A DNA stretch of 64,000 nucleotides from positions 1-64,000 of the forward strand of contig DATEMU010000004.1 of the NCBI GenBank assembly GCA_035275405.1, written 5' to 3'. The position numbers and the translations under genes were made by a program. Of the stretch, positions 1-64,000 are shown piece by piece. The stretch is from Phycisphaerae bacterium. Its GTDB lineage: Bacteria; Planctomycetota; Phycisphaerae; UBA1845; UTPLA1. Positions within the stretch are counted from its first letter, which is position 1. Every line of letters begins with the position of its first letter. The notes beneath the pieces were generated by a model. That model was not told where the DNA came from. It did no database searches and saw nothing but the letters and a program-made list of their open reading frames with translations.

Positions 1-2106
1 CGGGGCCGCGTTGAACGAGAAGGGATTCTCCGAATTGAACAGGATGTCGTCGTTGCACTCGATCTGGCCGTCCGTGCAGTTGCAGACCTGCGTGCCGGCC
101 GTGCCGCCGACATCGCCATAGACCGCGATGAAACCATCGAATTCCGAGCCCGCCATGCTGATCGACAGGATCGCGGCATTGTAGGCCACCCCGGCCAGAT
201 TCGTCGGAATCGTGTAGTTGTAGAAAATGTCCTCGCGCATCTGCGGCTGAGGATTCGGCGGTGCGCCCACCGAGCAGGTCGGCGGCGTGTCCGGCGTCCC
301 CGGCGTCGCGTCGAAATCCGTGTCCGTCGCGAACGACGTGTCGAACGTCTTCATCACCGCCACGCCCGTCAACTGCAACTTATCAATGCACTCATCATTG
401 ACCGGGACGCCCGGACAAACGTCTGCGCAAGTGTCCGCACAGGAATTGCAGGGCGGATCAAGACTACCCAGCCATGTCCCCCCGCGGGGCGTACAGGCCT
501 TCTCGGGCCTCTCGAAACAACCGGCCTCGCTGGCATCACAACAAGCCGCATAGACGAGTGGTTCTGCACAAGGACTCGCACACGCGACACTGATGCGGTA
601 CGCCGAATTGCAGGGAATTCCGAGGAACGTGCTCGGACGCACGCGCAGCCACCAGGCACCGGCCGGCAGGCACTCGGTGATGGTCTTCGTTTCACACGCT
701 TTGCCGGCCACGATCTGACGCGTTGTGAACGTGCAAGTTTCATCATCCCCGCCGTTATTCATCAACGACATTTCATAAGGGAAGCGCGACGTTACCGTCC
801 ACGTCACCTCGCGCTCCGCCGTGAGCGTCAGCTCATACCAGTCGTTGTCGCGTGAATCGTTTTCGCCGTTGCACACATTGCTCACGCAAAGTACGCCCGA
901 GGCGCACTCGCTGTCCTGCGTGCAGAAGGACTGGTAGTTGCCGGAAAAGCCGCACACCGCCGCGCCGCAGGAAATCGGCGAGAAACTGATGATGCCGCCG
1001 ACGTTGTCCGCCAGGCAGCCGCTGTTGAAGGAATCCTGATAGCCGGCCCCGCAACTCGGCTCATTCTCCGTCGTGGCCCCCGCGCACGCCTCCGCCAGGG
1101 TAATGCACGACGTGCAGACCGGATTCGTATCATCGAAGTCCGCGCACAAGCCCTCTTTCCAGATGTTGACCAGGTTGTTCACGCAGTTCGCGCGCAGGAT
1201 GTCGTCCGTGCACACGGCCGGAACCACGTCCCGATTACAACAGGCCCCGGGAGGACCGGGGTTTGCCCGGATTTCAATGGCCATACCCGAATACGGATTG
1301 CCGCCGAATGATCGATAATCCTGACCCCCGCACGTCCCATCGTTGTTGGGGCGAAGGAAGGAATCGACCGTGCTGCCGACATCTCCCCCATCAATGGTAT
1401 TGCCGGCAATGCTCCATGCCGAATCAACATTGGATGAGGTGATACAAACCCACAGAAAATTCTCGTCCACCAAAAGCGGCGGGGAGATGTCAAATGTCAC
1501 GGTCGTACCCGGATTGTTAAGCGGGTAGTTCTTCGTCGCCGAGTACAGTAGAGCAGACCCTGGATCGTCCGGGCAATTGGGCGTCTGGTTTCCGCTATGA
1601 AGCGTGAGCGTCGCCGAGTCAGGATCTCCGCTGCCGGCAAGGCCGCCGAGATTGACGAGCACCGAACACAGGAACCGGTCGGTTCCGACCAGACTGACAT
1701 CATCACAAGATGTGTCCGTCCCCAGGTCACTGCGAACGATCACCGAGAAACCCGAGATGTTGTCGTTGCGATAGATCGCCGTCTCGCACGGCTCAAAGAC
1801 GCACTCCGCCGGCGGGGAGCCTCCCCGCAAGCCTGCCTGCTCAGTCCCGGGCGGCGCAGGATTGACCGGATACCAGGTCTCAATGACCGGTTCAGCTACC
1901 GAAGAAACGCTCCACGCACGATCACGCGGCGTCTCGGCGCTTTTGGACGCGGCAGATTGAATACTGCTCTTCGCAAAGTTGTTTCTAACGGGCTTGCTTG
2001 GCAGGGAGGCCTTGCCGGCCGACGGCGTCTCCGCCATCGCGCTGAAGGCCCAAACCCAACAGGCACAAAGTCCTGCAATCACGGCAATGGTATTTCGCCT
2101 CGTCAT
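1..2106 (-). CDS. Cys-rich secreted protein, C-terminus beyond left edge
   Basis: The frame is open without a stop from the ATG at 2104-2106 to base 1, giving 702 codons, so the C-terminus lies outside the window. The N-terminus is a signal peptide (Arg-rich start, then a hydrophobic stretch ending near AFSAMA, about residue 25). The rest is low-charge, Ser/Thr/Asp-rich and unusually rich in Cys. Two Cys clusters of the GACCN / AACCD type sit near residues 285 and 520, each followed by more spaced Cys; such disulfide-rich repeats recur in planctomycete exoproteins (family recollection). No catalytic motif was recognised. It lies downstream of another secreted protein on the same strand but 530 bases away, so it probably has its own promoter. 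Function unknown. Confidence 0.75.
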   Translation of the reverse strand, partial: MTRRNTIAVIAGLCACWVWAFSAMAETPSAGKASLPSKPVRNNFAKSSIQSAASKSAETPRDRAWSVSSVAEPVIETWYPVNPAPPGTEQAGLRGGSPPAECVFEPCETAIYRNDNISGFSVIVRSDLGTDTSCDDVSLVGTDRFLCSVLVNLGGLAGSGDPDSATLTLHSGNQTPNCPDDPGSALLYSATKNYPLNNPGTTVTFDISPPLLVDENFLWVCITSSNVDSAWSIAGNTIDGGDVGSTVDSFLRPNNDGTCGGQDYRSFGGNPYSGMAIEIRANPGPPGACCNRDVVPAVCTDDILRANCVNNLVNIWKEGLCADFDDTNPVCTSCITLAEACAGATTENEPSCGAGYQDSFNSGCLADNVGGIISFSPISCGAAVCGFSGNYQSFCTQDSECASGVLCVSNVCNGENDSRDNDWYELTLTAEREVTWTVTSRFPYEMSLMNNGGDDETCTFTTRQIVAGKACETKTITECLPAGAWWLRVRPSTFLGIPCNSAYRISVACASPCAEPLVYAACCDASEAGCFERPEKACTPRGGTWLGSLDPPCNSCADTCADVCPGVPVNDECIDKLQLTGVAVMKTFDTSFATDTDFDATPGTPDTPPTCSVGAPPNPQPQMREDIFYNYTIPTNLAGVAYNAAILSISMAGSEFDGFIAVYGDVGGTAGTQVCNCTDGQIECNDDILFNSENPFSFNAAP

Positions 2107-2634
2107 CAGTCCAGACTCCTTGTTCGACGTTGTCGCTCAATCCATTCGGCTCGACCAAATATTCAACGATCCCCATCAACTCCCATCACCCACACATTGT
2201 CTATGTTTGACCCGACTGCGCGCAACGCGCAACGCGAACCGTAAACCGGGCGGTCGCGCATACTTAGACGGTCGCAGGCCTATCATTCATTTTTCAAGAA
2301 GCGGGGCGGTCAGGGATGGTGCTTCTATCTCCGGGCTTGGCTCGCCGAGTTAACGGCTTCGTCTATCGTATCCAAAGCCCCAAGCCCCGGTCAAGTGATA
2401 TCGGTCGGAAAAAGGAAACGATTTCCGGTTTGAGGCTGACCCCGGCGGTCAATATTGAAAGTAACGGCGAATAAGCTCGATACCCGAACTCACTGTGCCG
2501 GCGCGGCTTGGGGACCCTGCAACATCCCAGAAAAAACCAGCTTGGGGCCCTGAAAAACGCCACTCGCGCGCATCAGGTACCTGGGCCGCCCGGCCATGCT
2601 ATCAGTGGGTTGGGAAGCCCTGCATCGTCCTGTG
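2107..2634. other. Intergenic region upstream of the Cys-rich protein
   Basis: This 528-base stretch separates the stop of the M36-like protease from the start of the Cys-rich protein, both on the minus strand. I see no reading frame with a ribosome site, no clear U-tailed hairpin and no tRNA. It should hold the terminator of the first gene and the promoter of the second, but neither matches consensus well enough to place. Confidence 0.4.
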
Positions 2635-5457
2635 TCAGGGCACCAAGAGCGCGGACGCCATGCCGTCAATGTCGCCGGCCTCCAAGTTACTCGAAACGTT
2701 GAAATCACCTGCACAGATTTGAGCCGCCGTGGGTGACCCAAGCATGGCATCGACAAAGACTTGCAGGTCCCGGCCGTCCACAAAAGTGTCTTCATCGAGA
2801 TCACCCGTCGCTCCGGCGCAGGGCGGCGGACAGACAAAATCAAAGATGGTGAATTCATCGATCGCCGCCTCGACGACGCTCCCGTTCAGGGGAAGGTCTG
2901 ACGCAGAAAACCGGATTCGGAATTGATTGGTGAGGGCCACGAAATCGGCGATCCGATAGGTCTTCACAAACCACCCGCCATCGACTTCCGGATTCGGCGA
3001 ACCGGTCGTCGGTCCGACCGTCTCAAGATTCACCCAGGAGCCTCCTCCGTTACTTGAGACTTCCACCACCAACACGTCGGCCTGCGGCAGCGCGCCAAAC
3101 GTGTTCGAGTACCACCGCGCATAGCTGACTCGGGGATCGCTCAGGCTCGACAAATCAATGACTTGCGAAGTCAATGTGGTCGTGCCGTCATCCACGTCGG
3201 AGTTGCAACTGTTTAGCGCGTTATTGTCCGTCATCCAGCATTGACCCGAACCGCCGAATCCGGATGTTGGGTCCCCCCGACCACAGTTGATCGGCGTCGC
3301 GGGATTGGCGTCCCAAGGGCCATCGACCACGCTTCCCGAAACCGTCCAACCGGGATTCGCCTGGAAGTCGTACGCGACGAACGTACTGACCCCGAGCGCC
3401 GCGGTGGTCGAATACACGACTGCCGGCGCATTGGTCGGATCGGTGACGGTCCCGATGTCCACGGCGTCCACGCTGAAGTAATATTGAATTTCCTGCGTAC
3501 ACGCGGCCGACGGAAGCAACCCCTCGTACTCATTGGGGTTGATCTCGTTCATGCTGACCGTCGTGAACGGCCCGATGTTCCCGATCCGATAGCTGATCGT
3601 CCCCGATCCGGGAATCGGCGGCCGGCATGCGGCGGCGGCATCCAACCGAACCGTGCTCGCCTGACTCGGGGGAACAAATTGCGGAAGGCCGATCGGGTGC
3701 GTGAATGTCAGGGGGCCATACTGCGCCGCGGCCATGCCATGGGCATCGAAGCCTTCAAAAATCTCCGGACAATGCGGCGTCCCGTTGCTCAGGTTGGCGT
3801 CATCGTCGTCCAGCGTCAGAAAATCGATGTGAATCTGCGGCGTAATCGACGATCCGGTGTGCATGAGAATGCTGTTGACCGTGAGGTCGGCAATGATATC
3901 GCGGTACGTAACGGGATTGGATGCCGCCAGGGCGTTTCGCGTTTCCCAGACGCATCCGGAGATCAACTGGCCGCAGAAGTGGGACTCGCCGCCGCACGGG
4001 TATTGCAACGAATTGACCGCATTGCGAATCCCCGCGTTGCAATTGTTGTTAAACCCCTTGCCCAGAGCCGGATCGTCGGCGATCAGCATCGACATGCAAT
4101 CGCCCATGCCCTCGCCGTACTGGTCCTGGCCGCTGCCCGCTACTTGCACCAGATGATGGCCGTACTCGTGATGCACGACGCTCGAAAACGCCGAATTCGC
4201 GCAGCCCCCGCCGGCCCGATAGAAATTGATCGAGCTCCCGTTGTAAAACGCGTTGCACGTCGTCGCAATGTTGACGTTGACGGTAAAGTTCGACTGCGTC
4301 GAAATCGTCGGATAAAACGGATTATACGCCAGCGCGAAATCGCGAACGATGTTCGCCTGAACGTAGGCGTTGGCCTCGGCCCGCACGAATTCACTCGCGT
4401 TGGCCGCATTGTGTACAAAATCGGCCGGCCCCGGCGGAGTCACCGTCTGGGAGAGCGCCTCGGCCGCCTGCGCCTGGTCCACGACGATAAATCGTTGGCC
4501 GCGCATCAGCGAATCGACCTGCACATCCGCTGTCCCCGCGTTGGGAATCGTATAGTCCCCGTTCACATTGGCGAACGCATGCGTCGTCCCAATGCTGGCC
4601 CGCGCATAGGGCATCGGCACCAGCGTTTCATTCTCGCAAGAATCCGCCGCGTCGCCTTCGCTCGCCATCACGCTTACGTTTCCGTTAACGTCCGTCTCCA
4701 GGACCAGGTCCTCTTGATACAGGATCGCCCCCGACTGCGCATCTGCAATGAACAACCACTTCTCGTAGCCCTGCGGCGAAAACTGGTCGGCGGATGCACC
4801 GACAAACTCAATCGCTAACGCCGGCGGCACCACAGTTTCATCGTTCCCCGCCCAGATCACCTGCTTCGGCGCGGTAAAATTCGTCAATCTGGGAAACAGG
4901 GCGATCGCCGCCGCGCGCGCCGCCTCCGCTTGGACCACCGCCGCTCGCGGCACGGCAAACCCGCCCAAATCCCGCAAGTTGGACCCCGCCCACACGACCG
5001 GATTGCCCGGTTCATTGCGCACCAATAGACGAAGCTCGCCGCGGAACACCGGCAGACCACCCCGAACCTGCGAGTAATAGACCAGCGTGAACTTGAACTT
5101 CCCGGTCGCCCGATCAAACATGACCGGCTGAGTGTGGCGCCGATCCGCCAGGAGACTCTGCGGAACCAAGTCCTCCGCCGCCACGCCAAACATCTGCGAG
5201 TACGCCGTCCGGAATTGCGCGGCCGCCGACTCGGCCCCGTCGCCTTGCGCAAACACCGATCCGTGAATCGACGTGATGCGCGACTCCGATCGGGTCAATT
5301 GAACATCTGGAAACGCCCGAGTAAACGCCTCCACCGCGGCCTGCGCAGTCTCGACGCTCGTCGTCGGGGCGCTCGGCACCGGCTCGGCCGCAGACGTGTT
5401 CGCCCAACCTGTAAAAATGCCGATAAGGAGAAATCCCGCCCCTGCCGATCGTTTCAT
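2635..5457 (-). CDS. Secreted M36/M4-like zinc metalloprotease with dockerin-like C-terminus
   Basis: A 940-residue secreted protein. The ATG at 5457 is chosen because GGGAG stands 7 bases upstream and it begins a clean signal peptide (MKRSAGAGFLLIG, cleaved after about TSAAE); an in-frame start 16 codons further upstream has no such support. The first 200 residues resemble an FTP/PepSY-type propeptide. The zinc site HEYGH lies near residue 430, followed by GEGMGD, whose Glu would be the third ligand, as in fungalysin (M36) and thermolysin-like enzymes. A Cys-containing beta-rich region follows. The last 60 residues carry two Asp/Asn-rich segments (GDLDEDTFVDGRDLQ and AGDFNVSSNLEAGDIDG) like degenerate dockerin repeats, perhaps for Ca binding or surface attachment. 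Substrate unknown. Confidence 0.85.
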   Translation of the reverse strand: MKRSAGAGFLLIGIFTGWANTSAAEPVPSAPTTSVETAQAAVEAFTRAFPDVQLTRSESRITSIHGSVFAQGDGAESAAAQFRTAYSQMFGVAAEDLVPQSLLADRRHTQPVMFDRATGKFKFTLVYYSQVRGGLPVFRGELRLLVRNEPGNPVVWAGSNLRDLGGFAVPRAAVVQAEAARAAAIALFPRLTNFTAPKQVIWAGNDETVVPPALAIEFVGASADQFSPQGYEKWLFIADAQSGAILYQEDLVLETDVNGNVSVMASEGDAADSCENETLVPMPYARASIGTTHAFANVNGDYTIPNAGTADVQVDSLMRGQRFIVVDQAQAAEALSQTVTPPGPADFVHNAANASEFVRAEANAYVQANIVRDFALAYNPFYPTISTQSNFTVNVNIATTCNAFYNGSSINFYRAGGGCANSAFSSVVHHEYGHHLVQVAGSGQDQYGEGMGDCMSMLIADDPALGKGFNNNCNAGIRNAVNSLQYPCGGESHFCGQLISGCVWETRNALAASNPVTYRDIIADLTVNSILMHTGSSITPQIHIDFLTLDDDDANLSNGTPHCPEIFEGFDAHGMAAAQYGPLTFTHPIGLPQFVPPSQASTVRLDAAAACRPPIPGSGTISYRIGNIGPFTTVSMNEINPNEYEGLLPSAACTQEIQYYFSVDAVDIGTVTDPTNAPAVVYSTTAALGVSTFVAYDFQANPGWTVSGSVVDGPWDANPATPINCGRGDPTSGFGGSGQCWMTDNNALNSCNSDVDDGTTTLTSQVIDLSSLSDPRVSYARWYSNTFGALPQADVLVVEVSSNGGGSWVNLETVGPTTGSPNPEVDGGWFVKTYRIADFVALTNQFRIRFSASDLPLNGSVVEAAIDEFTIFDFVCPPPCAGATGDLDEDTFVDGRDLQVFVDAMLGSPTAAQICAGDFNVSSNLEAGDIDGMASALLVP

Positions 5458-5588
5458 CGTGTGCTCCCAAATAAAGAAACCCGCGATCCGCGGGTCGATC
5501 CCCACCCTGAATTCTTCTCAGAGAGGACTTACGCTACGCATTTTACGGCGCAGGCTGTTAAAGTTCCAGCCTTGAAGGCCCATAATTG

Positions 5589-7307
5589 ATGAAAATCTCG
5601 CCGGAAGGTCGCCATCGCCATGATCGACGACTTCGCTTCATTTCATTCGTCGTGTTGGTGGCGGCTGTTGCTGCGCGATTGAGCTACCTCATTGCTTCGC
5701 CCGACCGTGCATGGCCGCACAGCGTCGCCTACGAAGGCGATGCGCCGCTTTGGGCGCGATTCGCGGACGCGCTGCTAATCGGACAACCTTTTGAATTCGA
5801 TCTTCCGGTCCATCCGCCCGGCGTTGCGTACCTCCTATCGTGGTTGCCAAATCACGAATCCCACGGCTATTTCCTCGCCGCCAAAGTAATCTGGTGCCTG
5901 CTCGGCGCCCTGAGCTGCGCCCTCACGATCGTCGCGGCGCGTCCGCATTTCGGCCTGCGTGTGGCGGCACTCGCGGGCCTGTTGTCCGCCGCTTCGTTCG
6001 GCCTGATCGTCCAGTCCACCTCGCTCAACAACGAGACGCCCTACACGCTGCTTTTGCTCATCACCATCATCGTGACGAATTCGATCCTCACCGCCCCAAG
6101 CGTCGCAAAGGCGGTACTGTGGGGGCTGTGCAACGGCTTTGCGGTGCTCCTTCGCCCCGAACACACCCTGCTGGTCGTCCTGCTCCTCGGCTTTCTCGCG
6201 CTCCGCCGGCGATCAATCAAGCCTGATCCGCAATCCGCCGGTGCACATCCCAGGCGAATCGCGATTCCTCTCGCCGTCGCCGTGGTCTGCTTCTTTCTGG
6301 TCCCGCTTCCTTGGAGCATCCGCAGCGCACGGGCGCTCCTCCGCTTCAATACTGTCGAGGCGCAGCCCATCGACTACGCCCGCAGCGAAGTCCCCTGGAC
6401 GATGGACGCGGCGGATTTCCTCCGCGCGCTTCCCGCCTTCGCCCGTGAGGGAAACTGGCGATACATCACCTATCTCGCCCAACAGAAACGGCTTGCCCAC
6501 GTCGACCGCGAATTCGTCCAATCGTTCTTTAGTGACGCCGGATACATCCCCAAGCCGATTTCCCCCTTTGTCTTCGTCAGCAATCAAGGACCGCTTTGCT
6601 TCGCACTCGCCAACAACGAACACGCCGATGGCGGGTTCTCCACGGCCCTCCTCGGCACCTCCGGCCCCTCCGTCCTCGCCTTCGGCAGTCCGTGGCACCT
6701 GCGCCTTTACCAGGAAGGCTACGCCGTAGGGATGCGCTATCTCCTCGACCACCCACGCGACGCTGTCGAGCTGTTCTATAAGAAACTACTCTTTTTCGCA
6801 GAAGGGGCCTCCCAGGGATTCACGGTTTGGAATTTCCCATTAGGTGTAGAAGGAATCCGCCGCCCCGTGGATCAGCTCACCGCCCCGATTACCAATCACA
6901 AGATTTGGGCGACCTTCATCCTCACCTTCGTCGCCGCCGGCATCGCACTCGCCCTTCGCCGGCGAATCACCAGTTTTTGGCTGACCATCATCGCCTACAA
7001 ATTGATCATCGCCATCGCCTTTTTCGGCTACGCGCGGCAGGCCGTCTCCATCCTGCCGGTCTTCTACGTTTTCGCCGCCGTTGCCCTCGATGCCGTGCTT
7101 CTTTCGCCGCTTGCCAAACGCTGGCCCATTCTTGTCGATCGCTGGCGGCTTATTCTCGTCCTCACTTCTGCAGGTGTTTTCGCAACAGCCGCCAGGACGA
7201 GTTTCTTGTCGTGGAAGTACGAAATCTCCGGCCCCGCCGACAGCGCGCCGCAATGGGGCCCCGGGGCGTTTGAGTCACATCAGGCGCTAAACATTCGACG
7301 TCTATAA
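5589..7307 (+). CDS. GT-C fold membrane glycosyltransferase-like protein
   Basis: A 572-residue integral membrane protein with about ten hydrophobic segments. After the first one comes a short loop with YEGDAPLW and later LPVHPPGVAYLL; an acidic pair in the first extracytoplasmic loop and an HPPG-type motif are features of the PMT/ArnT (GT39/GT83) superfamily, which transfers sugars from polyprenyl-phosphate donors. The ATG at 5589 is preferred over the TTG just before it; GAAGG lies about 11 bases upstream. It diverges from the metalloprotease at 5457 with 130 bases between. Donor and acceptor cannot be told from sequence. No other glycan gene is adjacent, so the pathway is unassigned. Confidence 0.7.
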   Translation: MKISPEGRHRHDRRLRFISFVVLVAAVAARLSYLIASPDRAWPHSVAYEGDAPLWARFADALLIGQPFEFDLPVHPPGVAYLLSWLPNHESHGYFLAAKVIWCLLGALSCALTIVAARPHFGLRVAALAGLLSAASFGLIVQSTSLNNETPYTLLLLITIIVTNSILTAPSVAKAVLWGLCNGFAVLLRPEHTLLVVLLLGFLALRRRSIKPDPQSAGAHPRRIAIPLAVAVVCFFLVPLPWSIRSARALLRFNTVEAQPIDYARSEVPWTMDAADFLRALPAFAREGNWRYITYLAQQKRLAHVDREFVQSFFSDAGYIPKPISPFVFVSNQGPLCFALANNEHADGGFSTALLGTSGPSVLAFGSPWHLRLYQEGYAVGMRYLLDHPRDAVELFYKKLLFFAEGASQGFTVWNFPLGVEGIRRPVDQLTAPITNHKIWATFILTFVAAGIALALRRRITSFWLTIIAYKLIIAIAFFGYARQAVSILPVFYVFAAVALDAVLLSPLAKRWPILVDRWRLILVLTSAGVFATAARTSFLSWKYEISGPADSAPQWGPGAFESHQALNIRRL

Positions 7308-7337
7308 CAGCGAGCCGTTCGCTTCTACAATTGCACA

Positions 7338-8006
7338 ATGCAAACGCCCGAAGTACTAGCTGCGCTGTCGCCGCGCGGCATCGACGAGATCGCCGCCGCC
7401 GCCCAGGCCGTACAGGCCAATCTCATCGCCCTCCGCGTCGCCTGGTGCAAGCGCACCGGTCAGGACCCCGCCACCCACGACATCCAAACCCCGCCGCCCG
7501 GTCCCGTGCGCAAGATGCGCGAGATCCTGATCGACCGCCACATCATCAAAGACTATTCGCCCGAAGAAATCACCCTCCGTCTCCGCCAGGTCTGGGGCGA
7601 GTTCACGGCGCTCTGCTGGCTTTTCCCCCACGTAAACCCGCAAACGCCAATCTCGTTCGAACCGCTTGCGGCCGATCAGGGAATCCGCTGCCCTATGCAC
7701 GTCTACGAAAAACTCGAAGAAGTCCAGCGAGGTCTCTGGCGTCTCCGCCACGAACAGCGCCTCCGCCACGACAAGAGCGCCACGCAAGACCCCGACTTCC
7801 GCCGCGAACACGAACTGGCCCTCGCCCACCCGCTCAGCGTCTTTGGCGAGTCCATCAGTACCTGCGGCAACGAGGAACTCCTCTGCTGCGCCTGCGAATA
7901 TGCCGGCATGCTCGCCGCCCTCCGCTGGACCACCGACAACCGCTGGACCTGGGAAGCCCCCGGCATCATGGATGTGGCACTGTCACCTAGTTCGCCGGAG
8001 ATTTGA
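7338..8006 (+). CDS. Hypothetical protein with Cys-containing C-terminal motif
   Basis: A 222-residue soluble protein with no signal peptide or membrane segment. It is rich in amphipathic helices, Arg and Trp, and has a short Cys-rich stretch (STCGNEELLCCACEYAGM, about residues 173-190) that could bind metal or be redox-active; I cannot tell which. It starts 30 bases after the glycosyltransferase and may be co-transcribed with it. I do not recognise the family. Confidence 0.6.
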   Translation: MQTPEVLAALSPRGIDEIAAAAQAVQANLIALRVAWCKRTGQDPATHDIQTPPPGPVRKMREILIDRHIIKDYSPEEITLRLRQVWGEFTALCWLFPHVNPQTPISFEPLAADQGIRCPMHVYEKLEEVQRGLWRLRHEQRLRHDKSATQDPDFRREHELALAHPLSVFGESISTCGNEELLCCACEYAGMLAALRWTTDNRWTWEAPGIMDVALSPSSPEI

Positions 8007-8020
8007 TAACCGGTCGTCAA

Positions 8021-8055
8021 AACAAAAAAAGCCCTGGCATAGGGAGCCAGGGCTG
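8021..8055 (-). terminator. Rho-independent terminator of sodA
   Basis: A perfect 9-bp inverted repeat (AGCCCTGGC at 8030-8038, GCCAGGGCT at 8046-8054) with a 7-base loop. Read on the minus strand it is followed by a run of seven T, then GTTTT. It lies 27 bases after the superoxide dismutase stop. Confidence 0.9.
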
Positions 8056-8081
8056 TATTCCAACAAAAGACTTGTACGATT

Positions 8082-8690
8082 TTATTTCGCGGCCTTGAAG
8101 TATTCGTCCACCTTCTTCCAATTCACCACGTTCCACCACGCCGTGATGTAGTCCGGCCGGCGGTTCTGGTAGTTCAGGTAGTACGCGTGCTCCCAGACAT
8201 CCAGCCCCAGCACCGGCGTATGCCCGGTCATGTAAGGCGAGTCCTGGTTGCCCGTGCTGAAGACCTCAACCTTGCCATCCTTGACCGCCAGCCACGCCCA
8301 GCCGCTCCCGAAGCGCGTCGTCGCTGCGGCGGTGAATTTCTCCTTAAACGTCTCGAAGCTGCCGAACGTGCTCTTGATCGCGTCGGCGATTGCGCCCGAC
8401 GGCTGGCCCCCGCAATTCGGCCCCATGATCTGCCAGAACATCGAATGGTTCGCGTGCCCCCCGCCGTTGTTGATGACCGTCTGGCGGATGTTCTCCGGCA
8501 CGTCCTTGATCTCGCGGAGCAGCTTCTCGACCGGCTTTGCCGCGAGCGCTGCCTGCCCTTCGAGGGCCTTGTTCACATTCGTGATGTACGCCTGATGATG
8601 CTTGCCGTGATGGATCTCCATCGTCTTGGCGTCGATGTGCGGCGCGAGCGCGTCGAACTTGTACGGTAGCGGTGGAAGTTCAAAGGCCAT
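8082..8690 (-). CDS. sodA: Superoxide dismutase, Mn-type
   Basis: A 202-residue Fe/Mn-family superoxide dismutase, converting superoxide to hydrogen peroxide and oxygen, probably in the cytoplasm as no signal peptide is seen. Family landmarks are present: HHGKHHQAY near the N-terminus (first His ligand), [11 protein letters not shown] (second His ligand), and DVWEHAYY, holding the Asp and His ligands. The Gly-Gly before HANH and the Gln in TGNQDSP favour manganese over iron by the usual residue rules. The ATG at 8690 follows AAAGGAG; a 22-codon upstream extension lacks family similarity. The gene is monocistronic, with a strong terminator behind it and a divergent nuclease in front. It implies exposure to oxygen. 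Confidence 0.96.
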
Positions 8691-8856
8691 GGCAAAGGCT
8701 CCTTTCAAGGTGCGTGGGTGAGATGTTTCCCAAAACCGGTTAGAATCTAGCCCCACGATGCGGAGGGGTCAAGATTAGCCCGTGCTTCCGAGGCCCTTCG
8801 GAACCGGAATCGCGCCCCGCTTTCAGTACAACCGCACCGCCTGGAGTACCGAATCC

Positions 8857-9873
8857 ATGTGCCGCCGCCGCATTTTCGAATCCGCACTGATACCTATCTG
8901 CATACTCACGTTCACCCTTTGTTCGCCTGCCCGCGCCTGGGACGAAGACGGCCACATCATCGTCACCCGCGTCGCCTACGAAAAGCTCCCTCCCGAAATG
9001 CCCGACTGGCTCCGCTCCGAAAAAGTCCGCGCGCGTCTGGAGTATCTCTCGTCCGAACCCGATCGCTGGCGTGGTCAGCACAACATCCATCTCGATCATG
9101 ATAATAGCCCGGATCACTACATCGACGCAGAGGACCTGGAGCCCTTCGGTCTGACGCTGAAGACGCTTCCGCCCCTGCGTCGCGAATTCCTCGACCTGCT
9201 CGCCACCAAGCGGGCCACGGGCGAGGTGAAGGAGCCGCCGCGAAACGCCGCCAAGGACAAAGACTACACGCAGCTCAACCCCGGCATGTTGCCCTGGGAA
9301 ATCGCCGAGCTGCAATGGAAGCTCGCCGCCAGCTGGACGACACTCAAGACTTACGAGCAATATCGCTCACACGTCACCGACGAAATGATCGACAATGCCC
9401 GTCAGAACGTCGTCTACCAAATGGGCGTGCTCAGCCACTTCGTCGGCGACGGCAGCCAGCCACTCCACATCACCCGCCACCATCACGGCTGGGTCGGCCC
9501 GAATCCCAAGGGCTACACCATGGACCGCGGGTTTCACGCCTACATCGACGGCGGCGTAATCGCACTCCATCGCATCACCAGGGAAGATCTGATCCCCAAG
9601 GCCCGCCCGCCGAAGTCGGTCTCAACAAAAAACTACTGGCCCGAAATCTGCGGCTACCTCGAAGAGACCTTTCAAGAACTCGAACCCCTGTACGAGCTGG
9701 AGAAGACGGGCGAACTCGAGCGCTCCGCCGGAAAGGCCTTCATCGAAGATCGCCTGCTGGAAGGCGGAGCCATGCTCGCCGGCGTCTGGGTCGCCGCCTA
9801 CGAAGGCTCGCATCTCGACGAATACCGCATCCGCCAGCTCACTGGCAAGAAACCCACCACACAGAAGAATTAA
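8857..9873 (+). CDS. Secreted S1/P1 nuclease-like protein
   Basis: A 338-residue exported protein of the S1/P1 nuclease (zinc-dependent, phospholipase C-like) superfamily. The signal peptide ends in SPARA, so the mature chain would begin with Trp28 in AWDEDGH; in this family the N-terminal Trp amine and carbonyl bind zinc. The core motif LSHFVGDGSQPLH starts near residue 192 and fits the family pattern HFVGD-x-HQPLH, although the His after GD is Ser here. Further His residues (ITRHHHGW, IHLDHDN) could complete a trinuclear zinc site. The start at 8857 has GGAG 11 bases before it. Likely role is periplasmic or extracellular single-strand nucleic acid degradation or 3'-nucleotidase activity (family knowledge; substrate not proven). 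Confidence 0.75.
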   Translation: MCRRRIFESALIPICILTFTLCSPARAWDEDGHIIVTRVAYEKLPPEMPDWLRSEKVRARLEYLSSEPDRWRGQHNIHLDHDNSPDHYIDAEDLEPFGLTLKTLPPLRREFLDLLATKRATGEVKEPPRNAAKDKDYTQLNPGMLPWEIAELQWKLAASWTTLKTYEQYRSHVTDEMIDNARQNVVYQMGVLSHFVGDGSQPLHITRHHHGWVGPNPKGYTMDRGFHAYIDGGVIALHRITREDLIPKARPPKSVSTKNYWPEICGYLEETFQELEPLYELEKTGELERSAGKAFIEDRLLEGGAMLAGVWVAAYEGSHLDEYRIRQLTGKKPTTQKN

Positions 9874-9893
9874 GTACCCACTCGGCTAATTGG

Positions 9894-9916
9894 AGAACAG
9901 CCGCACTCGGCTGTTA
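9894..9916. terminator. Hairpin between convergent genes
   Basis: A perfect 8-bp stem (AACAGCCG at 9896-9903, CGGCTGTT at 9908-9915) with loop CACT lies between the nuclease stop and the stop of the convergent hypothetical gene. It could serve both strands. There is no long T run on either side, so activity is less certain. Confidence 0.5.
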
Positions 9917-10960
9917 TCACGGCCCCTCCGCCGGTCGGCTCGTCGCCTCAAGACGACACTCCGGCAATTCCGCAATCGGCGGCCCCAGACTCAACCAGCG
10001 ATCGCTCCCCGGCGGCCATGGATCCGACCCCAATAGCCGATTGGCATCTTCCTCCGCCTCCGTCGCACGATCCTCCAGACCATCCTCCCTTAGACGCCGC
10101 GCCCAATCGCGCAGCAACTCAATGCGCACCCACCGAACGCTGTCTGCCGCCTGCCGCCGAGTCGTCGGATCGGTCTCTTCGAACCACGCGTCGACCCGTG
10201 CCGAAATCCGAAGGTTCAGCGCCACCGCTGCTGCATGATCCCCCTGGTCCCCTAGCGCCCGGCATCGTTCCATCCTCGCCCACAACCCTATCCGCCGTGC
10301 CCCCGGAACGCTCAGTACCGGTCGCAGCACCTGCAGCGCGCGCTCCGCGCGGCCGGCTCGACGATACGCCGCTCCCTGCCAGAGCTTTGCCGCCTCCGCC
10401 ACGCCTTTCCGCGAGTCGTCAAAATACTCCGCCAACCCGCTGCACGCTGAAAGCAACTCATCCCGCGCCGGTCCCGTCGTCGGCGCGCTGCCCAGCGCGT
10501 GGAACACCGTCGCAAAGGTCCGCATCAAATCGATGCACGCCCTCAACGCTTCCGCGCTCTCCTCCCCCAACTCCGACTCCGCCAACGCCTTCTCCGCCGC
10601 GGTCAGATGCCCCAACACCCTTGACGCGCTCTCCCGCATCAAGACTCCTTGATCGCCCTCTCCGCATAGCTCCTTCGACAGCGCCGTCGAACATTGGGAA
10701 TCGAGGAAGCACCGCGCCGCTTCCAACAGGGCCTCACAACGAGCCGCCGGCGTCCCCGCATGGGCCGCTTTTTCCTCCAGCGCCTCGCACGAGATTGGAT
10801 CTTTCCCTGGCTCTTCCACTGAGGAACTGGTGGTGGGAGGGGCGGGCTGCGTCGAAACATCCGCAACGACCATCGACGCACTGACCAAGACAACCAACAG
10901 GACCAGCAAGGGACGGAGCGGATTGAAGGTGGAAGGGCTGAGGCCCGCGCGGTTTTGCAT
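9917..10960 (-). CDS. Hypothetical exported helical-repeat protein
   Basis: A 347-residue protein starting at an ATG with AGGAC upstream. One N-terminal hydrophobic segment (LLVLLVVLVSASMVVA) looks like a signal peptide or anchor and is followed by a Pro/Ser/Thr linker. The remainder is Ala/Leu/Glu/Arg-rich helix with Cys in pairs (for example near SCEALEEKAAHAG and RCEALLEAARCFLDS), suggestive of degenerate TPR or other alpha-hairpin repeats. No enzyme motif. It faces the nuclease gene tail-to-tail. Family not recognised. Confidence 0.6.
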   Translation of the reverse strand: MQNRAGLSPSTFNPLRPLLVLLVVLVSASMVVADVSTQPAPPTTSSSVEEPGKDPISCEALEEKAAHAGTPAARCEALLEAARCFLDSQCSTALSKELCGEGDQGVLMRESASRVLGHLTAAEKALAESELGEESAEALRACIDLMRTFATVFHALGSAPTTGPARDELLSACSGLAEYFDDSRKGVAEAAKLWQGAAYRRAGRAERALQVLRPVLSVPGARRIGLWARMERCRALGDQGDHAAAVALNLRISARVDAWFEETDPTTRRQAADSVRWVRIELLRDWARRLREDGLEDRATEAEEDANRLLGSDPWPPGSDRWLSLGPPIAELPECRLEATSRPAEGP

Positions 10961-11187
10961 CGTTTGTCCTGCGGAGAACAGCCGCCTCGGCGGCAAGCTC
11001 GTTTAGGGCCAACCGGCTCGTAACTGCCGTCCGGGCCCGATTATAGGTCGCGCCGCTTTCTCGTCAAAAGTCGCGACTTGCGCAACTCCCGCCGACGGCC
11101 CGCTTCTTTATGGTCGTCCCTCGCTACGACCGATCATATGATGGGTTATCCTCGCCTAGCGCGGGGGCGCGCCCTTACGAGGTTCCG

Positions 11188-11454
11188 ATGACGCCTTGCC
11201 GACTGCGAACGTATCTTATACTTGCTCTTGTGACGATCGGGCTGGGGTGCGGCTGCGGTTTCGACCGCCTGCAGCAACAGACGTTGCCAGACGAGGTGAC
11301 GGGCCTGACGCTCGAACAACTGGAAGATATCCAGGACGACGAGACCCTCACCGACGACGAAAAAAAAGAGGAAATCCGCACGGCAATCGGTGCACCCGAG
11401 GATTCCAGCGGCGACCGGCTGGTGGACTTCCTCTTTAATCTCAACGTCCCGTGA
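11188..11454 (+). CDS. Small putative lipoprotein
   Basis: An 88-residue protein. The chosen ATG (11188) has GAGG 6 bases upstream and opens a lipoprotein signal with lipobox GLGC (Cys21), followed by a second Cys. The mature part is short and very acidic, with EQLEDIQDDETL and DDEKKEE. Function unknown. It resembles the next lipoprotein gene in size and character, and they may be related exported factors. Confidence 0.6.
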   Translation: MTPCRLRTYLILALVTIGLGCGCGFDRLQQQTLPDEVTGLTLEQLEDIQDDETLTDDEKKEEIRTAIGAPEDSSGDRLVDFLFNLNVP

Positions 11455-11566
11455 ACCGAGTGGCACCGTCCCTAAACCGATCCTCATGACCGCGCGTCAC
11501 CGAAGGCCGCGACTTCTTTTTTCCTACAGAATTACCCAACCGAAATAACGTAAAGGGGGAAGGTCC

Positions 11567-11989
11567 ATGTTCAAAAGCAAACAACGTGTTCTCGTGATGA
11601 TCGTCGCCACCCTGGCCACGGCGTCCGCCGGCTGCGGCGTCTCCGACCTCGCCAGTGCGGCCTCCAAACTGGCCAATGGCCAGATTGGCGCCCTGACCGC
11701 CAGCGAGATCCGCTCGCTCAGCGAAGCCGCCATTGCGCTGCTCAAATCGCAGGACCCCAACTTTGCTCTGCAGCCCCTGAACGAGGCCCAGGCCGAGGCC
11801 CTCGTTAACTTCCTCGACGTCAATGAGGTGGAAACGCAACAAGACCTCGACGCCCTCGTGGCCAACGCCGACACCGACCCCCCCGTCGGTCTCGATGAAC
11901 TCGCCAACGCCTTCGGCAACGTCGACCCCGACAACGCCGACCCCGAAGACCTCGAACAGGTCCTCGAACAAGCCTTTGGCGTCAACTAG
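11567..11989 (+). CDS. Small acidic lipoprotein
   Basis: A 140-residue protein with a strong ribosome site (AAGGGGGAAGG) before the ATG. The signal peptide ends in ASAGC, making Cys23 the lipidated residue. The mature chain is Ala/Leu/Asp/Glu-rich and helical; its end carries short repeats of the VDPDNADPEDLEQVLEQAF type. No known domain. It sits 112 bases after the preceding small lipoprotein on the same strand, possibly in one unit. Confidence 0.65.
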   Translation: MFKSKQRVLVMIVATLATASAGCGVSDLASAASKLANGQIGALTASEIRSLSEAAIALLKSQDPNFALQPLNEAQAEALVNFLDVNEVETQQDLDALVANADTDPPVGLDELANAFGNVDPDNADPEDLEQVLEQAFGVN

Positions 11990-12262
11990 TCGTAGCGCCC
12001 GGCCGCGGTGTCCCCACTGCGTCGGAGCCCTCGCCTAGGGTGGGCGAGTGCCGAGCGTTTCCGTTCCGCCAATCCATCGCGCCACCCACTATGGCGCCGT
12101 TTCGCCGTGCCGTTTTTCGGTCGTTTGCACTAGAAATGAATTGCTCAGGGCACAACCAATCGATGTCAGCGGTTACGCGCGCCGACGATCCGCCGTTTTT
12201 GGCCTTTGCCAATGCCCCCCGTACCATAGCGGCATGAATCTGAAGCGGAAACGAGCCTGACC

Positions 12263-12919
12263 ATGTTTTCCGGCATCATCGAAGCTCTGGGGACGGTCCA
12301 AGACGCCCACATTGTCGCCGGCGGGAGTGAGCTGGAGATTCGCGCGCCCGGATATTGGCGGGACGTAACGCAAGGCGCCAGCGTCGCCATCGACGGCGTT
12401 TGCCTGACGCTGACTCGCGCGGACGAAAACGAGGCCTCCTTCGACGTCATCGCCGAAACGATGCGCCGCACGACACTTGGAACCCTTCATCCCGGCGACC
12501 GTGTCAATCTGCAAAAATCACTGGCCGTCGGCGACCGCATCGACGGTCACTTCGTCCAGGGCCATGTCGATGCCGTCGCCGAGGTCGTTCGCGTCGAAGA
12601 GTCGCCCGCCGAGGCCCTCTGGTGGTTCCGACCGCCCGCCGAAGCGCTGCGCTACATTGTCCCCAAGGGCTCCATCGCCATCGACGGAATCTCGCTGACC
12701 ATTGCCGCCGTGCAAAGAGACGCATTCAGCGTTGCCCTGATCCCCACGACACTGGCCCGGACCACGCTCGGCCGGAAAAAGGCCGGCGCCCGCGTCAATA
12801 TCGAGACCGACATCCTCGCCCGCACCCTGGTCCACTACCTAGAATCGGTCGTCGGCGCGCCCGGAACGATGGGTGGTTCGCTGACGCTGGAGAAATTGCG
12901 ACAAGAGGGTTTCGCATGA
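12263..12919 (+). CDS. ribE: Riboflavin synthase, alpha subunit
   Basis: A 218-residue protein opening with MFSGIIEALGTV, the hallmark of riboflavin synthase, which dismutates two 6,7-dimethyl-8-ribityllumazine into riboflavin and a pyrimidine. Two tandem lumazine-binding barrels are visible: the first includes GASVAIDGVCLTL and the second KGSIAIDGISLTI, with the conserved GHVDAVAEV between them. Size matches the family (about 200-220). No FMN riboswitch pattern was found in the 270 bases upstream, and the other rib genes are not here. It is followed closely by pdxA, so the two cofactor genes may share a transcript. Confidence 0.95.
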   Translation: MFSGIIEALGTVQDAHIVAGGSELEIRAPGYWRDVTQGASVAIDGVCLTLTRADENEASFDVIAETMRRTTLGTLHPGDRVNLQKSLAVGDRIDGHFVQGHVDAVAEVVRVEESPAEALWWFRPPAEALRYIVPKGSIAIDGISLTIAAVQRDAFSVALIPTTLARTTLGRKKAGARVNIETDILARTLVHYLESVVGAPGTMGGSLTLEKLRQEGFA

Positions 12920-12938
12920 CGCCGCCGAGAAAACAACG

Positions 12939-14000
12939 ATGATCGACGACGCGACACCGGCCGGCGACACCCCTCTACCCACGATCGGGATCACCATGGG
13001 CGATCCCGCGGGCATCGGCGCAGAGGTCATCGTCAAGGCCCTGGCCGATGAGTCGCTCCGCAACCGCGCGAACTTCATCCTCTATGGTTTGGACGAGACG
13101 ATCGCCTACGCCGCCGATCTCGCCGAACTCACCCCTTACTGGTCGCGCCGGCCTCATGACGAACCCAGGGCCCTCGCCCGCGGCGTCGTCATCGCCGATT
13201 TCGACGAGGAATTTGTCGATGGCCGCCCTCCGCGAAAGCCCACCGCCGAATCGGGCCGCGCCTCCTTGCGCTTCCTCGAAGAGGCGATCCGCGACGCCCG
13301 CGGCGGCGCGATCGATGCGCTCGTGACCGGACCGATAAATAAGACGGCTTGGCAAATGGCGGGCATCGAGTTCGAGGGCCACACGGAACTCCTGGCCCGA
13401 CGGCTTAAAGCGCGACGCGTCACCATGCTCTTCGTCGGCGGGCCTCTCAGGGTCGCCCTCGCCAGCATTCACCAGCCCCTGTTTGAACTGCGCAATTCCT
13501 TTACCATCGGCCTCGTCTTTCAGCCGATCGACCTCCTCCACCAGGCCTTGCGCGATTGGTTCGATATTCCCCGCCCCAGGATTGCCGTCGCCGCCTTAAA
13601 CCCCCATGCGGGAGAGAACGGCCGATTCGGCGACGAGGAGGCGCGTGTGATCGAGCCCGCCATCGACATGGCCCGGCAACACGGCATCGACGCGATCGGC
13701 CCGATCCCCGCCGATACGCTCTTTTGGCGCGCCGCTCACGGCGAGTTCGACGGCGTCGTCGCCCTCTATCACGATCAAGCGTTGATTCCGGTCAAGCTGC
13801 TTGCGTTTGACGAAGCGGTCAACATCACACTGGGCCTGTCTATCATCCGCACCAGCGTTGACCATGGCACGGCGTACGACATCGCGGGGAAAAACCGCGC
13901 CGATCCCGGCTCCATGAAAGCCGCCATCCGGCTCGCGATCGACCTTGCGGAACGCCGACGAACTGCGTCCGAAAGTCCTCCTCAGGCTCTCGCGGACTGA
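12939..14000 (+). CDS. pdxA: 4-hydroxythreonine-4-phosphate dehydrogenase
   Basis: A 353-residue PdxA of the DXP-dependent pyridoxal phosphate pathway, oxidising 4-phosphohydroxy-L-threonine with NAD. Signatures: TIGITMGDPAGIGAEV at the N-terminus, ALVTGPINKTAW, GHTELLARR, ALNPHAGENG, and the C-terminal HDQALIPVKLLAFDEAVN with TSVDHGTAYDIAGKN. Metal-binding His residues lie in GHTE, NPHAG and DHGTA context. It begins 19 bases after ribE on the same strand. Confidence 0.95.
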   Translation: MIDDATPAGDTPLPTIGITMGDPAGIGAEVIVKALADESLRNRANFILYGLDETIAYAADLAELTPYWSRRPHDEPRALARGVVIADFDEEFVDGRPPRKPTAESGRASLRFLEEAIRDARGGAIDALVTGPINKTAWQMAGIEFEGHTELLARRLKARRVTMLFVGGPLRVALASIHQPLFELRNSFTIGLVFQPIDLLHQALRDWFDIPRPRIAVAALNPHAGENGRFGDEEARVIEPAIDMARQHGIDAIGPIPADTLFWRAAHGEFDGVVALYHDQALIPVKLLAFDEAVNITLGLSIIRTSVDHGTAYDIAGKNRADPGSMKAAIRLAIDLAERRRTASESPPQALAD

Positions 14001-14033
14001 TCTCAGTGTTGTCGGCCGGATACCGTCGTCAAA

Positions 14034-15986
14034 TCAAATCGGTTCAAGGGCCTTGAGACCGATGGTGATCGAATAAGCCCGGCTGCCCACACAACCGGAT
14101 TCGCTCGTGGCGGTTACTGTAAAGGCGAAGACTCCGGTCTGTGTGTGCGGTACACCGGACAAGACGCCTTCGGCGGAAAGGGAAAGTCCCGGCGGCAGCC
14201 CCCCGGCCGAAATCCCGAAGCTATAAGGGCCGATCGCGCCGCCTGCGGAAAGGGTCTTGTTGTACGATCGACCGAGTTTTCCCGGCGGCAAGCTGGTCGG
14301 GGTCAAAGTTACAGGTGGACAAACTACAAACTGCGAATAGCTCTTGTTGGTGGTGCAGGCCGTCGCGGTGTCGGTGGCCGTAATGGTGAAGTTGGACGGG
14401 CCGGCCGGACCCGTCGGCGTCCCTGAAAGCGTGCCTGCGGACAAGGTCAGTCCCGCGGGAAGACTGCCGGACGTTACGGCATACGTGTACGGTCCCGTCC
14501 CCCCGCTTGCAGATAGCGCCTGGCTGAAGGGCTGTCCGATCGACGCGTCCGCGAGCGCCGAAGGATCGACGATCAACTCCGGACAAGCCGCCGTGGCCGA
14601 GAGGTTCAGGGTGTAAAGCTGGACCTCGGTCGGATTGTCGTTCTCGTACACGCGCACGAAATAGTCTCCGGCCGCGGGAAGATCGACCTGCGACAGCGTC
14701 TCTGCCGATCCCGCGCCCGTCGCATTGGCCGTTCCCAGCACCGTCACGCCGTCCGTCGCGAGGATTTCAACGCCCAGATCGGCCCGGGAGAGACTGTTGA
14801 CGTTCGTCCCGGCGGAACAACTGCCGTCAAAATTCTGCCCGCCGCTGGGATAGGTCAGACCCTGCGGGGCAACGGTCACCGTCGTGCGAAGGGGGCTGTC
14901 GACGTGAAACGTGAAGAAATCGGTCTTACCGTTCGCGTCGATGCTGAGGAGCGACGTACTTGCGGGGCTGGTGCCCGCGGGCGGCGGCGGCAACGCCCCA
15001 ATGCTGATCGTCGGACCGACGGCCAGCGTTCCGATCGCGGCCGCCGTTCCGGCCGTATCATTGCTTTCGTAAATGTCGCCGTAATGGCGCTGGCCGGCGC
15101 GAACGTCGTCATGGCGCAGCCCGTCAAAGCCGGTGTTCAGAAACGGCTCCATGAGCTTCGAGCCGCTGACCGGGCAAACGTGTGCTATCCCCAGTCCATG
15201 GCCGTGCTCGTGCATGACCGTGTTTCTGAAGAAGCGGTTCTGATTCGTTGTGGAGCCCCAGTTTTCCGAGCGGTCGATGACCATGTCGCCACTGGATGGG
15301 AAAAAGTTGTAGGCCAGGATCCCGCTGCCACCATCGATGTTCTTCATGGAGATGCGGATGTCTCCGCGCAATCCAGCAGACCCGGCGGACCCCCATGCGG
15401 CCCCATCATCCCAGTCGTTGCCGCCGACAGTGATCCGCGTGTACGACGTCCCGCAGAGCTGAGCCCAGCGATCGAAGCACTGCTGAAACCGGTTGATCCA
15501 TGCGGCGCGGCCGCCCTGCGCCGCGAAAAGCGAGTCCATGCGGCTGAATAGCTCACTGGGGGCGACCGGTTCTCCGACGCCGTTGCTGATCGACAACCCG
15601 TCCGGAACGAAGCTCCACGTCAGCGCGCGGGGGGTTCCCTGCGCCCCCGACCATCGGCCCGACACTTGATAGCGTTCGCCCGCCTCCACTTGAAGAAGCT
15701 CGTGAAAGTATGCGACGACCTGCTCGTCGGTCCCTTGGGCGAAACAGGCAATGACCCGGCCCTGATCGGGATCGGGCCGGCCAAAGGACTGCTCGTAGAA
15801 TTCGAGCGGTTGTCCCGGGCCGATTTGAAGCCCGGCCTCCGCCAGGTCTTCGTGAACGGTTGCCGATTCCGGCGGGTCACCGGCCAGGAGCGTGCCCGAC
15901 AGGGCGAGTCCGGCGCCTACAAACGCCGCCGCGGCGAACACCAATATCCACTTTGCGCGATGAGCCAGCATCGTTTCCTCAGCCAT
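14034..15986 (-). CDS. Secreted matrixin-like metalloprotease with Ig-like repeats
   Basis: A 650-residue exported zincin. The ATG at 15986 (GGAG upstream) opens a signal anchor (WILVFAAAAFVGAGLALS). The catalytic motif TVMHEHGHGLGIAH near residue 255 fits the metzincin pattern HExxHxxGxxH, and SKLMEPF after it would be the Met-turn. A PPC-like beta domain follows (from about GDIYESNDTAGTA), then two putative Ig-like repeats rich in SGGTGPYTYAV / PAGLTLSAGTLSGTP (He_PIG type). It is a tandem paralog of the next gene upstream, but lacks that gene's dockerin-like tail. Probably extracellular protein degradation; substrate unknown. Confidence 0.85.
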   Translation of the reverse strand: MAEETMLAHRAKWILVFAAAAFVGAGLALSGTLLAGDPPESATVHEDLAEAGLQIGPGQPLEFYEQSFGRPDPDQGRVIACFAQGTDEQVVAYFHELLQVEAGERYQVSGRWSGAQGTPRALTWSFVPDGLSISNGVGEPVAPSELFSRMDSLFAAQGGRAAWINRFQQCFDRWAQLCGTSYTRITVGGNDWDDGAAWGSAGSAGLRGDIRISMKNIDGGSGILAYNFFPSSGDMVIDRSENWGSTTNQNRFFRNTVMHEHGHGLGIAHVCPVSGSKLMEPFLNTGFDGLRHDDVRAGQRHYGDIYESNDTAGTAAAIGTLAVGPTISIGALPPPPAGTSPASTSLLSIDANGKTDFFTFHVDSPLRTTVTVAPQGLTYPSGGQNFDGSCSAGTNVNSLSRADLGVEILATDGVTVLGTANATGAGSAETLSQVDLPAAGDYFVRVYENDNPTEVQLYTLNLSATAACPELIVDPSALADASIGQPFSQALSASGGTGPYTYAVTSGSLPAGLTLSAGTLSGTPTGPAGPSNFTITATDTATACTTNKSYSQFVVCPPVTLTPTSLPPGKLGRSYNKTLSAGGAIGPYSFGISAGGLPPGLSLSAEGVLSGVPHTQTGVFAFTVTATSESGCVGSRAYSITIGLKALEPI

Positions 15987-16058
15987 AGAACGAATCTCCA
16001 TCAAAGTCACTGGGAGTGCGTAGTATGTCAGCACCCGCCGGATTGCAAATCTCTGACT

Positions 16059-18188
16059 TTACGGCACAAGCACGTCCACGAACGCTTCCATGTCCAACTC
16101 CTCGGCGAGGCCGTTCTGGTCCATATCGGCGCAGCCGCAATAGTCGCCGGGAGAAGATCCAAATCCAAGAACGCAATCCGTGAAACCTTGAATATCGAGG
16201 CTGTCGACGAAACCGTCGTTATTTACGTCACCCAGGAGACCACAGGCAATATTGAGCGAATAGGATCGGGTTGCCGTACAGCCGGCCGCGTCCGTCGATT
16301 CAACATCAAAATTAAAGAGCCCGATCGCATCGACCGGTGTACCGGAAATCACACCGGCGGCGCTCACACTCAATTCGGAGGGCAAGATGCCACCTGACTG
16401 GATAAACGTATAGGGGGCGATGCCGCCCACGCCGGAAAGGACCTGATTGTACGCCACCCCTATGGCCGCATCTGGAATCGACGCAGGAGAAATATCCTCG
16501 ACCGGGCAATCGATCGTGATCGAGTACGCCCGGTTGCCGGTGCAGGCGATGCTGTCGGTAGCGGTGACGGTGAAGTTGGAGGGCCCAAACAGGCCGATCG
16601 GAGTGCCGGAGATAATGCCGGCCAATGACAACGAAAGGCCGGCGGGCAAGCTACCGCTGGTGACGGCAAAGGTATAAGGCCCGGTCCCGCCCGATGCGGA
16701 TAATGCCTGGTTGTACGCCGCATTGACCGTACCGTTCGGAAGCGACGCGGGATCAACTGTAATAGCCGGGCAGCTGGCGGCCGCCGAGAGGCTCATCGTG
16801 TAAAGCTGCGACTCCGTCGGCGTGTTGTTTTCCAAGACCTGAACGTAATAGTCGCCGGCGATCGGCAAATTCACGTTGGCCAGCGTCTCCGCTGAACCTG
16901 CACCGGTCGCATTGGCCGTTCCCAGAACCGTCACGCCGTTGGTGTCGCGAATCTCGACCACCAAGTCGGCGATGGCGAGGCTGTTGACATTGGTTCCGGC
17001 CGGACAAGACCCATCACCGTTTTGCGCCGCATTCAGGTAGGTCAGCCCCTGAGGCGTGACGGTCACCGTCGCCAGGACCGGCGTATCGACATGAAACCGG
17101 TAATAGTCATTCTTGGCATTGGCGTCGATGCTCAGGGTGGAGCTGTTGGCCGGGTTGGTTCCGGCGGGCGGAGCCGGCAGCGCGCCGAGGTTGATCGGCG
17201 TTCCGATGATGAGCGTCCCGATATTGGTCGCCGTGCCCGCCGTATTGTTACTTTCGTAAATATCGCCGTAATGGCGCTGCCCGCCGCGTATGTCGTCGTG
17301 GCGCAGACCATCAAAACCGGTATTGAGGAAGGGCTCCATGAGTTTGGTTCCATTGATGGGACATACATGGAGGATACCCAAACCATGCCCGTGTTCGTGC
17401 ATGACCGTGTTTCTCAGGAAGCGGTGTTGATTGCTGGAGGATCCCCAACCTTCCGACCGATCAAGAACCATGTCACCCGGGGCCAACCCCCCTGATGGGA
17501 AAAAGTTATACGCCAGCACTCCATTGGCTCCGTCGAGATTCTTCATGCAAATGCGAATGTCCCCGCGCAATCCCACGGATCCGGCAGAGCCCCACGCCGC
17601 CCCATCGTCCCAGTCATTTCCTCCGACAGTGATCCGTGTATACGACGTCCCGCAGATTTGCGCCCAGCGATCGAAGCTCTGTTGGAACCGATTGATCCAG
17701 GTTGCCCGGCCACCTTGCGCTGCGAAAAGTGCATCCATCCGGGCAAAGAGGTCGCTATTGGCGACCGCCTCGCCGATCCCACTGGGGATGCTGAGTCCAT
17801 CCGGCACAAAGCTCCAGGTCAACGCGCGGGGCGTTCCCTGCGCGCCGGTCCATCGACTCGTGAGCTGATACCGATCCGTCGGCTCAACGTAAAGCATCTC
17901 GTTGAAATGGGCCACGACACGCTCGTCCGTCCCTTGGGCGAAGCAGGCAATGACCGGGCCCTGGTTGGGATCGGGGCGACCGAAGTTCTGCTCGTAAAAC
18001 TCCGGCGGCTGACCGGCGCCGAATTGAACGTCAACTTGCGCTGTTTGCAACGGTTCGTCGGACGCGGACTCCGGTGCTTCACCCGCCTGAAGTGTATGCG
18101 AAAGTGCGAGACCGGCCCCGACAAAAGCGGCCGCAACCAGAACCCATTTCCAATTCGCGCACTGAGCCGGAACGCTTTCTTCGGGCAT
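16059..18188 (-). CDS. Secreted matrixin-like metalloprotease with Ig-like repeats and dockerin-like tail
   Basis: A 709-residue paralog of the protein encoded at 14034-15986. The ATG at 18188 has GGAG 9 bases upstream; the TTG six codons earlier is less likely. The catalytic HEHGHGLGILH is near residue 262, with TKLMEPF after it. The PPC-like domain and two Ig-like repeats are the same as in its neighbour. It then adds a C-terminal segment with two Asp/Asn repeats (GDVNNDGFVDSLDIQGF and ADMDQNGLAEELDMEAF), a degenerate dockerin-type Ca-binding pair. The two catalytic halves match closely over hundreds of residues, which points to recent tandem duplication. Confidence 0.85.
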   Translation of the reverse strand: MPEESVPAQCANWKWVLVAAAFVGAGLALSHTLQAGEAPESASDEPLQTAQVDVQFGAGQPPEFYEQNFGRPDPNQGPVIACFAQGTDERVVAHFNEMLYVEPTDRYQLTSRWTGAQGTPRALTWSFVPDGLSIPSGIGEAVANSDLFARMDALFAAQGGRATWINRFQQSFDRWAQICGTSYTRITVGGNDWDDGAAWGSAGSVGLRGDIRICMKNLDGANGVLAYNFFPSGGLAPGDMVLDRSEGWGSSSNQHRFLRNTVMHEHGHGLGILHVCPINGTKLMEPFLNTGFDGLRHDDIRGGQRHYGDIYESNNTAGTATNIGTLIIGTPINLGALPAPPAGTNPANSSTLSIDANAKNDYYRFHVDTPVLATVTVTPQGLTYLNAAQNGDGSCPAGTNVNSLAIADLVVEIRDTNGVTVLGTANATGAGSAETLANVNLPIAGDYYVQVLENNTPTESQLYTMSLSAAASCPAITVDPASLPNGTVNAAYNQALSASGGTGPYTFAVTSGSLPAGLSLSLAGIISGTPIGLFGPSNFTVTATDSIACTGNRAYSITIDCPVEDISPASIPDAAIGVAYNQVLSGVGGIAPYTFIQSGGILPSELSVSAAGVISGTPVDAIGLFNFDVESTDAAGCTATRSYSLNIACGLLGDVNNDGFVDSLDIQGFTDCVLGFGSSPGDYCGCADMDQNGLAEELDMEAFVDVLVP

Positions 18189-18229
18189 AAACCGAAACTC
18201 CGTCAATGGTCAATGAGGGGCGCCATCCG

Positions 18230-20200
18230 TTAGCACCCGCCGAATTGCAGGCAATCGATGATAAACTGGATGTCCTCGCCATCCGTGATCTCGTTGTAAT
18301 TCAGGTCGATCCGGTGGGCTTCGGGCGGTGGGCTGGCGTCGTTGTTCAACAAGACCTCCACGATGCAATCCAGATCGCTCTCCACGGTGAACTCCAGGTC
18401 GTTGTTGCAGTCGCCGGCCACCCAGAACGTATGAATCGAAACCGGGGCACACAACGCCGTCTCGACGCCATCGCGGTTCCGCGCCTTGACCACAAACTCG
18501 TAGTCCGTGTCCGGCAGCAGGCCCGTGGCCGTCGCCATCGTGCCTTGAACCCAGACATTCAATCCCGTGTCGCCGCCGGGCGTCAGGGAGTCGAAATACA
18601 ACCCCGACTGGCCCTCAGTAAGGTTCGTGAACGTCCCCAAGGCCACCAGCTCGATGAAATCCACGCCGACCACGCCGGTCGCCAGACTCTGGGGCGTCTC
18701 GATCGCAGTCGACACATTCACGTCCGGCGAAAACGCGGTCTGGTTCGGCGTTCCCACGTTGTCGCGCGCGGCGATGCGATAGGAATACGGCGTATTGGCC
18801 TGCAAGCCCGTGTCCGTGTATCCGACGCCGACCTGCCAGAAGCTGCTCGTCCCGCCCGGCGTCGCGCTGGTGCATTGAAACATGTATTGAATCGGCGGTG
18901 TATCGTCCAGCGCGGACGTTGCCGTCATTGAAATCGACGTCGTGCCTGCCGCGGCCGGCGGCGCCTCAAACGTCATGGGGTCCGGTTCCGGCGGAGACAC
19001 ATCCGGCGGGCTCGCCGTGTTGTCCCAGCCGATCGCGTCAAACATGGCGCGATCCGCCGACTTATAGAAATTGGGCGAAAAAGTTACACCGGACGCAAAT
19101 GTCGGATCCATGATCCCAATATTGAGCGCCTGTTCGCGAAAATGACTGGCTTGGTTGGGGTTCCCGTCCGACATTGGATACTCAATCACAATCAGGTCGG
19201 AGTTCACATCGTTATCGGGCACGTTAAAGTCCACCAGCCGCGCCGTCACGCCGAATTCCGACGTGTCGTCCGGGTTGAAATCGCCGCCGCCATCGGTGTT
19301 CTGGAACCGATACAGATCGAGCATCTCGATGTCCGACGTTCGAAAATCCGCCCCGGAGGTAAACCCCATCGCGTGGCCCACTTCGTGGACCGCGACCGAT
19401 TGGAAACAATAGAACCCGCCGGTAATCCCATTCGAAGGATCAAAGTCAAAATTGAAATCACTATTGTAGGTCATGGAGGCATGAACGCCGCCCACGTTTC
19501 CGATCGCCGCGTTGTAATTTCCCTCGGTCACAAAAACGGTCCCCTCGTTGGTCACGACGCCGGTATTGCCGTCATAACGCACCGGAATCGTGACGCCGAC
19601 GGGAAGGAAATCTTGAAGGGTGTCGTCGGGATCCTGACCGTTGATAAGGGCCGTCCGCGCCGTTGAATAGCCGACCGAGACATAATCACTGCCCGTCGCA
19701 CCCAGAACGCCGCCACCCATGCTCGCAAAATCCACGTTGATCGAGATGGTGACGGGGTCCACCCACTGGTTTTCCAGGTAGGCCTCAACGGCCGTCAGCG
19801 CGGTGGCGGCCGAGGGGGGAACGTTTCCCGAGAGATTGAAGATAAAGTTCGCGCCGACGCCGCGCGGCCGCGGCGTATCCAACACCGTAATCGGATATTT
19901 CCCGGAAAAGGCGTCGAGCTGGGCCGCACGCCATCGAACAAGGTCCGCAGGGGTGATGTTCTGAGTATCGCTGCCGCACATCGGCCGAATAACCGTCTGG
20001 CTCGGAAGTTCGGCTTCGCTGCCATCGACATGGACGGTTCCGCGCACCGCGGGCCCCTGCTCAACGTAGACCAAAGCGCCAGGTCGAATGCCCTCAGGAT
20101 TCACCAGCTCCACGCGGCCTGCGCGGTCGTCCGCCACGACGGCGGCGACAACACCGAGTCCGAGCATGCCAATAACCACCAAAAGCGCTGAACGCTTCAT
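18230..20200 (-). CDS. Secreted zinc metalloprotease with FN3-like domains (NF038122-type)
   Basis: A 656-residue exported metalloprotease. ATG at 20200 is preferred because GAGGG lies just upstream and overlaps a competing ATG four codons earlier. A signal peptide (LLVVIGMLGLGVVAAVVA) is followed by a long beta-rich region and the zinc motif HEVGHAMGFTSG near residue 270. The remainder holds one or two fibronectin-III-like modules (PYSYRIAARDNVG, DYEFVVKARNRDG). The C-terminus has an Asp/Asn-rich dockerin-like pair (CNNDLEFTVESDLDCIVEV and LNYNEITDGEDIQFIIDC). The family name is from memory of similar planctomycete proteins. It is first in a run of three metalloprotease genes with gaps of 41 and 72 bases. 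Confidence 0.8.
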   Translation of the reverse strand: MKRSALLVVIGMLGLGVVAAVVADDRAGRVELVNPEGIRPGALVYVEQGPAVRGTVHVDGSEAELPSQTVIRPMCGSDTQNITPADLVRWRAAQLDAFSGKYPITVLDTPRPRGVGANFIFNLSGNVPPSAATALTAVEAYLENQWVDPVTISINVDFASMGGGVLGATGSDYVSVGYSTARTALINGQDPDDTLQDFLPVGVTIPVRYDGNTGVVTNEGTVFVTEGNYNAAIGNVGGVHASMTYNSDFNFDFDPSNGITGGFYCFQSVAVHEVGHAMGFTSGADFRTSDIEMLDLYRFQNTDGGGDFNPDDTSEFGVTARLVDFNVPDNDVNSDLIVIEYPMSDGNPNQASHFREQALNIGIMDPTFASGVTFSPNFYKSADRAMFDAIGWDNTASPPDVSPPEPDPMTFEAPPAAAGTTSISMTATSALDDTPPIQYMFQCTSATPGGTSSFWQVGVGYTDTGLQANTPYSYRIAARDNVGTPNQTAFSPDVNVSTAIETPQSLATGVVGVDFIELVALGTFTNLTEGQSGLYFDSLTPGGDTGLNVWVQGTMATATGLLPDTDYEFVVKARNRDGVETALCAPVSIHTFWVAGDCNNDLEFTVESDLDCIVEVLLNNDASPPPEAHRIDLNYNEITDGEDIQFIIDCLQFGGC

Positions 20201-20388
20201 GATTACCCTCATTCAACAAACGGGAGACTTGCGGTAATGCGAGGCTGGAGGGAGCGCGACCACACTCCCCCCGAGAATAGAACTCTCATTAGGCGCAGAC
20301 CGAACGTCCCTCCCAGAGAAGGTTCCTCTCTATTCTTCACATTTCGTCCGATTCAGTCAAGCTTTAAGTCCGCAAAAGTCGGGCTCAA

Positions 20389-21228
20389 TTACCCAAGTCC
20401 TGTAGGCAGCGGCTGTGTGTCCACGCGCAACGACGTAACCAGATGCCCATGCATCGTCTTTGTGCCGGCTAAGACCGGTAAGTCCTGACCCTCATACTCG
20501 CCAGGATCGACCGGCCAGATCGATTGGTCTGCGTGATCGCTCACGATGCCTCCCGCCTCTTCGATCAAAAGCGCCGCCGCCGCGATATCCCAAAGCTTGC
20601 ACTCGGCCGAATAGGCCGCGTCGACCAGTCCGGTCGCCACCCAGGCCAAGTGCAGGCTCGTCGAACCGAAGTTTCGGAGCAGAAAATGGTCCAACCACCC
20701 ACGCACGGCTTGAGGCACGCTGCGCCGCCGGAACGAACCCACCGCTACAGTGGTGTCGCGATCGATCGGTCGATCGCGCAACCGGATCCGCTCTTGTCCG
20801 CGATACGCCCCGCCGCCAAGGGACGCCGAAAACACGATATCGGCGGTCGCGTCGTAAATCGCGGCCGCAACAGGTCGGCCGCCATGCATGACGGCGATGC
20901 TGGTCGCGTAAACCTTGACGCCGCGGCTGAAGTTCCGGGTCCCGTCGATCGGATCGACAATCCAGCAGTACTCGCTCGCCGTCAACGCGGCATGGCGATC
21001 CGGCCGAAGCACGTCCTCTTCCACGACGATCGAATGCGACGGATGTCGATGGGACAGCGCCGACAAAATTGCTTCTTGAGCCGCGTGATCGGCCTCCGTC
21101 ACGGGGCTGTCGTCGGACTTTCGGGTGGCGATTACCTTGCCGAAGAATCGCGCGGCCGTTTGCCCGCCGATCTCCGCAAGAGCGATGGCGGTCTCGCGAA
21201 GACTATCCGGATGATTGACGAGCGCCAT
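20389..21228 (-). CDS. Inositol monophosphatase family phosphatase
   Basis: A 279-residue Mg-dependent phosphatase of the IMPase/FBPase superfamily. Motifs: SPVTEADHAAQEAI, IVVEEDV (metal-binding Glu), DPIDGTRNF (motif DPxDGTxxF), and WDIAAAALLIEEAGG (C-terminal metal Asp). Possible substrates are inositol phosphate, histidinol phosphate (HisN) or PAP (CysQ); the sequence alone does not decide. The start at 21228 is the first ATG giving family-like length; a longer reading overlaps the upstream ATPase gene and adds no similarity. It begins 26 bases after that gene ends, so they are probably co-transcribed. Confidence 0.85.
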   Translation of the reverse strand: MALVNHPDSLRETAIALAEIGGQTAARFFGKVIATRKSDDSPVTEADHAAQEAILSALSHRHPSHSIVVEEDVLRPDRHAALTASEYCWIVDPIDGTRNFSRGVKVYATSIAVMHGGRPVAAAIYDATADIVFSASLGGGAYRGQERIRLRDRPIDRDTTVAVGSFRRRSVPQAVRGWLDHFLLRNFGSTSLHLAWVATGLVDAAYSAECKLWDIAAAALLIEEAGGIVSDHADQSIWPVDPGEYEGQDLPVLAGTKTMHGHLVTSLRVDTQPLPTGLG

Positions 21229-21254
21229 GTAAAACTGAGTGTCCCCGACTTCGC

Positions 21255-23027
21255 CTAGCCCGTGGACGACACGCGCTCGACTTCCTGTACCGTGGTCACG
21301 CCGTCGATGACCTTCTTGTAGCCGCTGTCGACCAGCGTATGAAACATCCACTCACCCGCGGCCTTGCGAAGGTCGGCAATGGTCGGCCCGCCCAGAATCA
21401 CGTCCCGAACTTGGGGGGTAAAACGGAGAATCTCAAAGAGGGCCATCCGCCCGCGATACCCCGTATTCATGCAACGTTTGCAGCCGACGGCCTCGTAGAA
21501 ATATCCAAACGGCCGGCCCTCCAGCTTCATCCGGCGGATGAGCGCGGAGTCGGCCTTGTAGGGTCGTTTGCACTCGGGACAAAGGACGCGAACCAAGCGC
21601 TGAGAGATGCACATCGTCAGGGCGTTCGCCACCAGAAAAGCCTCCACGCCCAAATCCAACAGCCGGAACACCGTACCGACCGTGTCGCGGGCGTGAATCG
21701 TCGTAAAGACCAGGTGGCCGGTGGTCGCCGCCTGCATCGCCATGCGCGCCGTTTCCTCGTCGCGAATCTCGCCGACCAGAATCACGTCCGGGTCCTGACG
21801 CAGAACGGACGAAAGGACCGACGCAAAAGTGAGATTGTGGAGCGGATCAATCGTGATTTGTGTCGTGTTGGCCATTTCGTATTCGACGGGATCCTCGATC
21901 GTCACGATGTGCCGGGACGCGGAGTCAATGCTGTGCAGCGCCGTATAAAGGGTCGTGGTCTTTCCGCTGCCCGTCGGACCGGCCAGGATGATCATCCCGG
22001 CGTCCTGTTCGCAGATTCGCATCAGCTCCGATACCGCGTCGAGGTCCATCCCGAGATTCTCGAAATGGCTGGGCACCGACCCCTTGTCCAGAAAGCGTAG
22101 CGCGAGCTTCTGCCCGTGCACGGACGGCGTCAGGTTGACGCGAAAATCCACGCGCCGGCTGGGCAATTCCACTGCGAAATTGCCCTCCTGGACCACGCTC
22201 CGCTTGGCGATATCCATTTGGCACAGGATTTTGATCACGTTGAGAATCGTCAGCCCGATCTTCGAGGTGATCTCACCGACGGCGTGCAACAATCCATCGA
22301 TGCGAAACCGGATGGCAAACACCTCCGCCTTCGGCTCGATGTGGATATCCGTCGCCCGCGTGCGAAATGCCACGAACAGTAGCTGCCGAAGCATGTCCAG
22401 GGCCTCAGCGGATTTTGTCGCCGTGTCACCGGATTGAAGAATCGGTTCCGACTTGCGGTTCAGCAGGCGGATGTCCTTTGGGCTTTGCGGCGCGTCGGGC
22501 GGCTCGGGGACATCCTGACACGCCTGCATCAACGACGCTAGTTGGCGGGCGAGCGGCCCGCCCGTCAGCGGAACGCCGGCCCCTCCGGCGCGAGCTGGGG
22601 GCCGAACATCGCGGCGCGGCGCTGCTGCCTTCGCCGGGGCATCAAATCGCGACCTTGACGGGACTTCCTCCTCGTCCGATTCAACCTCGACGTCCTCCTC
22701 GGTCGTGACCACCGCCTGATCGTCCACCTCGAAGACTTGGCCCTCGTCGGGCAGCAATCGAATGTATGTGTCGCCGATCCGCAAGGCTTCGCCCATGCGC
22801 AGCGTCGCCTCGACGATTCGATTCTCGCCGATCCAGGTGCCGTTATGACTATCCAGATCTCGAAGCTGAACGTTGCCGTTCTTCTGCTCGATGACGCAGT
22901 GCCGGCGCGAGGCCTTCGAATCCGCCAGCACAATGTCGTTGCCCTCCTGCCGGCCGATGGTAATCTGCGGCGCATGGAAGGCGACGACGTGGGTCTGACC
23001 CTGGGATGCAATTTCGAGCCGCGCCAT
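21255..23027 (-). CDS. FHA domain-containing GspE/PilB-type secretion ATPase
   Basis: A 590-residue protein joining two modules. Residues about 1-95 are an FHA phosphothreonine-binding domain (ITIGRQEGNDIVL, SRRHCVIEQ, SHNGTWIGEN). A linker rich in acidic residues and Pro leads to a type II secretion/type IV pilus assembly ATPase: Walker A GPTGSGKTTTLYTAL near 350, Walker B VILVGEIRDEETA, His box FTTIHARDTV, and a tetra-Cys zinc site (CPEC...CKRC) near 483-520. Ordinary GspE/PilB carry other N-terminal domains, so the FHA replacement is notable. ATG at 23027 follows AGGAAG. It likely powers pilin or pseudopilin polymerisation under control of Thr phosphorylation (inference). Confidence 0.88.
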   Translation of the reverse strand: MARLEIASQGQTHVVAFHAPQITIGRQEGNDIVLADSKASRRHCVIEQKNGNVQLRDLDSHNGTWIGENRIVEATLRMGEALRIGDTYIRLLPDEGQVFEVDDQAVVTTEEDVEVESDEEEVPSRSRFDAPAKAAAPRRDVRPPARAGGAGVPLTGGPLARQLASLMQACQDVPEPPDAPQSPKDIRLLNRKSEPILQSGDTATKSAEALDMLRQLLFVAFRTRATDIHIEPKAEVFAIRFRIDGLLHAVGEITSKIGLTILNVIKILCQMDIAKRSVVQEGNFAVELPSRRVDFRVNLTPSVHGQKLALRFLDKGSVPSHFENLGMDLDAVSELMRICEQDAGMIILAGPTGSGKTTTLYTALHSIDSASRHIVTIEDPVEYEMANTTQITIDPLHNLTFASVLSSVLRQDPDVILVGEIRDEETARMAMQAATTGHLVFTTIHARDTVGTVFRLLDLGVEAFLVANALTMCISQRLVRVLCPECKRPYKADSALIRRMKLEGRPFGYFYEAVGCKRCMNTGYRGRMALFEILRFTPQVRDVILGGPTIADLRKAAGEWMFHTLVDSGYKKVIDGVTTVQEVERVSSTG

Positions 23028-23440
23028 GTTTCTTCCTGACGGACCAATCGGCAGCGCGTTTTGGGCCGTCCGTTTTCTTCAAAGATAGTCTGTTGCGCCG
23101 CTCCTACGTCACGACCAGACGAACGCGCGACTCAGATTATACCTAACTTCTGACTCCACTGCCAGTTAAGGGTGTTCCGGCTGAGAAATCGAACGAGCTT
23201 TGGAGAGCGGATACCGGAATTGGGGCAACAAATCTCGTCCACCGCCGAGCGCGGAAACAAAAATTTGCCGTGTCGTGAACCGAATTCCTCCCGTCCGATA
23301 CTCCGCATAACACGAGCCCGACGTCTACCAAAGGCCGCACTACGGATTCGCCCTAAGCGCTTGATTTGATTATACTAGTGATTGCTTGGGCCGGCAGGGT
23401 GTTCGCACTGGCCTGCCTCGGCGCTCATGGATCGTGTGAG
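23028..23440. promoter_or_regulatory. Divergent intergenic region with a minus-strand -10 element
   Basis: This 413-base gap separates the FHA-ATPase (minus) from the zinc-ribbon FHA protein (plus). On the minus strand a perfect TATAAT is at 23136-23141, about 110 bases before the ATPase start; its -35 side is weak. On the plus strand TATACT at 23371-23376 could serve the other gene. No ORF with a ribosome site or RNA gene was seen. Confidence 0.35.
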
Positions 23441-24319
23441 ATGCTGACCAAGTTTTCTTGTTCCTGCGGCCACCAAGAGGCCGTTGCGCCGGACGCCGTC
23501 AAGCGACAGTTAAGATGTAAGGCATGCGGCGCGTTGCTCTCGTTTTCCAACGGCGACCCCATTCATTGGCTCGTCGTGGGCGGCGACAACGGCTCCGTAA
23601 CGCTGGCGGTTCCTATTCCGATGGAGGTTCCGCTGAAGATCGGCAGCGCCAACGGCTCGTGGATCGTCCTGTCAAAGGACATCGCCGACGACCGGCAGGC
23701 GGAATTGACGTACAAGAAAGGCGGCGGGTTGGCGGTTCGCCACACCGCCCGGGACAAGGCCAAAGGCACATGGGTGAATCAAGCCAGGATTCTGTCGGGC
23801 GTCCTGCACGATGGGGACGTCCTGAAAATCGGGCCGTGGGCGGCGCGCCTGATGGCCCATCCCGCCGTTCTGGCCCTGAGCCGGACGGTGGACCGCGGCG
23901 TTGTTGTTGAAGAGGAGTTTGAAGAAGCGGACGAGCCGACCACGGCGCCGGTCGTTTATGACGATGCGGCGGTCGCGGACCGACCGAAGTTGAGGACGTT
24001 ACGCGTGACGGCGTGCATTATTGTGATCCTATTTGCGGGACTTTACATGGCCCGCTTCCTGCTCTGGCCCGGCGTGTCCGAGGATATGCCGAATCAGACA
24101 ACGTTTTACTGTCCCGCGGATGGTTCGGCGATTCGAGCGGGGTGGAACAACGGCCCTCCCAAATGCCCGCAATGCGGACAACTCTGCCTCGGACCCATGC
24201 GCTTCACACCGGAGACGACGAAGCGAACGCCTCCAACCACCCAGCCGACCTCGAAGGCATCGTCAGCCAAAGCAGAGACGAACCCCCCACCCAAGGCCGG
24301 ATCGGGAGGCAAGCCATGA
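23441..24319 (+). CDS. Zinc-ribbon, FHA-like, single-TM protein
   Basis: A 292-residue protein. Cys7, Cys9, Cys26 and Cys29 form an N-terminal zinc-ribbon-like knuckle. Residues about 45-145 look like a divergent FHA domain (LKIGSANGSWIVL, AELTYKK, KGTWVNQARI, LHDGDVLKIG). One membrane segment (ACIIVILFAGLYMARFLL) lies near 188-208 and is followed by a second Cys pair set (YCPADG, CPQCGQLC) and a Thr/Pro/Lys-rich tail. The start at ATG 23441 gives the zinc knuckle at the very N-terminus; its ribosome site is weak. It overlaps the next gene by ATGA, implying coupled translation with a pseudopilin. It may link phosphorylation signals to the pilus or secretion machine, but that is inference. Confidence 0.7.
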   Translation: MLTKFSCSCGHQEAVAPDAVKRQLRCKACGALLSFSNGDPIHWLVVGGDNGSVTLAVPIPMEVPLKIGSANGSWIVLSKDIADDRQAELTYKKGGGLAVRHTARDKAKGTWVNQARILSGVLHDGDVLKIGPWAARLMAHPAVLALSRTVDRGVVVEEEFEEADEPTTAPVVYDDAAVADRPKLRTLRVTACIIVILFAGLYMARFLLWPGVSEDMPNQTTFYCPADGSAIRAGWNNGPPKCPQCGQLCLGPMRFTPETTKRTPPTTQPTSKASSAKAETNPPPKAGSGGKP

Positions 24320-25113
24320 GCCACTTCAGAACCATTCGCCGCCCCGCCTTTACCCTCATCGAGTTGCTCACGGTCATCTCGATTATCTCGGTCCTGATTG
24401 CCATACTTTTGCCCTCGCTTTCCGGCGCGCGCCAACGCGCTCGAACGACCAAGTGCCAGGCCAACCTGCGCGAAATCGACAACGCGACCCTTCGCTACAC
24501 CGGCGCCAACGACGATATTGTCCCGGTCAATGCGGATTGCGCGGACGGAACCTGCGTCTATGAAAACGGTCATCAGTACTTCGGTTGGAACGGCCGTCTG
24601 CCGAATGCCCTGGGCAATATCTGGAACCGGCCCGTGAACCGGGAACTGGGGCTCGAACTGACGGAATCATCGTCGAGCGTGGCGAAGATCGCCGAGTGCC
24701 CCAGCGATACCGGCGCAATGGGGCAAACGGGAACGACGGACTCGGTGTTTCTCGCACTCGGTACGAGCTACCCGCTGAACCCCATCATGTGTCAGGGAAA
24801 ATACTCCGATTGGAAATATCGCAATACGGATATCAACCTGAGCCAGGTCAATCAACCATCCCTGAAGGTCCTCGTCGGTGACCACGTTGCGTTTGGGATA
24901 ACCTATGACGGCTATTGGACCGGCATCCGACCCGGCTGGCACGATCGATTCCGCCCTGCGGCCGTCGTCGGATTCGTCGACGGTCACGCCGAATACGTCG
25001 TGGGCGCAGCACGGATTCGCGAATGGCAATGGTACGGCGAGGCGACCGGGCCCTCGTACGTGCAGAATCTCGCGCGCAAGGTCAACTGGGCCGTCCTGCC
25101 CGGCGCACAATAA
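24316..25113 (+). CDS. Type IV pilin-like/pseudopilin protein
   Basis: A 265-residue protein with a class III prepilin leader: a short basic stretch, then FTLIELLTVISIISVL, in which cleavage would fall before Phe and Glu5 is present. The helix is followed by a globular part with Cys and near the C-terminus VVGFVDGHAEYVV, the H/DG motif seen in many planctomycete prepilin-type proteins. GGGAGG stands 7-12 bases before the ATG and the ATG overlaps the upstream stop. It is probably a substrate of the GspE/PilB-like ATPase encoded divergently. Whether it is a major or minor pseudopilin cannot be decided. Confidence 0.88.
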   Translation: MSHFRTIRRPAFTLIELLTVISIISVLIAILLPSLSGARQRARTTKCQANLREIDNATLRYTGANDDIVPVNADCADGTCVYENGHQYFGWNGRLPNALGNIWNRPVNRELGLELTESSSSVAKIAECPSDTGAMGQTGTTDSVFLALGTSYPLNPIMCQGKYSDWKYRNTDINLSQVNQPSLKVLVGDHVAFGITYDGYWTGIRPGWHDRFRPAAVVGFVDGHAEYVVGAARIREWQWYGEATGPSYVQNLARKVNWAVLPGAQ

Positions 25114-25122
25114 CAAACCGCA

Positions 25123-26325
25123 CTACGCCAAAATCCCCGCCGACTTGGAACGAATCCCCTTCATCCGCATTTTCAATTCATCGGGGTTCGGGGCGACCTC
25201 CATCGCCACCTTGATATCAATGTATTCCTCCTGAAGGAGCCGGTAGATCGCTTCCGTAAAGTCCTGCATTCCCTCTTCCGTCGAGGACTTGAGGATGGAG
25301 GTGATCTCAAAGTCCCGGCCTTCGGCCAGCAGCTTCCGGATGATCGCGTTCGTGATCATGATTTCGCAACAGGGAACGCGCGGCCGCTCGGGCTTGATGC
25401 TGGGCAACAGCTTCTGGCAAATTACCGCCTTGAGGTTGAAAACCATGGCCTGCCGCACCTGCGCCCGCTCTTCCTCGGGGAACAGATCGAGTATGCGCGT
25501 GACCGTCTGCGCCGCGCTCGAGGCGTGGATGGTGCCCAGGCATAAGTGGCCCGTCTCGGCGGCGTGAACGGCGGCCTCAAATGTTTCCCGATCGCGCATC
25601 TCCCCGACGAGCACGACGTCCGGGTCCTCGCGCATGAGATATTTCAAGGCATCATGGAAGTTTTTCACATCGATGCCGATCTCGCGCTGGTTAATGAATG
25701 CCTTGTCGTCCTCGAAGATGTACTCGATCGGGTCCTCGATGGTGACAATGTGACAAGCCCGCGAGTGGTTAATGTAGTTGATCATCGCGGCGATCGTGGT
25801 GGACTTGCCGGAGCCCGTGATGCCCGCCAGCAGGACCAGCCCCTGATGGTATTTGGAGATTTCCTTCAGGACCGGCGGGACGTACAGCTCTTCAAAGCTG
25901 CGGATGTCCTTGACGACGCGGCGCGCGGCGACCGAGGTCATGCCCCGCTGGCGAAAGACGTTTACGCGGAAGCGATCGAGTCCCGGGCACTGATGCGCGA
26001 AATCCAGCGCCCCATTCTCCAGGAAAAATTTCTGCTGCGTCTCCGTCAGCACCTCGAAGACCATCCGCTCAATCTCCTCGTTGGAGAGCGGCGGTTCCTG
26101 CGACCGGCGGATGTCGCCCTTGAGGCGAAAGCTCGGCGGCAGCCCGGCCTTCATGTGGACATCGCTCGCCCCCATCTTCGTGCACGCCTTGAATAGACGG
26201 TTGATCGCCGGCCCCTTGGACTTCTTCGGGTCGTGCGATGCGGGCTCTTCGGTGGTGACGTCCTGACCGACTTGATGGCAGTCGATGGGGTTGGTGAGGT
26301 GGGCGGTCTGCCCGTGGTTACGCAT
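25123..26325 (-). CDS. pilT: Type IV pilus retraction ATPase PilT-like
   Basis: A 400-residue hexameric ATPase of the PilT/PilU group, which drives pilus retraction. Motifs: Walker A GITGSGKSTTIAAMI, Asp box TIEDPIEYIF, Walker B VVLVGEMRDRET, His box GTIHASSAAQTVTR. There is no zinc-binding tetra-Cys, unlike the assembly ATPase at 21255. The N-terminal 40 residues are extra, polar and probably disordered. The ATG at 26325 follows GGGGAATG. It converges on the pseudopilin gene with 9 bases between stops. PilT versus PilU is not resolved. Confidence 0.9.
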   Translation of the reverse strand: MRNHGQTAHLTNPIDCHQVGQDVTTEEPASHDPKKSKGPAINRLFKACTKMGASDVHMKAGLPPSFRLKGDIRRSQEPPLSNEEIERMVFEVLTETQQKFFLENGALDFAHQCPGLDRFRVNVFRQRGMTSVAARRVVKDIRSFEELYVPPVLKEISKYHQGLVLLAGITGSGKSTTIAAMINYINHSRACHIVTIEDPIEYIFEDDKAFINQREIGIDVKNFHDALKYLMREDPDVVLVGEMRDRETFEAAVHAAETGHLCLGTIHASSAAQTVTRILDLFPEEERAQVRQAMVFNLKAVICQKLLPSIKPERPRVPCCEIMITNAIIRKLLAEGRDFEITSILKSSTEEGMQDFTEAIYRLLQEEYIDIKVAMEVAPNPDELKMRMKGIRSKSAGILA

Positions 26326-26411
26326 GACATTCCCCTTAATTCGGCAGGTTTCAATGCGGCCGGCGCGTGTCGCTCTATTCTACGAGGCAGGGTATGGGAA
26401 TCAAGATCGCG

Positions 26412-28163
26412 TCATCGGCGATCATACGCCTTTTGAACCGCGATCCATTTTTCGACCTTTTCCCGAAGCATGTCCAGCGGGACCGAGCCATCCTCCAACA
26501 GGCAATCATGGAACGATCGGATGTCAAAGCGTTCCCCCAACGCCACCTCCGCCTCCGCCCGCAGTTTAAGAATCTCTAGTTGGCCGATCTTGTACCCCAG
26601 CGCCTGTCCCGGCCAGGCGATGTAGCGATCCACTTCCGAGATGATGTTCTGCTCAGAAAGGCCCGTGTTGTCCTTCATGAAGTCGATCGCTTTCTGCCGC
26701 GACCAGCCGAAATAATGCATGCCGGTATCAACGACGAGCCGGCTGGAGCGCCACGTATCAAACGTAAGCTGCCCGTACCGGGAATAGGGATCCTTGTAGC
26801 CGCCGAGGTCGTAGCCGAGTCGCTCAGAGTAAAGCGCCCAGCCTTCAATGAAGGCCGTGATGTGCTCAAACCGCCGAAACGCCGGCCAGCCCTTTTTCTC
26901 CTGCGCGATGGCGATCTGCAGGTGATGGCCCGGCTGGGCTTCGTGATAAGCCAACGCCTCCATCGTGTAGATCGGCCGCGTCTCGGGCAGGTACGTGTTC
27001 ACATAGAAGTACGCCGGTCGCGATCCATCGTCCGGGGCGTTGTAGTAATACGCCTCGGGCGCGGCGGCCGCGCGAAACGGCTCCATCTCCTTGAGTTCGC
27101 AAGGCGTCCTGGGAAGCACACCGAACATCTTCGGCAAATTGGCGTCGCTCCGCTTCAGGATTTCCGCATGGCGGCGCATGATCTCCTCGGGTGTCTTGTT
27201 GTGCTGCGCAGGATCGGTCCGCATTTTGTAAATGAACGCCTTGAGATCACCCTTGAACCCCACCTCGGCCGCGATCTTGCGCATTTCGGCGTGAATCCGC
27301 GCCAGTTCGTCGAGCCCAATCTGGTGAATCGTCTCCGGCGAAAGAGCCGTCGTCGTATGATGCCGCGCCAACCGTCGATACCACTCCTTCCCGCCCGGCA
27401 GATGGCTGTACCCAACCGTGTCGCGGCACTTGGGCAGGTACGTCGTCTTTAGATAATCCCGCAACCGGCGGACCGATTTCATCGCGTTGGCCGTCGCTTC
27501 GACGATGATGTTTCTTGACGTATCGTCCCAGGCCTCCGGCGTAAGCTTCTTCGCGGGCTCGGCCAGCACCGATTGGGCCGGATCGTCCGTCAGCAGATTG
27601 TCGAACTGCGGCAGCGCCTGCTCGATGGTGATCTTCGGCCGGACGATGCCTTTCCTGATCCCCTCGTCCATGACCGCAATCAGATCGTCCACCTGTTTCG
27701 AGAAACCGCGCAAGCGCAGCGCATAGTTCTCGCAATCCCTCGGCGTCCTGAAGGGATGGTTCGTCTGGATCATCCCCCACGCGATCTGTGGGCTCTCCTG
27801 CTGCTTGATCGGCATCAGGTGCTCGGGGTATTCGCCCAGCTCGATCGTCTCAACGAGCGTCCGATTGAAGAGCTTCGCGCTGATCGCGTCATCACCGGTG
27901 AGTTGTTCAGGGTTGATGGCATCGAGCCGGCGCTTGAACCTGCGATAGATTTCCAATTCGCCCAATCGCGCCAATTCGCTGAAATTATACACCCGATCGT
28001 CGTAGCGATGATCCCCCAGATACGTCGCCCGCTCGGGATCGCGTTTCAACCGAAACTGCCAATAGTCATCGAACAGCTTGTGGAGGTCCGCCGCCTGGTC
28101 AGCGGCCGACAGAGGGCAAATGAAGGCGAACAGAGGCGCCATAAGTAAATACGTTGATCGCAA
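26412..28163 (-). CDS. DUF885 family protein, exported metallohydrolase-like
   Basis: A 583-residue protein with a signal peptide (YLLMAPLFAFICPLSA). The family DUF885 contains predicted zinc peptidases; the motif HEAQPGHHLQI near residue 408 and the downstream EGWALYSERLG fit an HExxxH-type metal site with a distal Glu. The start is TTG at 28163, chosen because GAGGAG lies 7 bases upstream and it opens the signal peptide. It follows the DinG gene by about 30 bases on the same strand, but a functional link is not evident. Likely periplasmic peptide hydrolysis; substrate unknown. Confidence 0.85.
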   Translation of the reverse strand: MRSTYLLMAPLFAFICPLSAADQAADLHKLFDDYWQFRLKRDPERATYLGDHRYDDRVYNFSELARLGELEIYRRFKRRLDAINPEQLTGDDAISAKLFNRTLVETIELGEYPEHLMPIKQQESPQIAWGMIQTNHPFRTPRDCENYALRLRGFSKQVDDLIAVMDEGIRKGIVRPKITIEQALPQFDNLLTDDPAQSVLAEPAKKLTPEAWDDTSRNIIVEATANAMKSVRRLRDYLKTTYLPKCRDTVGYSHLPGGKEWYRRLARHHTTTALSPETIHQIGLDELARIHAEMRKIAAEVGFKGDLKAFIYKMRTDPAQHNKTPEEIMRRHAEILKRSDANLPKMFGVLPRTPCELKEMEPFRAAAAPEAYYYNAPDDGSRPAYFYVNTYLPETRPIYTMEALAYHEAQPGHHLQIAIAQEKKGWPAFRRFEHITAFIEGWALYSERLGYDLGGYKDPYSRYGQLTFDTWRSSRLVVDTGMHYFGWSRQKAIDFMKDNTGLSEQNIISEVDRYIAWPGQALGYKIGQLEILKLRAEAEVALGERFDIRSFHDCLLEDGSVPLDMLREKVEKWIAVQKAYDRR

Positions 28164-28193
28164 AGGAATTCTCCTCTCGGCCCAATCCGCAGT

Positions 28194-30176
28194 TCAATGG
28201 ACTTCCACCGTGCACTTCGGCAGCGCTTCCAGAAATTTCCGGCCATACCCCTTCGTCTTTACCCGCTTATCGAGGATAACCACCGTCCCCCGATCCGTCT
28301 TCGATCGTATCAACCGCCCAAATCCCTGTTTCAGCTTCAGCACCGCCTCCGGCACTTGCAGTTGGTTGAACGGCTCTCCCCCCGCCGCGCGGATCGCATC
28401 GCACCGCGCCGCCAAAAGCGGTCGATCCGGCACGGTGAAGGGCAGCTTCGTGATGATGACCATTTGCAGTGCGTCGCCCGGCACATCAACGCCCTGCCAG
28501 AACGAATCGGTCCCGAAGATGACCGCGCCGGCCGTTTTCTTGAACCGCTCGATCATCCGCCCGCGCGGCAGCCCGCGCCCCTGCACAAACAGCGTCAGGC
28601 CGCTCTCGGAGAAAAAGTCGCCCATCCGCTCGGCGGCCTGGTTCATCGCCGAATAGCTGGTGAACAGCACGAACGCCCGGCCCTCGGATTGCGTCAGGTA
28701 CGACTCGATCTTCTTGCTCGCCGCCTCCAGAAACGCCGGATCGCTCGGCTCCGGCAGGCTCGTCTCGATATGCAGCGTCGCCTGTTCGCTGTAATTGAAA
28801 GGCGAATCCAGCAGCAGTTCATCCGCCTCAGCCACGCCCAGCCGCTTGCGGATGTACTCGAACCCCTGCCCGCCCCCGGTCGAAAGCGTCGCGCTGGTCA
28901 GCACAATCGACTTGGTCTTCTCAAAGAGGTTGTCGCGCAGGATCGTATCGACCGATAGCGGGGCAGCCTGCAACGTCGTTGATCGCGTTCGAGCGGCCCC
29001 GCGTCGAAATCGCCCCGCCGGCTGCGTTTCATCCGCCTCCTCGGACGATTCCAGCCAGTGCACATAATCGGGGTATCGCTGCGTCAGCAAGGCGTCGATC
29101 GCGCCGGCCGTCTCCATGCATCGATCCGCGAGGCTCCCCAATTCGAATTGATCGTCGGCCCGATCGAACTTTCCCTTCATTTCCCGCAGTCGCTCGCCGA
29201 GCTCCGTCAGAGGTTTCGAAAGGACGTTCGGCACGATGTCGGCCCGCGCCACCCGCACGGACCCGCGCTGCGCCGCAGCGAAATCACTCAGCGAATCAAA
29301 CAGCGCGTCCGCCTTGCGATGCGCGTCGGTCACCATCTGATTCGTACGCTCGTCATCCATCATGCCCAAAAACCCGCGCCCCGTCCGCGGATTAAAGATG
29401 CTGTTGAGCAGGTGCTGGACCTGGCGACTGGAGACGGCCATCCCGAAATGATCCGTCGCCACGGACTCAATATTGTGGGCTTCGTCGAAGATGACGTAGT
29501 CGTAATCGGGCAGGAAGGTGACCTCCGCCCGGCGCAGGGCCAGGTCGGCGAAGAAGAGGGCATGGTTGACGACCAACAGATCCGCCCCCTCCACCTCCCG
29601 CCGTGACCGCTGATAGAAACACTTCTCGTAAAAATCGCATTTGTTCCCCATGCAGTTGTTGCTCTCGCTCCGAACCCGCTGCCAGAGCTGCGGCAACGGT
29701 TGAAAGTCCAGGTCCGAAAGCGATCCGTCGCCCGTCTCATACGCCCAGTCCTCTATATGGCGAAGCTGCTCCAGCTCCATCGACCCCGAAAACACCGCCT
29801 GCTGCCGCCGGCTGGCCTGCATGAGCCGCCGCAACCCCAGGTAATTGTGCCGTCCCTTCACCAGCACCGCCTTGAACTTCCCGTCGAACACCCGCGCCAG
29901 TGCCGGAATGTCCTTCTCGATAAGTTGCTCCTGCAAGGCAATCGTGAATGTCGAGATGACGATCTTCTGCCGCCGCGCGAGGATCCGCTGAATCGCCGGG
30001 ACCAGGTACGCGAAACTCTTCCCGACACCCGTCCCTGCCTCGACGACAAGGTGCCGATTGTTCTCAAACGCCTCCCCCACCGCCCGGGCCATCTCCGCCT
30101 GCTGCGGTCGGCTCTCGTAATTGCGAATCGCCCGCGCAATGAGTTGTTCAGCGGGCTGTTCCTTCACCAAAGCCAT
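28194..30176 (-). CDS. dinG: DinG/XPD-like ATP-dependent helicase
   Basis: A 660-residue superfamily 2 helicase of the DinG/YoaA group, which unwinds DNA 5'-3' in repair and R-loop removal. Walker A VEAGTGVGKSFAYL is near residue 42, and the Walker B DEAH box is in VIFDEAHNIES. Cys residues CMGNKC and FYEKCFY fit the iron-sulfur cluster pocket of this family. Motif VI region LKQGFGRLIRSKTDRG is near the C-terminus. Size and order match DinG without an exonuclease domain. Start is ATG at 30176. Confidence 0.92.
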   Translation of the reverse strand: MALVKEQPAEQLIARAIRNYESRPQQAEMARAVGEAFENNRHLVVEAGTGVGKSFAYLVPAIQRILARRQKIVISTFTIALQEQLIEKDIPALARVFDGKFKAVLVKGRHNYLGLRRLMQASRRQQAVFSGSMELEQLRHIEDWAYETGDGSLSDLDFQPLPQLWQRVRSESNNCMGNKCDFYEKCFYQRSRREVEGADLLVVNHALFFADLALRRAEVTFLPDYDYVIFDEAHNIESVATDHFGMAVSSRQVQHLLNSIFNPRTGRGFLGMMDDERTNQMVTDAHRKADALFDSLSDFAAAQRGSVRVARADIVPNVLSKPLTELGERLREMKGKFDRADDQFELGSLADRCMETAGAIDALLTQRYPDYVHWLESSEEADETQPAGRFRRGAARTRSTTLQAAPLSVDTILRDNLFEKTKSIVLTSATLSTGGGQGFEYIRKRLGVAEADELLLDSPFNYSEQATLHIETSLPEPSDPAFLEAASKKIESYLTQSEGRAFVLFTSYSAMNQAAERMGDFFSESGLTLFVQGRGLPRGRMIERFKKTAGAVIFGTDSFWQGVDVPGDALQMVIITKLPFTVPDRPLLAARCDAIRAAGGEPFNQLQVPEAVLKLKQGFGRLIRSKTDRGTVVILDKRVKTKGYGRKFLEALPKCTVEVH

Positions 30177-30191
30177 GGGCCGTCTGCACTC

Positions 30192-30617
30192 TCAAATCAG
30201 TTGCACGAAGTTCCAAATGAACGACGTCATGATCAGCGACGTCACGATGACGATGACCGTCGCCATGACCGTTACGAGCGTTTGACCGCTCATGACGCCC
30301 CCCTGGTAAGTGGCCATGATATGCGGCCGGGCCATCATCAGCATGGCCAGGAGCACCGCGGCGATCGACGGCCAAATCGATATCGAGTGCAAATAGCTAT
30401 AAATCCACACCCAGCGCGGTACGTCCTGCTCGTATCCGATCATGCGATGCACGAAGTGCCCGCGGATGTAATAGACGAGCTGCCCCCCGACCTCCTTGAT
30501 GTACCCGTTGGGTGCATCCCCGCCGATCAGCGCATAGACGACCGCATAGACGATGAAGTTACTTAGCCCGAGGATAATGATCCAAGTGCAGATGCGATTG
30601 CGGCGGCGCCGGTCCAT
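30192..30617 (-). CDS. Hypothetical three-TM membrane protein
   Basis: A 141-residue protein with an Arg-rich start (MDRRRRNR) and three hydrophobic segments: IIILGLSNFIVYAVVYALI, WPSIAAVLLAMLMMA and VMATVIVIVTSLIMTSF. A polar loop of about 50 residues lies between the first two. It sits 15 bases before dinG on the same strand and is probably co-transcribed. No family recognised. Confidence 0.65.
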   Translation of the reverse strand: MDRRRRNRICTWIIILGLSNFIVYAVVYALIGGDAPNGYIKEVGGQLVYYIRGHFVHRMIGYEQDVPRWVWIYSYLHSISIWPSIAAVLLAMLMMARPHIMATYQGGVMSGQTLVTVMATVIVIVTSLIMTSFIWNFVQLI

Positions 30618-30665
30618 TTGTCAAAGATTACCGCCCGCACGACCCGTCGTCGAATCGCTCATTCA

Positions 30666-31478
30666 TCAATAGACAATCGAACCGTCAATTGGCGAACTCG
30701 CCGTCGCGTACAGTTTTTTCGGAATCCGCCCCGCCCGAAAAGCCAAATACCCCGCGTCGAGCGCATGCGCCATCGCCCGCGCCATCGCCACCGGGTCCTT
30801 CGCGCCGGCGATGCCGGTATTGAGCAGCACACCGTCCGCACCGACTTCCATCGCGATCGTCACGTCGCTCGCCGTACCCACTCCCGCATCGACGATGACG
30901 GGATAATCGGGATCACCCTCCTTGAGCATCTCCAGAATGATGCGAATATTGTTGGGGTTGAGCACGCCCTGCCCGCTGCCAATCGGGCTGCCTGCGGGCA
31001 TGACGCTCGCCGCCCCCGCCTCCTTCAACCGGCAGGCCGCCGCCACGTCGTCGCTCGTATAAACGAGCACCGAAAACCCGTCCTTGATCAGCTCACGTGT
31101 CGCCTCCAGCGTCGCGAGAGGATCGGGCAGGAGCGTCTTCTTGTCGTGCAAGACCTCCAGCTTGACCCAAGCCGCGCCGGCGTTGTTCAACTGTTCCAGA
31201 ATCTCCCGCCCCAGCCGCGCCACCCGCACCGCATCGTCCGCCGTAAAACACCCCGCCGTATTCGGCAGGATCGTGTACCGCGTCGTATCGATGAATTCGA
31301 GCAGGCTTCGCTGCTGGGCGTCGTACAGTCGCTCGCGCCGCACCGCGACCGTCACGACTTCGCACCGGCTCGCCTCCAGACATTCGCGCATCAGTTCATA
31401 CGTCGCGTACTTGCCGGTGCCCACGAACAACCGCGAGCGAAAACTCTGCTGGCCGATCTTCAAAGGTTTCGGATCCAT
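30666..31478 (-). CDS. thiG: Thiazole synthase
   Basis: A 270-residue ThiG, forming the thiazole moiety of thiamine from DXP, dehydroglycine and ThiS thiocarboxylate. Landmarks: [46 protein letters not shown] with the catalytic Lys, [33 protein letters not shown] and [16 protein letters not shown]. Length is typical. It starts 8 bases after thiS; its GGGGGAGG ribosome site is made of the codons for the ThiS C-terminal Gly-Gly. Confidence 0.96.
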
Positions 31479-31486
31479 CGCTCGCT

Positions 31487-31699
31487 CTATCCTCCCCCTA
31501 CCAGGGTCACGATTTCCACGACATCCCCCTCATGCAGCTCCGTCGCCGCATAATCCCCGCGCCGCACCAGCCGCTTGTTCACCTCCACGGCAAACGGCGG
31601 CCGCGGCCCGCGTAATTCAACGAGCGCGGCCACGCTGGCGGGCACCGTTAGCCCCTGACGCTCGCCATTGACGCTAATCGTAAGAGTTGCCGTCTCCAA
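31487..31699 (-). CDS. thiS: Sulfur carrier protein ThiS
   Basis: A 70-residue ubiquitin-like sulfur carrier. It ends in VTLVGGG; the terminal Gly is adenylated and turned to a thiocarboxylate as sulfur donor for ThiG. The TTG at 31699 is chosen because GGAGG lies 8 bases upstream and the length then matches ThiS; the GTG five codons earlier lacks a site because it overlaps that ribosome site. No TPP riboswitch sequence (CTGAGA core) was found in the 120 bases upstream. Confidence 0.9.
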
Positions 31700-31821
31700 G
31701 GCGCTTTCCTCCACGCAGCCACAAACGCAGCGTGGTCAAACTACCGCAGAATTATAGGAGAAACGCGGACTCACGCGAGGAAGGACATCCGAAGGGCTGC
31801 CAGAGCGCATCGGCTATGCGC

Positions 31822-32331
31822 TCAGGACTTCAGCAATGCCTCTATCTCCGCCGCCAGTTTTTCCTCATCGCCCGGCCCCCAGCCGAGATGCGACGAGGAG
31901 ATCTTTCCCTCGCGATTAAGCAGATAAGTCTTGGGAATTCCGCCGCCGCCGTAACTCTTTTTGTAGAGCGAGCCGCCATTCATCAGGATCGTGTACGGCA
32001 GTTTTTGGTCGGCCACGAATTTCGCCACGCGATCCTTCGGCTCGTCCCATGCATTCACGGCGACGATCCGCAACCCACGATCAGCGTACTTCTCATGCAG
32101 CGCCTTGAGGTGCGGAGCCTCCGCACGGCAGGGCCCTCACCCGACCGCCCAGAAACCCAGCAGCACGACGTTCCCGCGATGTTCCGACAGGCTCACGATC
32201 GTGCCGTTAAGGCTGACCAACCGGAAATCCTCGGCAACCTGACCGCGTTGCTCTTTTCCGGTCGAACATCCCGCCGTCGCGAGCGCCGCTGCACCGAACA
32301 GGAACCACCGATACGATTGTCTCTTCATCAT
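31822..32331 (-). CDS. Thioredoxin/TlpA-like lipoprotein with in-frame UGA (putative selenoprotein)
   Basis: A single frame of 169 codons interrupted only by TGA at 32137-32139 (codon 65). The N-terminus is a lipoprotein signal with lipobox ATAGC (Cys22). The next part is TlpA/ResA-like (VAEDFRLVSLNG, VVLLGFWAVG). TGA then stands exactly at the first Cys of the active site: FWAVG-U-GPCRAEAPHL, where relatives have WCGPC. Downstream the fold continues without a break (RIVAVNAWDEP, GGGGIPKTYLLNREGKI). The resolving Cys is kept, so the motif would be UGPC. A hairpin follows (see SECIS entry). Alternative: a nonsense change or base-call error from TGC, making a pseudogene. Likely role is thiol-disulfide exchange at the outer face of the inner membrane. 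Confidence 0.7.
32106..32139 (-). promoter_or_regulatory. SECIS-like hairpin after in-frame UGA
   Basis: On the minus strand the UGA is followed by 16 nt and then a 5-nt apical loop AGGCU closed by a perfect 6-bp stem (GUGCGG / CCGCAC; 32121-32126 and 32110-32115). UGAG at the base can also pair with CUCA just after the stem. Known bacterial SECIS elements have a stem-loop whose loop begins 16-37 nt after UGA with a G in its first two loop positions; both hold here. The sequence is coding at the same time. Confidence 0.55.
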
Positions 32332-32371
32332 GCCCGCAAGTCTAAGTATCAGCTTTCGCGGCGACAAGCCC

Positions 32372-33025
32372 CTACTTTGCGCCATCGGATGCCGAGCGTA
32401 CCGCCGCAACAAATCGCGAGATTTTCTCCGCCGACTTCACCCCGGGACTCGTCTCCACGCCGGTCGAGACGTCCACGCCCCAGGGACGCAGCCGGCGGAC
32501 GGCGGACCGCACATTCTGCGGCGTCAACCCGCCGGCGAGGATGATCGGCGGCGCGCCATCGAGGGCCCCGGCTTCGCGCGCCCCCGCCACAAGGTCCCAG
32601 TCGAAACGCCGCCCGCTGCCGCCGCGCGCGGTCGGCGAAAACGCGTCCAACAAAACGCCGCTCACGCCCGCCTTCGCAAACTTCTGCATGTCGTCGATAA
32701 AAGTCTTGTTACGGACCCGGAGAGCCTTCACGACGCGCAATCCGCCCAGCGCCGTGGCGAGCGACAGCGACTCCTCGCCGTGGAGCTGAACCTCGCTTAG
32801 CCCCACCTCAAGTACAGCATTGAAAATCGTCGGCACATTGGCATTGGCAAACACGCCCACAATCGACACAAAGGGCGGCACTTCCGCGGCGATCCACTTC
32901 GCCTTCCGAAGCGTCACCTGCCGCGGCGACTTGGCAAAGACGAGCCCGATCGCGTCTGCCCCAGCCTCGGCGCAGGCGACCGCGTCCTGTGCCCGCGTGA
33001 TCCCGCATATCTTGATCCTGGTCAT
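32372..33025 (-). CDS. trpF: Phosphoribosylanthranilate isomerase
   Basis: A 217-residue TIM barrel, the third step of tryptophan synthesis. It begins TRIKICGITRAQDA with the catalytic Cys in KICG, and continues ADAIGLVFAKSPRQV, EVQLHGEES, LLDAFSPTARGGSGRRFDW with the catalytic Asp, and the C-terminal ILAGGLTPQNV and GVDVSTGVETSPGVKS. The ATG at 33025 gives the family length; a longer reading has no support. It stands alone, without other trp genes, and lies 40 bases before the thioredoxin-like gene on the same strand. Confidence 0.95.
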   Translation of the reverse strand: MTRIKICGITRAQDAVACAEAGADAIGLVFAKSPRQVTLRKAKWIAAEVPPFVSIVGVFANANVPTIFNAVLEVGLSEVQLHGEESLSLATALGGLRVVKALRVRNKTFIDDMQKFAKAGVSGVLLDAFSPTARGGSGRRFDWDLVAGAREAGALDGAPPIILAGGLTPQNVRSAVRRLRPWGVDVSTGVETSPGVKSAEKISRFVAAVRSASDGAK

Positions 33026-33111
33026 GGCGCCGAACCTTGTATCCCCACGCTCCTCCAGCGTACCATGCTCTGTCGCGCTTCGGAACGCAACGCCCCGCAA
33101 GGACCCCAGTT

Positions 33112-34863
33112 ATGCCCAAGGATTGGGTCATCGCCCCGCCGGCACAAGGACGTGACGCCCTTGCCACCGCGCTCCGTATCTCCCCCATCGCCGCCCAGAT
33201 ACTCTGCATCCGCGGCGTCAGCGAAGTCGCGGCTGCCCGCCAATTCCTCAAACCCGCCATCGCCGACCTGCCGCCCCCGGAGACCTTTCCCGCCACCCTC
33301 CGCGCCGCCGACCGCATCGTTGAGGCCATCCGTTCCGGCTGGAAAATCGTCCTCTACGGCGACTACGACGTCGACGGCGTGACTGGCGTCGCCATCCTCT
33401 GGCACTGCCTCCGCCTCGCCGGGGCCGATCCCGCCTTCTATATCCCCGACCGCATGGAAGAGGGCTACGGTCTCAGCCCCTCCGCGTTGGACAAGCTCGC
33501 CAACGAAGGCGCGCAACTGATCGTCTCCATCGACTGCGGCGTGACCGCCATCGAACCCGCCGCCCTCGCCCGCCAGCGCGGCGTCGAACTCATCATCACG
33601 GATCACCATCAGCCGAAAATCGGCGCGGACGGCCGACCACAATTGCCCGACGCCCTGCTCGTCCACCCCGATCTCGCGCAAGACGGCGACCCGCCCTATT
33701 CCAACCCCCACCTCAGCGGCGCCGGCGTCGCCCTCAAACTCGCCTGGGCCATCGCCCAACGCTACTGCGGCTCCACAAAAGTCCCACCTGAATTCCGCGA
33801 CTTTCTCGTCGACGCCATCGGTCTCGCCGCGCTCGGCACCGTCGCCGACATTGTCCCGCTCATCGGCGAGAATCGCATCATCGCACACCACGGTCTCCTC
33901 GGTCTGCCGCAAAGCCGCATCCTCGGCGTGCAGGCCCTCCTGAAGACCTCGGGGCTTCTCGGCAAGAAGCTCGGCGGGTTCGACATCGGTTTCAAACTCG
34001 CGCCGCGCCTGAACGCCATCGGCCGCATGGGCCACGCCCGCCTCGCCGTCGAGCTGCTCACCCGCGCGGGCGCCGACGAGGCCGCGACGATCGCCCGCAA
34101 CCTCGACGAGCAGAACCGCAAGCGCCAATCCGTCGAACGCGAAATCGTCGCCCAGGCCAAGCAGATGGTCCTCGACCAGCGACAGAACGACGACGCCGTC
34201 CGCGCCATCGTCCTCGCCGCGCCCGGCTGGCACGCGGGCATCATCGGGATCGTCGCCAGCAGGATCGTCGAGACCTACGGTCGCCCCGCCGTCCTCATCG
34301 CCGTCGAAAACGGCGTCGGCCAGGGCTCCGCCCGCAGCATTCGCAACTTCCCCCTGACCGCCGCGCTGAACGAATGCCGTGATCACCTGCTCACCTGCGG
34401 TGGCCACGCGATGGCCGCGGGTCTGCGCATCGACGCGTCCTGCATCGACGCCTTTCGCGAGGCGTTTCAGGCCCGCGCCGCCCAACTGCTCACCCCCGCC
34501 GACCTGCGGCCCCAACTCCGCCTCGATGATCTCGTGAGTCTGGACCATCTCGACGAATCGCTCGTCGCCGACCTGGACCGCCTCGAACCCTGCGGCGCGG
34601 GCAACCCCCCGGCGCGACTGGCTACGGACTGGCTCGAAGTCGTCGGCGAACCGCGCGTGGTTGGTTCAAGTGGGACTCACCTGCAAGTCACGCTCGCCCA
34701 GGGCCGCCGCCAGTGCAAAGGCATCGCCTTCGGTCAAGCCCCGCTCCGCGGCAATCTCCTCGACCACCGCCGCTGCCGCGCCGCATTCCGCCCGATCGTC
34801 AACGAATGGAACAACCGCCGCTCCGTTGAAATGGAGATCGTCGACTTCCAGTTTCCGCCGTGA
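33112..34863 (+). CDS. recJ: Single-stranded-DNA-specific exonuclease RecJ
   Basis: A 583-residue DHH/DHHA1 phosphoesterase, a 5'-3' single-strand exonuclease in recombination and repair. Motifs: LYGDYDVDGVTGVAIL (motif I), SIDCGV, ITDHHQP (DHH), SGAGVALKLAWA, GLAALGTVADIV and the C-terminal GGHAMAAGL of DHHA1. An OB-like region follows. ATG at 33112 follows AAGGA; an upstream reading overlaps trpF divergently. Length fits RecJ (about 570-580). Confidence 0.95.
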   Translation: MPKDWVIAPPAQGRDALATALRISPIAAQILCIRGVSEVAAARQFLKPAIADLPPPETFPATLRAADRIVEAIRSGWKIVLYGDYDVDGVTGVAILWHCLRLAGADPAFYIPDRMEEGYGLSPSALDKLANEGAQLIVSIDCGVTAIEPAALARQRGVELIITDHHQPKIGADGRPQLPDALLVHPDLAQDGDPPYSNPHLSGAGVALKLAWAIAQRYCGSTKVPPEFRDFLVDAIGLAALGTVADIVPLIGENRIIAHHGLLGLPQSRILGVQALLKTSGLLGKKLGGFDIGFKLAPRLNAIGRMGHARLAVELLTRAGADEAATIARNLDEQNRKRQSVEREIVAQAKQMVLDQRQNDDAVRAIVLAAPGWHAGIIGIVASRIVETYGRPAVLIAVENGVGQGSARSIRNFPLTAALNECRDHLLTCGGHAMAAGLRIDASCIDAFREAFQARAAQLLTPADLRPQLRLDDLVSLDHLDESLVADLDRLEPCGAGNPPARLATDWLEVVGEPRVVGSSGTHLQVTLAQGRRQCKGIAFGQAPLRGNLLDHRRCRAAFRPIVNEWNNRRSVEMEIVDFQFPP

Positions 34864-34905
34864 TGGCCCCCACGCAGTTTTTCCACCGTATCGGTCGGGG
34901 ACGAA

Positions 34906-35865
34906 CTACTGTTGCATCGCCAGCTTCTGCGCAATCGACTCGCGCGAAGGCAGACGTACCTCCCACGCCAGACCCAGCAGCTTCAGGACCCGGATGACCA
35001 GGTAGCTGGCATCGATCTCCCACCACCGCAGCCCATGCCGCGCGGACGTGGGAAATGCATGATGGTTGTTATGCCAACCCTCGCCCCAGCCGAGCAATCC
35101 GAAGATCACGTTGTTCCGGCTCTGGTCCCCGCTGCGAAAGGGCCGACTGCCCCAAATATGACACGCCGAGTTGATGCTCCAGGTGATATGGTGCACGAGA
35201 AACACCCGCACCAGCCCACCCCAGATAAAGCCGAGCAGCGCGCCCATCCACGACATCGTCAGGACACCGCCGAGCAGCGCCGGCAACAACAGACCGATCG
35301 TCACCCAGAAAGTAAAGTGCCGATTGATGAACTGGATCGGTCGATCGTTGCGAAAGTCGCCGACATAGCGCATCAGATCGGGCGGGTTGGGCTCGAAAAG
35401 CCAGCCGACGTGCGAGTGCCAGATTCCGCTTAGGAGCCCCCAGAATCCTCCGCCGTGCTGATGGGGGGAATGGGGGTCTTCCTCATGATCGCTGTGCTGA
35501 TGGTGCCGCCGGTGCGTCGCCACCCATTCCAACACCGGGCCCTGAACCGCCATCGAGCCCGCGATCGCCAGGAGGCATTTGACGGTACGCGTTGTTTCGA
35601 ACGCGCGATGGGTAAAAAAGCGGTGAAAACCAATGGTGATTCCGAGACCGGTGGTAACGCTCATGCCGAAGAAAAGCCCCAATTGGATCCAACTGAAGCC
35701 GTACCCCCACGAAAGCACGATCGCGGCAATGAGGGCAAGAAACGGTATGACAATCGCCAGCAGGTTAATGAGCCAGGTGCTCCACGGGAGGGTGTGCAGC
35801 GGCGATTCGTCAATGTCAAGCGCGGCGGACGGCGGAAGGCTCAGGGTCGATGCAAGGTTTTGCAT
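34906..35865 (-). CDS. Acyl-CoA/fatty acid delta-9 desaturase-like, copy 1
   Basis: A 319-residue membrane di-iron desaturase. The three His boxes are HRFFTHRAF, HRRHHQHSD and HNNHHAFP, in the order and spacing of OLE1/DesC-type delta-9 desaturases that act on acyl chains at the membrane face. Four hydrophobic segments flank them. ATG at 35865 has AGGAAG upstream. A hairpin with a T run lies between it and the RRM gene upstream, so expression may depend on read-through. It is a close paralog of the desaturase at 36674-37639. Likely role is membrane fluidity adjustment, for example in cold. Confidence 0.9.
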   Translation of the reverse strand: MQNLASTLSLPPSAALDIDESPLHTLPWSTWLINLLAIVIPFLALIAAIVLSWGYGFSWIQLGLFFGMSVTTGLGITIGFHRFFTHRAFETTRTVKCLLAIAGSMAVQGPVLEWVATHRRHHQHSDHEEDPHSPHQHGGGFWGLLSGIWHSHVGWLFEPNPPDLMRYVGDFRNDRPIQFINRHFTFWVTIGLLLPALLGGVLTMSWMGALLGFIWGGLVRVFLVHHITWSINSACHIWGSRPFRSGDQSRNNVIFGLLGWGEGWHNNHHAFPTSARHGLRWWEIDASYLVIRVLKLLGLAWEVRLPSRESIAQKLAMQQ

Positions 35866-35880
35866 TTCTTCCTCAAAGGC

Positions 35881-35924
35881 AAAAAATGATGGAAAGGGAC
35901 GACCCATCGGCCTTCCCTTTCCAT
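35881..35924 (-). terminator. Terminator-like hairpin between RRM gene and desaturase
   Basis: A perfect 11-bp stem (35889-35899 with 35914-35924; ATGGAAAGGGA and its complement) and a 14-base loop, followed on the minus strand by ATC and six T. It stands in the 89 bases between the RRM stop and the desaturase start, close to the latter's ribosome site, so it could end or attenuate read-through. Confidence 0.75.
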
Positions 35925-35954
35925 GTTCCGTTCAGTGAGTTTCTCTCCCGATAC

Positions 35955-36227
35955 CTAGCGGGCGCCGCCCGGACGACTTTCCCGCGGCTTGGCTTCGTTG
36001 ACCTTGAGCGCCCGTCCGCCATGCTGCGTCGTATCCAGGGCGGTGATGGCGGCCTGAGCCTCCGCGTCGGAGCCCATTTCGACGAATCCAAATCCTTTGC
36101 TCTGCCCGGAGTCGCGATCCATGATCACCTGTGCACTCACGATGCTGCCATGAGGTGAAAACAACTGCTGGAGGTCCGAGTCACTCACGCCAAAACCCAG
36201 ATTCCCGACATACAACTTCTTGCCCAT
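35955..36227 (-). CDS. RRM-type RNA-binding protein
   Basis: A 90-residue single RNA recognition motif protein. RNP2 is KLYVGNLGF at the N-terminus and RNP1 is SKGFGFVEM near residue 45. The tail is short and basic (KPRESRPGGAR). Such small RRM proteins occur in cyanobacteria and planctomycetes and are cold-inducible in the former (family knowledge). AAAGGA is the ribosome site. The leader upstream is shared with the second desaturase, supporting common regulation. Confidence 0.93.
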   Translation of the reverse strand: MGKKLYVGNLGFGVSDSDLQQLFSPHGSIVSAQVIMDRDSGQSKGFGFVEMGSDAEAQAAITALDTTQHGGRALKVNEAKPRESRPGGAR

Positions 36228-36438
36228 AAGAAAATTCCTTTACTTCGTGGGCCGATCGACCCGTTTTTTTGCTTTCCGGGTCAAGATAGAAAGAGTCCAT
36301 GGTTCTGGACCACAAGGTGGGATGGGCGAGAGAGCAGAAGCAGGGACGTGAAAACGAAGAGCAAGTCGCCGGCGAAAAACTCGGTCGTCGAACCAACCAG
36401 AGGCAATGTAAGTGGGGGGATAGGGAAAGTCCAGTAAC
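36228..36438 (-). promoter_or_regulatory. Conserved promoter and leader, copy A (RRM gene)
   Basis: Minus-strand promoter TGGACT (36428-36433), 17 bases, TACATT (36405-36410), giving a leader of about 170 bases before the RRM start. The 61-base promoter block 36378-36438 is about 80% identical to the block before the second desaturase. Near the gene a hairpin (36258-36282: GACCCG, loop GAAAGCAAAAAAA, CGGGTC) recurs in copy B with both sides of the stem changed. A second stem (GGTCCA / TGGACT) lies upstream of it. Confidence 0.65.
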
Positions 36439-36673
36439 AAAAGGTTTCTCTATTTGAAACCCCGCGGATTTGGCTGGAAACGCCGTTTTTCGAGCCAAGC
36501 GCGCGAGGGAAGGGTAGGAATCGTTCCGAGGGAAATTACGACCAGGAAGATTGTCAATCTCCCAGTTGTCTGGTCATCTTGCCTTGCTGCATCCCACGCC
36601 ACGCGCGACGGCGGTCTCGAATTGCTCGAAGATGTGAAATCGCGCCGGTCTCCCGACCGATTGAGCGCGAAAG
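36439..36673. other. Intergenic region, nothing assigned
   Basis: This is the space between the desaturase copy 2 stop and the promoter of leader A, forming with that leader a 446-base gap. I see no ORF with a ribosome site and no strong hairpin with a T run. Confidence 0.3.
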
Positions 36674-37639
36674 CTAGCCCGCATTCTGCGCCGCCAGTTT
36701 TTGCGCAATCGTCTCACGCGACGGTTGGCGTACCTCCCACGCCAGACCAAACAGCTTGAGGAGTCGAATAACCAGGTAGCTCGCATCGAACTCCCACCAC
36801 CGCAGGCCATGCCGCGCGGACGTGGGAAATGCATGGTGGTTATTGTGCCACCCCTCGCCCCAGGCGAGTACGCCGAAGATGAAATTGTTGCGACTGTGAT
36901 CCCCGCACCGAAACGGCCGGCTGCCCCAGATATGACACGCCGAGTTGATGCTCCATGTCACATGATGCACGAGAAAAACGCGCACCAGACCGCCCCAGAT
37001 GAGCCCAAGCAGCGCCCCCATCCACGTCATCGTCACCAGCCCGCCGATGATCGCCGGGAGCAACAGCCCCATCGCTACCCAGAGAACGAACGACCGGTTC
37101 ACGAATTGGATCAGCCGATCTTCGCGAAAGTCGCCGATGTAACGCACCAGGTTTGCCGGATGTGCATCAAACAGCCAGCCGACGTGCGAGTGCCATATCC
37201 CGCGAATCAGCCCCCAGAATCCCTCGCCGTGCTGGTGCGGCGAATGCGGATCGTCCGGTCGGTCGCTGTGCTGATGGTGCCGCCGATGAATAGCCACCCA
37301 GTCAAGCACCGGTCCCTGTACCGCCATCGATCCGAGAATCGCGAAAAAGCCCTTGATCGGCGCGATCGTCTCGAAGGCGCGATGGGTGAGCAGGCGATGA
37401 AATCCGACCGTAACGCCGATGGCCGTGGCCGAGTACATCCCTACCAGCAGGCCGAGCTGCAGCCAACTGAACCCCGGCCCCCACAGGAGCACGATGGCCG
37501 CAATGACGGCGAGAAACGGCAGGATGATGGCGAGAAGATTGGCGATCCAGGTGCCCGCAGAGATGCCGGGCAGTGTGGCCAGTTCGGGCTCGGACGCTGG
37601 AGGCAGTCGCAGATCGAGGAACGCTGAAGAGCTTTGCAT
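36674..37639 (-). CDS. Acyl-CoA/fatty acid delta-9 desaturase-like, copy 2
   Basis: A 321-residue paralog of the desaturase at 34906-35865. Its His boxes are HRLLTHRAF, HRRHHQHSD and HNNHHAFP. The membrane segments and the C-terminal RHGLRWWEFDASYLVIRLLK are almost the same as in copy 1; the N-terminal 30 residues differ. It has its own promoter and long leader (copy B). Together with copy 1 and the RRM gene it forms what looks like a membrane and RNA cold-adaptation group (inference). Confidence 0.92.
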   Translation of the reverse strand: MQSSSAFLDLRLPPASEPELATLPGISAGTWIANLLAIILPFLAVIAAIVLLWGPGFSWLQLGLLVGMYSATAIGVTVGFHRLLTHRAFETIAPIKGFFAILGSMAVQGPVLDWVAIHRRHHQHSDRPDDPHSPHQHGEGFWGLIRGIWHSHVGWLFDAHPANLVRYIGDFREDRLIQFVNRSFVLWVAMGLLLPAIIGGLVTMTWMGALLGLIWGGLVRVFLVHHVTWSINSACHIWGSRPFRCGDHSRNNFIFGVLAWGEGWHNNHHAFPTSARHGLRWWEFDASYLVIRLLKLFGLAWEVRQPSRETIAQKLAAQNAG

Positions 37640-37884
37640 GGAGAATAGGAATCGTGTGGAAGGGAAGGGTCAGCCTTGGGCCTCCATTCCCAACATGGGC
37701 CTGATCAACCCCTTCTTTTGCTTTCCGGGGTCAAAGAAGAAAGGGTCCGCTCCAGTGGACCAAAAGGCGGGTTAGGCGGATGAGCATTCCACTGGAGGTG
37801 AGGCCCTTTACCCCAGATCAGAAACTCGATCCGTCGTACCAACCGCAGGCACTATAAGTGGTGGGATAGGGTAAGTCCAGCGAC
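37640..37884 (-). promoter_or_regulatory. Conserved promoter and leader, copy B (desaturase 2)
   Basis: Minus-strand promoter TGGACT (37874-37879), 17 bases, TATAGT (37851-37856), with a leader of about 205 bases. The block 37823-37884 matches copy A. The hairpin at 37707-37732 (GACCCC, loop GGAAAGCAAAAGAA, GGGGTT) differs from copy A by paired changes (C-G for G-C) while the loop core AAAGCAAAA is kept. An additional 10-bp stem (CTCCAGTGGA / TCCACTGGAG) is unique to this copy. Confidence 0.65.
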
Positions 37885-37908
37885 GATCCGCCTCTCGTCG
37901 GCGACTCC

Positions 37909-40644
37909 TCATGTCTCAGCGAGTTCATCTCTGAACAACGGCCGGCCCCCCATGGCGACGACACAGCCGTAACCCGCGATGGCCGTGACGAAAATCAGCG
38001 CGAGCCACGAGCCTCCGGACTGCCAACCGCTGAGTCCGACCGCGGCGGGCCAAACGCAATTCCTCATGAAAAACCAGGCAAACACCGACGCGAGCAGGCC
38101 GAACCGCAGCAGCACGATCAACTGGATCAGGAACCACATGCACGCCCCGACAACGGATGCAATGGTCGTGACGCGCGACGAATCGGCTGGTGCATATAAG
38201 ACTTCGGTGATGGCGAACAGGCCGATCAGGAAAAGTAGCGCCAGCCCCTGTTTTCTCAGTAGCATCCACACGCCAAGAAAGAGGAAGAGAACCAGCATGG
38301 CGAAGAATACGGAGAAAGTTGACTCGAGAACTTGTCCAATCTGAAATCGCGGCCCGCGGAGTGTGGTCCATTGCCAGAAGAACGGGGCCGCCGTCGCCTT
38401 GACGAACCACCCAAGGGCGTGACTCTCAAGCACGCCAAGGGCTGAGAGTCCAACGGCGAATAGGCCTCCCACCAGGATATCGCGCCCCACCAAGGGATCA
38501 CGGAGCCGGCCGCCGAGCAAACGGCTCCAGGAAACCAGCACGTGAGGCCATCGGCGACGGACATAGGGTTCCAGGCCGACGTACCAAAGCCACACGATGG
38601 CCGCGGTCAGGAGGGCCAGGCCGATTTGGAATCGAAGGCGCTGGAACTCGAACATAAATTCAGGCACGTGGTCGCAGAGCAGCAGCCAACTCATCGACAG
38701 CAAACAAAAGAAGGCGATCGCCAGGCGATTGGCGCCGGCCCGATCCGCGCGGCGGAGTCTCAGATTACGCTGGGCCATAAAGACACCGCCCAGAAGCAGC
38801 AACGCGAGAATGCCGAAGGAAACGAATTGGCCCACGTATTGTCCGGGTGGGAGCTCCTCTTCATCCATGCGGGAAGGTTTCGTCCACGGTCCGATTATCC
38901 TGAAATAGGTCGGCTTCCCCCGGTAGGCCCCGGCCTCAAGTCGAATGGGAACGTCGGACTGATTCGCGAAATGACCTTCCCAGGCGGCGCTCTCGTCGCA
39001 ATAGACCTCCGGCGACCAGCGAGGGGCGACGCGAGAGAATTTCTCCTGCTCAATCTGGGCCTCCGAGAATAGCAGGGACCAATCCACCGACGCCGCGGGA
39101 GCCGTCGTCGGGGGTTCTTTCTCGCGCTCCGGTGGCACCACCTGGAGTTGAGTCAATCGCCCCAACGGATCGGTCCGCACCGACGCCATCCCTGAAGTTT
39201 GTAAGGGAGGGTCGCTTTCGCTGACCCAGTCCTCGGACGACGCGGGAGCGAGTGCGCGAGGACTCTGACGATACCAGAAGTAAACAGGCGACGGCCGGAC
39301 GTTGGCCAACTGGTCCCATCGCGTCGTGGACTTGTCTGATTTTCGGACATGATCGAAGTAGTCCAACGATGAGCCGAAACCGTGCGATGTATCGGCCACC
39401 ACTCCGCGATGTCCGAGCCTTGTGAGAATTTCCGCCGCGCGATCGGCCAGCACCGGCGGCGGTTTGGGCAATGGCACAATTCGAACGGTTGAATTGGACT
39501 TGTTAAGCGGTACCATCGCCAACGTACCGCCGACAATCAGCAGGAAGCAGGCAATCGCGGCGACGGGGTGCATTCCCTCGGATGATCCCGCTGCAGCCAC
39601 CAGTTCCGGCGACGGCGTTTCTCCCGCGGCCAGCGCTGCGGCGAGCGGATCGCCGCCAGGCAGCGCCGCCGCGACGGCCATCGCCGAGGGCGGGCGGCGG
39701 TGAGGGTCCTTCTCCAAACACTGCTCGATGACTCGCTCGACCGCCGGGTCGATATCGCCGACGAAGCTGGAGGGCGTGGCCCGCGATCCACTGTCGTGCA
39801 TCATCTGCAACTCCGCGATGGAATTGCTGTCATACAAACGCCGACCCGTGAACACCTCAAAGAGCACCAGTCCCAGGGCATAGAGATCGCTGCGGACCGA
39901 GACGTCCTTGCCGCTCAGTTGCTCGGGAGCCATATAGGCCGGCGTCCCGGCGCGAATCTCGCCCGAATGAAAAGTGTCGGCCAAGCCGGCGAGCCCGAAG
40001 TCGGTGATCCGCACGCGGCCGCGGCCGTCGATCATCACGTTGGCGGGCTTGAGGTCACGGTGCAGCACGTCGTTCGCATGCGCGGCCGCCAACCCTGCGC
40101 ACAATTGCCGCGCAATCTCGACCGCCTTTTCTTTCGACGGCCGCCCCATGCGCCGCAACACCGCCGCCAGATCCTCGCCATCGACGTACTCCATCGACAG
40201 AAAATAACGCCCCTCGACCTGGGCGATGTCATAAACGCGGCAGACATTGGGATGGGCGATCTGCCGGGCGATGCGGACCTCTCTGCGAAAATGCTCCAAC
40301 CTGCGCGGATCGCTGGCGAACTCCGGCGGCAGAAACTTCAACGCCACCGACTGGCCGAGTTCCAGGTCGTCGGCTCGATACACTTCACCCATTCCCCCCT
40401 TGCCAAGCATGCTGACCACGCGGTACCGCTCGACGAGCCTTGTGCCCGGCAGGAATTGGCCGTGGGGGATGAGATCGGAGTCGACGGATTCGGTCGCGCG
40501 AACCGTCGGCGCTCCCGCAAGCGAGCCCACCGCCTTTTTTTGGCTCGTCAGAGTGCCATGATCGGTGTCCACCGCGGCGCTGCAGTACGGACATACTTGG
40601 CTGTCCTCGGGAATCTGCCGCGAACAGGTGGAGCAGGTGCGCAT
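37909..40644 (-). CDS. Membrane Ser/Thr protein kinase with zinc ribbon
   Basis: A 911-residue Hanks-type kinase. A zinc-ribbon knuckle (CSTCSRQ, CPYCSAA) opens the protein. The kinase domain spans about residues 70-330: GKGGMGEVY glycine loop, VALKFL with the ATP Lys, HRDLKPANVM catalytic loop, ITDFGLAG with DFG, and GTPAYMAPEQL. One TM helix (AIACFLLIVGGTLAMVPL) follows, then an extracytoplasmic-looking region, and a C-terminal set of about seven hydrophobic segments. No PASTA repeats. ATG at 40644 is preferred over a GTG four codons earlier. The FHA protein gene just upstream is a plausible partner. Confidence 0.9.
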   Translation of the reverse strand: MRTCSTCSRQIPEDSQVCPYCSAAVDTDHGTLTSQKKAVGSLAGAPTVRATESVDSDLIPHGQFLPGTRLVERYRVVSMLGKGGMGEVYRADDLELGQSVALKFLPPEFASDPRRLEHFRREVRIARQIAHPNVCRVYDIAQVEGRYFLSMEYVDGEDLAAVLRRMGRPSKEKAVEIARQLCAGLAAAHANDVLHRDLKPANVMIDGRGRVRITDFGLAGLADTFHSGEIRAGTPAYMAPEQLSGKDVSVRSDLYALGLVLFEVFTGRRLYDSNSIAELQMMHDSGSRATPSSFVGDIDPAVERVIEQCLEKDPHRRPPSAMAVAAALPGGDPLAAALAAGETPSPELVAAAGSSEGMHPVAAIACFLLIVGGTLAMVPLNKSNSTVRIVPLPKPPPVLADRAAEILTRLGHRGVVADTSHGFGSSLDYFDHVRKSDKSTTRWDQLANVRPSPVYFWYRQSPRALAPASSEDWVSESDPPLQTSGMASVRTDPLGRLTQLQVVPPEREKEPPTTAPAASVDWSLLFSEAQIEQEKFSRVAPRWSPEVYCDESAAWEGHFANQSDVPIRLEAGAYRGKPTYFRIIGPWTKPSRMDEEELPPGQYVGQFVSFGILALLLLGGVFMAQRNLRLRRADRAGANRLAIAFFCLLSMSWLLLCDHVPEFMFEFQRLRFQIGLALLTAAIVWLWYVGLEPYVRRRWPHVLVSWSRLLGGRLRDPLVGRDILVGGLFAVGLSALGVLESHALGWFVKATAAPFFWQWTTLRGPRFQIGQVLESTFSVFFAMLVLFLFLGVWMLLRKQGLALLFLIGLFAITEVLYAPADSSRVTTIASVVGACMWFLIQLIVLLRFGLLASVFAWFFMRNCVWPAAVGLSGWQSGGSWLALIFVTAIAGYGCVVAMGGRPLFRDELAET

Positions 40645-40701
40645 CGTGGAACTCACATCAACGGGAATCCGAACGCAGAAATCCGCCGCTTTCGATCGAC
40701 G

Positions 40702-41079
40702 TTAACTGCCGAGTTGCGTGGTCATGGCGCCCTGGCGCAACCGGCGCAAATGCTCTTCGATCGACACCGCCTTCGGATCGTTCTCGCCGGAATAGACCAT
40801 CACTGTATCGCCGATTCGAATGATGTCGCCGGCGGACAGCGGCGTTTCGGCCGCGATTCGGCTGTCATTCACAAAAACGCCGTTGGAGCTTTGAAAGTCG
40901 ATCGCCGCGTGACGGCTGCCGGTGTCCAACAGTTTGATTTGGAGGTGCAGGCGAGAAAGCCGCGGATCCATGATCTGAAAAGTGCAACTGTGATCGCGGC
41001 CGATCATCACCAGGTTCGATTGACCCAGCGCAAACGACTTCCCCTTTTCCGGTCCGTCAATCACGACAAGTGATGCCAC
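40702..41079 (-). CDS. FHA domain protein
   Basis: A 125-residue protein made almost wholly of one FHA domain (MIGRDHSCTFQI, DPRLSRLHLQI, SSNGVFVNDSRI, GDIIRIGDTVMVY), which binds phosphothreonine peptides. GTG at 41079 is chosen because GGAGG sits 6 bases upstream; an in-frame TTG seven codons earlier overlaps that site. It ends 57 bases before the kinase start on the same strand and is probably its reader or regulator. Confidence 0.9.
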   Translation of the reverse strand: MASLVVIDGPEKGKSFALGQSNLVMIGRDHSCTFQIMDPRLSRLHLQIKLLDTGSRHAAIDFQSSNGVFVNDSRIAAETPLSAGDIIRIGDTVMVYSGENDPKAVSIEEHLRRLRQGAMTTQLGS

Positions 41080-41281
41080 GATACGCCTCCACGCTGACAA
41101 AAGCCCTGACCGGGATTCGATTCCGACCCCGCGCGATTATATGAAGACTTCCAATCTCCTCAAACCCCGCGGCCCCCCGAAAAAAGGTCGATTTCCCGTG
41201 ACAGAAACCTGGCCCCTCCTGCGAACTACCGCATGAACGCCCCGGCATCAGGGGATGCCGGCGATTCGGGAGGACTGTGCC

Positions 41282-41482
41282 ATGACCCTTGCCAGAACAA
41301 GTTGGAATCGCATCCGGGCAAACCGGGATTCGGCGATGTACCTGGTGGGCGCGATCGAAGTCGCCGCCGCCTGCTGCGTCGCGCTGCTCTGTTGGAGTGG
41401 GGCGTTCGTTCGCCTCTCGGCGGCGTGGAACGGTCTGGACGTCATCATCCGCAACGGCGAAATCGTCGGCCTGAATCGCTGA
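41282..41482 (+). CDS. Small putative membrane protein
   Basis: A 66-residue frame with a good ribosome site (GGGAGG, 9 bases before ATG). It has a basic start (LARTSWNRIRANR) and one hydrophobic segment (YLVGAIEVAAACCVALLCW). It is followed by a strong hairpin. No family recognised; such short frames can be spurious. Confidence 0.45.
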   Translation: MTLARTSWNRIRANRDSAMYLVGAIEVAAACCVALLCWSGAFVRLSAAWNGLDVIIRNGEIVGLNR

Positions 41483-41510
41483 CCGGGCCGGAACGTGCCT
41501 ACTTCTCGGG

Positions 41511-41530
41511 CGGGTCGCCACGGCGACCCG
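41511..41530 (+). terminator. Hairpin after small membrane protein
   Basis: A perfect 8-bp palindromic stem (CGGGTCGC / GCGACCCG) with loop CACG, 28 bases after the small gene. There is no T run, so it may only be a transcript-end stabiliser. Confidence 0.35.
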
Positions 41531-41634
41531 ACGATGCGACCTGCGGCGGCCCCGGGGCCGGGAACCCCCTTCCCCTTTTCGCTCTCCCCGGCCCACCGGG
41601 CCCGCGCAGCCCACAACTCATCGCCATCCTGATG

Positions 41635-43788
41635 CTACGGCATTGGAGACGACGGAGCGCTGGCGGGCGAGCCCTTCATCGCCGCCTCCACCCGCGCGAG
41701 ATTGCTCCGCGCCTCTTCATACGAGGAATTAAGTTCGAGCGCCTTGCGAAACGCCGCCCGCGCGTCGTCGAGCCGTCCGAGATTGGCGAGGGCCATGCCC
41801 AGCGCATTGTGACTCGGGGCATAGCTCGAATCGATCGTGACCGCCCGTTCGTACGCCGCGACGGCAGAAGCATAATCGTGGCGCAGCATGTGGATTCCGC
41901 CCAGGTTGATGACGGGGCTCGGCATTTCCGGCCGCAGCCGGGAGGCCGTCTCAAAGGCCGCAATCGCTTCGTCGAATCGGCGCAGCTCCTTGGCGGCCAG
42001 TCCGATCCCCATGTGCGCGTCGTAGTGCGAGGGCTCCAACTCCAGCGCCTTCTGATACGCTTCGATGGCCTCGGCAGGGCGGCCCAGCGACGCCAGCGCG
42101 TTGCCGCGCTGGTGGTATTTCATCGCCGCCTCGTGAACGGCACGGCCCTGGCCCATCCGTTGCACGACTCCGAGCAGCAGGTGCTCCACCGGGGCGTGAT
42201 CATCCGTCAGGACGATCGCTTCGGGCCGGCCGATGAGGTCGTTCTTTTGTTCATCGGTCAGCCGCAGCGCCTCCAGATCGGCGGCCAGCGCCAGCCTGTT
42301 CAGTTGCCAGTCTTTCTTCGAGGACGCGATGACGAACGTGTACCGACCGGACGGATTGAGGACTCCGCCGCGCACGCCCGCGCAAAAACATTCGCAGTAC
42401 GGAAACGTCTCGCGCAGAGTCTTGAGGGTGGAGCCCAGAAACCCGCCGACCTCCATCACGTCGATCAGCGTCATGAGAAACACACCGTCCGGCGTGAGCA
42501 GAGAATCGATCATGCGCTGACACTCGAGCGTCGTGAGGTGGAACGGGACGTTGAAGTCATTGACCGCATCGAGAAATACGAAATCGAATCGCGGGACCGG
42601 CTTCCTGCGAAGCAAATCCGCGAGGTGCTGCCTCGCATCGAGGTGAACGATTTTCATCCGCGGATCGGGCGTGAGGCCGAAGGCGACCATGGCGGCCTCG
42701 GTCACGACGGGGTCGATTTCCGCCACTTCCACAAAGCTGTGCGGTCGACGGCGGAGGATGTGGCGCGGGTGGGTATACCCCCCGCCGCCCAGGATCAGTG
42801 CCCGTACGGCGTCGCGCGATCCGGCGACATGATCCGTGATGGCGGAATAAACGCGTTCATAGCTGTAGAGCAAATCTTCCGGGCGATGCAAATTGACGTA
42901 ACTGTGGTCGAGCTTGTCCAGGATCATCAACCGCAGTCCGGGGACTTCGTGCGATTGCTCGACGCGGACATGGCCGTATTCACTGTCGGCGTCGAAGAGG
43001 ACGAGCGGCGTGATCGACTCGCGCATCCCCCAATCCGCACCGACGGTCCGGGCCCACGGCCACGGCGCCAGCCCGATCGCCATCAGCACAATGGCCGCGC
43101 CGCCCCACCCGTACGGCAGCCACTCACGGGTGCCGCTGACGATCGCCATCCCCGCGAGCAGACCGCCGAGACACTGAATGACGGCGTGGTTTCCGAAATT
43201 GGGAATGAGCAGGAAACCGCAGGCGAACGTGCCGACGATGCTCCCCAACGCGCCGAGGGCGTACACGCTGCCGACGGTTCGACCGACATGGATGCTGCGC
43301 AGCAGGGCCATCTTGGCGACGACCGGCCCGATCGTGCCCAGCACGACGGAAGGTACAAGAAACGTGAGGGTGACATGAGCCGCAATCCGCTTCGGCCACG
43401 ACAAATAGAACAGCGCCGTCCACTCGCCGACCAGATGGTTAACCACGGGCACCGCAAAGCAGGCGGCCGACGAAAGGACGAAAAGCAGGGAAAGCAATCT
43501 TCCCAGCCGAAATCGATCCGCCAAATAGCCACCCAGGAAGTTTCCCGCCGCCAGTCCGCCGAGAACGACGCCAATGATGGCCGTCACGGTGTAATTCGAG
43601 CTGCCCAGATGGCGTGCGATCAGGCGAAATGCCAGCAGCTCCAGGATCATGACGCTGCCGCCCGCAATGAAGGCCATCGCACAGGGCCCGGCGATGGACC
43701 GCGCCTTCGATGCGCTCGTCTCCCCGTCATCGGAACGAGGTGTGGGTGGCGGTTCGCTGGGCACGTGGGGTTTATCCAAGATAGACAC
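41635..43788 (-). CDS. Spermidine synthase-like methyltransferase-fold protein with membrane and TPR domains
   Basis: A 717-residue three-part fusion. Residues about 35-260 hold multiple membrane segments of a transporter-like type (MILELLAFRLIARHLGSS, GNFLGGYLADRF). The middle has a spermidine-synthase fold: ALILGGGGYTHPRHIL, VEVAEIDPVVTEAA, IVHLDARQHLAD and FDFVFLDAVND. The C-terminal 170 residues are four or more TPR repeats (AIEAYQKALELEPSHYDAH and similar). Known relatives are bacterial fused spermidine synthase-like proteins with unproven substrates. The start is GTG at 43788; it overlaps the end of the upstream pyrophosphorylase gene by 17 bases. Confidence 0.82.
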   Translation of the reverse strand: MSILDKPHVPSEPPPTPRSDDGETSASKARSIAGPCAMAFIAGGSVMILELLAFRLIARHLGSSNYTVTAIIGVVLGGLAAGNFLGGYLADRFRLGRLLSLLFVLSSAACFAVPVVNHLVGEWTALFYLSWPKRIAAHVTLTFLVPSVVLGTIGPVVAKMALLRSIHVGRTVGSVYALGALGSIVGTFACGFLLIPNFGNHAVIQCLGGLLAGMAIVSGTREWLPYGWGGAAIVLMAIGLAPWPWARTVGADWGMRESITPLVLFDADSEYGHVRVEQSHEVPGLRLMILDKLDHSYVNLHRPEDLLYSYERVYSAITDHVAGSRDAVRALILGGGGYTHPRHILRRRPHSFVEVAEIDPVVTEAAMVAFGLTPDPRMKIVHLDARQHLADLLRRKPVPRFDFVFLDAVNDFNVPFHLTTLECQRMIDSLLTPDGVFLMTLIDVMEVGGFLGSTLKTLRETFPYCECFCAGVRGGVLNPSGRYTFVIASSKKDWQLNRLALAADLEALRLTDEQKNDLIGRPEAIVLTDDHAPVEHLLLGVVQRMGQGRAVHEAAMKYHQRGNALASLGRPAEAIEAYQKALELEPSHYDAHMGIGLAAKELRRFDEAIAAFETASRLRPEMPSPVINLGGIHMLRHDYASAVAAYERAVTIDSSYAPSHNALGMALANLGRLDDARAAFRKALELNSSYEEARSNLARVEAAMKGSPASAPSSPMP

Positions 43789-45190
43789 TTTCGCCGGCGG
43801 ATATCGACCGCGCGGGCCGAGGTTGTTCCGTCAATTGCGTCGCATCCAACGCCACCAGCGGGCTGATTTCAAATCGTCCGTCGGGCTCGCCGTCCGCCCG
43901 GCGGGGAATCGCGTACCCCGCCGAGGCCATCCACCGCGCCGCCCGCCGCGACATATCGCGCTGCGCCGTCTCGATCGAATCGACGCCGGTCGGGTTCTTC
44001 ACCGGGCTGAACTCCTCCTCGCGCGAGGTCTCCAGCGTGACGGTCCGATTCGCCAGGGGCAAGGCGTCGAAGATGAAGGATTCGAGCTTGATTGCATTGG
44101 GCCGTTCGGGATGAACCCGGCGACCGCTCGACAAATCCATGTAAGGCACTTTCTTCTCGGCGCGATGCCACGGCAGGGCAAACGACGCCGGGTTCTCCGT
44201 CAGCCGCTCGACAAATCGCCGGGACAGAAGGTGAACCGCGATGTTCGCCGCGTTAAAACGGCGAGTTCCGTCCGGGTTTTTTGCATGGCCCAGCGTCGGC
44301 GGGAGATCCGAATACTCGATGACGGCGGCCTTGCCATTCACGCGGACAAAGTTGCCCACCTTTTCCAGATCATCCGCCTTGGGCACCGACTTGCTCGACA
44401 TTTCCGCGCCGGCCGAAACGTGCAGCCCGATGAAGGCCGGATCGAGGCAGGCCACGAGCGGGTTGTCGACCTGGAAATAACTGATCTGCTCGACGCCCCG
44501 CGCCACCATGTCGGCCAGCATCCCGCCATGGGCCAGCGCCAGGAGCGTCCCCCCGTGACCGTCCGGCGAGAGCGCCAGGCGATGCGGTTGGTCCAGAAGG
44601 ATTTTGCCGCCAGGGTCGAACGCTGGCATCACGCCCTGCTTGAAGAACCGGATCCGCTCCGACGACAGCCCAAAGTATTGATTCGCCGCGAAGAACGCGC
44701 GCGTCTGCGCATCGTTCGCCGGACTCGTCATGACGTACCACGTGGTCGCGCAGCCGTAACGACGATCGGTCGCCGCGATGAACTCCGCGAAGAGTTGAAA
44801 CAGCGTCTTGCCCCGCACGGGCGAAATCGGCAGCGCCCCCTTGGGGCCGTCCAGGCCCAGCCGGGTCCCCTGTCCGCCCGCGACCGTCAGGGCCGCCACG
44901 CTCCCCTTCGCCAACGCCTGGCGCCCCAATTCGATCGTTTCGTTGGAGACGTCCTGCCATGAAACGACCTCGGCCGGCTCAATCTCCGCCGTCGGGTGGC
45001 GATGATCGGTCGATGCGGCCATCGCGGACAATGCGGAAAGTTCCGCCGTGTTTACGCCCTCCAAATCGTCCAGCAGCTCCGATCGCTCACGCTCGTCGAG
45101 TGATTCCCAGAACGTGAAAACCTGACCTTGACCCGCCGCTTGATACGACGATCGGAGGCGTTCAGCTCGGCTTCTCTCACTGGCGGGCAT
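43772..45190 (-). CDS. UDPGP-family UDP-sugar pyrophosphorylase (UAP1-like)
   Basis: A 472-residue nucleotidyltransferase of the UDP-N-acetylglucosamine/UDP-hexose pyrophosphorylase family. The uridine-binding signature is LTVAGGQGTRLGLDGPKG, followed by TWYVMTSPAND, IRFFKQGVMPAFD, DGHGGTLLALAHGG, YFQVDNPLVACLDPAFIG and KVPYMDLSSG. These fit eukaryote-type UAP1 more than bacterial GlmU. ATG at 45190 is chosen; the longer reading runs into the divergent DUF362 gene. It likely makes UDP-GlcNAc or UDP-hexose for envelope glycans, with substrate unproven. Confidence 0.88.
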   Translation of the reverse strand: MPASERSRAERLRSSYQAAGQGQVFTFWESLDERERSELLDDLEGVNTAELSALSAMAASTDHRHPTAEIEPAEVVSWQDVSNETIELGRQALAKGSVAALTVAGGQGTRLGLDGPKGALPISPVRGKTLFQLFAEFIAATDRRYGCATTWYVMTSPANDAQTRAFFAANQYFGLSSERIRFFKQGVMPAFDPGGKILLDQPHRLALSPDGHGGTLLALAHGGMLADMVARGVEQISYFQVDNPLVACLDPAFIGLHVSAGAEMSSKSVPKADDLEKVGNFVRVNGKAAVIEYSDLPPTLGHAKNPDGTRRFNAANIAVHLLSRRFVERLTENPASFALPWHRAEKKVPYMDLSSGRRVHPERPNAIKLESFIFDALPLANRTVTLETSREEEFSPVKNPTGVDSIETAQRDMSRRAARWMASAGYAIPRRADGEPDGRFEISPLVALDATQLTEQPRPARSISAGESVYLG

Positions 45191-45264
45191 CGACAAACCG
45201 CTTTCCTGGTAAGCGCGACCGGCACGGGGCGTCGATAAACAATCGAGGCCCCAGGGCGGACAGC

Positions 45265-46296
45265 GTGCACTCATCCGATCAAAGCCGACCTCCGCCGCAT
45301 CCGGCGCGGCACAAATCGCGCCGCGACTTCCTGCGCCTCGCGGCATCGTCCGCCGCGGCATTGGCGCTTCCCGACTCGACGAGGCTTCTGGCGCAGGCGA
45401 TTGTATCCGGAGGCGAAGCTTCCTCAAAAACGGCTCTCGGCGACGCTTCACGGGTCCTTCGCGTCACATCGAAGCGGCTGGTCTCCGCGCACGGCGTCAA
45501 TCCCACGCTCCTACGGGAAAGTCTTATCAAAGGACTCTGCGCCCTCGCGGACACCGGTGTGGTCGCTGACGCCTGGCATCGTCTTCTGCGGCCCGATGAC
45601 ACGATCCTGTTGAAATTCAATCAATCCGCCGCCGAGCGCCTCGGTACCACGCCGCCGCTGGCCCGGGAATTGGTCCTCTCGCTCCAATCCGCCGGTTGGC
45701 GCCCAGAACAAATCATGGTCCTGGAAGTCGGCGGCGATGATCTTCGACTCGTTCGCCAAACCCGGCCGGCGGACCTTCGTTGGCAGGGTGAAGAAGTCCA
45801 CTTCGGCGTCAGCGGGCGGGATTCGTTTATCGCCGCACTCGACCAAGCCACCGCCGTGATCAACATCCCGTTCCTCAAGACCCACCATCTGGCGACCATG
45901 ACCGGTTGCTTGAAAAATCTTTCGCACGGCCTGATTCGCCACCCCTCCCGTTTCCACGCGGCCGGCTGCGACCCTGCGATCGCAGAAATCGTCGCTTCTC
46001 AGCCCCTCCGGAGCCGGCTGCGGCTCAATGTCCTCAATGCGATGAAGGTCGTTTACAACGGGGGGCCGGAAGCTGGCGCCGCCGATATCCACGCGGCGGG
46101 AGAACTCCTACTGAGTCGCGATCCCGTCGCCTGCGATGCCCTCGGCTTCGGTATCCTCAATGAAATCAGGGCCTTACACGGCTTGAACCCCCTGCTTCCC
46201 GGCGCCGCCATCCCGAAGTTCCTCGCCTCCGCGGCCCGCATGGGAATCGGTCACGCCGACGCCGAGCGGGTGCAAGCGACCCTGATTACGATTTGA
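45265..46296 (+). CDS. DUF362 domain protein with Tat signal
   Basis: A 343-residue protein with a twin-arginine leader (KSRRDFLRLAASSAAALALP). GTG at 45265 has a GGGCGG-like site upstream. The body fits DUF362 (IKG...LKFNQS, NIPFLKTHHLATMTGCLKNLSHGL). Its Cys residues are few and no ferredoxin-type CxxCxxC is seen, so it lacks the iron-sulfur part found in some DUF362 proteins. Exported folded, function unknown. Confidence 0.8.
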   Translation: MHSSDQSRPPPHPARHKSRRDFLRLAASSAAALALPDSTRLLAQAIVSGGEASSKTALGDASRVLRVTSKRLVSAHGVNPTLLRESLIKGLCALADTGVVADAWHRLLRPDDTILLKFNQSAAERLGTTPPLARELVLSLQSAGWRPEQIMVLEVGGDDLRLVRQTRPADLRWQGEEVHFGVSGRDSFIAALDQATAVINIPFLKTHHLATMTGCLKNLSHGLIRHPSRFHAAGCDPAIAEIVASQPLRSRLRLNVLNAMKVVYNGGPEAGAADIHAAGELLLSRDPVACDALGFGILNEIRALHGLNPLLPGAAIPKFLASAARMGIGHADAERVQATLITI

Positions 46297-46897
46297 GACG
46301 AAACTCTCGTTTTAGTCCCAAAAAGGGTTGACAGGAAGCGTTCTTGGTGTACGATATAATAGGAAAAGGTGGGTTCCGATGGTCGGTTTCCACCAATGAC
46401 AGTGTGACTGGGACTTGGCAAACGATTAGTAGCTATCATTCCTGATTTCCCTCATTAGTGCCCGCGCGGGGGCTTGGTGCCCGCGAGTCAATCTTCAAGA
46501 TCGTGCCTCGTACTCCTGCCACACGCTGCCCAATAGGGGTGGCCCAACTTGGGTGATCTCGGTTCGCTTGGACGGCAAGGCCGCCTGTTGCTAGCCGACG
46601 TTCGCCGCCAACCGCGCGAATAAACGCGCGAACGAGAATTGTCTCTTATTCGTTGCCTGAGGCCCTCGGCATTGGGTTGCCGGGATTTTCCTGAGGCAAT
46701 TGAAGTAATCGTGCGAAGGGACGGGCAACTCCTCCGCACGCGATGATCGGTTGCTCTGGCGAGGCCCAGTCGCGTTGATCGCGTGGCGTCACGCGACGCT
46801 ATCGAAGAGGTCTTATCCCATTGTTTTGAGTCCCATCGGCCTGCCAGACGTAGATCCGGGTCAGGCACAAGGACGTTGCCCAGAGGAGTTTTGAACC
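46297..46897 (+). promoter_or_regulatory. 601-base structured leader or ncRNA with consensus promoter
   Basis: The region between the DUF362 gene and the pseudopilin has TTGACA at 46328-46333 and TATAAT at 46355-46360 (spacing 21; TACGAT at 46350-46355 gives 16). Several local inverted repeats follow: CGAATAA / TTATTCG in 46610-46655, and GTGCCCGCG repeated twice near 46460-46480. It has no convincing ORF. It does not match tmRNA, RNase P or SRP RNA hallmarks by eye. It is either a very long 5' leader of the pilin gene or an unrecognised RNA. Confidence 0.4.
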
Positions 46898-47746
46898 ATG
46901 CAAAGGATTCGGAAAAAACTACAAGCCTTCACCCTGATCGAGCTGCTGGTGGTCATCGCCATCATCGCCCTATTGATCTCGATCCTTTTGCCCAGCCTGT
47001 CGCGGGCCCGCGAGCTGTCCAAGCGGACGGTCTGCTCCGCGAACCTGCGTGGCATCGGCCAGGCCATGTACATTTACGCCCAGGACGATCCGGGACTCTT
47101 CCCGGTAATCGCCGACGTATGGACCGGCTCACCGCAGGGAGCCATGATCCTGTTCCGGCCCCAGGATCGCACCACCGAGCCCTCGACGACGGGCATTCCT
47201 TCGCCGACCGTGGACCTCTGGTCTCTGGTGCGGCAGAACAACACCACGCCCAAGCAGTTCATCTGCCCGAGCACAACGGACTCGCCCGATCCCGCCCAGG
47301 ATTCCCTCGCCTACTACGACTTCGAGACGATGAAGCACCTGAGCTACGCCTATCAGTATCAGCACGATCCCAATCGGCCGCAGATCGGCACGAGTTCCGA
47401 GCCGACCTTCCCGGTCATGGCGGACGGCAATCCCTACATCAAGGGCAACGTTGGGACGATCATTCTCAAAAACGACCGGACCTCCGCCTTCCGCGGCAAT
47501 AGCAACAACCATACCAACCGCGAAGGCGAAAACATCCTGTTCCAGGACTCTCACGTGAGTTTCGAGAAGGGCCCGGACGTTGGTCTCTCGGGCTATTTCG
47601 AGCAGGGCGTCCCCTCTCGCGGGCGTGACAACTGCTACTCGACGCACTTGTCCACCTCCAATGCGAAGGTCGACCCCGGTAACGCGGCCCCGACGGCGTC
47701 GCAGTGCGACCTCGGAACGCGTTCAGACGCCTGCCTCGTCCCGTAA
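46898..47746 (+). CDS. Type IV pilin-like/pseudopilin protein
   Basis: A 282-residue protein with the prepilin leader QRIRKKLQA and the helix FTLIELLVVIAIIALLIS, with Glu5 present. The globular domain ends in a Cys-containing region and includes ENILFQDSHVSFEKGPDVG, a variant of the H/DG motif of planctomycete prepilin-type proteins. A good ribosome site (AGAGGAG) precedes the ATG, and a strong terminator follows. Its own long upstream region suggests a highly expressed monocistronic gene. Confidence 0.9.
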   Translation: MQRIRKKLQAFTLIELLVVIAIIALLISILLPSLSRARELSKRTVCSANLRGIGQAMYIYAQDDPGLFPVIADVWTGSPQGAMILFRPQDRTTEPSTTGIPSPTVDLWSLVRQNNTTPKQFICPSTTDSPDPAQDSLAYYDFETMKHLSYAYQYQHDPNRPQIGTSSEPTFPVMADGNPYIKGNVGTIILKNDRTSAFRGNSNNHTNREGENILFQDSHVSFEKGPDVGLSGYFEQGVPSRGRDNCYSTHLSTSNAKVDPGNAAPTASQCDLGTRSDACLVP

Positions 47747-47791
47747 GAATACGGGCGGGCCGGTATTTGATAGCTAAGTCGTAACTCCAGG

Positions 47792-47830
47792 AGGCGGCGG
47801 GTTCATCACGACCCGTCGCCTCTTTTCTTA
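47792..47830 (+). terminator. Rho-independent terminator of pseudopilin gene
   Basis: An 11-bp stem with one G-U pair (AGGCGGCGGGT at 47792-47802, ACCCGTCGCCT at 47811-47821), an 8-base loop and CTTTTCTT after it on the plus strand. It overlaps the stop of the convergent pyrE. Confidence 0.88.
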
Positions 47831-48361
47831 TGCGCTCTCGGTTGGAAGTCGCAAATCGACTTGATCCAAGAGCGCCTCAAATGCGAACCCCGCTTCTTTG
47901 ATTTTCTGCGCGGCGCCCTGGCCGCGGTCCACGACGGCCACGATCTTCTCCACCTCCGCCCCTGCGGTTCGTAGCACCTGGGCAGCCTCGAGGACCTGAC
48001 CGCCGGTCGTGGCGATATCCTCCACCAGAAGCACGACGTCCCCCGCCTGTACGCGACCCTCGTACATCTTGCTCGTGCCGTAGTCCTTTTTCGCGTTGCG
48101 CACAATGACAAAGGGCAACCTGGCCGCCATGGCCGCCGCCGCGGCCAGCGCTACGCCGCCCAGTTCAGCCCCCGCCACCAGCGTGGTCCGACCTGTCACG
48201 CGCGCCGCCAGTCGCTGTCCCAACTCCGCGAGGATGTCCGGCTGCGTTTCGAAGAGGTACTTGTCGATGTAAAAGCGCGATTTCTTGCCCGAGCGGAGCG
48301 TAAAATCACCCTCCAGATAGGCCACTTCCCGAATCCGTTTCGCCAGATCGTCCTTCGTCAT
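47828..48361 (-). CDS. pyrE: Orotate phosphoribosyltransferase
   Basis: A 177-residue type I phosphoribosyltransferase making OMP from orotate and PRPP in pyrimidine synthesis. FTLRSGKKSRFYIDKY near the N-terminus binds orotate and PRPP; the PRPP signature is VVLLVEDIATTGGQVLEAA. It overlaps purB by 4 bases (ATGA), so the two nucleotide genes are translationally coupled. Confidence 0.94.
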   Translation of the reverse strand: MTKDDLAKRIREVAYLEGDFTLRSGKKSRFYIDKYLFETQPDILAELGQRLAARVTGRTTLVAGAELGGVALAAAAAMAARLPFVIVRNAKKDYGTSKMYEGRVQAGDVVLLVEDIATTGGQVLEAAQVLRTAGAEVEKIVAVVDRGQGAAQKIKEAGFAFEALLDQVDLRLPTESA

Positions 48362-49818
48362 ACCGAAATCTCCGGCCGTCGCCGCGGCGTGCCGCGATGC
48401 CGCCGGCGCAGCGGGCCGACAGTCTTGCTCAAAAACTCGTCCACCTGCTCGGCCGCCAATCCGGTGAATCCGGCGGGGTCCATGATCCGCTCGATCCGCA
48501 CCCCGGAAAACGCCGGATCGCGCTTCAGCCGCCCCAGCAGATCATTCGGCTTGCCGTAGCGCTTCACTTGTTCGCCTGCCGCCCGCGAGTGTACGCGGAT
48601 TCGCTCGTGCAATCCCTGCCGATTCCCCCCGGCGGCGACCGCCGCCATGAGGATGTCCTCTGTGGCCATGAAGGGCAATTCGGCCTCGATGTGCGACCGA
48701 ATCATCCGCGGGTAAACGACCAGCCCGTTCGCGACGTGGGCGACGATCTGCAGCATCCCGTCCGTCGCCAGAAAACACTCCGGCACGAGCAATCGCTTGT
48801 TCGCCGAATCGTCCAGCGTCCGTTCGAGCCACTGCTCCGCGGCGTTCTGAAAGCCGGACTGCGCCAAGCTGATGACGAACCGCGCCAGCCCCGTCGCCCG
48901 CTCGCAGAGCATCGGATTGCGCTTGTAAGCCATCGCCGAGCTGCCGACCTGCCCGGCCTCGAAGGGCTCTTCCACCTCTTTCAGGTGGGCGAGCAGCCGC
49001 ATGTCGTTGCCAAACTTGTGGACGCTCGCCGCAATGTTGGCCAGCGCGGCGATGACCTGCGCATCGACCTTTCGCGAATAGGTCTGCCCCGTGACCGGCT
49101 CACAGTCGCGAAAGCCGAGTTTGGCGGCGACGCGCTGTTCCATTCGCCGGACCTTGGCCGCGCTGCCCAGCAGCTTGAAAAACCCCGCCTGCGTGCCCGT
49201 CGCCCCGCGCAGGCCGCGAAAGCGAAGACCCGCCAGCAGGCGATCAACCTCCTCCAGATCGCGGACGAAGTCCCAGCACCACAGCGAAATGCGTTTGCCG
49301 ATCGTCGTGAGCTGCGCCGGTTGGAAATGGGTGAACCCCAGACACGGAAGATTGCGATGCCGCTCAGCTTGCCGGGCCAGCGCTTCGACGACCGTGACGA
49401 GCCAACCCTGGACGATGCGCAGGGCGTCCCGGAGCAAAATAAGGTCTGCGTTGTCCACGATATCCATGCTGGTCGCGCCGAGGTGGAGGATCCCCCGCGC
49501 CGCGGGCGCTTCATCCGCGAACGCATGCAGATGGGCCATGACATCGTGGCGCAGCCGCGCCTCGTGGCGCGCGGCCGCCGCCAGATCGATCTTTTCGACG
49601 GCGGCCTTTAGCGCGCGAATCTGCACCGCGCTGATCGGCAGACCCAACTCCCGCTGCGTCTGGGCCAGGGCGATCCAGATGCGCCGCCAGGTGGCCACGC
49701 GCCGGCGCGGGGAGAACAGCGCTGCCATCTCCGCCGACGCATTCCGCGCCACCAGCGGACTTTGATACACGTCGCCTCCCGGGGAAGCGCGAGGACGGCG
49801 ACGGGAATGCTTGGCCAT
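48358..49818 (-). CDS. purB: Adenylosuccinate lyase
   Basis: A 486-residue fumarase/aspartase-superfamily enzyme acting twice in purine synthesis (SAICAR and adenylosuccinate cleavage). It has YQSPLVARNASAEM at the N-terminus, RHDVMAHLHAF, HLGATSMDIVDNADL with the catalytic His region, GFTHFQPAQLTTIGKR, and the superfamily signature GSSAMAYKRNP. An N-terminal basic tail (MAKHSRRRPRASPG) and a basic C-terminal tail are extra. Size and motif order fit the longer eukaryote-like PurB type. Confidence 0.94.
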   Translation of the reverse strand: MAKHSRRRPRASPGGDVYQSPLVARNASAEMAALFSPRRRVATWRRIWIALAQTQRELGLPISAVQIRALKAAVEKIDLAAAARHEARLRHDVMAHLHAFADEAPAARGILHLGATSMDIVDNADLILLRDALRIVQGWLVTVVEALARQAERHRNLPCLGFTHFQPAQLTTIGKRISLWCWDFVRDLEEVDRLLAGLRFRGLRGATGTQAGFFKLLGSAAKVRRMEQRVAAKLGFRDCEPVTGQTYSRKVDAQVIAALANIAASVHKFGNDMRLLAHLKEVEEPFEAGQVGSSAMAYKRNPMLCERATGLARFVISLAQSGFQNAAEQWLERTLDDSANKRLLVPECFLATDGMLQIVAHVANGLVVYPRMIRSHIEAELPFMATEDILMAAVAAGGNRQGLHERIRVHSRAAGEQVKRYGKPNDLLGRLKRDPAFSGVRIERIMDPAGFTGLAAEQVDEFLSKTVGPLRRRHRGTPRRRPEISV

Positions 49819-49821
49819 AAG

Positions 49822-50817
49822 CTAGGAAACCATCAGGCTCAGGAGTTCCGGCAGGAAAGCCTCATACTCGGCCTCAAACTTCTCCAAATCGTCCGTCACA
49901 TAGGCGCGGAACACCGCCTCGCCGAAGGTCATCGTGCCGTCGGTGTCCGCGGCCATGAACGCCTGGGCCTTGCGATCCATCGATTCGCTGCCCAGTTCGC
50001 GAAGCAGCTCCTGAAACCCCGCGTGATAAGGATTCTCGCGCGGAGGCCGTTGCAGAAAGACGATCAGCGACCACCATTGGCTGTAGCAGCCCAGCACCTG
50101 CTGCGTCGGGTTGTGGATCTCCCGCCCGGCGTTCGTCCCCAGCAGCTCCTTGAGCGGCTTCATCGACTTGTTGCTGAATTGCTTGCGCAGCGCCGGCGTA
50201 CGCAGGGTATTCTGGCGGGGATTGAAGACGGGCCGGCCCTCCTCGTCGAGATCGAAGGACTCAAAGTAGCAGGCCAGTCCCTCGTTGATCCACGCCGGAA
50301 TCGACGGGCCGTGCGTCGCGTCAAGATACTGGTGCAGTCCCTCGTGGGCCAGGATGGACAAGGTGCTGCGTCGCGAGCCGTAGTGCGAGACCGTCACGCC
50401 GCGCTCCGAGTAGCCGCCGGATCGAATCTGCTTGTACGTCTCGGCCCGTGGTCCGGCGAACTCCTCCGTGAATCGCTCCCATTGCCAGCGCGTCTGAAAA
50501 AGGTACGTCTCCAGCGGCCGCTCGGACCCGCTCGGCGCCGGCAACAGCTCGGAGTAGGCCAGATAGCAACTCTCCAGAAACCCGGGCAACGCATCGACAA
50601 ACGGCTTGGACTTGCACGTCGTTCGCACGATGTAATGGGCCGATGTACACTCCGATCCCTTGGCCCCGCGATAGGTCCAGTCCTCTGCGGTGTAGGGGAC
50701 CGGAGTGTAAGGCGAGGGCGAGTGACAACCGGCGATCGAAGCGCCGACGCAGCCGACCATCCCGGCCAGGCTCATCCTCACCAACCGGTTCGGACGATGA
50801 AGATACGTTTTGCTCAT
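49822..50817 (-). CDS. DUF1570-like lipoprotein, putative metallopeptidase
   Basis: A 331-residue lipoprotein (signal ending SIAGC, lipidated Cys near 31). The motif STLSILAHEGLHQYLD holds HExxH and is followed by IPAWINEGLACYFE, whose Glu would be the third ligand; this gluzincin-like layout is typical of DUF1570/peptidase MA-like proteins. It stands 4 bases before purB, but co-function is not implied. Likely anchored in a membrane facing the periplasm. Substrate unknown. Confidence 0.82.
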   Translation of the reverse strand: MSKTYLHRPNRLVRMSLAGMVGCVGASIAGCHSPSPYTPVPYTAEDWTYRGAKGSECTSAHYIVRTTCKSKPFVDALPGFLESCYLAYSELLPAPSGSERPLETYLFQTRWQWERFTEEFAGPRAETYKQIRSGGYSERGVTVSHYGSRRSTLSILAHEGLHQYLDATHGPSIPAWINEGLACYFESFDLDEEGRPVFNPRQNTLRTPALRKQFSNKSMKPLKELLGTNAGREIHNPTQQVLGCYSQWWSLIVFLQRPPRENPYHAGFQELLRELGSESMDRKAQAFMAADTDGTMTFGEAVFRAYVTDDLEKFEAEYEAFLPELLSLMVS

Positions 50818-50893
50818 GGCCGTGCAATGCTAATCGAAGAGTCGCCTGGGCGACAGACAGGCGCGGCCGATTCGCAACAAAGGATGACACCCC

Positions 50894-52654
50894 ATGCCCG
50901 ATAGACACCGCGCCGCGGTCACCGCTTTGCCGGCGGATCGCGCCCGGTTCGCCATGGCCCTGCGCAAGGCCCTCTCGTCCGGCTACAGCGCCCGCGATCT
51001 GCGCAAAGACATCCTCGCCGGCCTCGTCGTCGGCGTCGTCGCCCTGCCGCTTTCGATGGCGCTGGCCATCGCCTCCGGTGTCCCGCCGCAACACGGCCTT
51101 TACACCGCCATCATCGGCGGCGGACTGATCGCCCTGCTCGGAGGATCGGCCGTCCAGGTCTCCGGACCCACCGCCGCGTTTGTGGTCATCCTGGCGCCCA
51201 TCGCCACGAAGTTCGGGCTCGGCGGTCTGCTGGTCGCTACCCTGATGGCCGGTCTCCTGTTGATGATCGCCGGGATGGCCCGCTGGGGCAGATTGATCGA
51301 ATTCATTCCTTATCCCGTCACCACCGGATTCACGAGTGGCATCGCCGTCGTGATCGCGACACTGCAAATCAAGGACTTCCTCGGTCTCACGATTCCTCAA
51401 ATGCCCGAGCACTTTCTCGAACGCGTCCATGCCATCATCGTGGCGCTTCCAACGATGCGAACGACTGATTTGTCGATCGGAGTGCTGACACTGCTGATCC
51501 TCGTCATTCTCCCCCGGCTGACCAAGGCGATTCCCGCGCCGCTCGTCGCCCTTCCCGCGGGCGCGCTCGCCGCGTGGATCCTGCCCCGGTACTTCCCCGG
51601 TTTCGACGTCGCCACGATCAGCAGCCGGTTCACCTATGTCCTGGATGGCGTGACCAGGAACGGTATTCCTCAACTGCCACCGATGCCGCTCTTGCCCTGG
51701 TTATGTTCAGGGCCGAACGGGACAGAACTCGTCCTCTCCATGGAGCTGTTTCGCGCCCTCGCCGGTCCCGCTTTCGCCATCGCTACGCTCGGTGCGATTG
51801 AATCGCTCCTCTCCGCCGTCGTCGCCGACGGCATGACCGGCGGAAAACACGATCCCGACGCCGAACTCATCGCGCAAGGTTTGGGCAACATCGCCGCCCC
51901 CTTCTTCGGCGGCATCGCGGCCACCGGCGCGATCGCCCGCACCGCCACCAACATCCGCTACGGGGCCCGCACGCCGGTCGCCGCCATCGTCCACGCCCTG
52001 TTTATTCTCTTCGCGATCCTCCTCTTCGCGCCGCTGTTGGGATACCTGCCGATGGCCTCGATGGCCGCCCTCCTCATGGTCGTTGCCTGGAACATGAGCG
52101 AGGCCAAGCACGTCGCCCACGTCGTCCGCGTCGGCCCGGGGAGCGATGTGTTCGTCCTCTTGACCTGCTTCGGACTGACCGTGGTCTTTGACATGGTCAT
52201 CTCGGTCAGCGTCGGAGTCGTGCTCGCAGCCGTGTTGTTCATGCGGCGCATGGCGGAAGTCTCCAACGTGCGGCTCATCAGCGCCGGCCCGGAGCACCCG
52301 CAGGTTTTCCTCCCGCCCGGCGCCATCATCTATGAGATCGCCGGCCCGCTCTTTTTCGGCGCCGCCCAAAAGGCCATGAGCGAGTTGCGGATCGTCGAGC
52401 GCCACGTCAAGACCGTGATTCTGGACCTGTCCGCCGTCCCCATGATGGACGCGACAGGGCTCGTCAATCTGGAGTCGGCCATGGAGCGGCTTCGCAAGGC
52501 GGGTACGTCCATCATCATCGCCGGAGTCCAGAACCAGCCCCTCCAGGTAATGGCCAAGGCCGGCTGGAAAGACCGCCACGGTTGGATAACCATCCGCCGG
52601 AGCCTCGACGATGGGATCGCCCTCTCGTGGGCACGCCACGCGACCGGCGTGTGA
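50894..52654 (+). CDS. SulP family anion transporter with STAS domain
   Basis: A 586-residue inorganic anion permease. About twelve membrane segments begin with DILAGLVVGVVALPLSMALAI; GGSAVQVSGPTAAFVVIL and IATLQIKDFLGL are SulP landmarks. A STAS domain closes the protein (TVILDLSAVPMMDATGLVNL). Sulfate, bicarbonate or another anion is possible; the sequence does not decide. AAAGGA precedes the ATG. It diverges from the DUF1570 gene. Confidence 0.93.
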   Translation: MPDRHRAAVTALPADRARFAMALRKALSSGYSARDLRKDILAGLVVGVVALPLSMALAIASGVPPQHGLYTAIIGGGLIALLGGSAVQVSGPTAAFVVILAPIATKFGLGGLLVATLMAGLLLMIAGMARWGRLIEFIPYPVTTGFTSGIAVVIATLQIKDFLGLTIPQMPEHFLERVHAIIVALPTMRTTDLSIGVLTLLILVILPRLTKAIPAPLVALPAGALAAWILPRYFPGFDVATISSRFTYVLDGVTRNGIPQLPPMPLLPWLCSGPNGTELVLSMELFRALAGPAFAIATLGAIESLLSAVVADGMTGGKHDPDAELIAQGLGNIAAPFFGGIAATGAIARTATNIRYGARTPVAAIVHALFILFAILLFAPLLGYLPMASMAALLMVVAWNMSEAKHVAHVVRVGPGSDVFVLLTCFGLTVVFDMVISVSVGVVLAAVLFMRRMAEVSNVRLISAGPEHPQVFLPPGAIIYEIAGPLFFGAAQKAMSELRIVERHVKTVILDLSAVPMMDATGLVNLESAMERLRKAGTSIIIAGVQNQPLQVMAKAGWKDRHGWITIRRSLDDGIALSWARHATGV

Positions 52655-52702
52655 AAGACCCCCCAAAGATCCTATTCCTCTCCGCCTGTTACAGGCCTAT
52701 GA

Positions 52703-52725
52703 TATAACAGTTAGCCTTAACTGTT
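52703..52725 (+). promoter_or_regulatory. Promoter and inverted-repeat operator of lacI-type gene
   Basis: A -10 element TATAAC (52703-52708) overlaps a perfect 8-bp inverted repeat with 4-base spacer (AACAGTTA at 52706-52713, TAACTGTT at 52718-52725), 12 bases before the regulator start. The position fits an autoregulatory operator. The -35 is weak. Confidence 0.6.
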
Positions 52726-52736
52726 GGTCTAAACCG

Positions 52737-53798
52737 ATGACCCTGCACCTCACAGACCGAAAGTCCAAGACCGTCACGCTCAAGGACATCGCCGACCGAC
52801 TGGGGCTGTCCGCCATGACGGTCTCGCGGGCGCTTTCCGGCAAGGCCAACCTGGTGAGCCCGGATACCGCGCAGCGTTGTCGCGAGGCGGCCAAGGAGAT
52901 GGGGTACTCGCCGAATCTCATGGCCCGCAGCCTGCGCGGCGAGCAGCTCAGCACGATCGTGATGTTCGCGGAACATATCTCCAGCCACCACTACCTCGCG
53001 GAATTGGTGGATGTCGTGGCGCGCTCCATCGAAAAGCGCCACTACGGCGTCATCAGTTGCCAGTCGATCGGGAGCTTTCATCAGGCATTGCGGAACTTCC
53101 GGCTGGCCGGCGCCGTGGTGATCGCTCCGCCGGAAGGATTCTACAACGATCCCTACGGCGAAGCGGAATTCGGCGTTTATCGTCACACGCCGACGGTCCT
53201 GATCCACAGCGCGGTCGATCAGAATATCTTCAATGAAGTGAGCCCGGATATTGTCGCGTTCAACTACCACGCAGCCTGCCACCTGGCGGAACTGGGCCAT
53301 CGTCACATCGGCTACATCGGCGGCCCGCGCGCCGAAGAGGAGCCGCGCTGGTTTGAGCTGCGCCGCGCCGGGATCGAGCGGGCGATGATCGAATACGGAA
53401 TTGTGCCGTCTTGCCTGCACCATCAGGCCTGCGCCGACGCGAGCATGGGGGCCGCCGCGCTGCAGCAACTCATGACCCGCTACCCCGAGACCTCCGCGGT
53501 CATGTGCATCAACGACGAAATCGCCCTCGCCGCGGTCGTCGGTGCCCAGGAGATGCGGATATCGGTGCCGCGCGACCTGTCCGTCATCGGTTCCAATGAC
53601 ATTAAGATCGCCGGATTCTTCCGCCCATCGCTGACGACGCTGGCCATTGACATCCGCGGTATGGTCGAAACGGCGCTCGATCTTCTCTTCGACGAGATCA
53701 GCGATCATCGGGAAGTGCCCGGCCGCGAGCCGATCAAGATTAAGCTGCCGGCGAACCTGATCGTGCGCGATTCCACCGCGCCGCCGGCCGAGATTTGA
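52737..53798 (+). CDS. LacI family transcriptional regulator
   Basis: A 353-residue regulator. The N-terminal helix-turn-helix is VTLKDIADRLGLSAMTVSRA, with hinge helix SPNLMARSLRGE. The rest is a periplasmic-binding-protein-like sensor domain ending in LSVIGSNDIKIAGFFRPSLT. ATG at 52737 has family-like length. A palindromic operator sits in its own promoter. No sugar transport or catabolism gene is next to it, so the effector is unknown. Confidence 0.93.
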   Translation: MTLHLTDRKSKTVTLKDIADRLGLSAMTVSRALSGKANLVSPDTAQRCREAAKEMGYSPNLMARSLRGEQLSTIVMFAEHISSHHYLAELVDVVARSIEKRHYGVISCQSIGSFHQALRNFRLAGAVVIAPPEGFYNDPYGEAEFGVYRHTPTVLIHSAVDQNIFNEVSPDIVAFNYHAACHLAELGHRHIGYIGGPRAEEEPRWFELRRAGIERAMIEYGIVPSCLHHQACADASMGAAALQQLMTRYPETSAVMCINDEIALAAVVGAQEMRISVPRDLSVIGSNDIKIAGFFRPSLTTLAIDIRGMVETALDLLFDEISDHREVPGREPIKIKLPANLIVRDSTAPPAEI

Positions 53799-53809
53799 CA
53801 GCGCGTCCC

Positions 53810-54841
53810 TCAGCGCCCGGCATACATTTCTTCGTAGTATTTCTTGTAATCGCCCGACGTGATGTGATCGAGCCAGTCCTGGTGGGAGAGGTACCAGTCA
53901 ATCGTCCGCGCGAGGCCCGCCTCAAACGCGACCGACGGCGACCAGCCGAGCTCGTTCTTGATCCGCGAGGCGTCGATGGCATAGCGAAAATCGTGTCCGG
54001 GGCGGTCTTTCACGAAGGAGATGAGGCTTTCCGGCTTGTTGAGCCGCTTGAGGAGCGTCTTCACGACTTCAAGATTCGTCTTTTCGCTGTTGCCCCCGAT
54101 GTTGTAGACCCGGCCCGCCGTCCCGCGCGTGAGCACGGTCCATAGCGCCCGACAATGATCCTCAACATAAAGCCAGTCGCGGACATTGGACCCATCGCCA
54201 TAAACCGGCAGCGGCTTATTCTGCCGGGCATTGTTGATCATGAGCGGGATCATCTTCTCCGGAAACTGATACGGCCCGTAGTTGTTGGAGCAGCGGGTGA
54301 TCAGGACCGGCAATCCGAACGTATGACCAAAGGCGGCCACCAGATGATCGGCGGCCGCTTTCGACGCGCTATAGGGCGAGTGCGGATCGAGGGGCGTTGT
54401 CTCAGTGAAAAAGCCAGTCGCTCCAAGGGAGCCGTACACTTCGTCCGTCCCCACTTGCAGGAACCGCAGATCGCCGCAATCGCGGGCGACCTGCAACATG
54501 CTCAGCGTCCCCTGGACGTTGGTGCGGATGAACGCCGCCGGGCCGGTGATGGAACGATCGACATGGCTCTCGGCGGCAAAGTGGACGATGGCCTGTGCGC
54601 CATGTTCCTTGCAGACGGCGGAGATGGCCGAGGTCTCGCAGATGTCGATCCTGGCGAATACGTAGCGTGGATCGTCGGAGAACTCCGCGAGGTTTTCGAG
54701 ATTCCCGGCGTAGGTTAGGCAGTCAACGTTAACGACGCGCACGTCGGGGCAATTCGTAAAGACGTAGCGGATGAAATTGGCGCCGATAAATCCCGCGCCG
54801 CCCGTAACGAGAATGCATTGGGGGGAAATCGGCGTCGTCAC
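53810..54841 (-). CDS. rfbB: dTDP-glucose 4,6-dehydratase
   Basis: A 343-residue extended short-chain dehydrogenase. NAD is bound by LVTGGAGFIGANFIRY; the active site is VGTDEVYGS with Asp-Glu, and YSASKAAADHL with Tyr-x3-Lys. The C-terminus has NNYGPYQFPEKMIPLMI and DRPGHDFRYAID. It converts dTDP-glucose to dTDP-4-keto-6-deoxyglucose for rhamnose or other deoxysugars. GTG at 54841 is chosen because GGGGAAGG precedes it and it overlaps the rfbA stop by 4 bases (GTGA). Confidence 0.95.
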   Translation of the reverse strand: MTTPISPQCILVTGGAGFIGANFIRYVFTNCPDVRVVNVDCLTYAGNLENLAEFSDDPRYVFARIDICETSAISAVCKEHGAQAIVHFAAESHVDRSITGPAAFIRTNVQGTLSMLQVARDCGDLRFLQVGTDEVYGSLGATGFFTETTPLDPHSPYSASKAAADHLVAAFGHTFGLPVLITRCSNNYGPYQFPEKMIPLMINNARQNKPLPVYGDGSNVRDWLYVEDHCRALWTVLTRGTAGRVYNIGGNSEKTNLEVVKTLLKRLNKPESLISFVKDRPGHDFRYAIDASRIKNELGWSPSVAFEAGLARTIDWYLSHQDWLDHITSGDYKKYYEEMYAGR

Positions 54842-55554
54842 GGGGCCTTCCCCTGCAGAAGCAATTGCACATGGTCCAGAGATTCGAATGTCCCTGCATC
54901 GCTCCACCAGCCGCGGAAGAAGCCGTGGGTCAGATCGCCCCGGGCGAGATAGGCATTGTTCACGTCCGTAATTTCCATCTCCCCGCGACCCGAAGGTTTC
55001 TGCCGGCGAATGATGTCGAAGACGTCCGCGTCGTAAAAGTAGATGCCGGTCACCGCGTATTTGCTCTTGGGCTGTTTCGGCTTTTCGACGATACGAACGA
55101 TCTTGTCGCCAACAATCTCCGCGACGCCGAAGCGGTGCGGATCGGGCACTTCCTTGAGCATCAGACGCGCCCCGGAAGCCTGCTCGGCAAATCGCCCCAC
55201 CTCGTCACCGAGCGGGTCCGCGAAGATGTTGTCGCCGAGGATGACGGCCATTTTCGACCCGCCGCAGAAGTTCTCGGCCAGTCCCAGCGCCTGGGCGATG
55301 CCCCCCGCCTCGTCCTGGACCTTGTAGGTAAACCGGACGCCAAATTCCTTGCCCGAGCCCAAAAGATTCACGACGTCACCCATGTGTTCGAGACCGGTGA
55401 CGATGAGAATCTCCTGGATACCAGCGCCGGCCAGCTTTTCAACGGGGTGGTAAATCATCGGCTTTCGGCCGACGGGAAGGAGATGCTTGTTGGTGACCTT
55501 GGTAAGCGGCAGCAGCCGGGAGCCGGTGCCGCCGGCGAGAATGATGCCTTTCAT
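54838..55554 (-). CDS. rfbA: Glucose-1-phosphate thymidylyltransferase, short type
   Basis: A 238-residue nucleotidyltransferase making dTDP-glucose. It opens MKGIILAGGTGSRLLPLT, followed by KHLLPVGRKPMIYHP, VQDEAGGIAQALGLAE, ILGDNIF and the C-terminal GWWSDAGTFESL. It is about 50 residues shorter than typical RmlA (about 290), lacking the C-terminal allosteric helices, so it belongs to the short subgroup. Coupled by overlap to rfbB. rfbC and rfbD are not in the window. Confidence 0.9.
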   Translation of the reverse strand: MKGIILAGGTGSRLLPLTKVTNKHLLPVGRKPMIYHPVEKLAGAGIQEILIVTGLEHMGDVVNLLGSGKEFGVRFTYKVQDEAGGIAQALGLAENFCGGSKMAVILGDNIFADPLGDEVGRFAEQASGARLMLKEVPDPHRFGVAEIVGDKIVRIVEKPKQPKSKYAVTGIYFYDADVFDIIRRQKPSGRGEMEITDVNNAYLARGDLTHGFFRGWWSDAGTFESLDHVQLLLQGKAP

Positions 55555-55742
55555 AGTGTGTACCTCGAATCCCGTTGCCAGCGAGGCGGAAATTATCGTC
55601 GGAGGGCTCAAATCCGGCAAGTCGCGGGACGGTACACAGGCTCCGCTCGACCGGTTGCTTGGGGTTCGACTATACTATTACCCGATGTAGAGGGGTGGTC
55701 GCGAGCAGCCGGCAACTCTTACGTTTCTCTGGGGATTATTGC

Positions 55743-57932
55743 GTGATCGTTGGAAGATTCACCACTTATTTCGCACGTCGACGCGGGTCGGGCCGCATTT
55801 TTGCGATTTTGACCGCAGGCGTGCTCGTGCTGGGCCTCACAGCGCCCGCTCAGGCCTACATCGGCCCCGGCGCGGGCTTCGCCATCGCGTCATCCCTGTT
55901 CGTCATCATCTGGACGATGTTCCTGGCCTTTCTCACGCTGCTGTTGTGGCCGATCCGCTACGTCATCCGCGCGATCAAGGGACGACGCGCGTTTGCGCGG
56001 AGCCGCATCAAACGACTGGTCATCCTCGGCCTCGACGGCATGGAGCCCAGCCTTGTCGATCGCTTCATGGGGGAGGGCAAGATGCCGAACATGAAGCACC
56101 TAAAGGAAATGGGCAGCTACCATTTGCTGGGCACGACGACCCCTCCGCTTTCGCCCGTCGCCTGGTCGAGCTTTCTGACCGGCGTCAATCCCGGCAAGCA
56201 CAACATCTACGATTTCCTGAACAGCGATCGCAAGAATTACCTCCCCAACCTCTCGTCTGTTTCCATTCACCCACCGACGAAGTCATTCAAGCTGGGCAAG
56301 TACACTATCCCGCTGAACAAGCCGGAAATACGCCTGCTCCGCAAAGGCAAGCCCTTCTGGAACACCCTCGGCGAGCACGGCATCTTTACCTCGGTCATTC
56401 GCGTGCCGATCACGTTTCCGCCGGAGAAGTGCCGGGGCGTTGTGCTTTCGGCGATGTGCGTGCCGGACCTCCGCGGAACGCAGGGCTTGTTCGCCTATTA
56501 CAGCACGAAGCCCGCGGGTGGGGAGCGCACAGGCGGTGAACAGCACGTCGTTCGACGCGAGGGCGACGCGGTGAATTGCGAACTGATCGGCCCGGACAAC
56601 AGCATGAAAGAAGGCGCGGGGGCCATGAAAGTGCCGTTCACCGTGCAGATCGGCGGAAAAGGGCGCGATGCGACGCTGGAAATCGGGGACGAGAAGTATC
56701 CGCTGAAAATCGGCCAATATACTGATTGGATCACGATCGTTTTCAAGGCCGGAGCCGGCGTCAAGGTGAACGGAATCTGCCGGTTCATGTTGATCGCCAC
56801 GCAGCCGGAGTTCGAACTATACGTCATGCCCATCAACCTCGACCCCGAAAAGCCCGCCATGCCGATTTCGTATCCCACGGCATACAGCACCTACCTGGCC
56901 AAGCAGTTCGGCAGCTTTGCCACACTGGGACTGGCCGAGGACACCTGGGCGCTGAATGAAACGCTGATCGACGATGACGCATTCCTCGAGCAATGCGTCT
57001 CGATCGACGGCGAGCGAGAAAAGCAGTTCTTCGACGCCCTGGAAAAAACCAGCCGCGGGCTTTGCGTCTGCGTCTTCGACGGGACCGACCGCATCCAGCA
57101 CATGTTCTGGCGGTATCTGGAAAACGACCACCCCGCCCACCCGCGCAATCTCGCCCCCGACACTTACAAAGCCAACGGTCATGAAAAGACGATCGAAGAC
57201 TTGTATGTCCGCATGGACCGGCTGGTCGGCCAGACCATGGCCCAAACGCTCGAGGACGACGGCGAGACGATGCTGATGGTCATCTCCGACCACGGCTTTT
57301 CACCATTCCGCCGGGGCATCGACCTGAATCGATGGCTCATCGAAAACGGTTACATGAAACTCAAAGCTGACGCCAAGCCGGGCGAAAAGTATCTGGTGGG
57401 AGTGGATTGGGCGAACACGAAGGCCTACGCGTTGGGGCTCGCGGGCCTGTTCATCAATCAAAAGGGCCGCGAGTCCAAAGGGATTGTCGAGAAGGGGGAC
57501 GAGACCCGCCGCCTCAAGCAGGAAATCATCGCCAAGATGAACGGTCTGAAAGACTCCGCGAATGGACACGTGGGAATCGTCAAAGTCCGCGACAAGGAAG
57601 AGGCGTACACCGGTCCGTACCGCGAAACCGCCCCGGACCTCGTCGTCGGCTACAACCGCGGCTATCGCGTTGGCTGGGACACGGCAATCGGCCGGATCAC
57701 CGACAGCGTTTTCTCGGATAACACCAAGGCCTGGAGCGGTGATCACTGCATCGATCCGGACTTAATCCCCGGCATCCTCTTCTGCAGCCACAAGGTCCTG
57801 AGCGAATCTCCCCGTTTGATGGACCTCGGCCCGACCGCCCTTGATCTGTTCGGCGTCGGCGTGCCGGAAAACATGGACGGCGTGCCTCTCAGAATTGACA
57901 CCGATTCCTCCCCCCTCGCGAGCGCCGCATGA
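55743..57932 (+). CDS. AlkP-superfamily phosphohydrolase with N-terminal membrane region, copy 1
   Basis: A 729-residue protein of the alkaline phosphatase superfamily (COG3379-like; nucleotide pyrophosphatase/phosphodiesterase relatives). GTG at 55743 follows TGGGGA. The N-terminus has a hydrophobic segment, the motif AYIGPGAGF, and a TM helix (FVIIWTMFLAFLTLLLWPI). Then come VILGLDGMEPSLVD (first metal Asp), PPLSPVAWSSFLTG (Ser or Thr nucleophile region), FDGTDRIQHMFW, MVISDHGFSPF and GDHCIDPDLIPG, which supply the two-metal Asp/His ligands. Catalysis is probably outside the membrane. It overlaps copy 2 by ATGA. Confidence 0.85.
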   Translation: MIVGRFTTYFARRRGSGRIFAILTAGVLVLGLTAPAQAYIGPGAGFAIASSLFVIIWTMFLAFLTLLLWPIRYVIRAIKGRRAFARSRIKRLVILGLDGMEPSLVDRFMGEGKMPNMKHLKEMGSYHLLGTTTPPLSPVAWSSFLTGVNPGKHNIYDFLNSDRKNYLPNLSSVSIHPPTKSFKLGKYTIPLNKPEIRLLRKGKPFWNTLGEHGIFTSVIRVPITFPPEKCRGVVLSAMCVPDLRGTQGLFAYYSTKPAGGERTGGEQHVVRREGDAVNCELIGPDNSMKEGAGAMKVPFTVQIGGKGRDATLEIGDEKYPLKIGQYTDWITIVFKAGAGVKVNGICRFMLIATQPEFELYVMPINLDPEKPAMPISYPTAYSTYLAKQFGSFATLGLAEDTWALNETLIDDDAFLEQCVSIDGEREKQFFDALEKTSRGLCVCVFDGTDRIQHMFWRYLENDHPAHPRNLAPDTYKANGHEKTIEDLYVRMDRLVGQTMAQTLEDDGETMLMVISDHGFSPFRRGIDLNRWLIENGYMKLKADAKPGEKYLVGVDWANTKAYALGLAGLFINQKGRESKGIVEKGDETRRLKQEIIAKMNGLKDSANGHVGIVKVRDKEEAYTGPYRETAPDLVVGYNRGYRVGWDTAIGRITDSVFSDNTKAWSGDHCIDPDLIPGILFCSHKVLSESPRLMDLGPTALDLFGVGVPENMDGVPLRIDTDSSPLASAA

Positions 57933-60004
57933 GCAAGAGGACCCGGCGGACGGCGGCGGCGTTCTGGCTCGGCGGCCCAATTCTCTGCGCAGCGGCCGTC
58001 CTGCTGTTCCCATCCGGTTGCTGGAAGCAATCCACCCCGGCACGCGGCAAGAAAATGCTCGTCCTCGGCTGCGACGGCATGGAACCGAAGCTTGTCCGCC
58101 GCATGATGGACGAAGGCCGTCTGCCGAACTTTTCCAGGCTCGCGGCAAAGGGCTCATTCCTTCCCCTGACCACCAGCATCCCTCCGCAGAGCCCAGTGGC
58201 ATGGTCGAATTTCATCACCGGCGCGGGGCCGGGCGTCCACGGGATATTTGATTTCATCCATCGCGATCCCAGCCGGCAGGCGGCGCCGTATTACTCCACC
58301 AACCGCGTGGTGGAGGGAAAGCCGGCGAAGCCGTGGACACTGGGTCGCAAATACCAGATTCCCGCGGAGGATATCACGCCGTGGGTATCGACCAGCCATA
58401 ACGAACTGCTGCGTCGCGGCACTCCCTTTTGGGAATTTCTCGGAGCGGCCGGCATTCCCGTGCAAATGTACAAGCTCCCTGCCAATTACCCGCCCAGCGA
58501 GACCGACCACGAGCATGTCTGCTGCCTCGCCGGCATGGGCGTGCCCGACGCCATGGGAGAACTAGGCACCTACCAGCAATTTTCAACGCGGCCGCGGCAG
58601 GAATCCCGCGCCCCGGACGGCTATCGCCTGCCGCTCCGCCGCGACGCCACCCTCGGCGCCTTCGTCGGCAGGTTGTACGGACCCACCAACGATTTTCACC
58701 AACGCACCCCCCAGATGACGGTCCCTCTGCGGATCTATCCGGATCCGAAGAATGACGTCGGCAAGGTCGTGTTTGTGAACGAGAATCCCACCGGAAACGA
58801 GACCGTCGAGCTGGTCCTAAGCGTGGGCGAATGGAGCGATTGGACGACCATTCGGTTCCTCAAGACACCGATGGGGCCGTCCTTCGACGCCATGGCCCGG
58901 TTCAGCCTTCAGCGCGTACGGCCGGACGTGGAACTGTATGTCACGCCGCTGAACTTCATCCCCACGTCCTCGCCCGTCACGTTCAGCGAGCCGCCCGGAT
59001 TTCAAAAGGAGATTGGCGAGGCGATCGGTCCCTACCACACCCAGGGTTTCGCGGAGGCGTTTAACGCCCGCAAGCACCAGCTCCTGTCGGACGAGGAGTA
59101 TCGCAGGCAATCGGCGACCGTTCTGGAAGAGAGCGAGCGCATGCTCGACTACGCGCTCGAGCGCTTCGACGAAGGTCTCCTATTCTTCTATTTCTCCAGC
59201 ACCGATCTGCAGGCGCACATGTTCTGGTGGGACTCGGACGAGAAACATCCGGTCCGCAGCCCCGCCGACGCGAAGAAATACCAGGCCGTGGTCGAAGACG
59301 TTTATGTGCGAATGGATCGAGCACTGGGTAAGTGCATGGAGAAGCTGGGACCGGAGGCGACCGTGATCGCCATGTCCGACCACGGTTTCTGCAATTTCCG
59401 GCGCTGTGTCGGCCTGTGTACCTGGCTGCGCGACGAGGGATACCTCGTCCTTCACGAGAATCAATCGAACGCCCTCCTCGGCTCCGACTGGACAAAGACC
59501 CGGGCCTACGGTCTGGGGCTGAACGGCCTCTACCTTAACCTCAAGGGCCGCGAAAAATACGGCATCGTCGATCCCGCCCAGCGCGACGCCCTGCTGAAGG
59601 AAATCAGCGCGAAGCTCCTCGCCCTGAAAGACCCCGTTACCAACCAGCCGGTGATACGCCGGGTGTATCGTGCCGAAGAATGGTATAAAGGCCCGGAAGT
59701 AAAAAACGCTCCGGACCTGCTCATTGGATACGAGCGTGGGTATCGGGCGAGCTGGGCGACGTGTCTGGGCGAATTCGACAAAGCGGTGGTCACCGACAAT
59801 GATAACGCCTGGAGCGCCGACCATTGCATCGCGCACGACATTGTGCCGGGGATCGTCCTGTCCAACCGCCGCATCGCCGCCGAGGCGCCGGCCTTGATCG
59901 ATCTGGCGCCGACGATCCTGGCCGAATTTGGAGTGAACAAGCCCGACCAGATGGTCGGCAGTAACATCTACGCGACGTCGCCCGATCGAATCGCGGCGCG
60001 ATAA
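57929..60004 (+). CDS. AlkP-superfamily phosphohydrolase lipoprotein, copy 2
   Basis: A 691-residue paralog of copy 1. It has a lipoprotein signal ending FPSGC in place of the membrane region. The metal and nucleophile motifs are kept: VLGCDGMEPKLVRR, PPQSPVAWSNFITG, FSSTDLQAHMFW, AMSDHGFCNF and ADHCIAHDIVPG. Overlap of start and stop implies coupled translation. Two AlkP enzymes in tandem, one anchored by helices and one by lipid, may act on the same phospho-substrate; which one is unknown. Confidence 0.85.
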   Translation: MSKRTRRTAAAFWLGGPILCAAAVLLFPSGCWKQSTPARGKKMLVLGCDGMEPKLVRRMMDEGRLPNFSRLAAKGSFLPLTTSIPPQSPVAWSNFITGAGPGVHGIFDFIHRDPSRQAAPYYSTNRVVEGKPAKPWTLGRKYQIPAEDITPWVSTSHNELLRRGTPFWEFLGAAGIPVQMYKLPANYPPSETDHEHVCCLAGMGVPDAMGELGTYQQFSTRPRQESRAPDGYRLPLRRDATLGAFVGRLYGPTNDFHQRTPQMTVPLRIYPDPKNDVGKVVFVNENPTGNETVELVLSVGEWSDWTTIRFLKTPMGPSFDAMARFSLQRVRPDVELYVTPLNFIPTSSPVTFSEPPGFQKEIGEAIGPYHTQGFAEAFNARKHQLLSDEEYRRQSATVLEESERMLDYALERFDEGLLFFYFSSTDLQAHMFWWDSDEKHPVRSPADAKKYQAVVEDVYVRMDRALGKCMEKLGPEATVIAMSDHGFCNFRRCVGLCTWLRDEGYLVLHENQSNALLGSDWTKTRAYGLGLNGLYLNLKGREKYGIVDPAQRDALLKEISAKLLALKDPVTNQPVIRRVYRAEEWYKGPEVKNAPDLLIGYERGYRASWATCLGEFDKAVVTDNDNAWSADHCIAHDIVPGIVLSNRRIAAEAPALIDLAPTILAEFGVNKPDQMVGSNIYATSPDRIAAR

Positions 60005-60058
60005 GTATGGCGGCCCGGGACCGATGGGCCCTTGGAATCAAAGCGGGAGCGTGTAGCC

Positions 60059-60265
60059 GTGTTTGGTGGAAACGTGAAATTGGATAAGGCGCTACTGGAA
60101 CGGGCCAGGCGTTACGCGAAAGCCGCCGGCTACGGCAGCATCGATGAGTTCGTGGCCCACGCCCTGGAAAACGAACTCACCCGCCTGGATGAAGCCAAGG
60201 GCGGCGGCCAGGAAACGGACCCCGCGGTATTGGAGCGGCTGCGCGGCCTGGGGTACATCGAGTGA
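60059..60265 (+). CDS. Small helical protein in AlkP cluster
   Basis: A 68-residue protein. GTG at 60059 has GGGAG about 10 bases upstream; a TTG nine codons earlier lacks support. VKLDKALLERARRYAKAAG and SIDEFVAHALENELTRL resemble an MetJ/Arc-type ribbon-helix-helix unit (strand plus two helices), followed by an Asp/Leu-rich tail (VLERLRGLGYIE). It could be a small DNA-binding or adaptor protein. It lies 54 bases after copy 2 and 42 before the next gene. Confidence 0.6.
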   Translation: MFGGNVKLDKALLERARRYAKAAGYGSIDEFVAHALENELTRLDEAKGGGQETDPAVLERLRGLGYIE

Positions 60266-60307
60266 CCGGCCGAACCGTCAGGATCGCGCCTCCCGACAGG
60301 AACCTCT

Positions 60308-61132
60308 TTGGACATCATTCGTAAGATCTCGATCTGGCTGGGGGACTTCGCTTTCGGACTCCTGGCGCCCTTTTCGCCGGTCGTCGCGCTTTGGATCATC
60401 TCCGCCGTCACCGGCGTATTGATGCTGCTGATCTGGCGCTACACGTCGAATCAGTCGGCGATCGCCGACGTCCGGCGCAAGATCTCCGCGCACCTTCTCT
60501 CCACCCGGCTCTTCAAGGATGACCTGTCGGTGACCTTTCGCGCCCAGCGCCAGATCATCTGGCAGGCGGTCCGTTTGCTGGGACATTCCGTGCAACCGAT
60601 GCTGATCATGATGGTCCCTTTCGTGCTCGTCATGGTACAGATCGGATTACGCTACGAGTACCGACCTGCGATTCAAGGACAAGCCGTACGCGTGAAGGCG
60701 ACGTTGAAGAAGCCCGACGCGGTGCTCGCCGCCGGGAGCGTCCTCCAGTTGCCGGGGAGCCTCCGCATGGATCCCCATGACCCGTGTCGAGTCAGCGCCC
60801 TGGCGACGGTGGACTGGCGGCTGACGCCCACGTCCTCCGGGGTCTTCCTGCTTCATTTCGGAAATGGAGCGGATGTCGTGTCCATGCCGCTGGTGGTCGG
60901 CTCGGCGTTTACCCGCGTCAGTCGATTTCGGGGCGGGAGCTTCTGGGACCGGCTCTTGTACTCGGGGGAGGATTCGATTCCGGATTCGTCAATCTTCAAA
61001 TCGATCGAGATTTTTTATCCAACGCGATCCACGCCGATCTTCGGCTGGGACCTCCACTGGCTGATCTCGCTGCTGATCCTCTCGATCGTCTTCGCGCTGA
61101 TCTTCAAGCCCATGCTGAAGGTGCACATCTGA
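60308..61132 (+). CDS. Membrane protein of AlkP cluster, EMC3/Oxa1-like layout
   Basis: A 274-residue membrane protein starting at TTG (AGGAA 6 bases upstream). The order is a TM helix, a charged cytoplasmic helix (VRRKISAHLLSTRLFKDD), a TM helix (MLIMMVPFVLVMVQIGL), a beta-rich extracytoplasmic domain of about 110 residues, and a final TM helix (LISLLILSIVFALIFKP). TM, coiled-coil and TM order recalls the Oxa1/YidC/EMC3 superfamily, but similarity is only by layout. It ends the AlkP run. Confidence 0.6.
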   Translation: MDIIRKISIWLGDFAFGLLAPFSPVVALWIISAVTGVLMLLIWRYTSNQSAIADVRRKISAHLLSTRLFKDDLSVTFRAQRQIIWQAVRLLGHSVQPMLIMMVPFVLVMVQIGLRYEYRPAIQGQAVRVKATLKKPDAVLAAGSVLQLPGSLRMDPHDPCRVSALATVDWRLTPTSSGVFLLHFGNGADVVSMPLVVGSAFTRVSRFRGGSFWDRLLYSGEDSIPDSSIFKSIEIFYPTRSTPIFGWDLHWLISLLILSIVFALIFKPMLKVHI

Positions 61133-61150
61133 CCGACGCCGGCGTCCGGA

Positions 61151-62698
61151 TTACTCGGTGCCTAGCACCGCGAAGAACTCCGTAGATCCGGTGGCGACCC
61201 TGAGGCGAACACCTTTGGCCAGGGCGTCCTGGGTGAGAATCTTGCCTAACTCGTCAACGTCCTGCACCGGCTGGTCATTGGCCCGAACGATCAATTGGCC
61301 GGCCTTCAAGTCGGCGTTGTAGGCCTCGCCCGTCGGATCCACCTGGGTAATGATCACGCCGCTGATATCCTCGCGATCGAGACGAAACCGCTTGGCCAGG
61401 CGCTTGGTGACGTTGCGAACCTCCAGGCCCAGCGTCTCCACGCTCAGCGATTTCTCGACGACCGGCTCGGAAGGATCGGCGGTCTCCCGGGCCTCCGCCT
61501 GCGAGGGCCGAATCCGTCGACTGGTGCGAAGCGAGCCGGAGGGAGTAAAGTCCGGCGGCTGTTCGCCGATCGTGACGCGCAGGTCGCCCGCCGATCCGGA
61601 ACGCCAGACATTGAGAACCACTTCCGTGCCCGGCGCGGTCAAGGCGATCACCTCCTTGAATTGATCGTGATTGGCGACGGCCTTGCCGTTGTACGAGAGC
61701 ACGATGTCTTCGGCGCGAAGTCCGCCGCTCTCTGCGGGCGTCTTTTCGCCAACATGGCTAATGAGGGCGCCGGACAATTCGACGAGCCCGTAGGCATTCG
61801 CCGTCTTGCCGTCCACGGGTTGAATCTCAACCCCCAGGAATCCACGAACAACCTTCTTTCCGGACTTGAGCTGGCCGGCGATGCGAACGACGGTATTGGA
61901 CGGAATCGCGAACCCGACGCCCTGGTGACCGCCCGAGTCGGTGGCGATGGCCACGCTGAGGCCGATGACCTCGCCCCGGGTGTTAATCAGCGGACCGCCG
62001 GAATTTCCCGGGTTGATCGGCGCATCCGTCTGCAGCCAGTTCTTGTAGTCAATGTCGACGTCGACTTCATTGCGCCCCGTCGCGCTGATGATCCCGTGGG
62101 AAACGCTGTGGCCGAATTTAAAGGGGCTGCCAATGGCCAGGACGATGTTCCCGACCTCTGCCATGTCGGAATCGCCGAAACGGGCGGGGTGCAGGCGGCC
62201 GGCGTCGATCTTGATCACCGCGACGTCGGTCATGGCGTCGGTGCCGACGACCCGGGCCCGAAACTCGCGGCCGTCGGCCAGCTTGACGCGGACGACGTCG
62301 GCGTCGGCGACCACGTGATTATTGGTGACGATATGGCCCTCCTCGTCGAGGATCACGCCGCTGCCGGCGCCGGTCGTCGGTACCGGTTGAAACTCCTGAT
62401 CGCCGAACAGCTTCTTGAGTTCGTTATTGACTTCCCGGTTGACCGTGGCGGCCCGGATGCTGACCACCGACGGCTTGACCGCGTTCGCAATGAGGCTAAA
62501 GGCCCGTGAGAGCCGATCGAGTTCCCCCAGCGCCGCGCGATCGACCTCCGAGAGCTCCGGCGGAAAATGAAGCGGCGCGGGGTTATCAAACCCCCGGACG
62601 TTCCCCGCACCGAACACGAGGAAAAAGATCAACGCCCAATGCCCGGCAGAGCTTTCACGTTTCCTTCCAGCCAACGCCCCTTCACGAATAGTCAGCAT
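61151..62698 (-). CDS. HtrA/DegP family serine protease
   Basis: A 515-residue periplasmic protease/chaperone. Signal or anchor WALIFFLVFGAGNVRG is followed by the trypsin-like domain: VTNNHVVADADVV (His near 127), TDVAVIKID (Asp) and PGNSGGPLINTRG (Ser near 232). Two PDZ domains follow, of which the first has GGLRAEDIVLSYNG and the second AYNADLKAGQLIV. GAGGGG precedes the ATG. It degrades or refolds damaged envelope proteins, by family knowledge. Confidence 0.94.
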   Translation of the reverse strand: MLTIREGALAGRKRESSAGHWALIFFLVFGAGNVRGFDNPAPLHFPPELSEVDRAALGELDRLSRAFSLIANAVKPSVVSIRAATVNREVNNELKKLFGDQEFQPVPTTGAGSGVILDEEGHIVTNNHVVADADVVRVKLADGREFRARVVGTDAMTDVAVIKIDAGRLHPARFGDSDMAEVGNIVLAIGSPFKFGHSVSHGIISATGRNEVDVDIDYKNWLQTDAPINPGNSGGPLINTRGEVIGLSVAIATDSGGHQGVGFAIPSNTVVRIAGQLKSGKKVVRGFLGVEIQPVDGKTANAYGLVELSGALISHVGEKTPAESGGLRAEDIVLSYNGKAVANHDQFKEVIALTAPGTEVVLNVWRSGSAGDLRVTIGEQPPDFTPSGSLRTSRRIRPSQAEARETADPSEPVVEKSLSVETLGLEVRNVTKRLAKRFRLDREDISGVIITQVDPTGEAYNADLKAGQLIVRANDQPVQDVDELGKILTQDALAKGVRLRVATGSTEFFAVLGTE

Positions 62699-63099
62699 GG
62701 GTCACCCCTCTGGCGAATCTCGGATTTAATATCCGCTCCACGACGAGGCCTCGCGGCCCCCGTCTATGAACACGCCGCCGCGTATGCTCGGCGGCCAACA
62801 CGACTCACGCGTCGCAAACGGCGCGCAGCCATAACACACGTTCACGCGTCTGCGTCGGGTACAAGAAGTTATGGGAACCCGCCCCGAAGCGAACTGTGTC
62901 ATCGCTTGTCAATATGGTATCCATCCCAACTCAAATAGTCACCCATACGGGTTGGGAAATCCGGTCGTCCCCTGTCGGAAAGCCCGTGAATACCGGACTC
63001 CAAGAGGTCCGAATCTCCGGCAATTCCCGCCTTCTTCCGATATCGGTGAGCCCAGCCTGAATTCACGAATAACAATGATGCGGATACGCGAAGGCGGAG
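62699..63099. other. Intergenic region between htrA-like gene and dnaA
   Basis: About 400 bases upstream of the HtrA gene and downstream of dnaA. No DnaA box (TTATCCACA or close form) was seen, nor an ORF with ribosome site, nor a U-tailed terminator. It should contain the HtrA promoter, which I cannot place. Confidence 0.35.
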
Positions 63100-64000
63100 T
63101 TAACAGCCGAGTTGTTCTTCCTGACTTTGAATGATCGAAGTCAGTTTTCGAACTTGGAGACCCGTGACGCTCGGCCAGCTCACCTCGGCGTCGTCGTGCA
63201 ACAGTTGTCCGATTCGCCGGCACGCCAGGAGCACGGTGGTGTGGTTCTTATTGCCCATCATCCGCCCGATCTCGGGAAACGACAGATCGGTGTGCTTCCG
63301 GGCCAGGAACATCGCGACGTTTCGGGCCAGGGCGATGGTGCGGCTCTTGCGGGAGGTGTGCAGATCGGCCGGCGTGATGCCGAAAAAGGCCGCCGCGCCC
63401 TGCTCGATGTCGCTGACCGTCAGGATGCGGCCCGTCTGGCGAAGATGGTCTTCGAGGGCCTGGCGGGCGGTATCGAGAGTGATCGGGGACTTCATCAGGG
63501 AGGCAAAGGCAAGGAGCTTGACGAGGCAACCCTCCAACTCGCGGACATTGGTTTGTATTTTGTCGGCGATGTAGTGGATGACGGGCTCGGGAATGACCTT
63601 GTTCATTTTCTCGGCGCGGCGGCGGAGGATGTCGCCCCGGGTTTCGAAATCCGGCCGCTCGATCCGGACGATCATTCCCGACATGAGCCGGTTGATCAAC
63701 GATTCCGGCAGGTCCGCGATCATGCGCGGGTGCGCATCCGAGGCCAGTATGACGCGCTTTCCAACGGCTTGGATGTCGTTAAAGGTGTGCAGGAACTCTT
63801 CCTGCGTGGCCTTCTTGTTGGCGAGGAACTGGATGTCGTCCAAAAGAAGGACATCGATCTCGCGGTAGCGGTGCCGAAAGGCGTCAAGCCGATGCTCGCG
63901 AAGCGCAAAGAGAAACTGGTTGGTGAATTCCTCGCCCGAGGCATACACCCAGCGAATCGAAGGCTTCGTCTCGGCCAGGCTGTTCGCGATGCCCTGGAGG
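63100..64000 (-). CDS. dnaA: Chromosomal replication initiator DnaA, C-terminal part
   Basis: The last 300 codons of DnaA; the N-terminus lies beyond the right edge. The AAA+ part shows VLLLDDIQFLANK (Walker B), VILASDAHPRMIADL (sensor I), LINRLMSGMIVRIERPD and TNVRELEGCL (sensor II). Domain IV has RNVAMFLARKHTDLSFPEIG and the signature GNKNHTTVLLACRRI, which binds DnaA boxes. Walker A would be just outside the window. Confidence 0.96.
   Translation of the reverse strand, partial: LQGIANSLAETKPSIRWVYASGEEFTNQFLFALREHRLDAFRHRYREIDVLLLDDIQFLANKKATQEEFLHTFNDIQAVGKRVILASDAHPRMIADLPESLINRLMSGMIVRIERPDFETRGDILRRRAEKMNKVIPEPVIHYIADKIQTNVRELEGCLVKLLAFASLMKSPITLDTARQALEDHLRQTGRILTVSDIEQGAAAFFGITPADLHTSRKSRTIALARNVAMFLARKHTDLSFPEIGRMMGNKNHTTVLLACRRIGQLLHDDAEVSWPSVTGLQVRKLTSIIQSQEEQLGC

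Follow-up and report, generated by a model that had tools for sequence, protein, structure and literature searches.

Does the single TGA inside a thioredoxin-like reading frame of this Phycisphaerae bacterium mark a damaged gene, or is it read as selenocysteine (Sec)? The locus lies in the window, by which is meant the whole stretch of 64,000 nucleotides that was analysed. The first-pass annotation had seen two frame-aligned halves of a thioredoxin-like lipoprotein around one TGA at 32137-32139, and had proposed that UGA is read as Sec to give UGPC, with a TGC-to-TGA error as the main rival. The two halves are borne out on the minus strand, and the features of the gene and its surroundings are as follows.

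31822..32331, minus strand: TlpA/ResA-like selenoprotein gene, 169 amino acids, from the ATG start at 32331 to the TGA terminator at 31824-31822, translated with the internal TGA read through
32137..32139, minus strand: Sec-UGA codon, residue 65, the first residue of UGPC, from the read-through translation and the codons of homologs
32110..32126, minus strand: bacterial SECIS hairpin GUGCGGA-GGC-UCCGCAC, 7 bp with a 3-nt GGC loop that starts 17 nt 3′ of the UGA
32266..32331, minus strand: lipoprotein signal peptide with lipobox ATAG/C (Cys22), from the sequence itself; Cys22 is invariant and Gly21 nearly invariant in the family alignment
32128..32130, minus strand: resolving Cys68 of UxxC, invariant in the family alignment A2
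32119..32121, minus strand: Glu71, invariant in A2 and aligned with the catalytic-site Glu of ResA (CEPCxxE; ResA 4nmu alignment)
32372..33100, minus strand: upstream neighbour, an ORF that is trpF-like (phosphoribosylanthranilate isomerase by sequence), with matches near the homologous genes in two other genomes
30666..31478, minus strand: downstream neighbour, thiG-like from its translation, preceded by a thiS-like ORF

The minus-strand translation from 32331 to 31822 reads MMKRQSYRWFLFGAAALATAGCSTGKEQRG...VVLLGFWAVG-U-GPCRAEAPHLKALHEKYADRG...EIEALLKS*, and the read-through product contains a single internal in-frame TGA (32139-32137, residue 65) in the context FWAVG-U-GPCRAEAPHL. Both sides of this codon belong to one thioredoxin-like domain: a Pfam search with the joined protein returned AhpC-TSA (4.5e-21) and Redoxin (1.2e-20), and the domain spans the join. 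The fold continues to a normal end at the terminator, as the first pass had described. The forward strand of the same interval gives a different, unrelated open frame, and this reading was rejected. In alignment A2, which supplied the search profile and the invariant columns, the N-termini of rows L020 and L028 are approximate; of the invariant columns, this affects the start Met only. Elsewhere in the window, two closely similar fatty-acid-desaturase-like genes are arranged in tandem on the minus strand (34906-35907 and 36674-37639), with a gene for a small RNA-binding (RRM-like) protein between them.

Homologs 50-57% identical to the gene were found. When relatives were aligned, UGA or Cys was found at the same place: in the 61 genomes examined from the family and order, TGA occupies precisely this codon in 14 homologs, all outside the genome of the window, and TGC or TGT is used in others (L020, L025, L027 and L032). 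The in-frame, non-terminating UGA is therefore aligned with the Cys of homologs, at the first Cys of CGPC and with the second Cys intact, as the first pass had placed it. Elsewhere in the phylum, across which 392 genomes were examined, 23 larger proteins also have TGA at the equivalent codon of their TlpA domains. Proteins of this larger type (L098-L120 and L124) have approximately 450-640 residues and carry a C-terminal TlpA domain with UGMC, UGIC, UGAC or UGPC, accompanied by the same SECIS. A scan of named genomes with one query sequence returned three relatives only, and the matches listed from a plasmid search comprised only Cys-type or distant TlpA/ResA proteins.

The RNA around the codon gives a second line of evidence. 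The rules for bacterial SECIS elements call for a loop of 3-9 nt, a stem of 4-16 bp, G in the first two loop positions and a distance of 16-37 nt from the UGA (PMC13188914), and the hairpin of the window gene satisfies them. All 7 of its stem pairs are found in 36 of 38 TGA homologs vs none of 20 Cys homologs, and 98% of stem cells are paired in the 38 Sec forms vs 47% in the 20 Cys forms; the loops of the Sec forms are GGC, GUC, GGU or GUU. Two Sec homologs, L030 and L099, have stems that are shortened or shifted in the fixed register. Among 31 distinct Sec sequences, two-sided compensatory changes are seen in 10 cells (C-G to U-A, A-U or G-C; G-C to A-U), located at pairs 16-28 and 17-27, and the covariation score was matched by none of 500 shuffles and by no slid register. 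Some of these compensatory changes cost an amino acid: the peptide RAEAPH becomes RKEAPY or RREAPY where the stem pairs change, and the Cys forms mix these freely. The stem also forces the choice of Arg codon on its 5′ side, with CGT in 34 of 38 Sec forms vs 0 of 20 Cys forms. As a background, of approximately 1,750 further TGA triplets of the window, only 2 are followed 16-37 nt away by a stem of at least 6 bp with a G[GU][CU] loop; these two chance hairpins (1843 and 29298, minus strand) lie within other genes and out of frame. The folding energy of the SECIS region alone is modestly low against codon-shuffled sequences (z -2.05) because the peptide is conserved, and presence or absence of the stem together with covariation are better tests. 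When the genome was searched with the SECIS model, the window gene scored 61.7 bits, and a second TlpA selenoprotein gene (see below) was matched weakly, at 16.8 bits, among chance matches.

The distribution of the two forms bears on the explanation that the first pass had ranked as the main rival, namely that a Cys-type tlpA gene shows TGA for TGC through an error of sequencing or assembly, or has recently suffered a nonsense mutation. On a tree of 69 domains, built on exact translations, 11 Sec/Cys changes are needed and 8 of them are forced by well-supported branches; thus Sec and Cys have been exchanged at least eight times. In one genus, the Sec form lies near recJ in two genomes (G001 and G012), and two tandem Cys copies are found there in a third (L070, G015:C35). 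L020, the sister and nearest relative of the window gene at 57% identity, carries Cys, which speaks for this explanation. L020, however, keeps 5 of the 7 stem pairs, as a gene that formerly encoded Sec would, and looks like the product of a recent Sec-to-Cys change. The same TGA in the 14 further genomes and in many more of the phylum, and the perfect, covarying stem confined to TGA forms, also stand against an error. Because TGA and SECIS occur together in dozens of independent genomes, a TGC-to-TGA error cannot explain the data; for this gene we regard it as highly improbable, and at the level of the family the explanation is already refuted.

Is Sec decoding available to this organism? The first pass had proposed a search for selA, selB, selD and tRNA-Sec, and all were found in the host genome (5.29 Mb in 19 contigs, 96% complete): selA at 522.9 bits, selB at 302-326 bits immediately upstream of selA, selD at 371 bits, and a tRNA-Sec(UCA) gene at 71 bits with the anticodon TCA, also given by ARAGORN as tRNA-SeC(tca). 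The selD gene (L049, G000:C8:89261-90184, minus strand) has an in-frame TGA of its own, in CAG-U-AGK, and is a selenoprotein gene itself; its UGA is followed at 33 nt by a 7-bp hairpin, GGCGCAG-GTC-CTGCGCC. The presence of selA, selB, tRNA-Sec and a selD with in-frame TGA indicates that Sec decoding is in use in the genome. A second TlpA-like selenoprotein (L056, G000:C3:87042-87428, minus strand) has the site FWATW-U-APCRSGIPHL and a long repeat-like C-terminal tail, and its homologs carry UGPC in at least five related genomes. Its hairpin, GCATCTG-GTT-CAGATGC, lies 30 nt after the UGA and covaries in relatives of L056. The host genome thus encodes at least two further selenoproteins beside the window gene.

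Across genomes, selA was detected in 14 of the 15 that carry the Sec form; the fifteenth, the TGA-bearing relative G028, gave no selA match, but its assembly reaches 80% completeness and is contaminated (6%). No TGA form appeared among the matches listed for four well-assembled genomes lacking selA (G020, G026, G030 and G042). This co-occurrence test has little power, since 52 of the 61 relatives have selA.

The UGA might instead encode a different amino acid, such as Trp or Cys, or simply be read through, with no selenium involved, and the frame would be open under any such code. Against this, TGA is an ordinary terminator in the window, where it ends the Sec gene itself, thiG, recJ and other genes; moreover, the full Sec machinery with tRNA-Sec is present, the UGA is aligned with Cys and not with Trp, and a SECIS follows it. 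A reading free of selenium is thereby given no better a chance than the error. Taken together with the homolog codons and the covarying SECIS, the machinery supports the Sec reading of the first pass, whose computational checks all turned out in its favour; in practice, neither an error of sequencing nor a pseudogene nor a reassigned code need be considered further.

A different proposal is that the functional product is the 64-residue N-terminal piece, made for translational control, and that the Sec reading is minor. Decoding of UGA as Sec competes with termination in bacteria, which would allow such a piece to arise. But the part encoded 3′ of the UGA contains Cys68, the cis-Pro loop and the larger share of the fold; it is conserved and evolves under purifying selection (dN 0.042 and dS 0.51 between L022 and L024), and we consider a truncated product even less credible than the two proposals above.

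What kind of protein is then made? With the family profile, ResA (4nmu) was matched at E 7.6e-35, and among solved structures ResA and DsbE/TlpA-like proteins come closest; at the sequence level, a thioredoxin-like domain with a CxxC-type site and cis-Pro is evident. Almost certainly, the gene encodes a small, membrane-anchored, periplasm-facing thiol-disulfide oxidoreductase of the TlpA/ResA type, with Sec as the attacking residue and its UGA decoded through SECIS and SelB. This reading is based on the observed frame, conserved UGA, covarying SECIS, complete Sec machinery, fold family and lipobox; from these we infer that Sec is incorporated in vivo, and also where the protein is located, in which redox direction it works, and what its electron donor and substrate are. 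In the proposed mechanism, SelB and Sec-tRNA-Sec(UCA) would decode UGA codon 65 under the direction of the SECIS with its loop 17 nt downstream. Sec65, in place of the N-terminal Cys, would attack a substrate disulfide, Cys68 would resolve the mixed selenenylsulfide, and the resulting selenenylsulfide would be re-reduced, presumably via the single DsbD/CcdA-type membrane transporter of the genome (detected as DsbD_TM), a possible donor. Probably, as judged from sequence, the protein acts on the periplasmic side of the cytoplasmic membrane, where it would reduce disulfides or some small oxidised molecule.

ResA and StoA of Bacillus, CXXC thiol-disulfide oxidoreductases of the lipoprotein or membrane-anchored type, resemble the window protein in fold, in the position of CxxC, in the cis-Pro region and in a Glu six residues after the first Cys, but they have Cys where the window protein has Sec. 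In system II cytochrome c maturation, ResA usually acts together with ResB. The latter was not found (PF05140) in the 96% complete host genome, so that a ResA-type role in cytochrome c maturation, with the ResB/ResC partnership of ResA proper, is unsupported; the score against the model of ResA proper (NCBIfam NF002854) is 89.8 bits vs a cut-off of 170.

Selenoproteins of related kinds have been described. A thiol-disulfide isomerase-like selenoprotein with TlpA_like domain cd02966 and UxxC was reported in 2005 from four environmental sequences of the Sargasso Sea set (PMC1088965), and a cd02966 UxxC selenoprotein is also listed in PMC13188914. Compared by description, the window protein shares with that UxxC class the TlpA-like domain and Sec at the N-terminal active-site position; the available part of the description contains neither a lipoprotein nor a planctomycete subfamily. 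The Prx-like thiol:disulfide oxidoreductase (PF00578) and the Redoxin family protein (PF08534), UxxC selenoproteins in the same source (PMC13188914), share UxxC and the best-scoring Pfam domains of the window protein. The ResA-like WAxxUGC motif protein (NF041054) and the UGC-containing TlpA family also combine a TlpA-like fold with active-site Sec, but NF041054 has UGC where the window protein has UGPC (UxxC), and the score is 39.7 bits vs a cut-off of 300. Indeed, none of the NCBIfam models that the window protein matched, selenoprotein models included, gave a score that reached its cut-off. It is a genuine selenoprotein of its own uncatalogued subfamily within the known UxxC TlpA-fold selenoproteins; because that class is already catalogued, it is a new subfamily member and not a new kind. 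To the first pass, the analysis adds the minus strand, the ResA-like subfamily, the SECIS, the repeated Sec/Cys turnover and the further selenoproteins.

A broader reading, to which we give an even chance, joins these genes into one group of UxxC TlpA-domain selenoproteins that spans the Planctomycetota and has not been catalogued; its members are small lipoproteins in this order and C-terminal domains of larger proteins elsewhere. The group would use one narrow SECIS type, a 7-bp stem with a 3-nt G[GU][CU] loop, common to three selenoprotein genes of the host genome at 17, 30 and 33 nt from their UGA. The pairing would dictate which amino acids flank the active site, Ala/Val combined with His or Lys/Arg combined with Tyr, until released on Sec-to-Cys reversion. 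With SECIS nearly always intact beside UGA and decayed beside Cys, the family is a clean natural experiment on Sec/Cys exchange. Automatic annotation tends to call such a gene a pseudogene or two fragments and, as no NCBIfam selenoprotein model covers it, the selenium use of this large, mostly uncultured phylum is likely under-counted.
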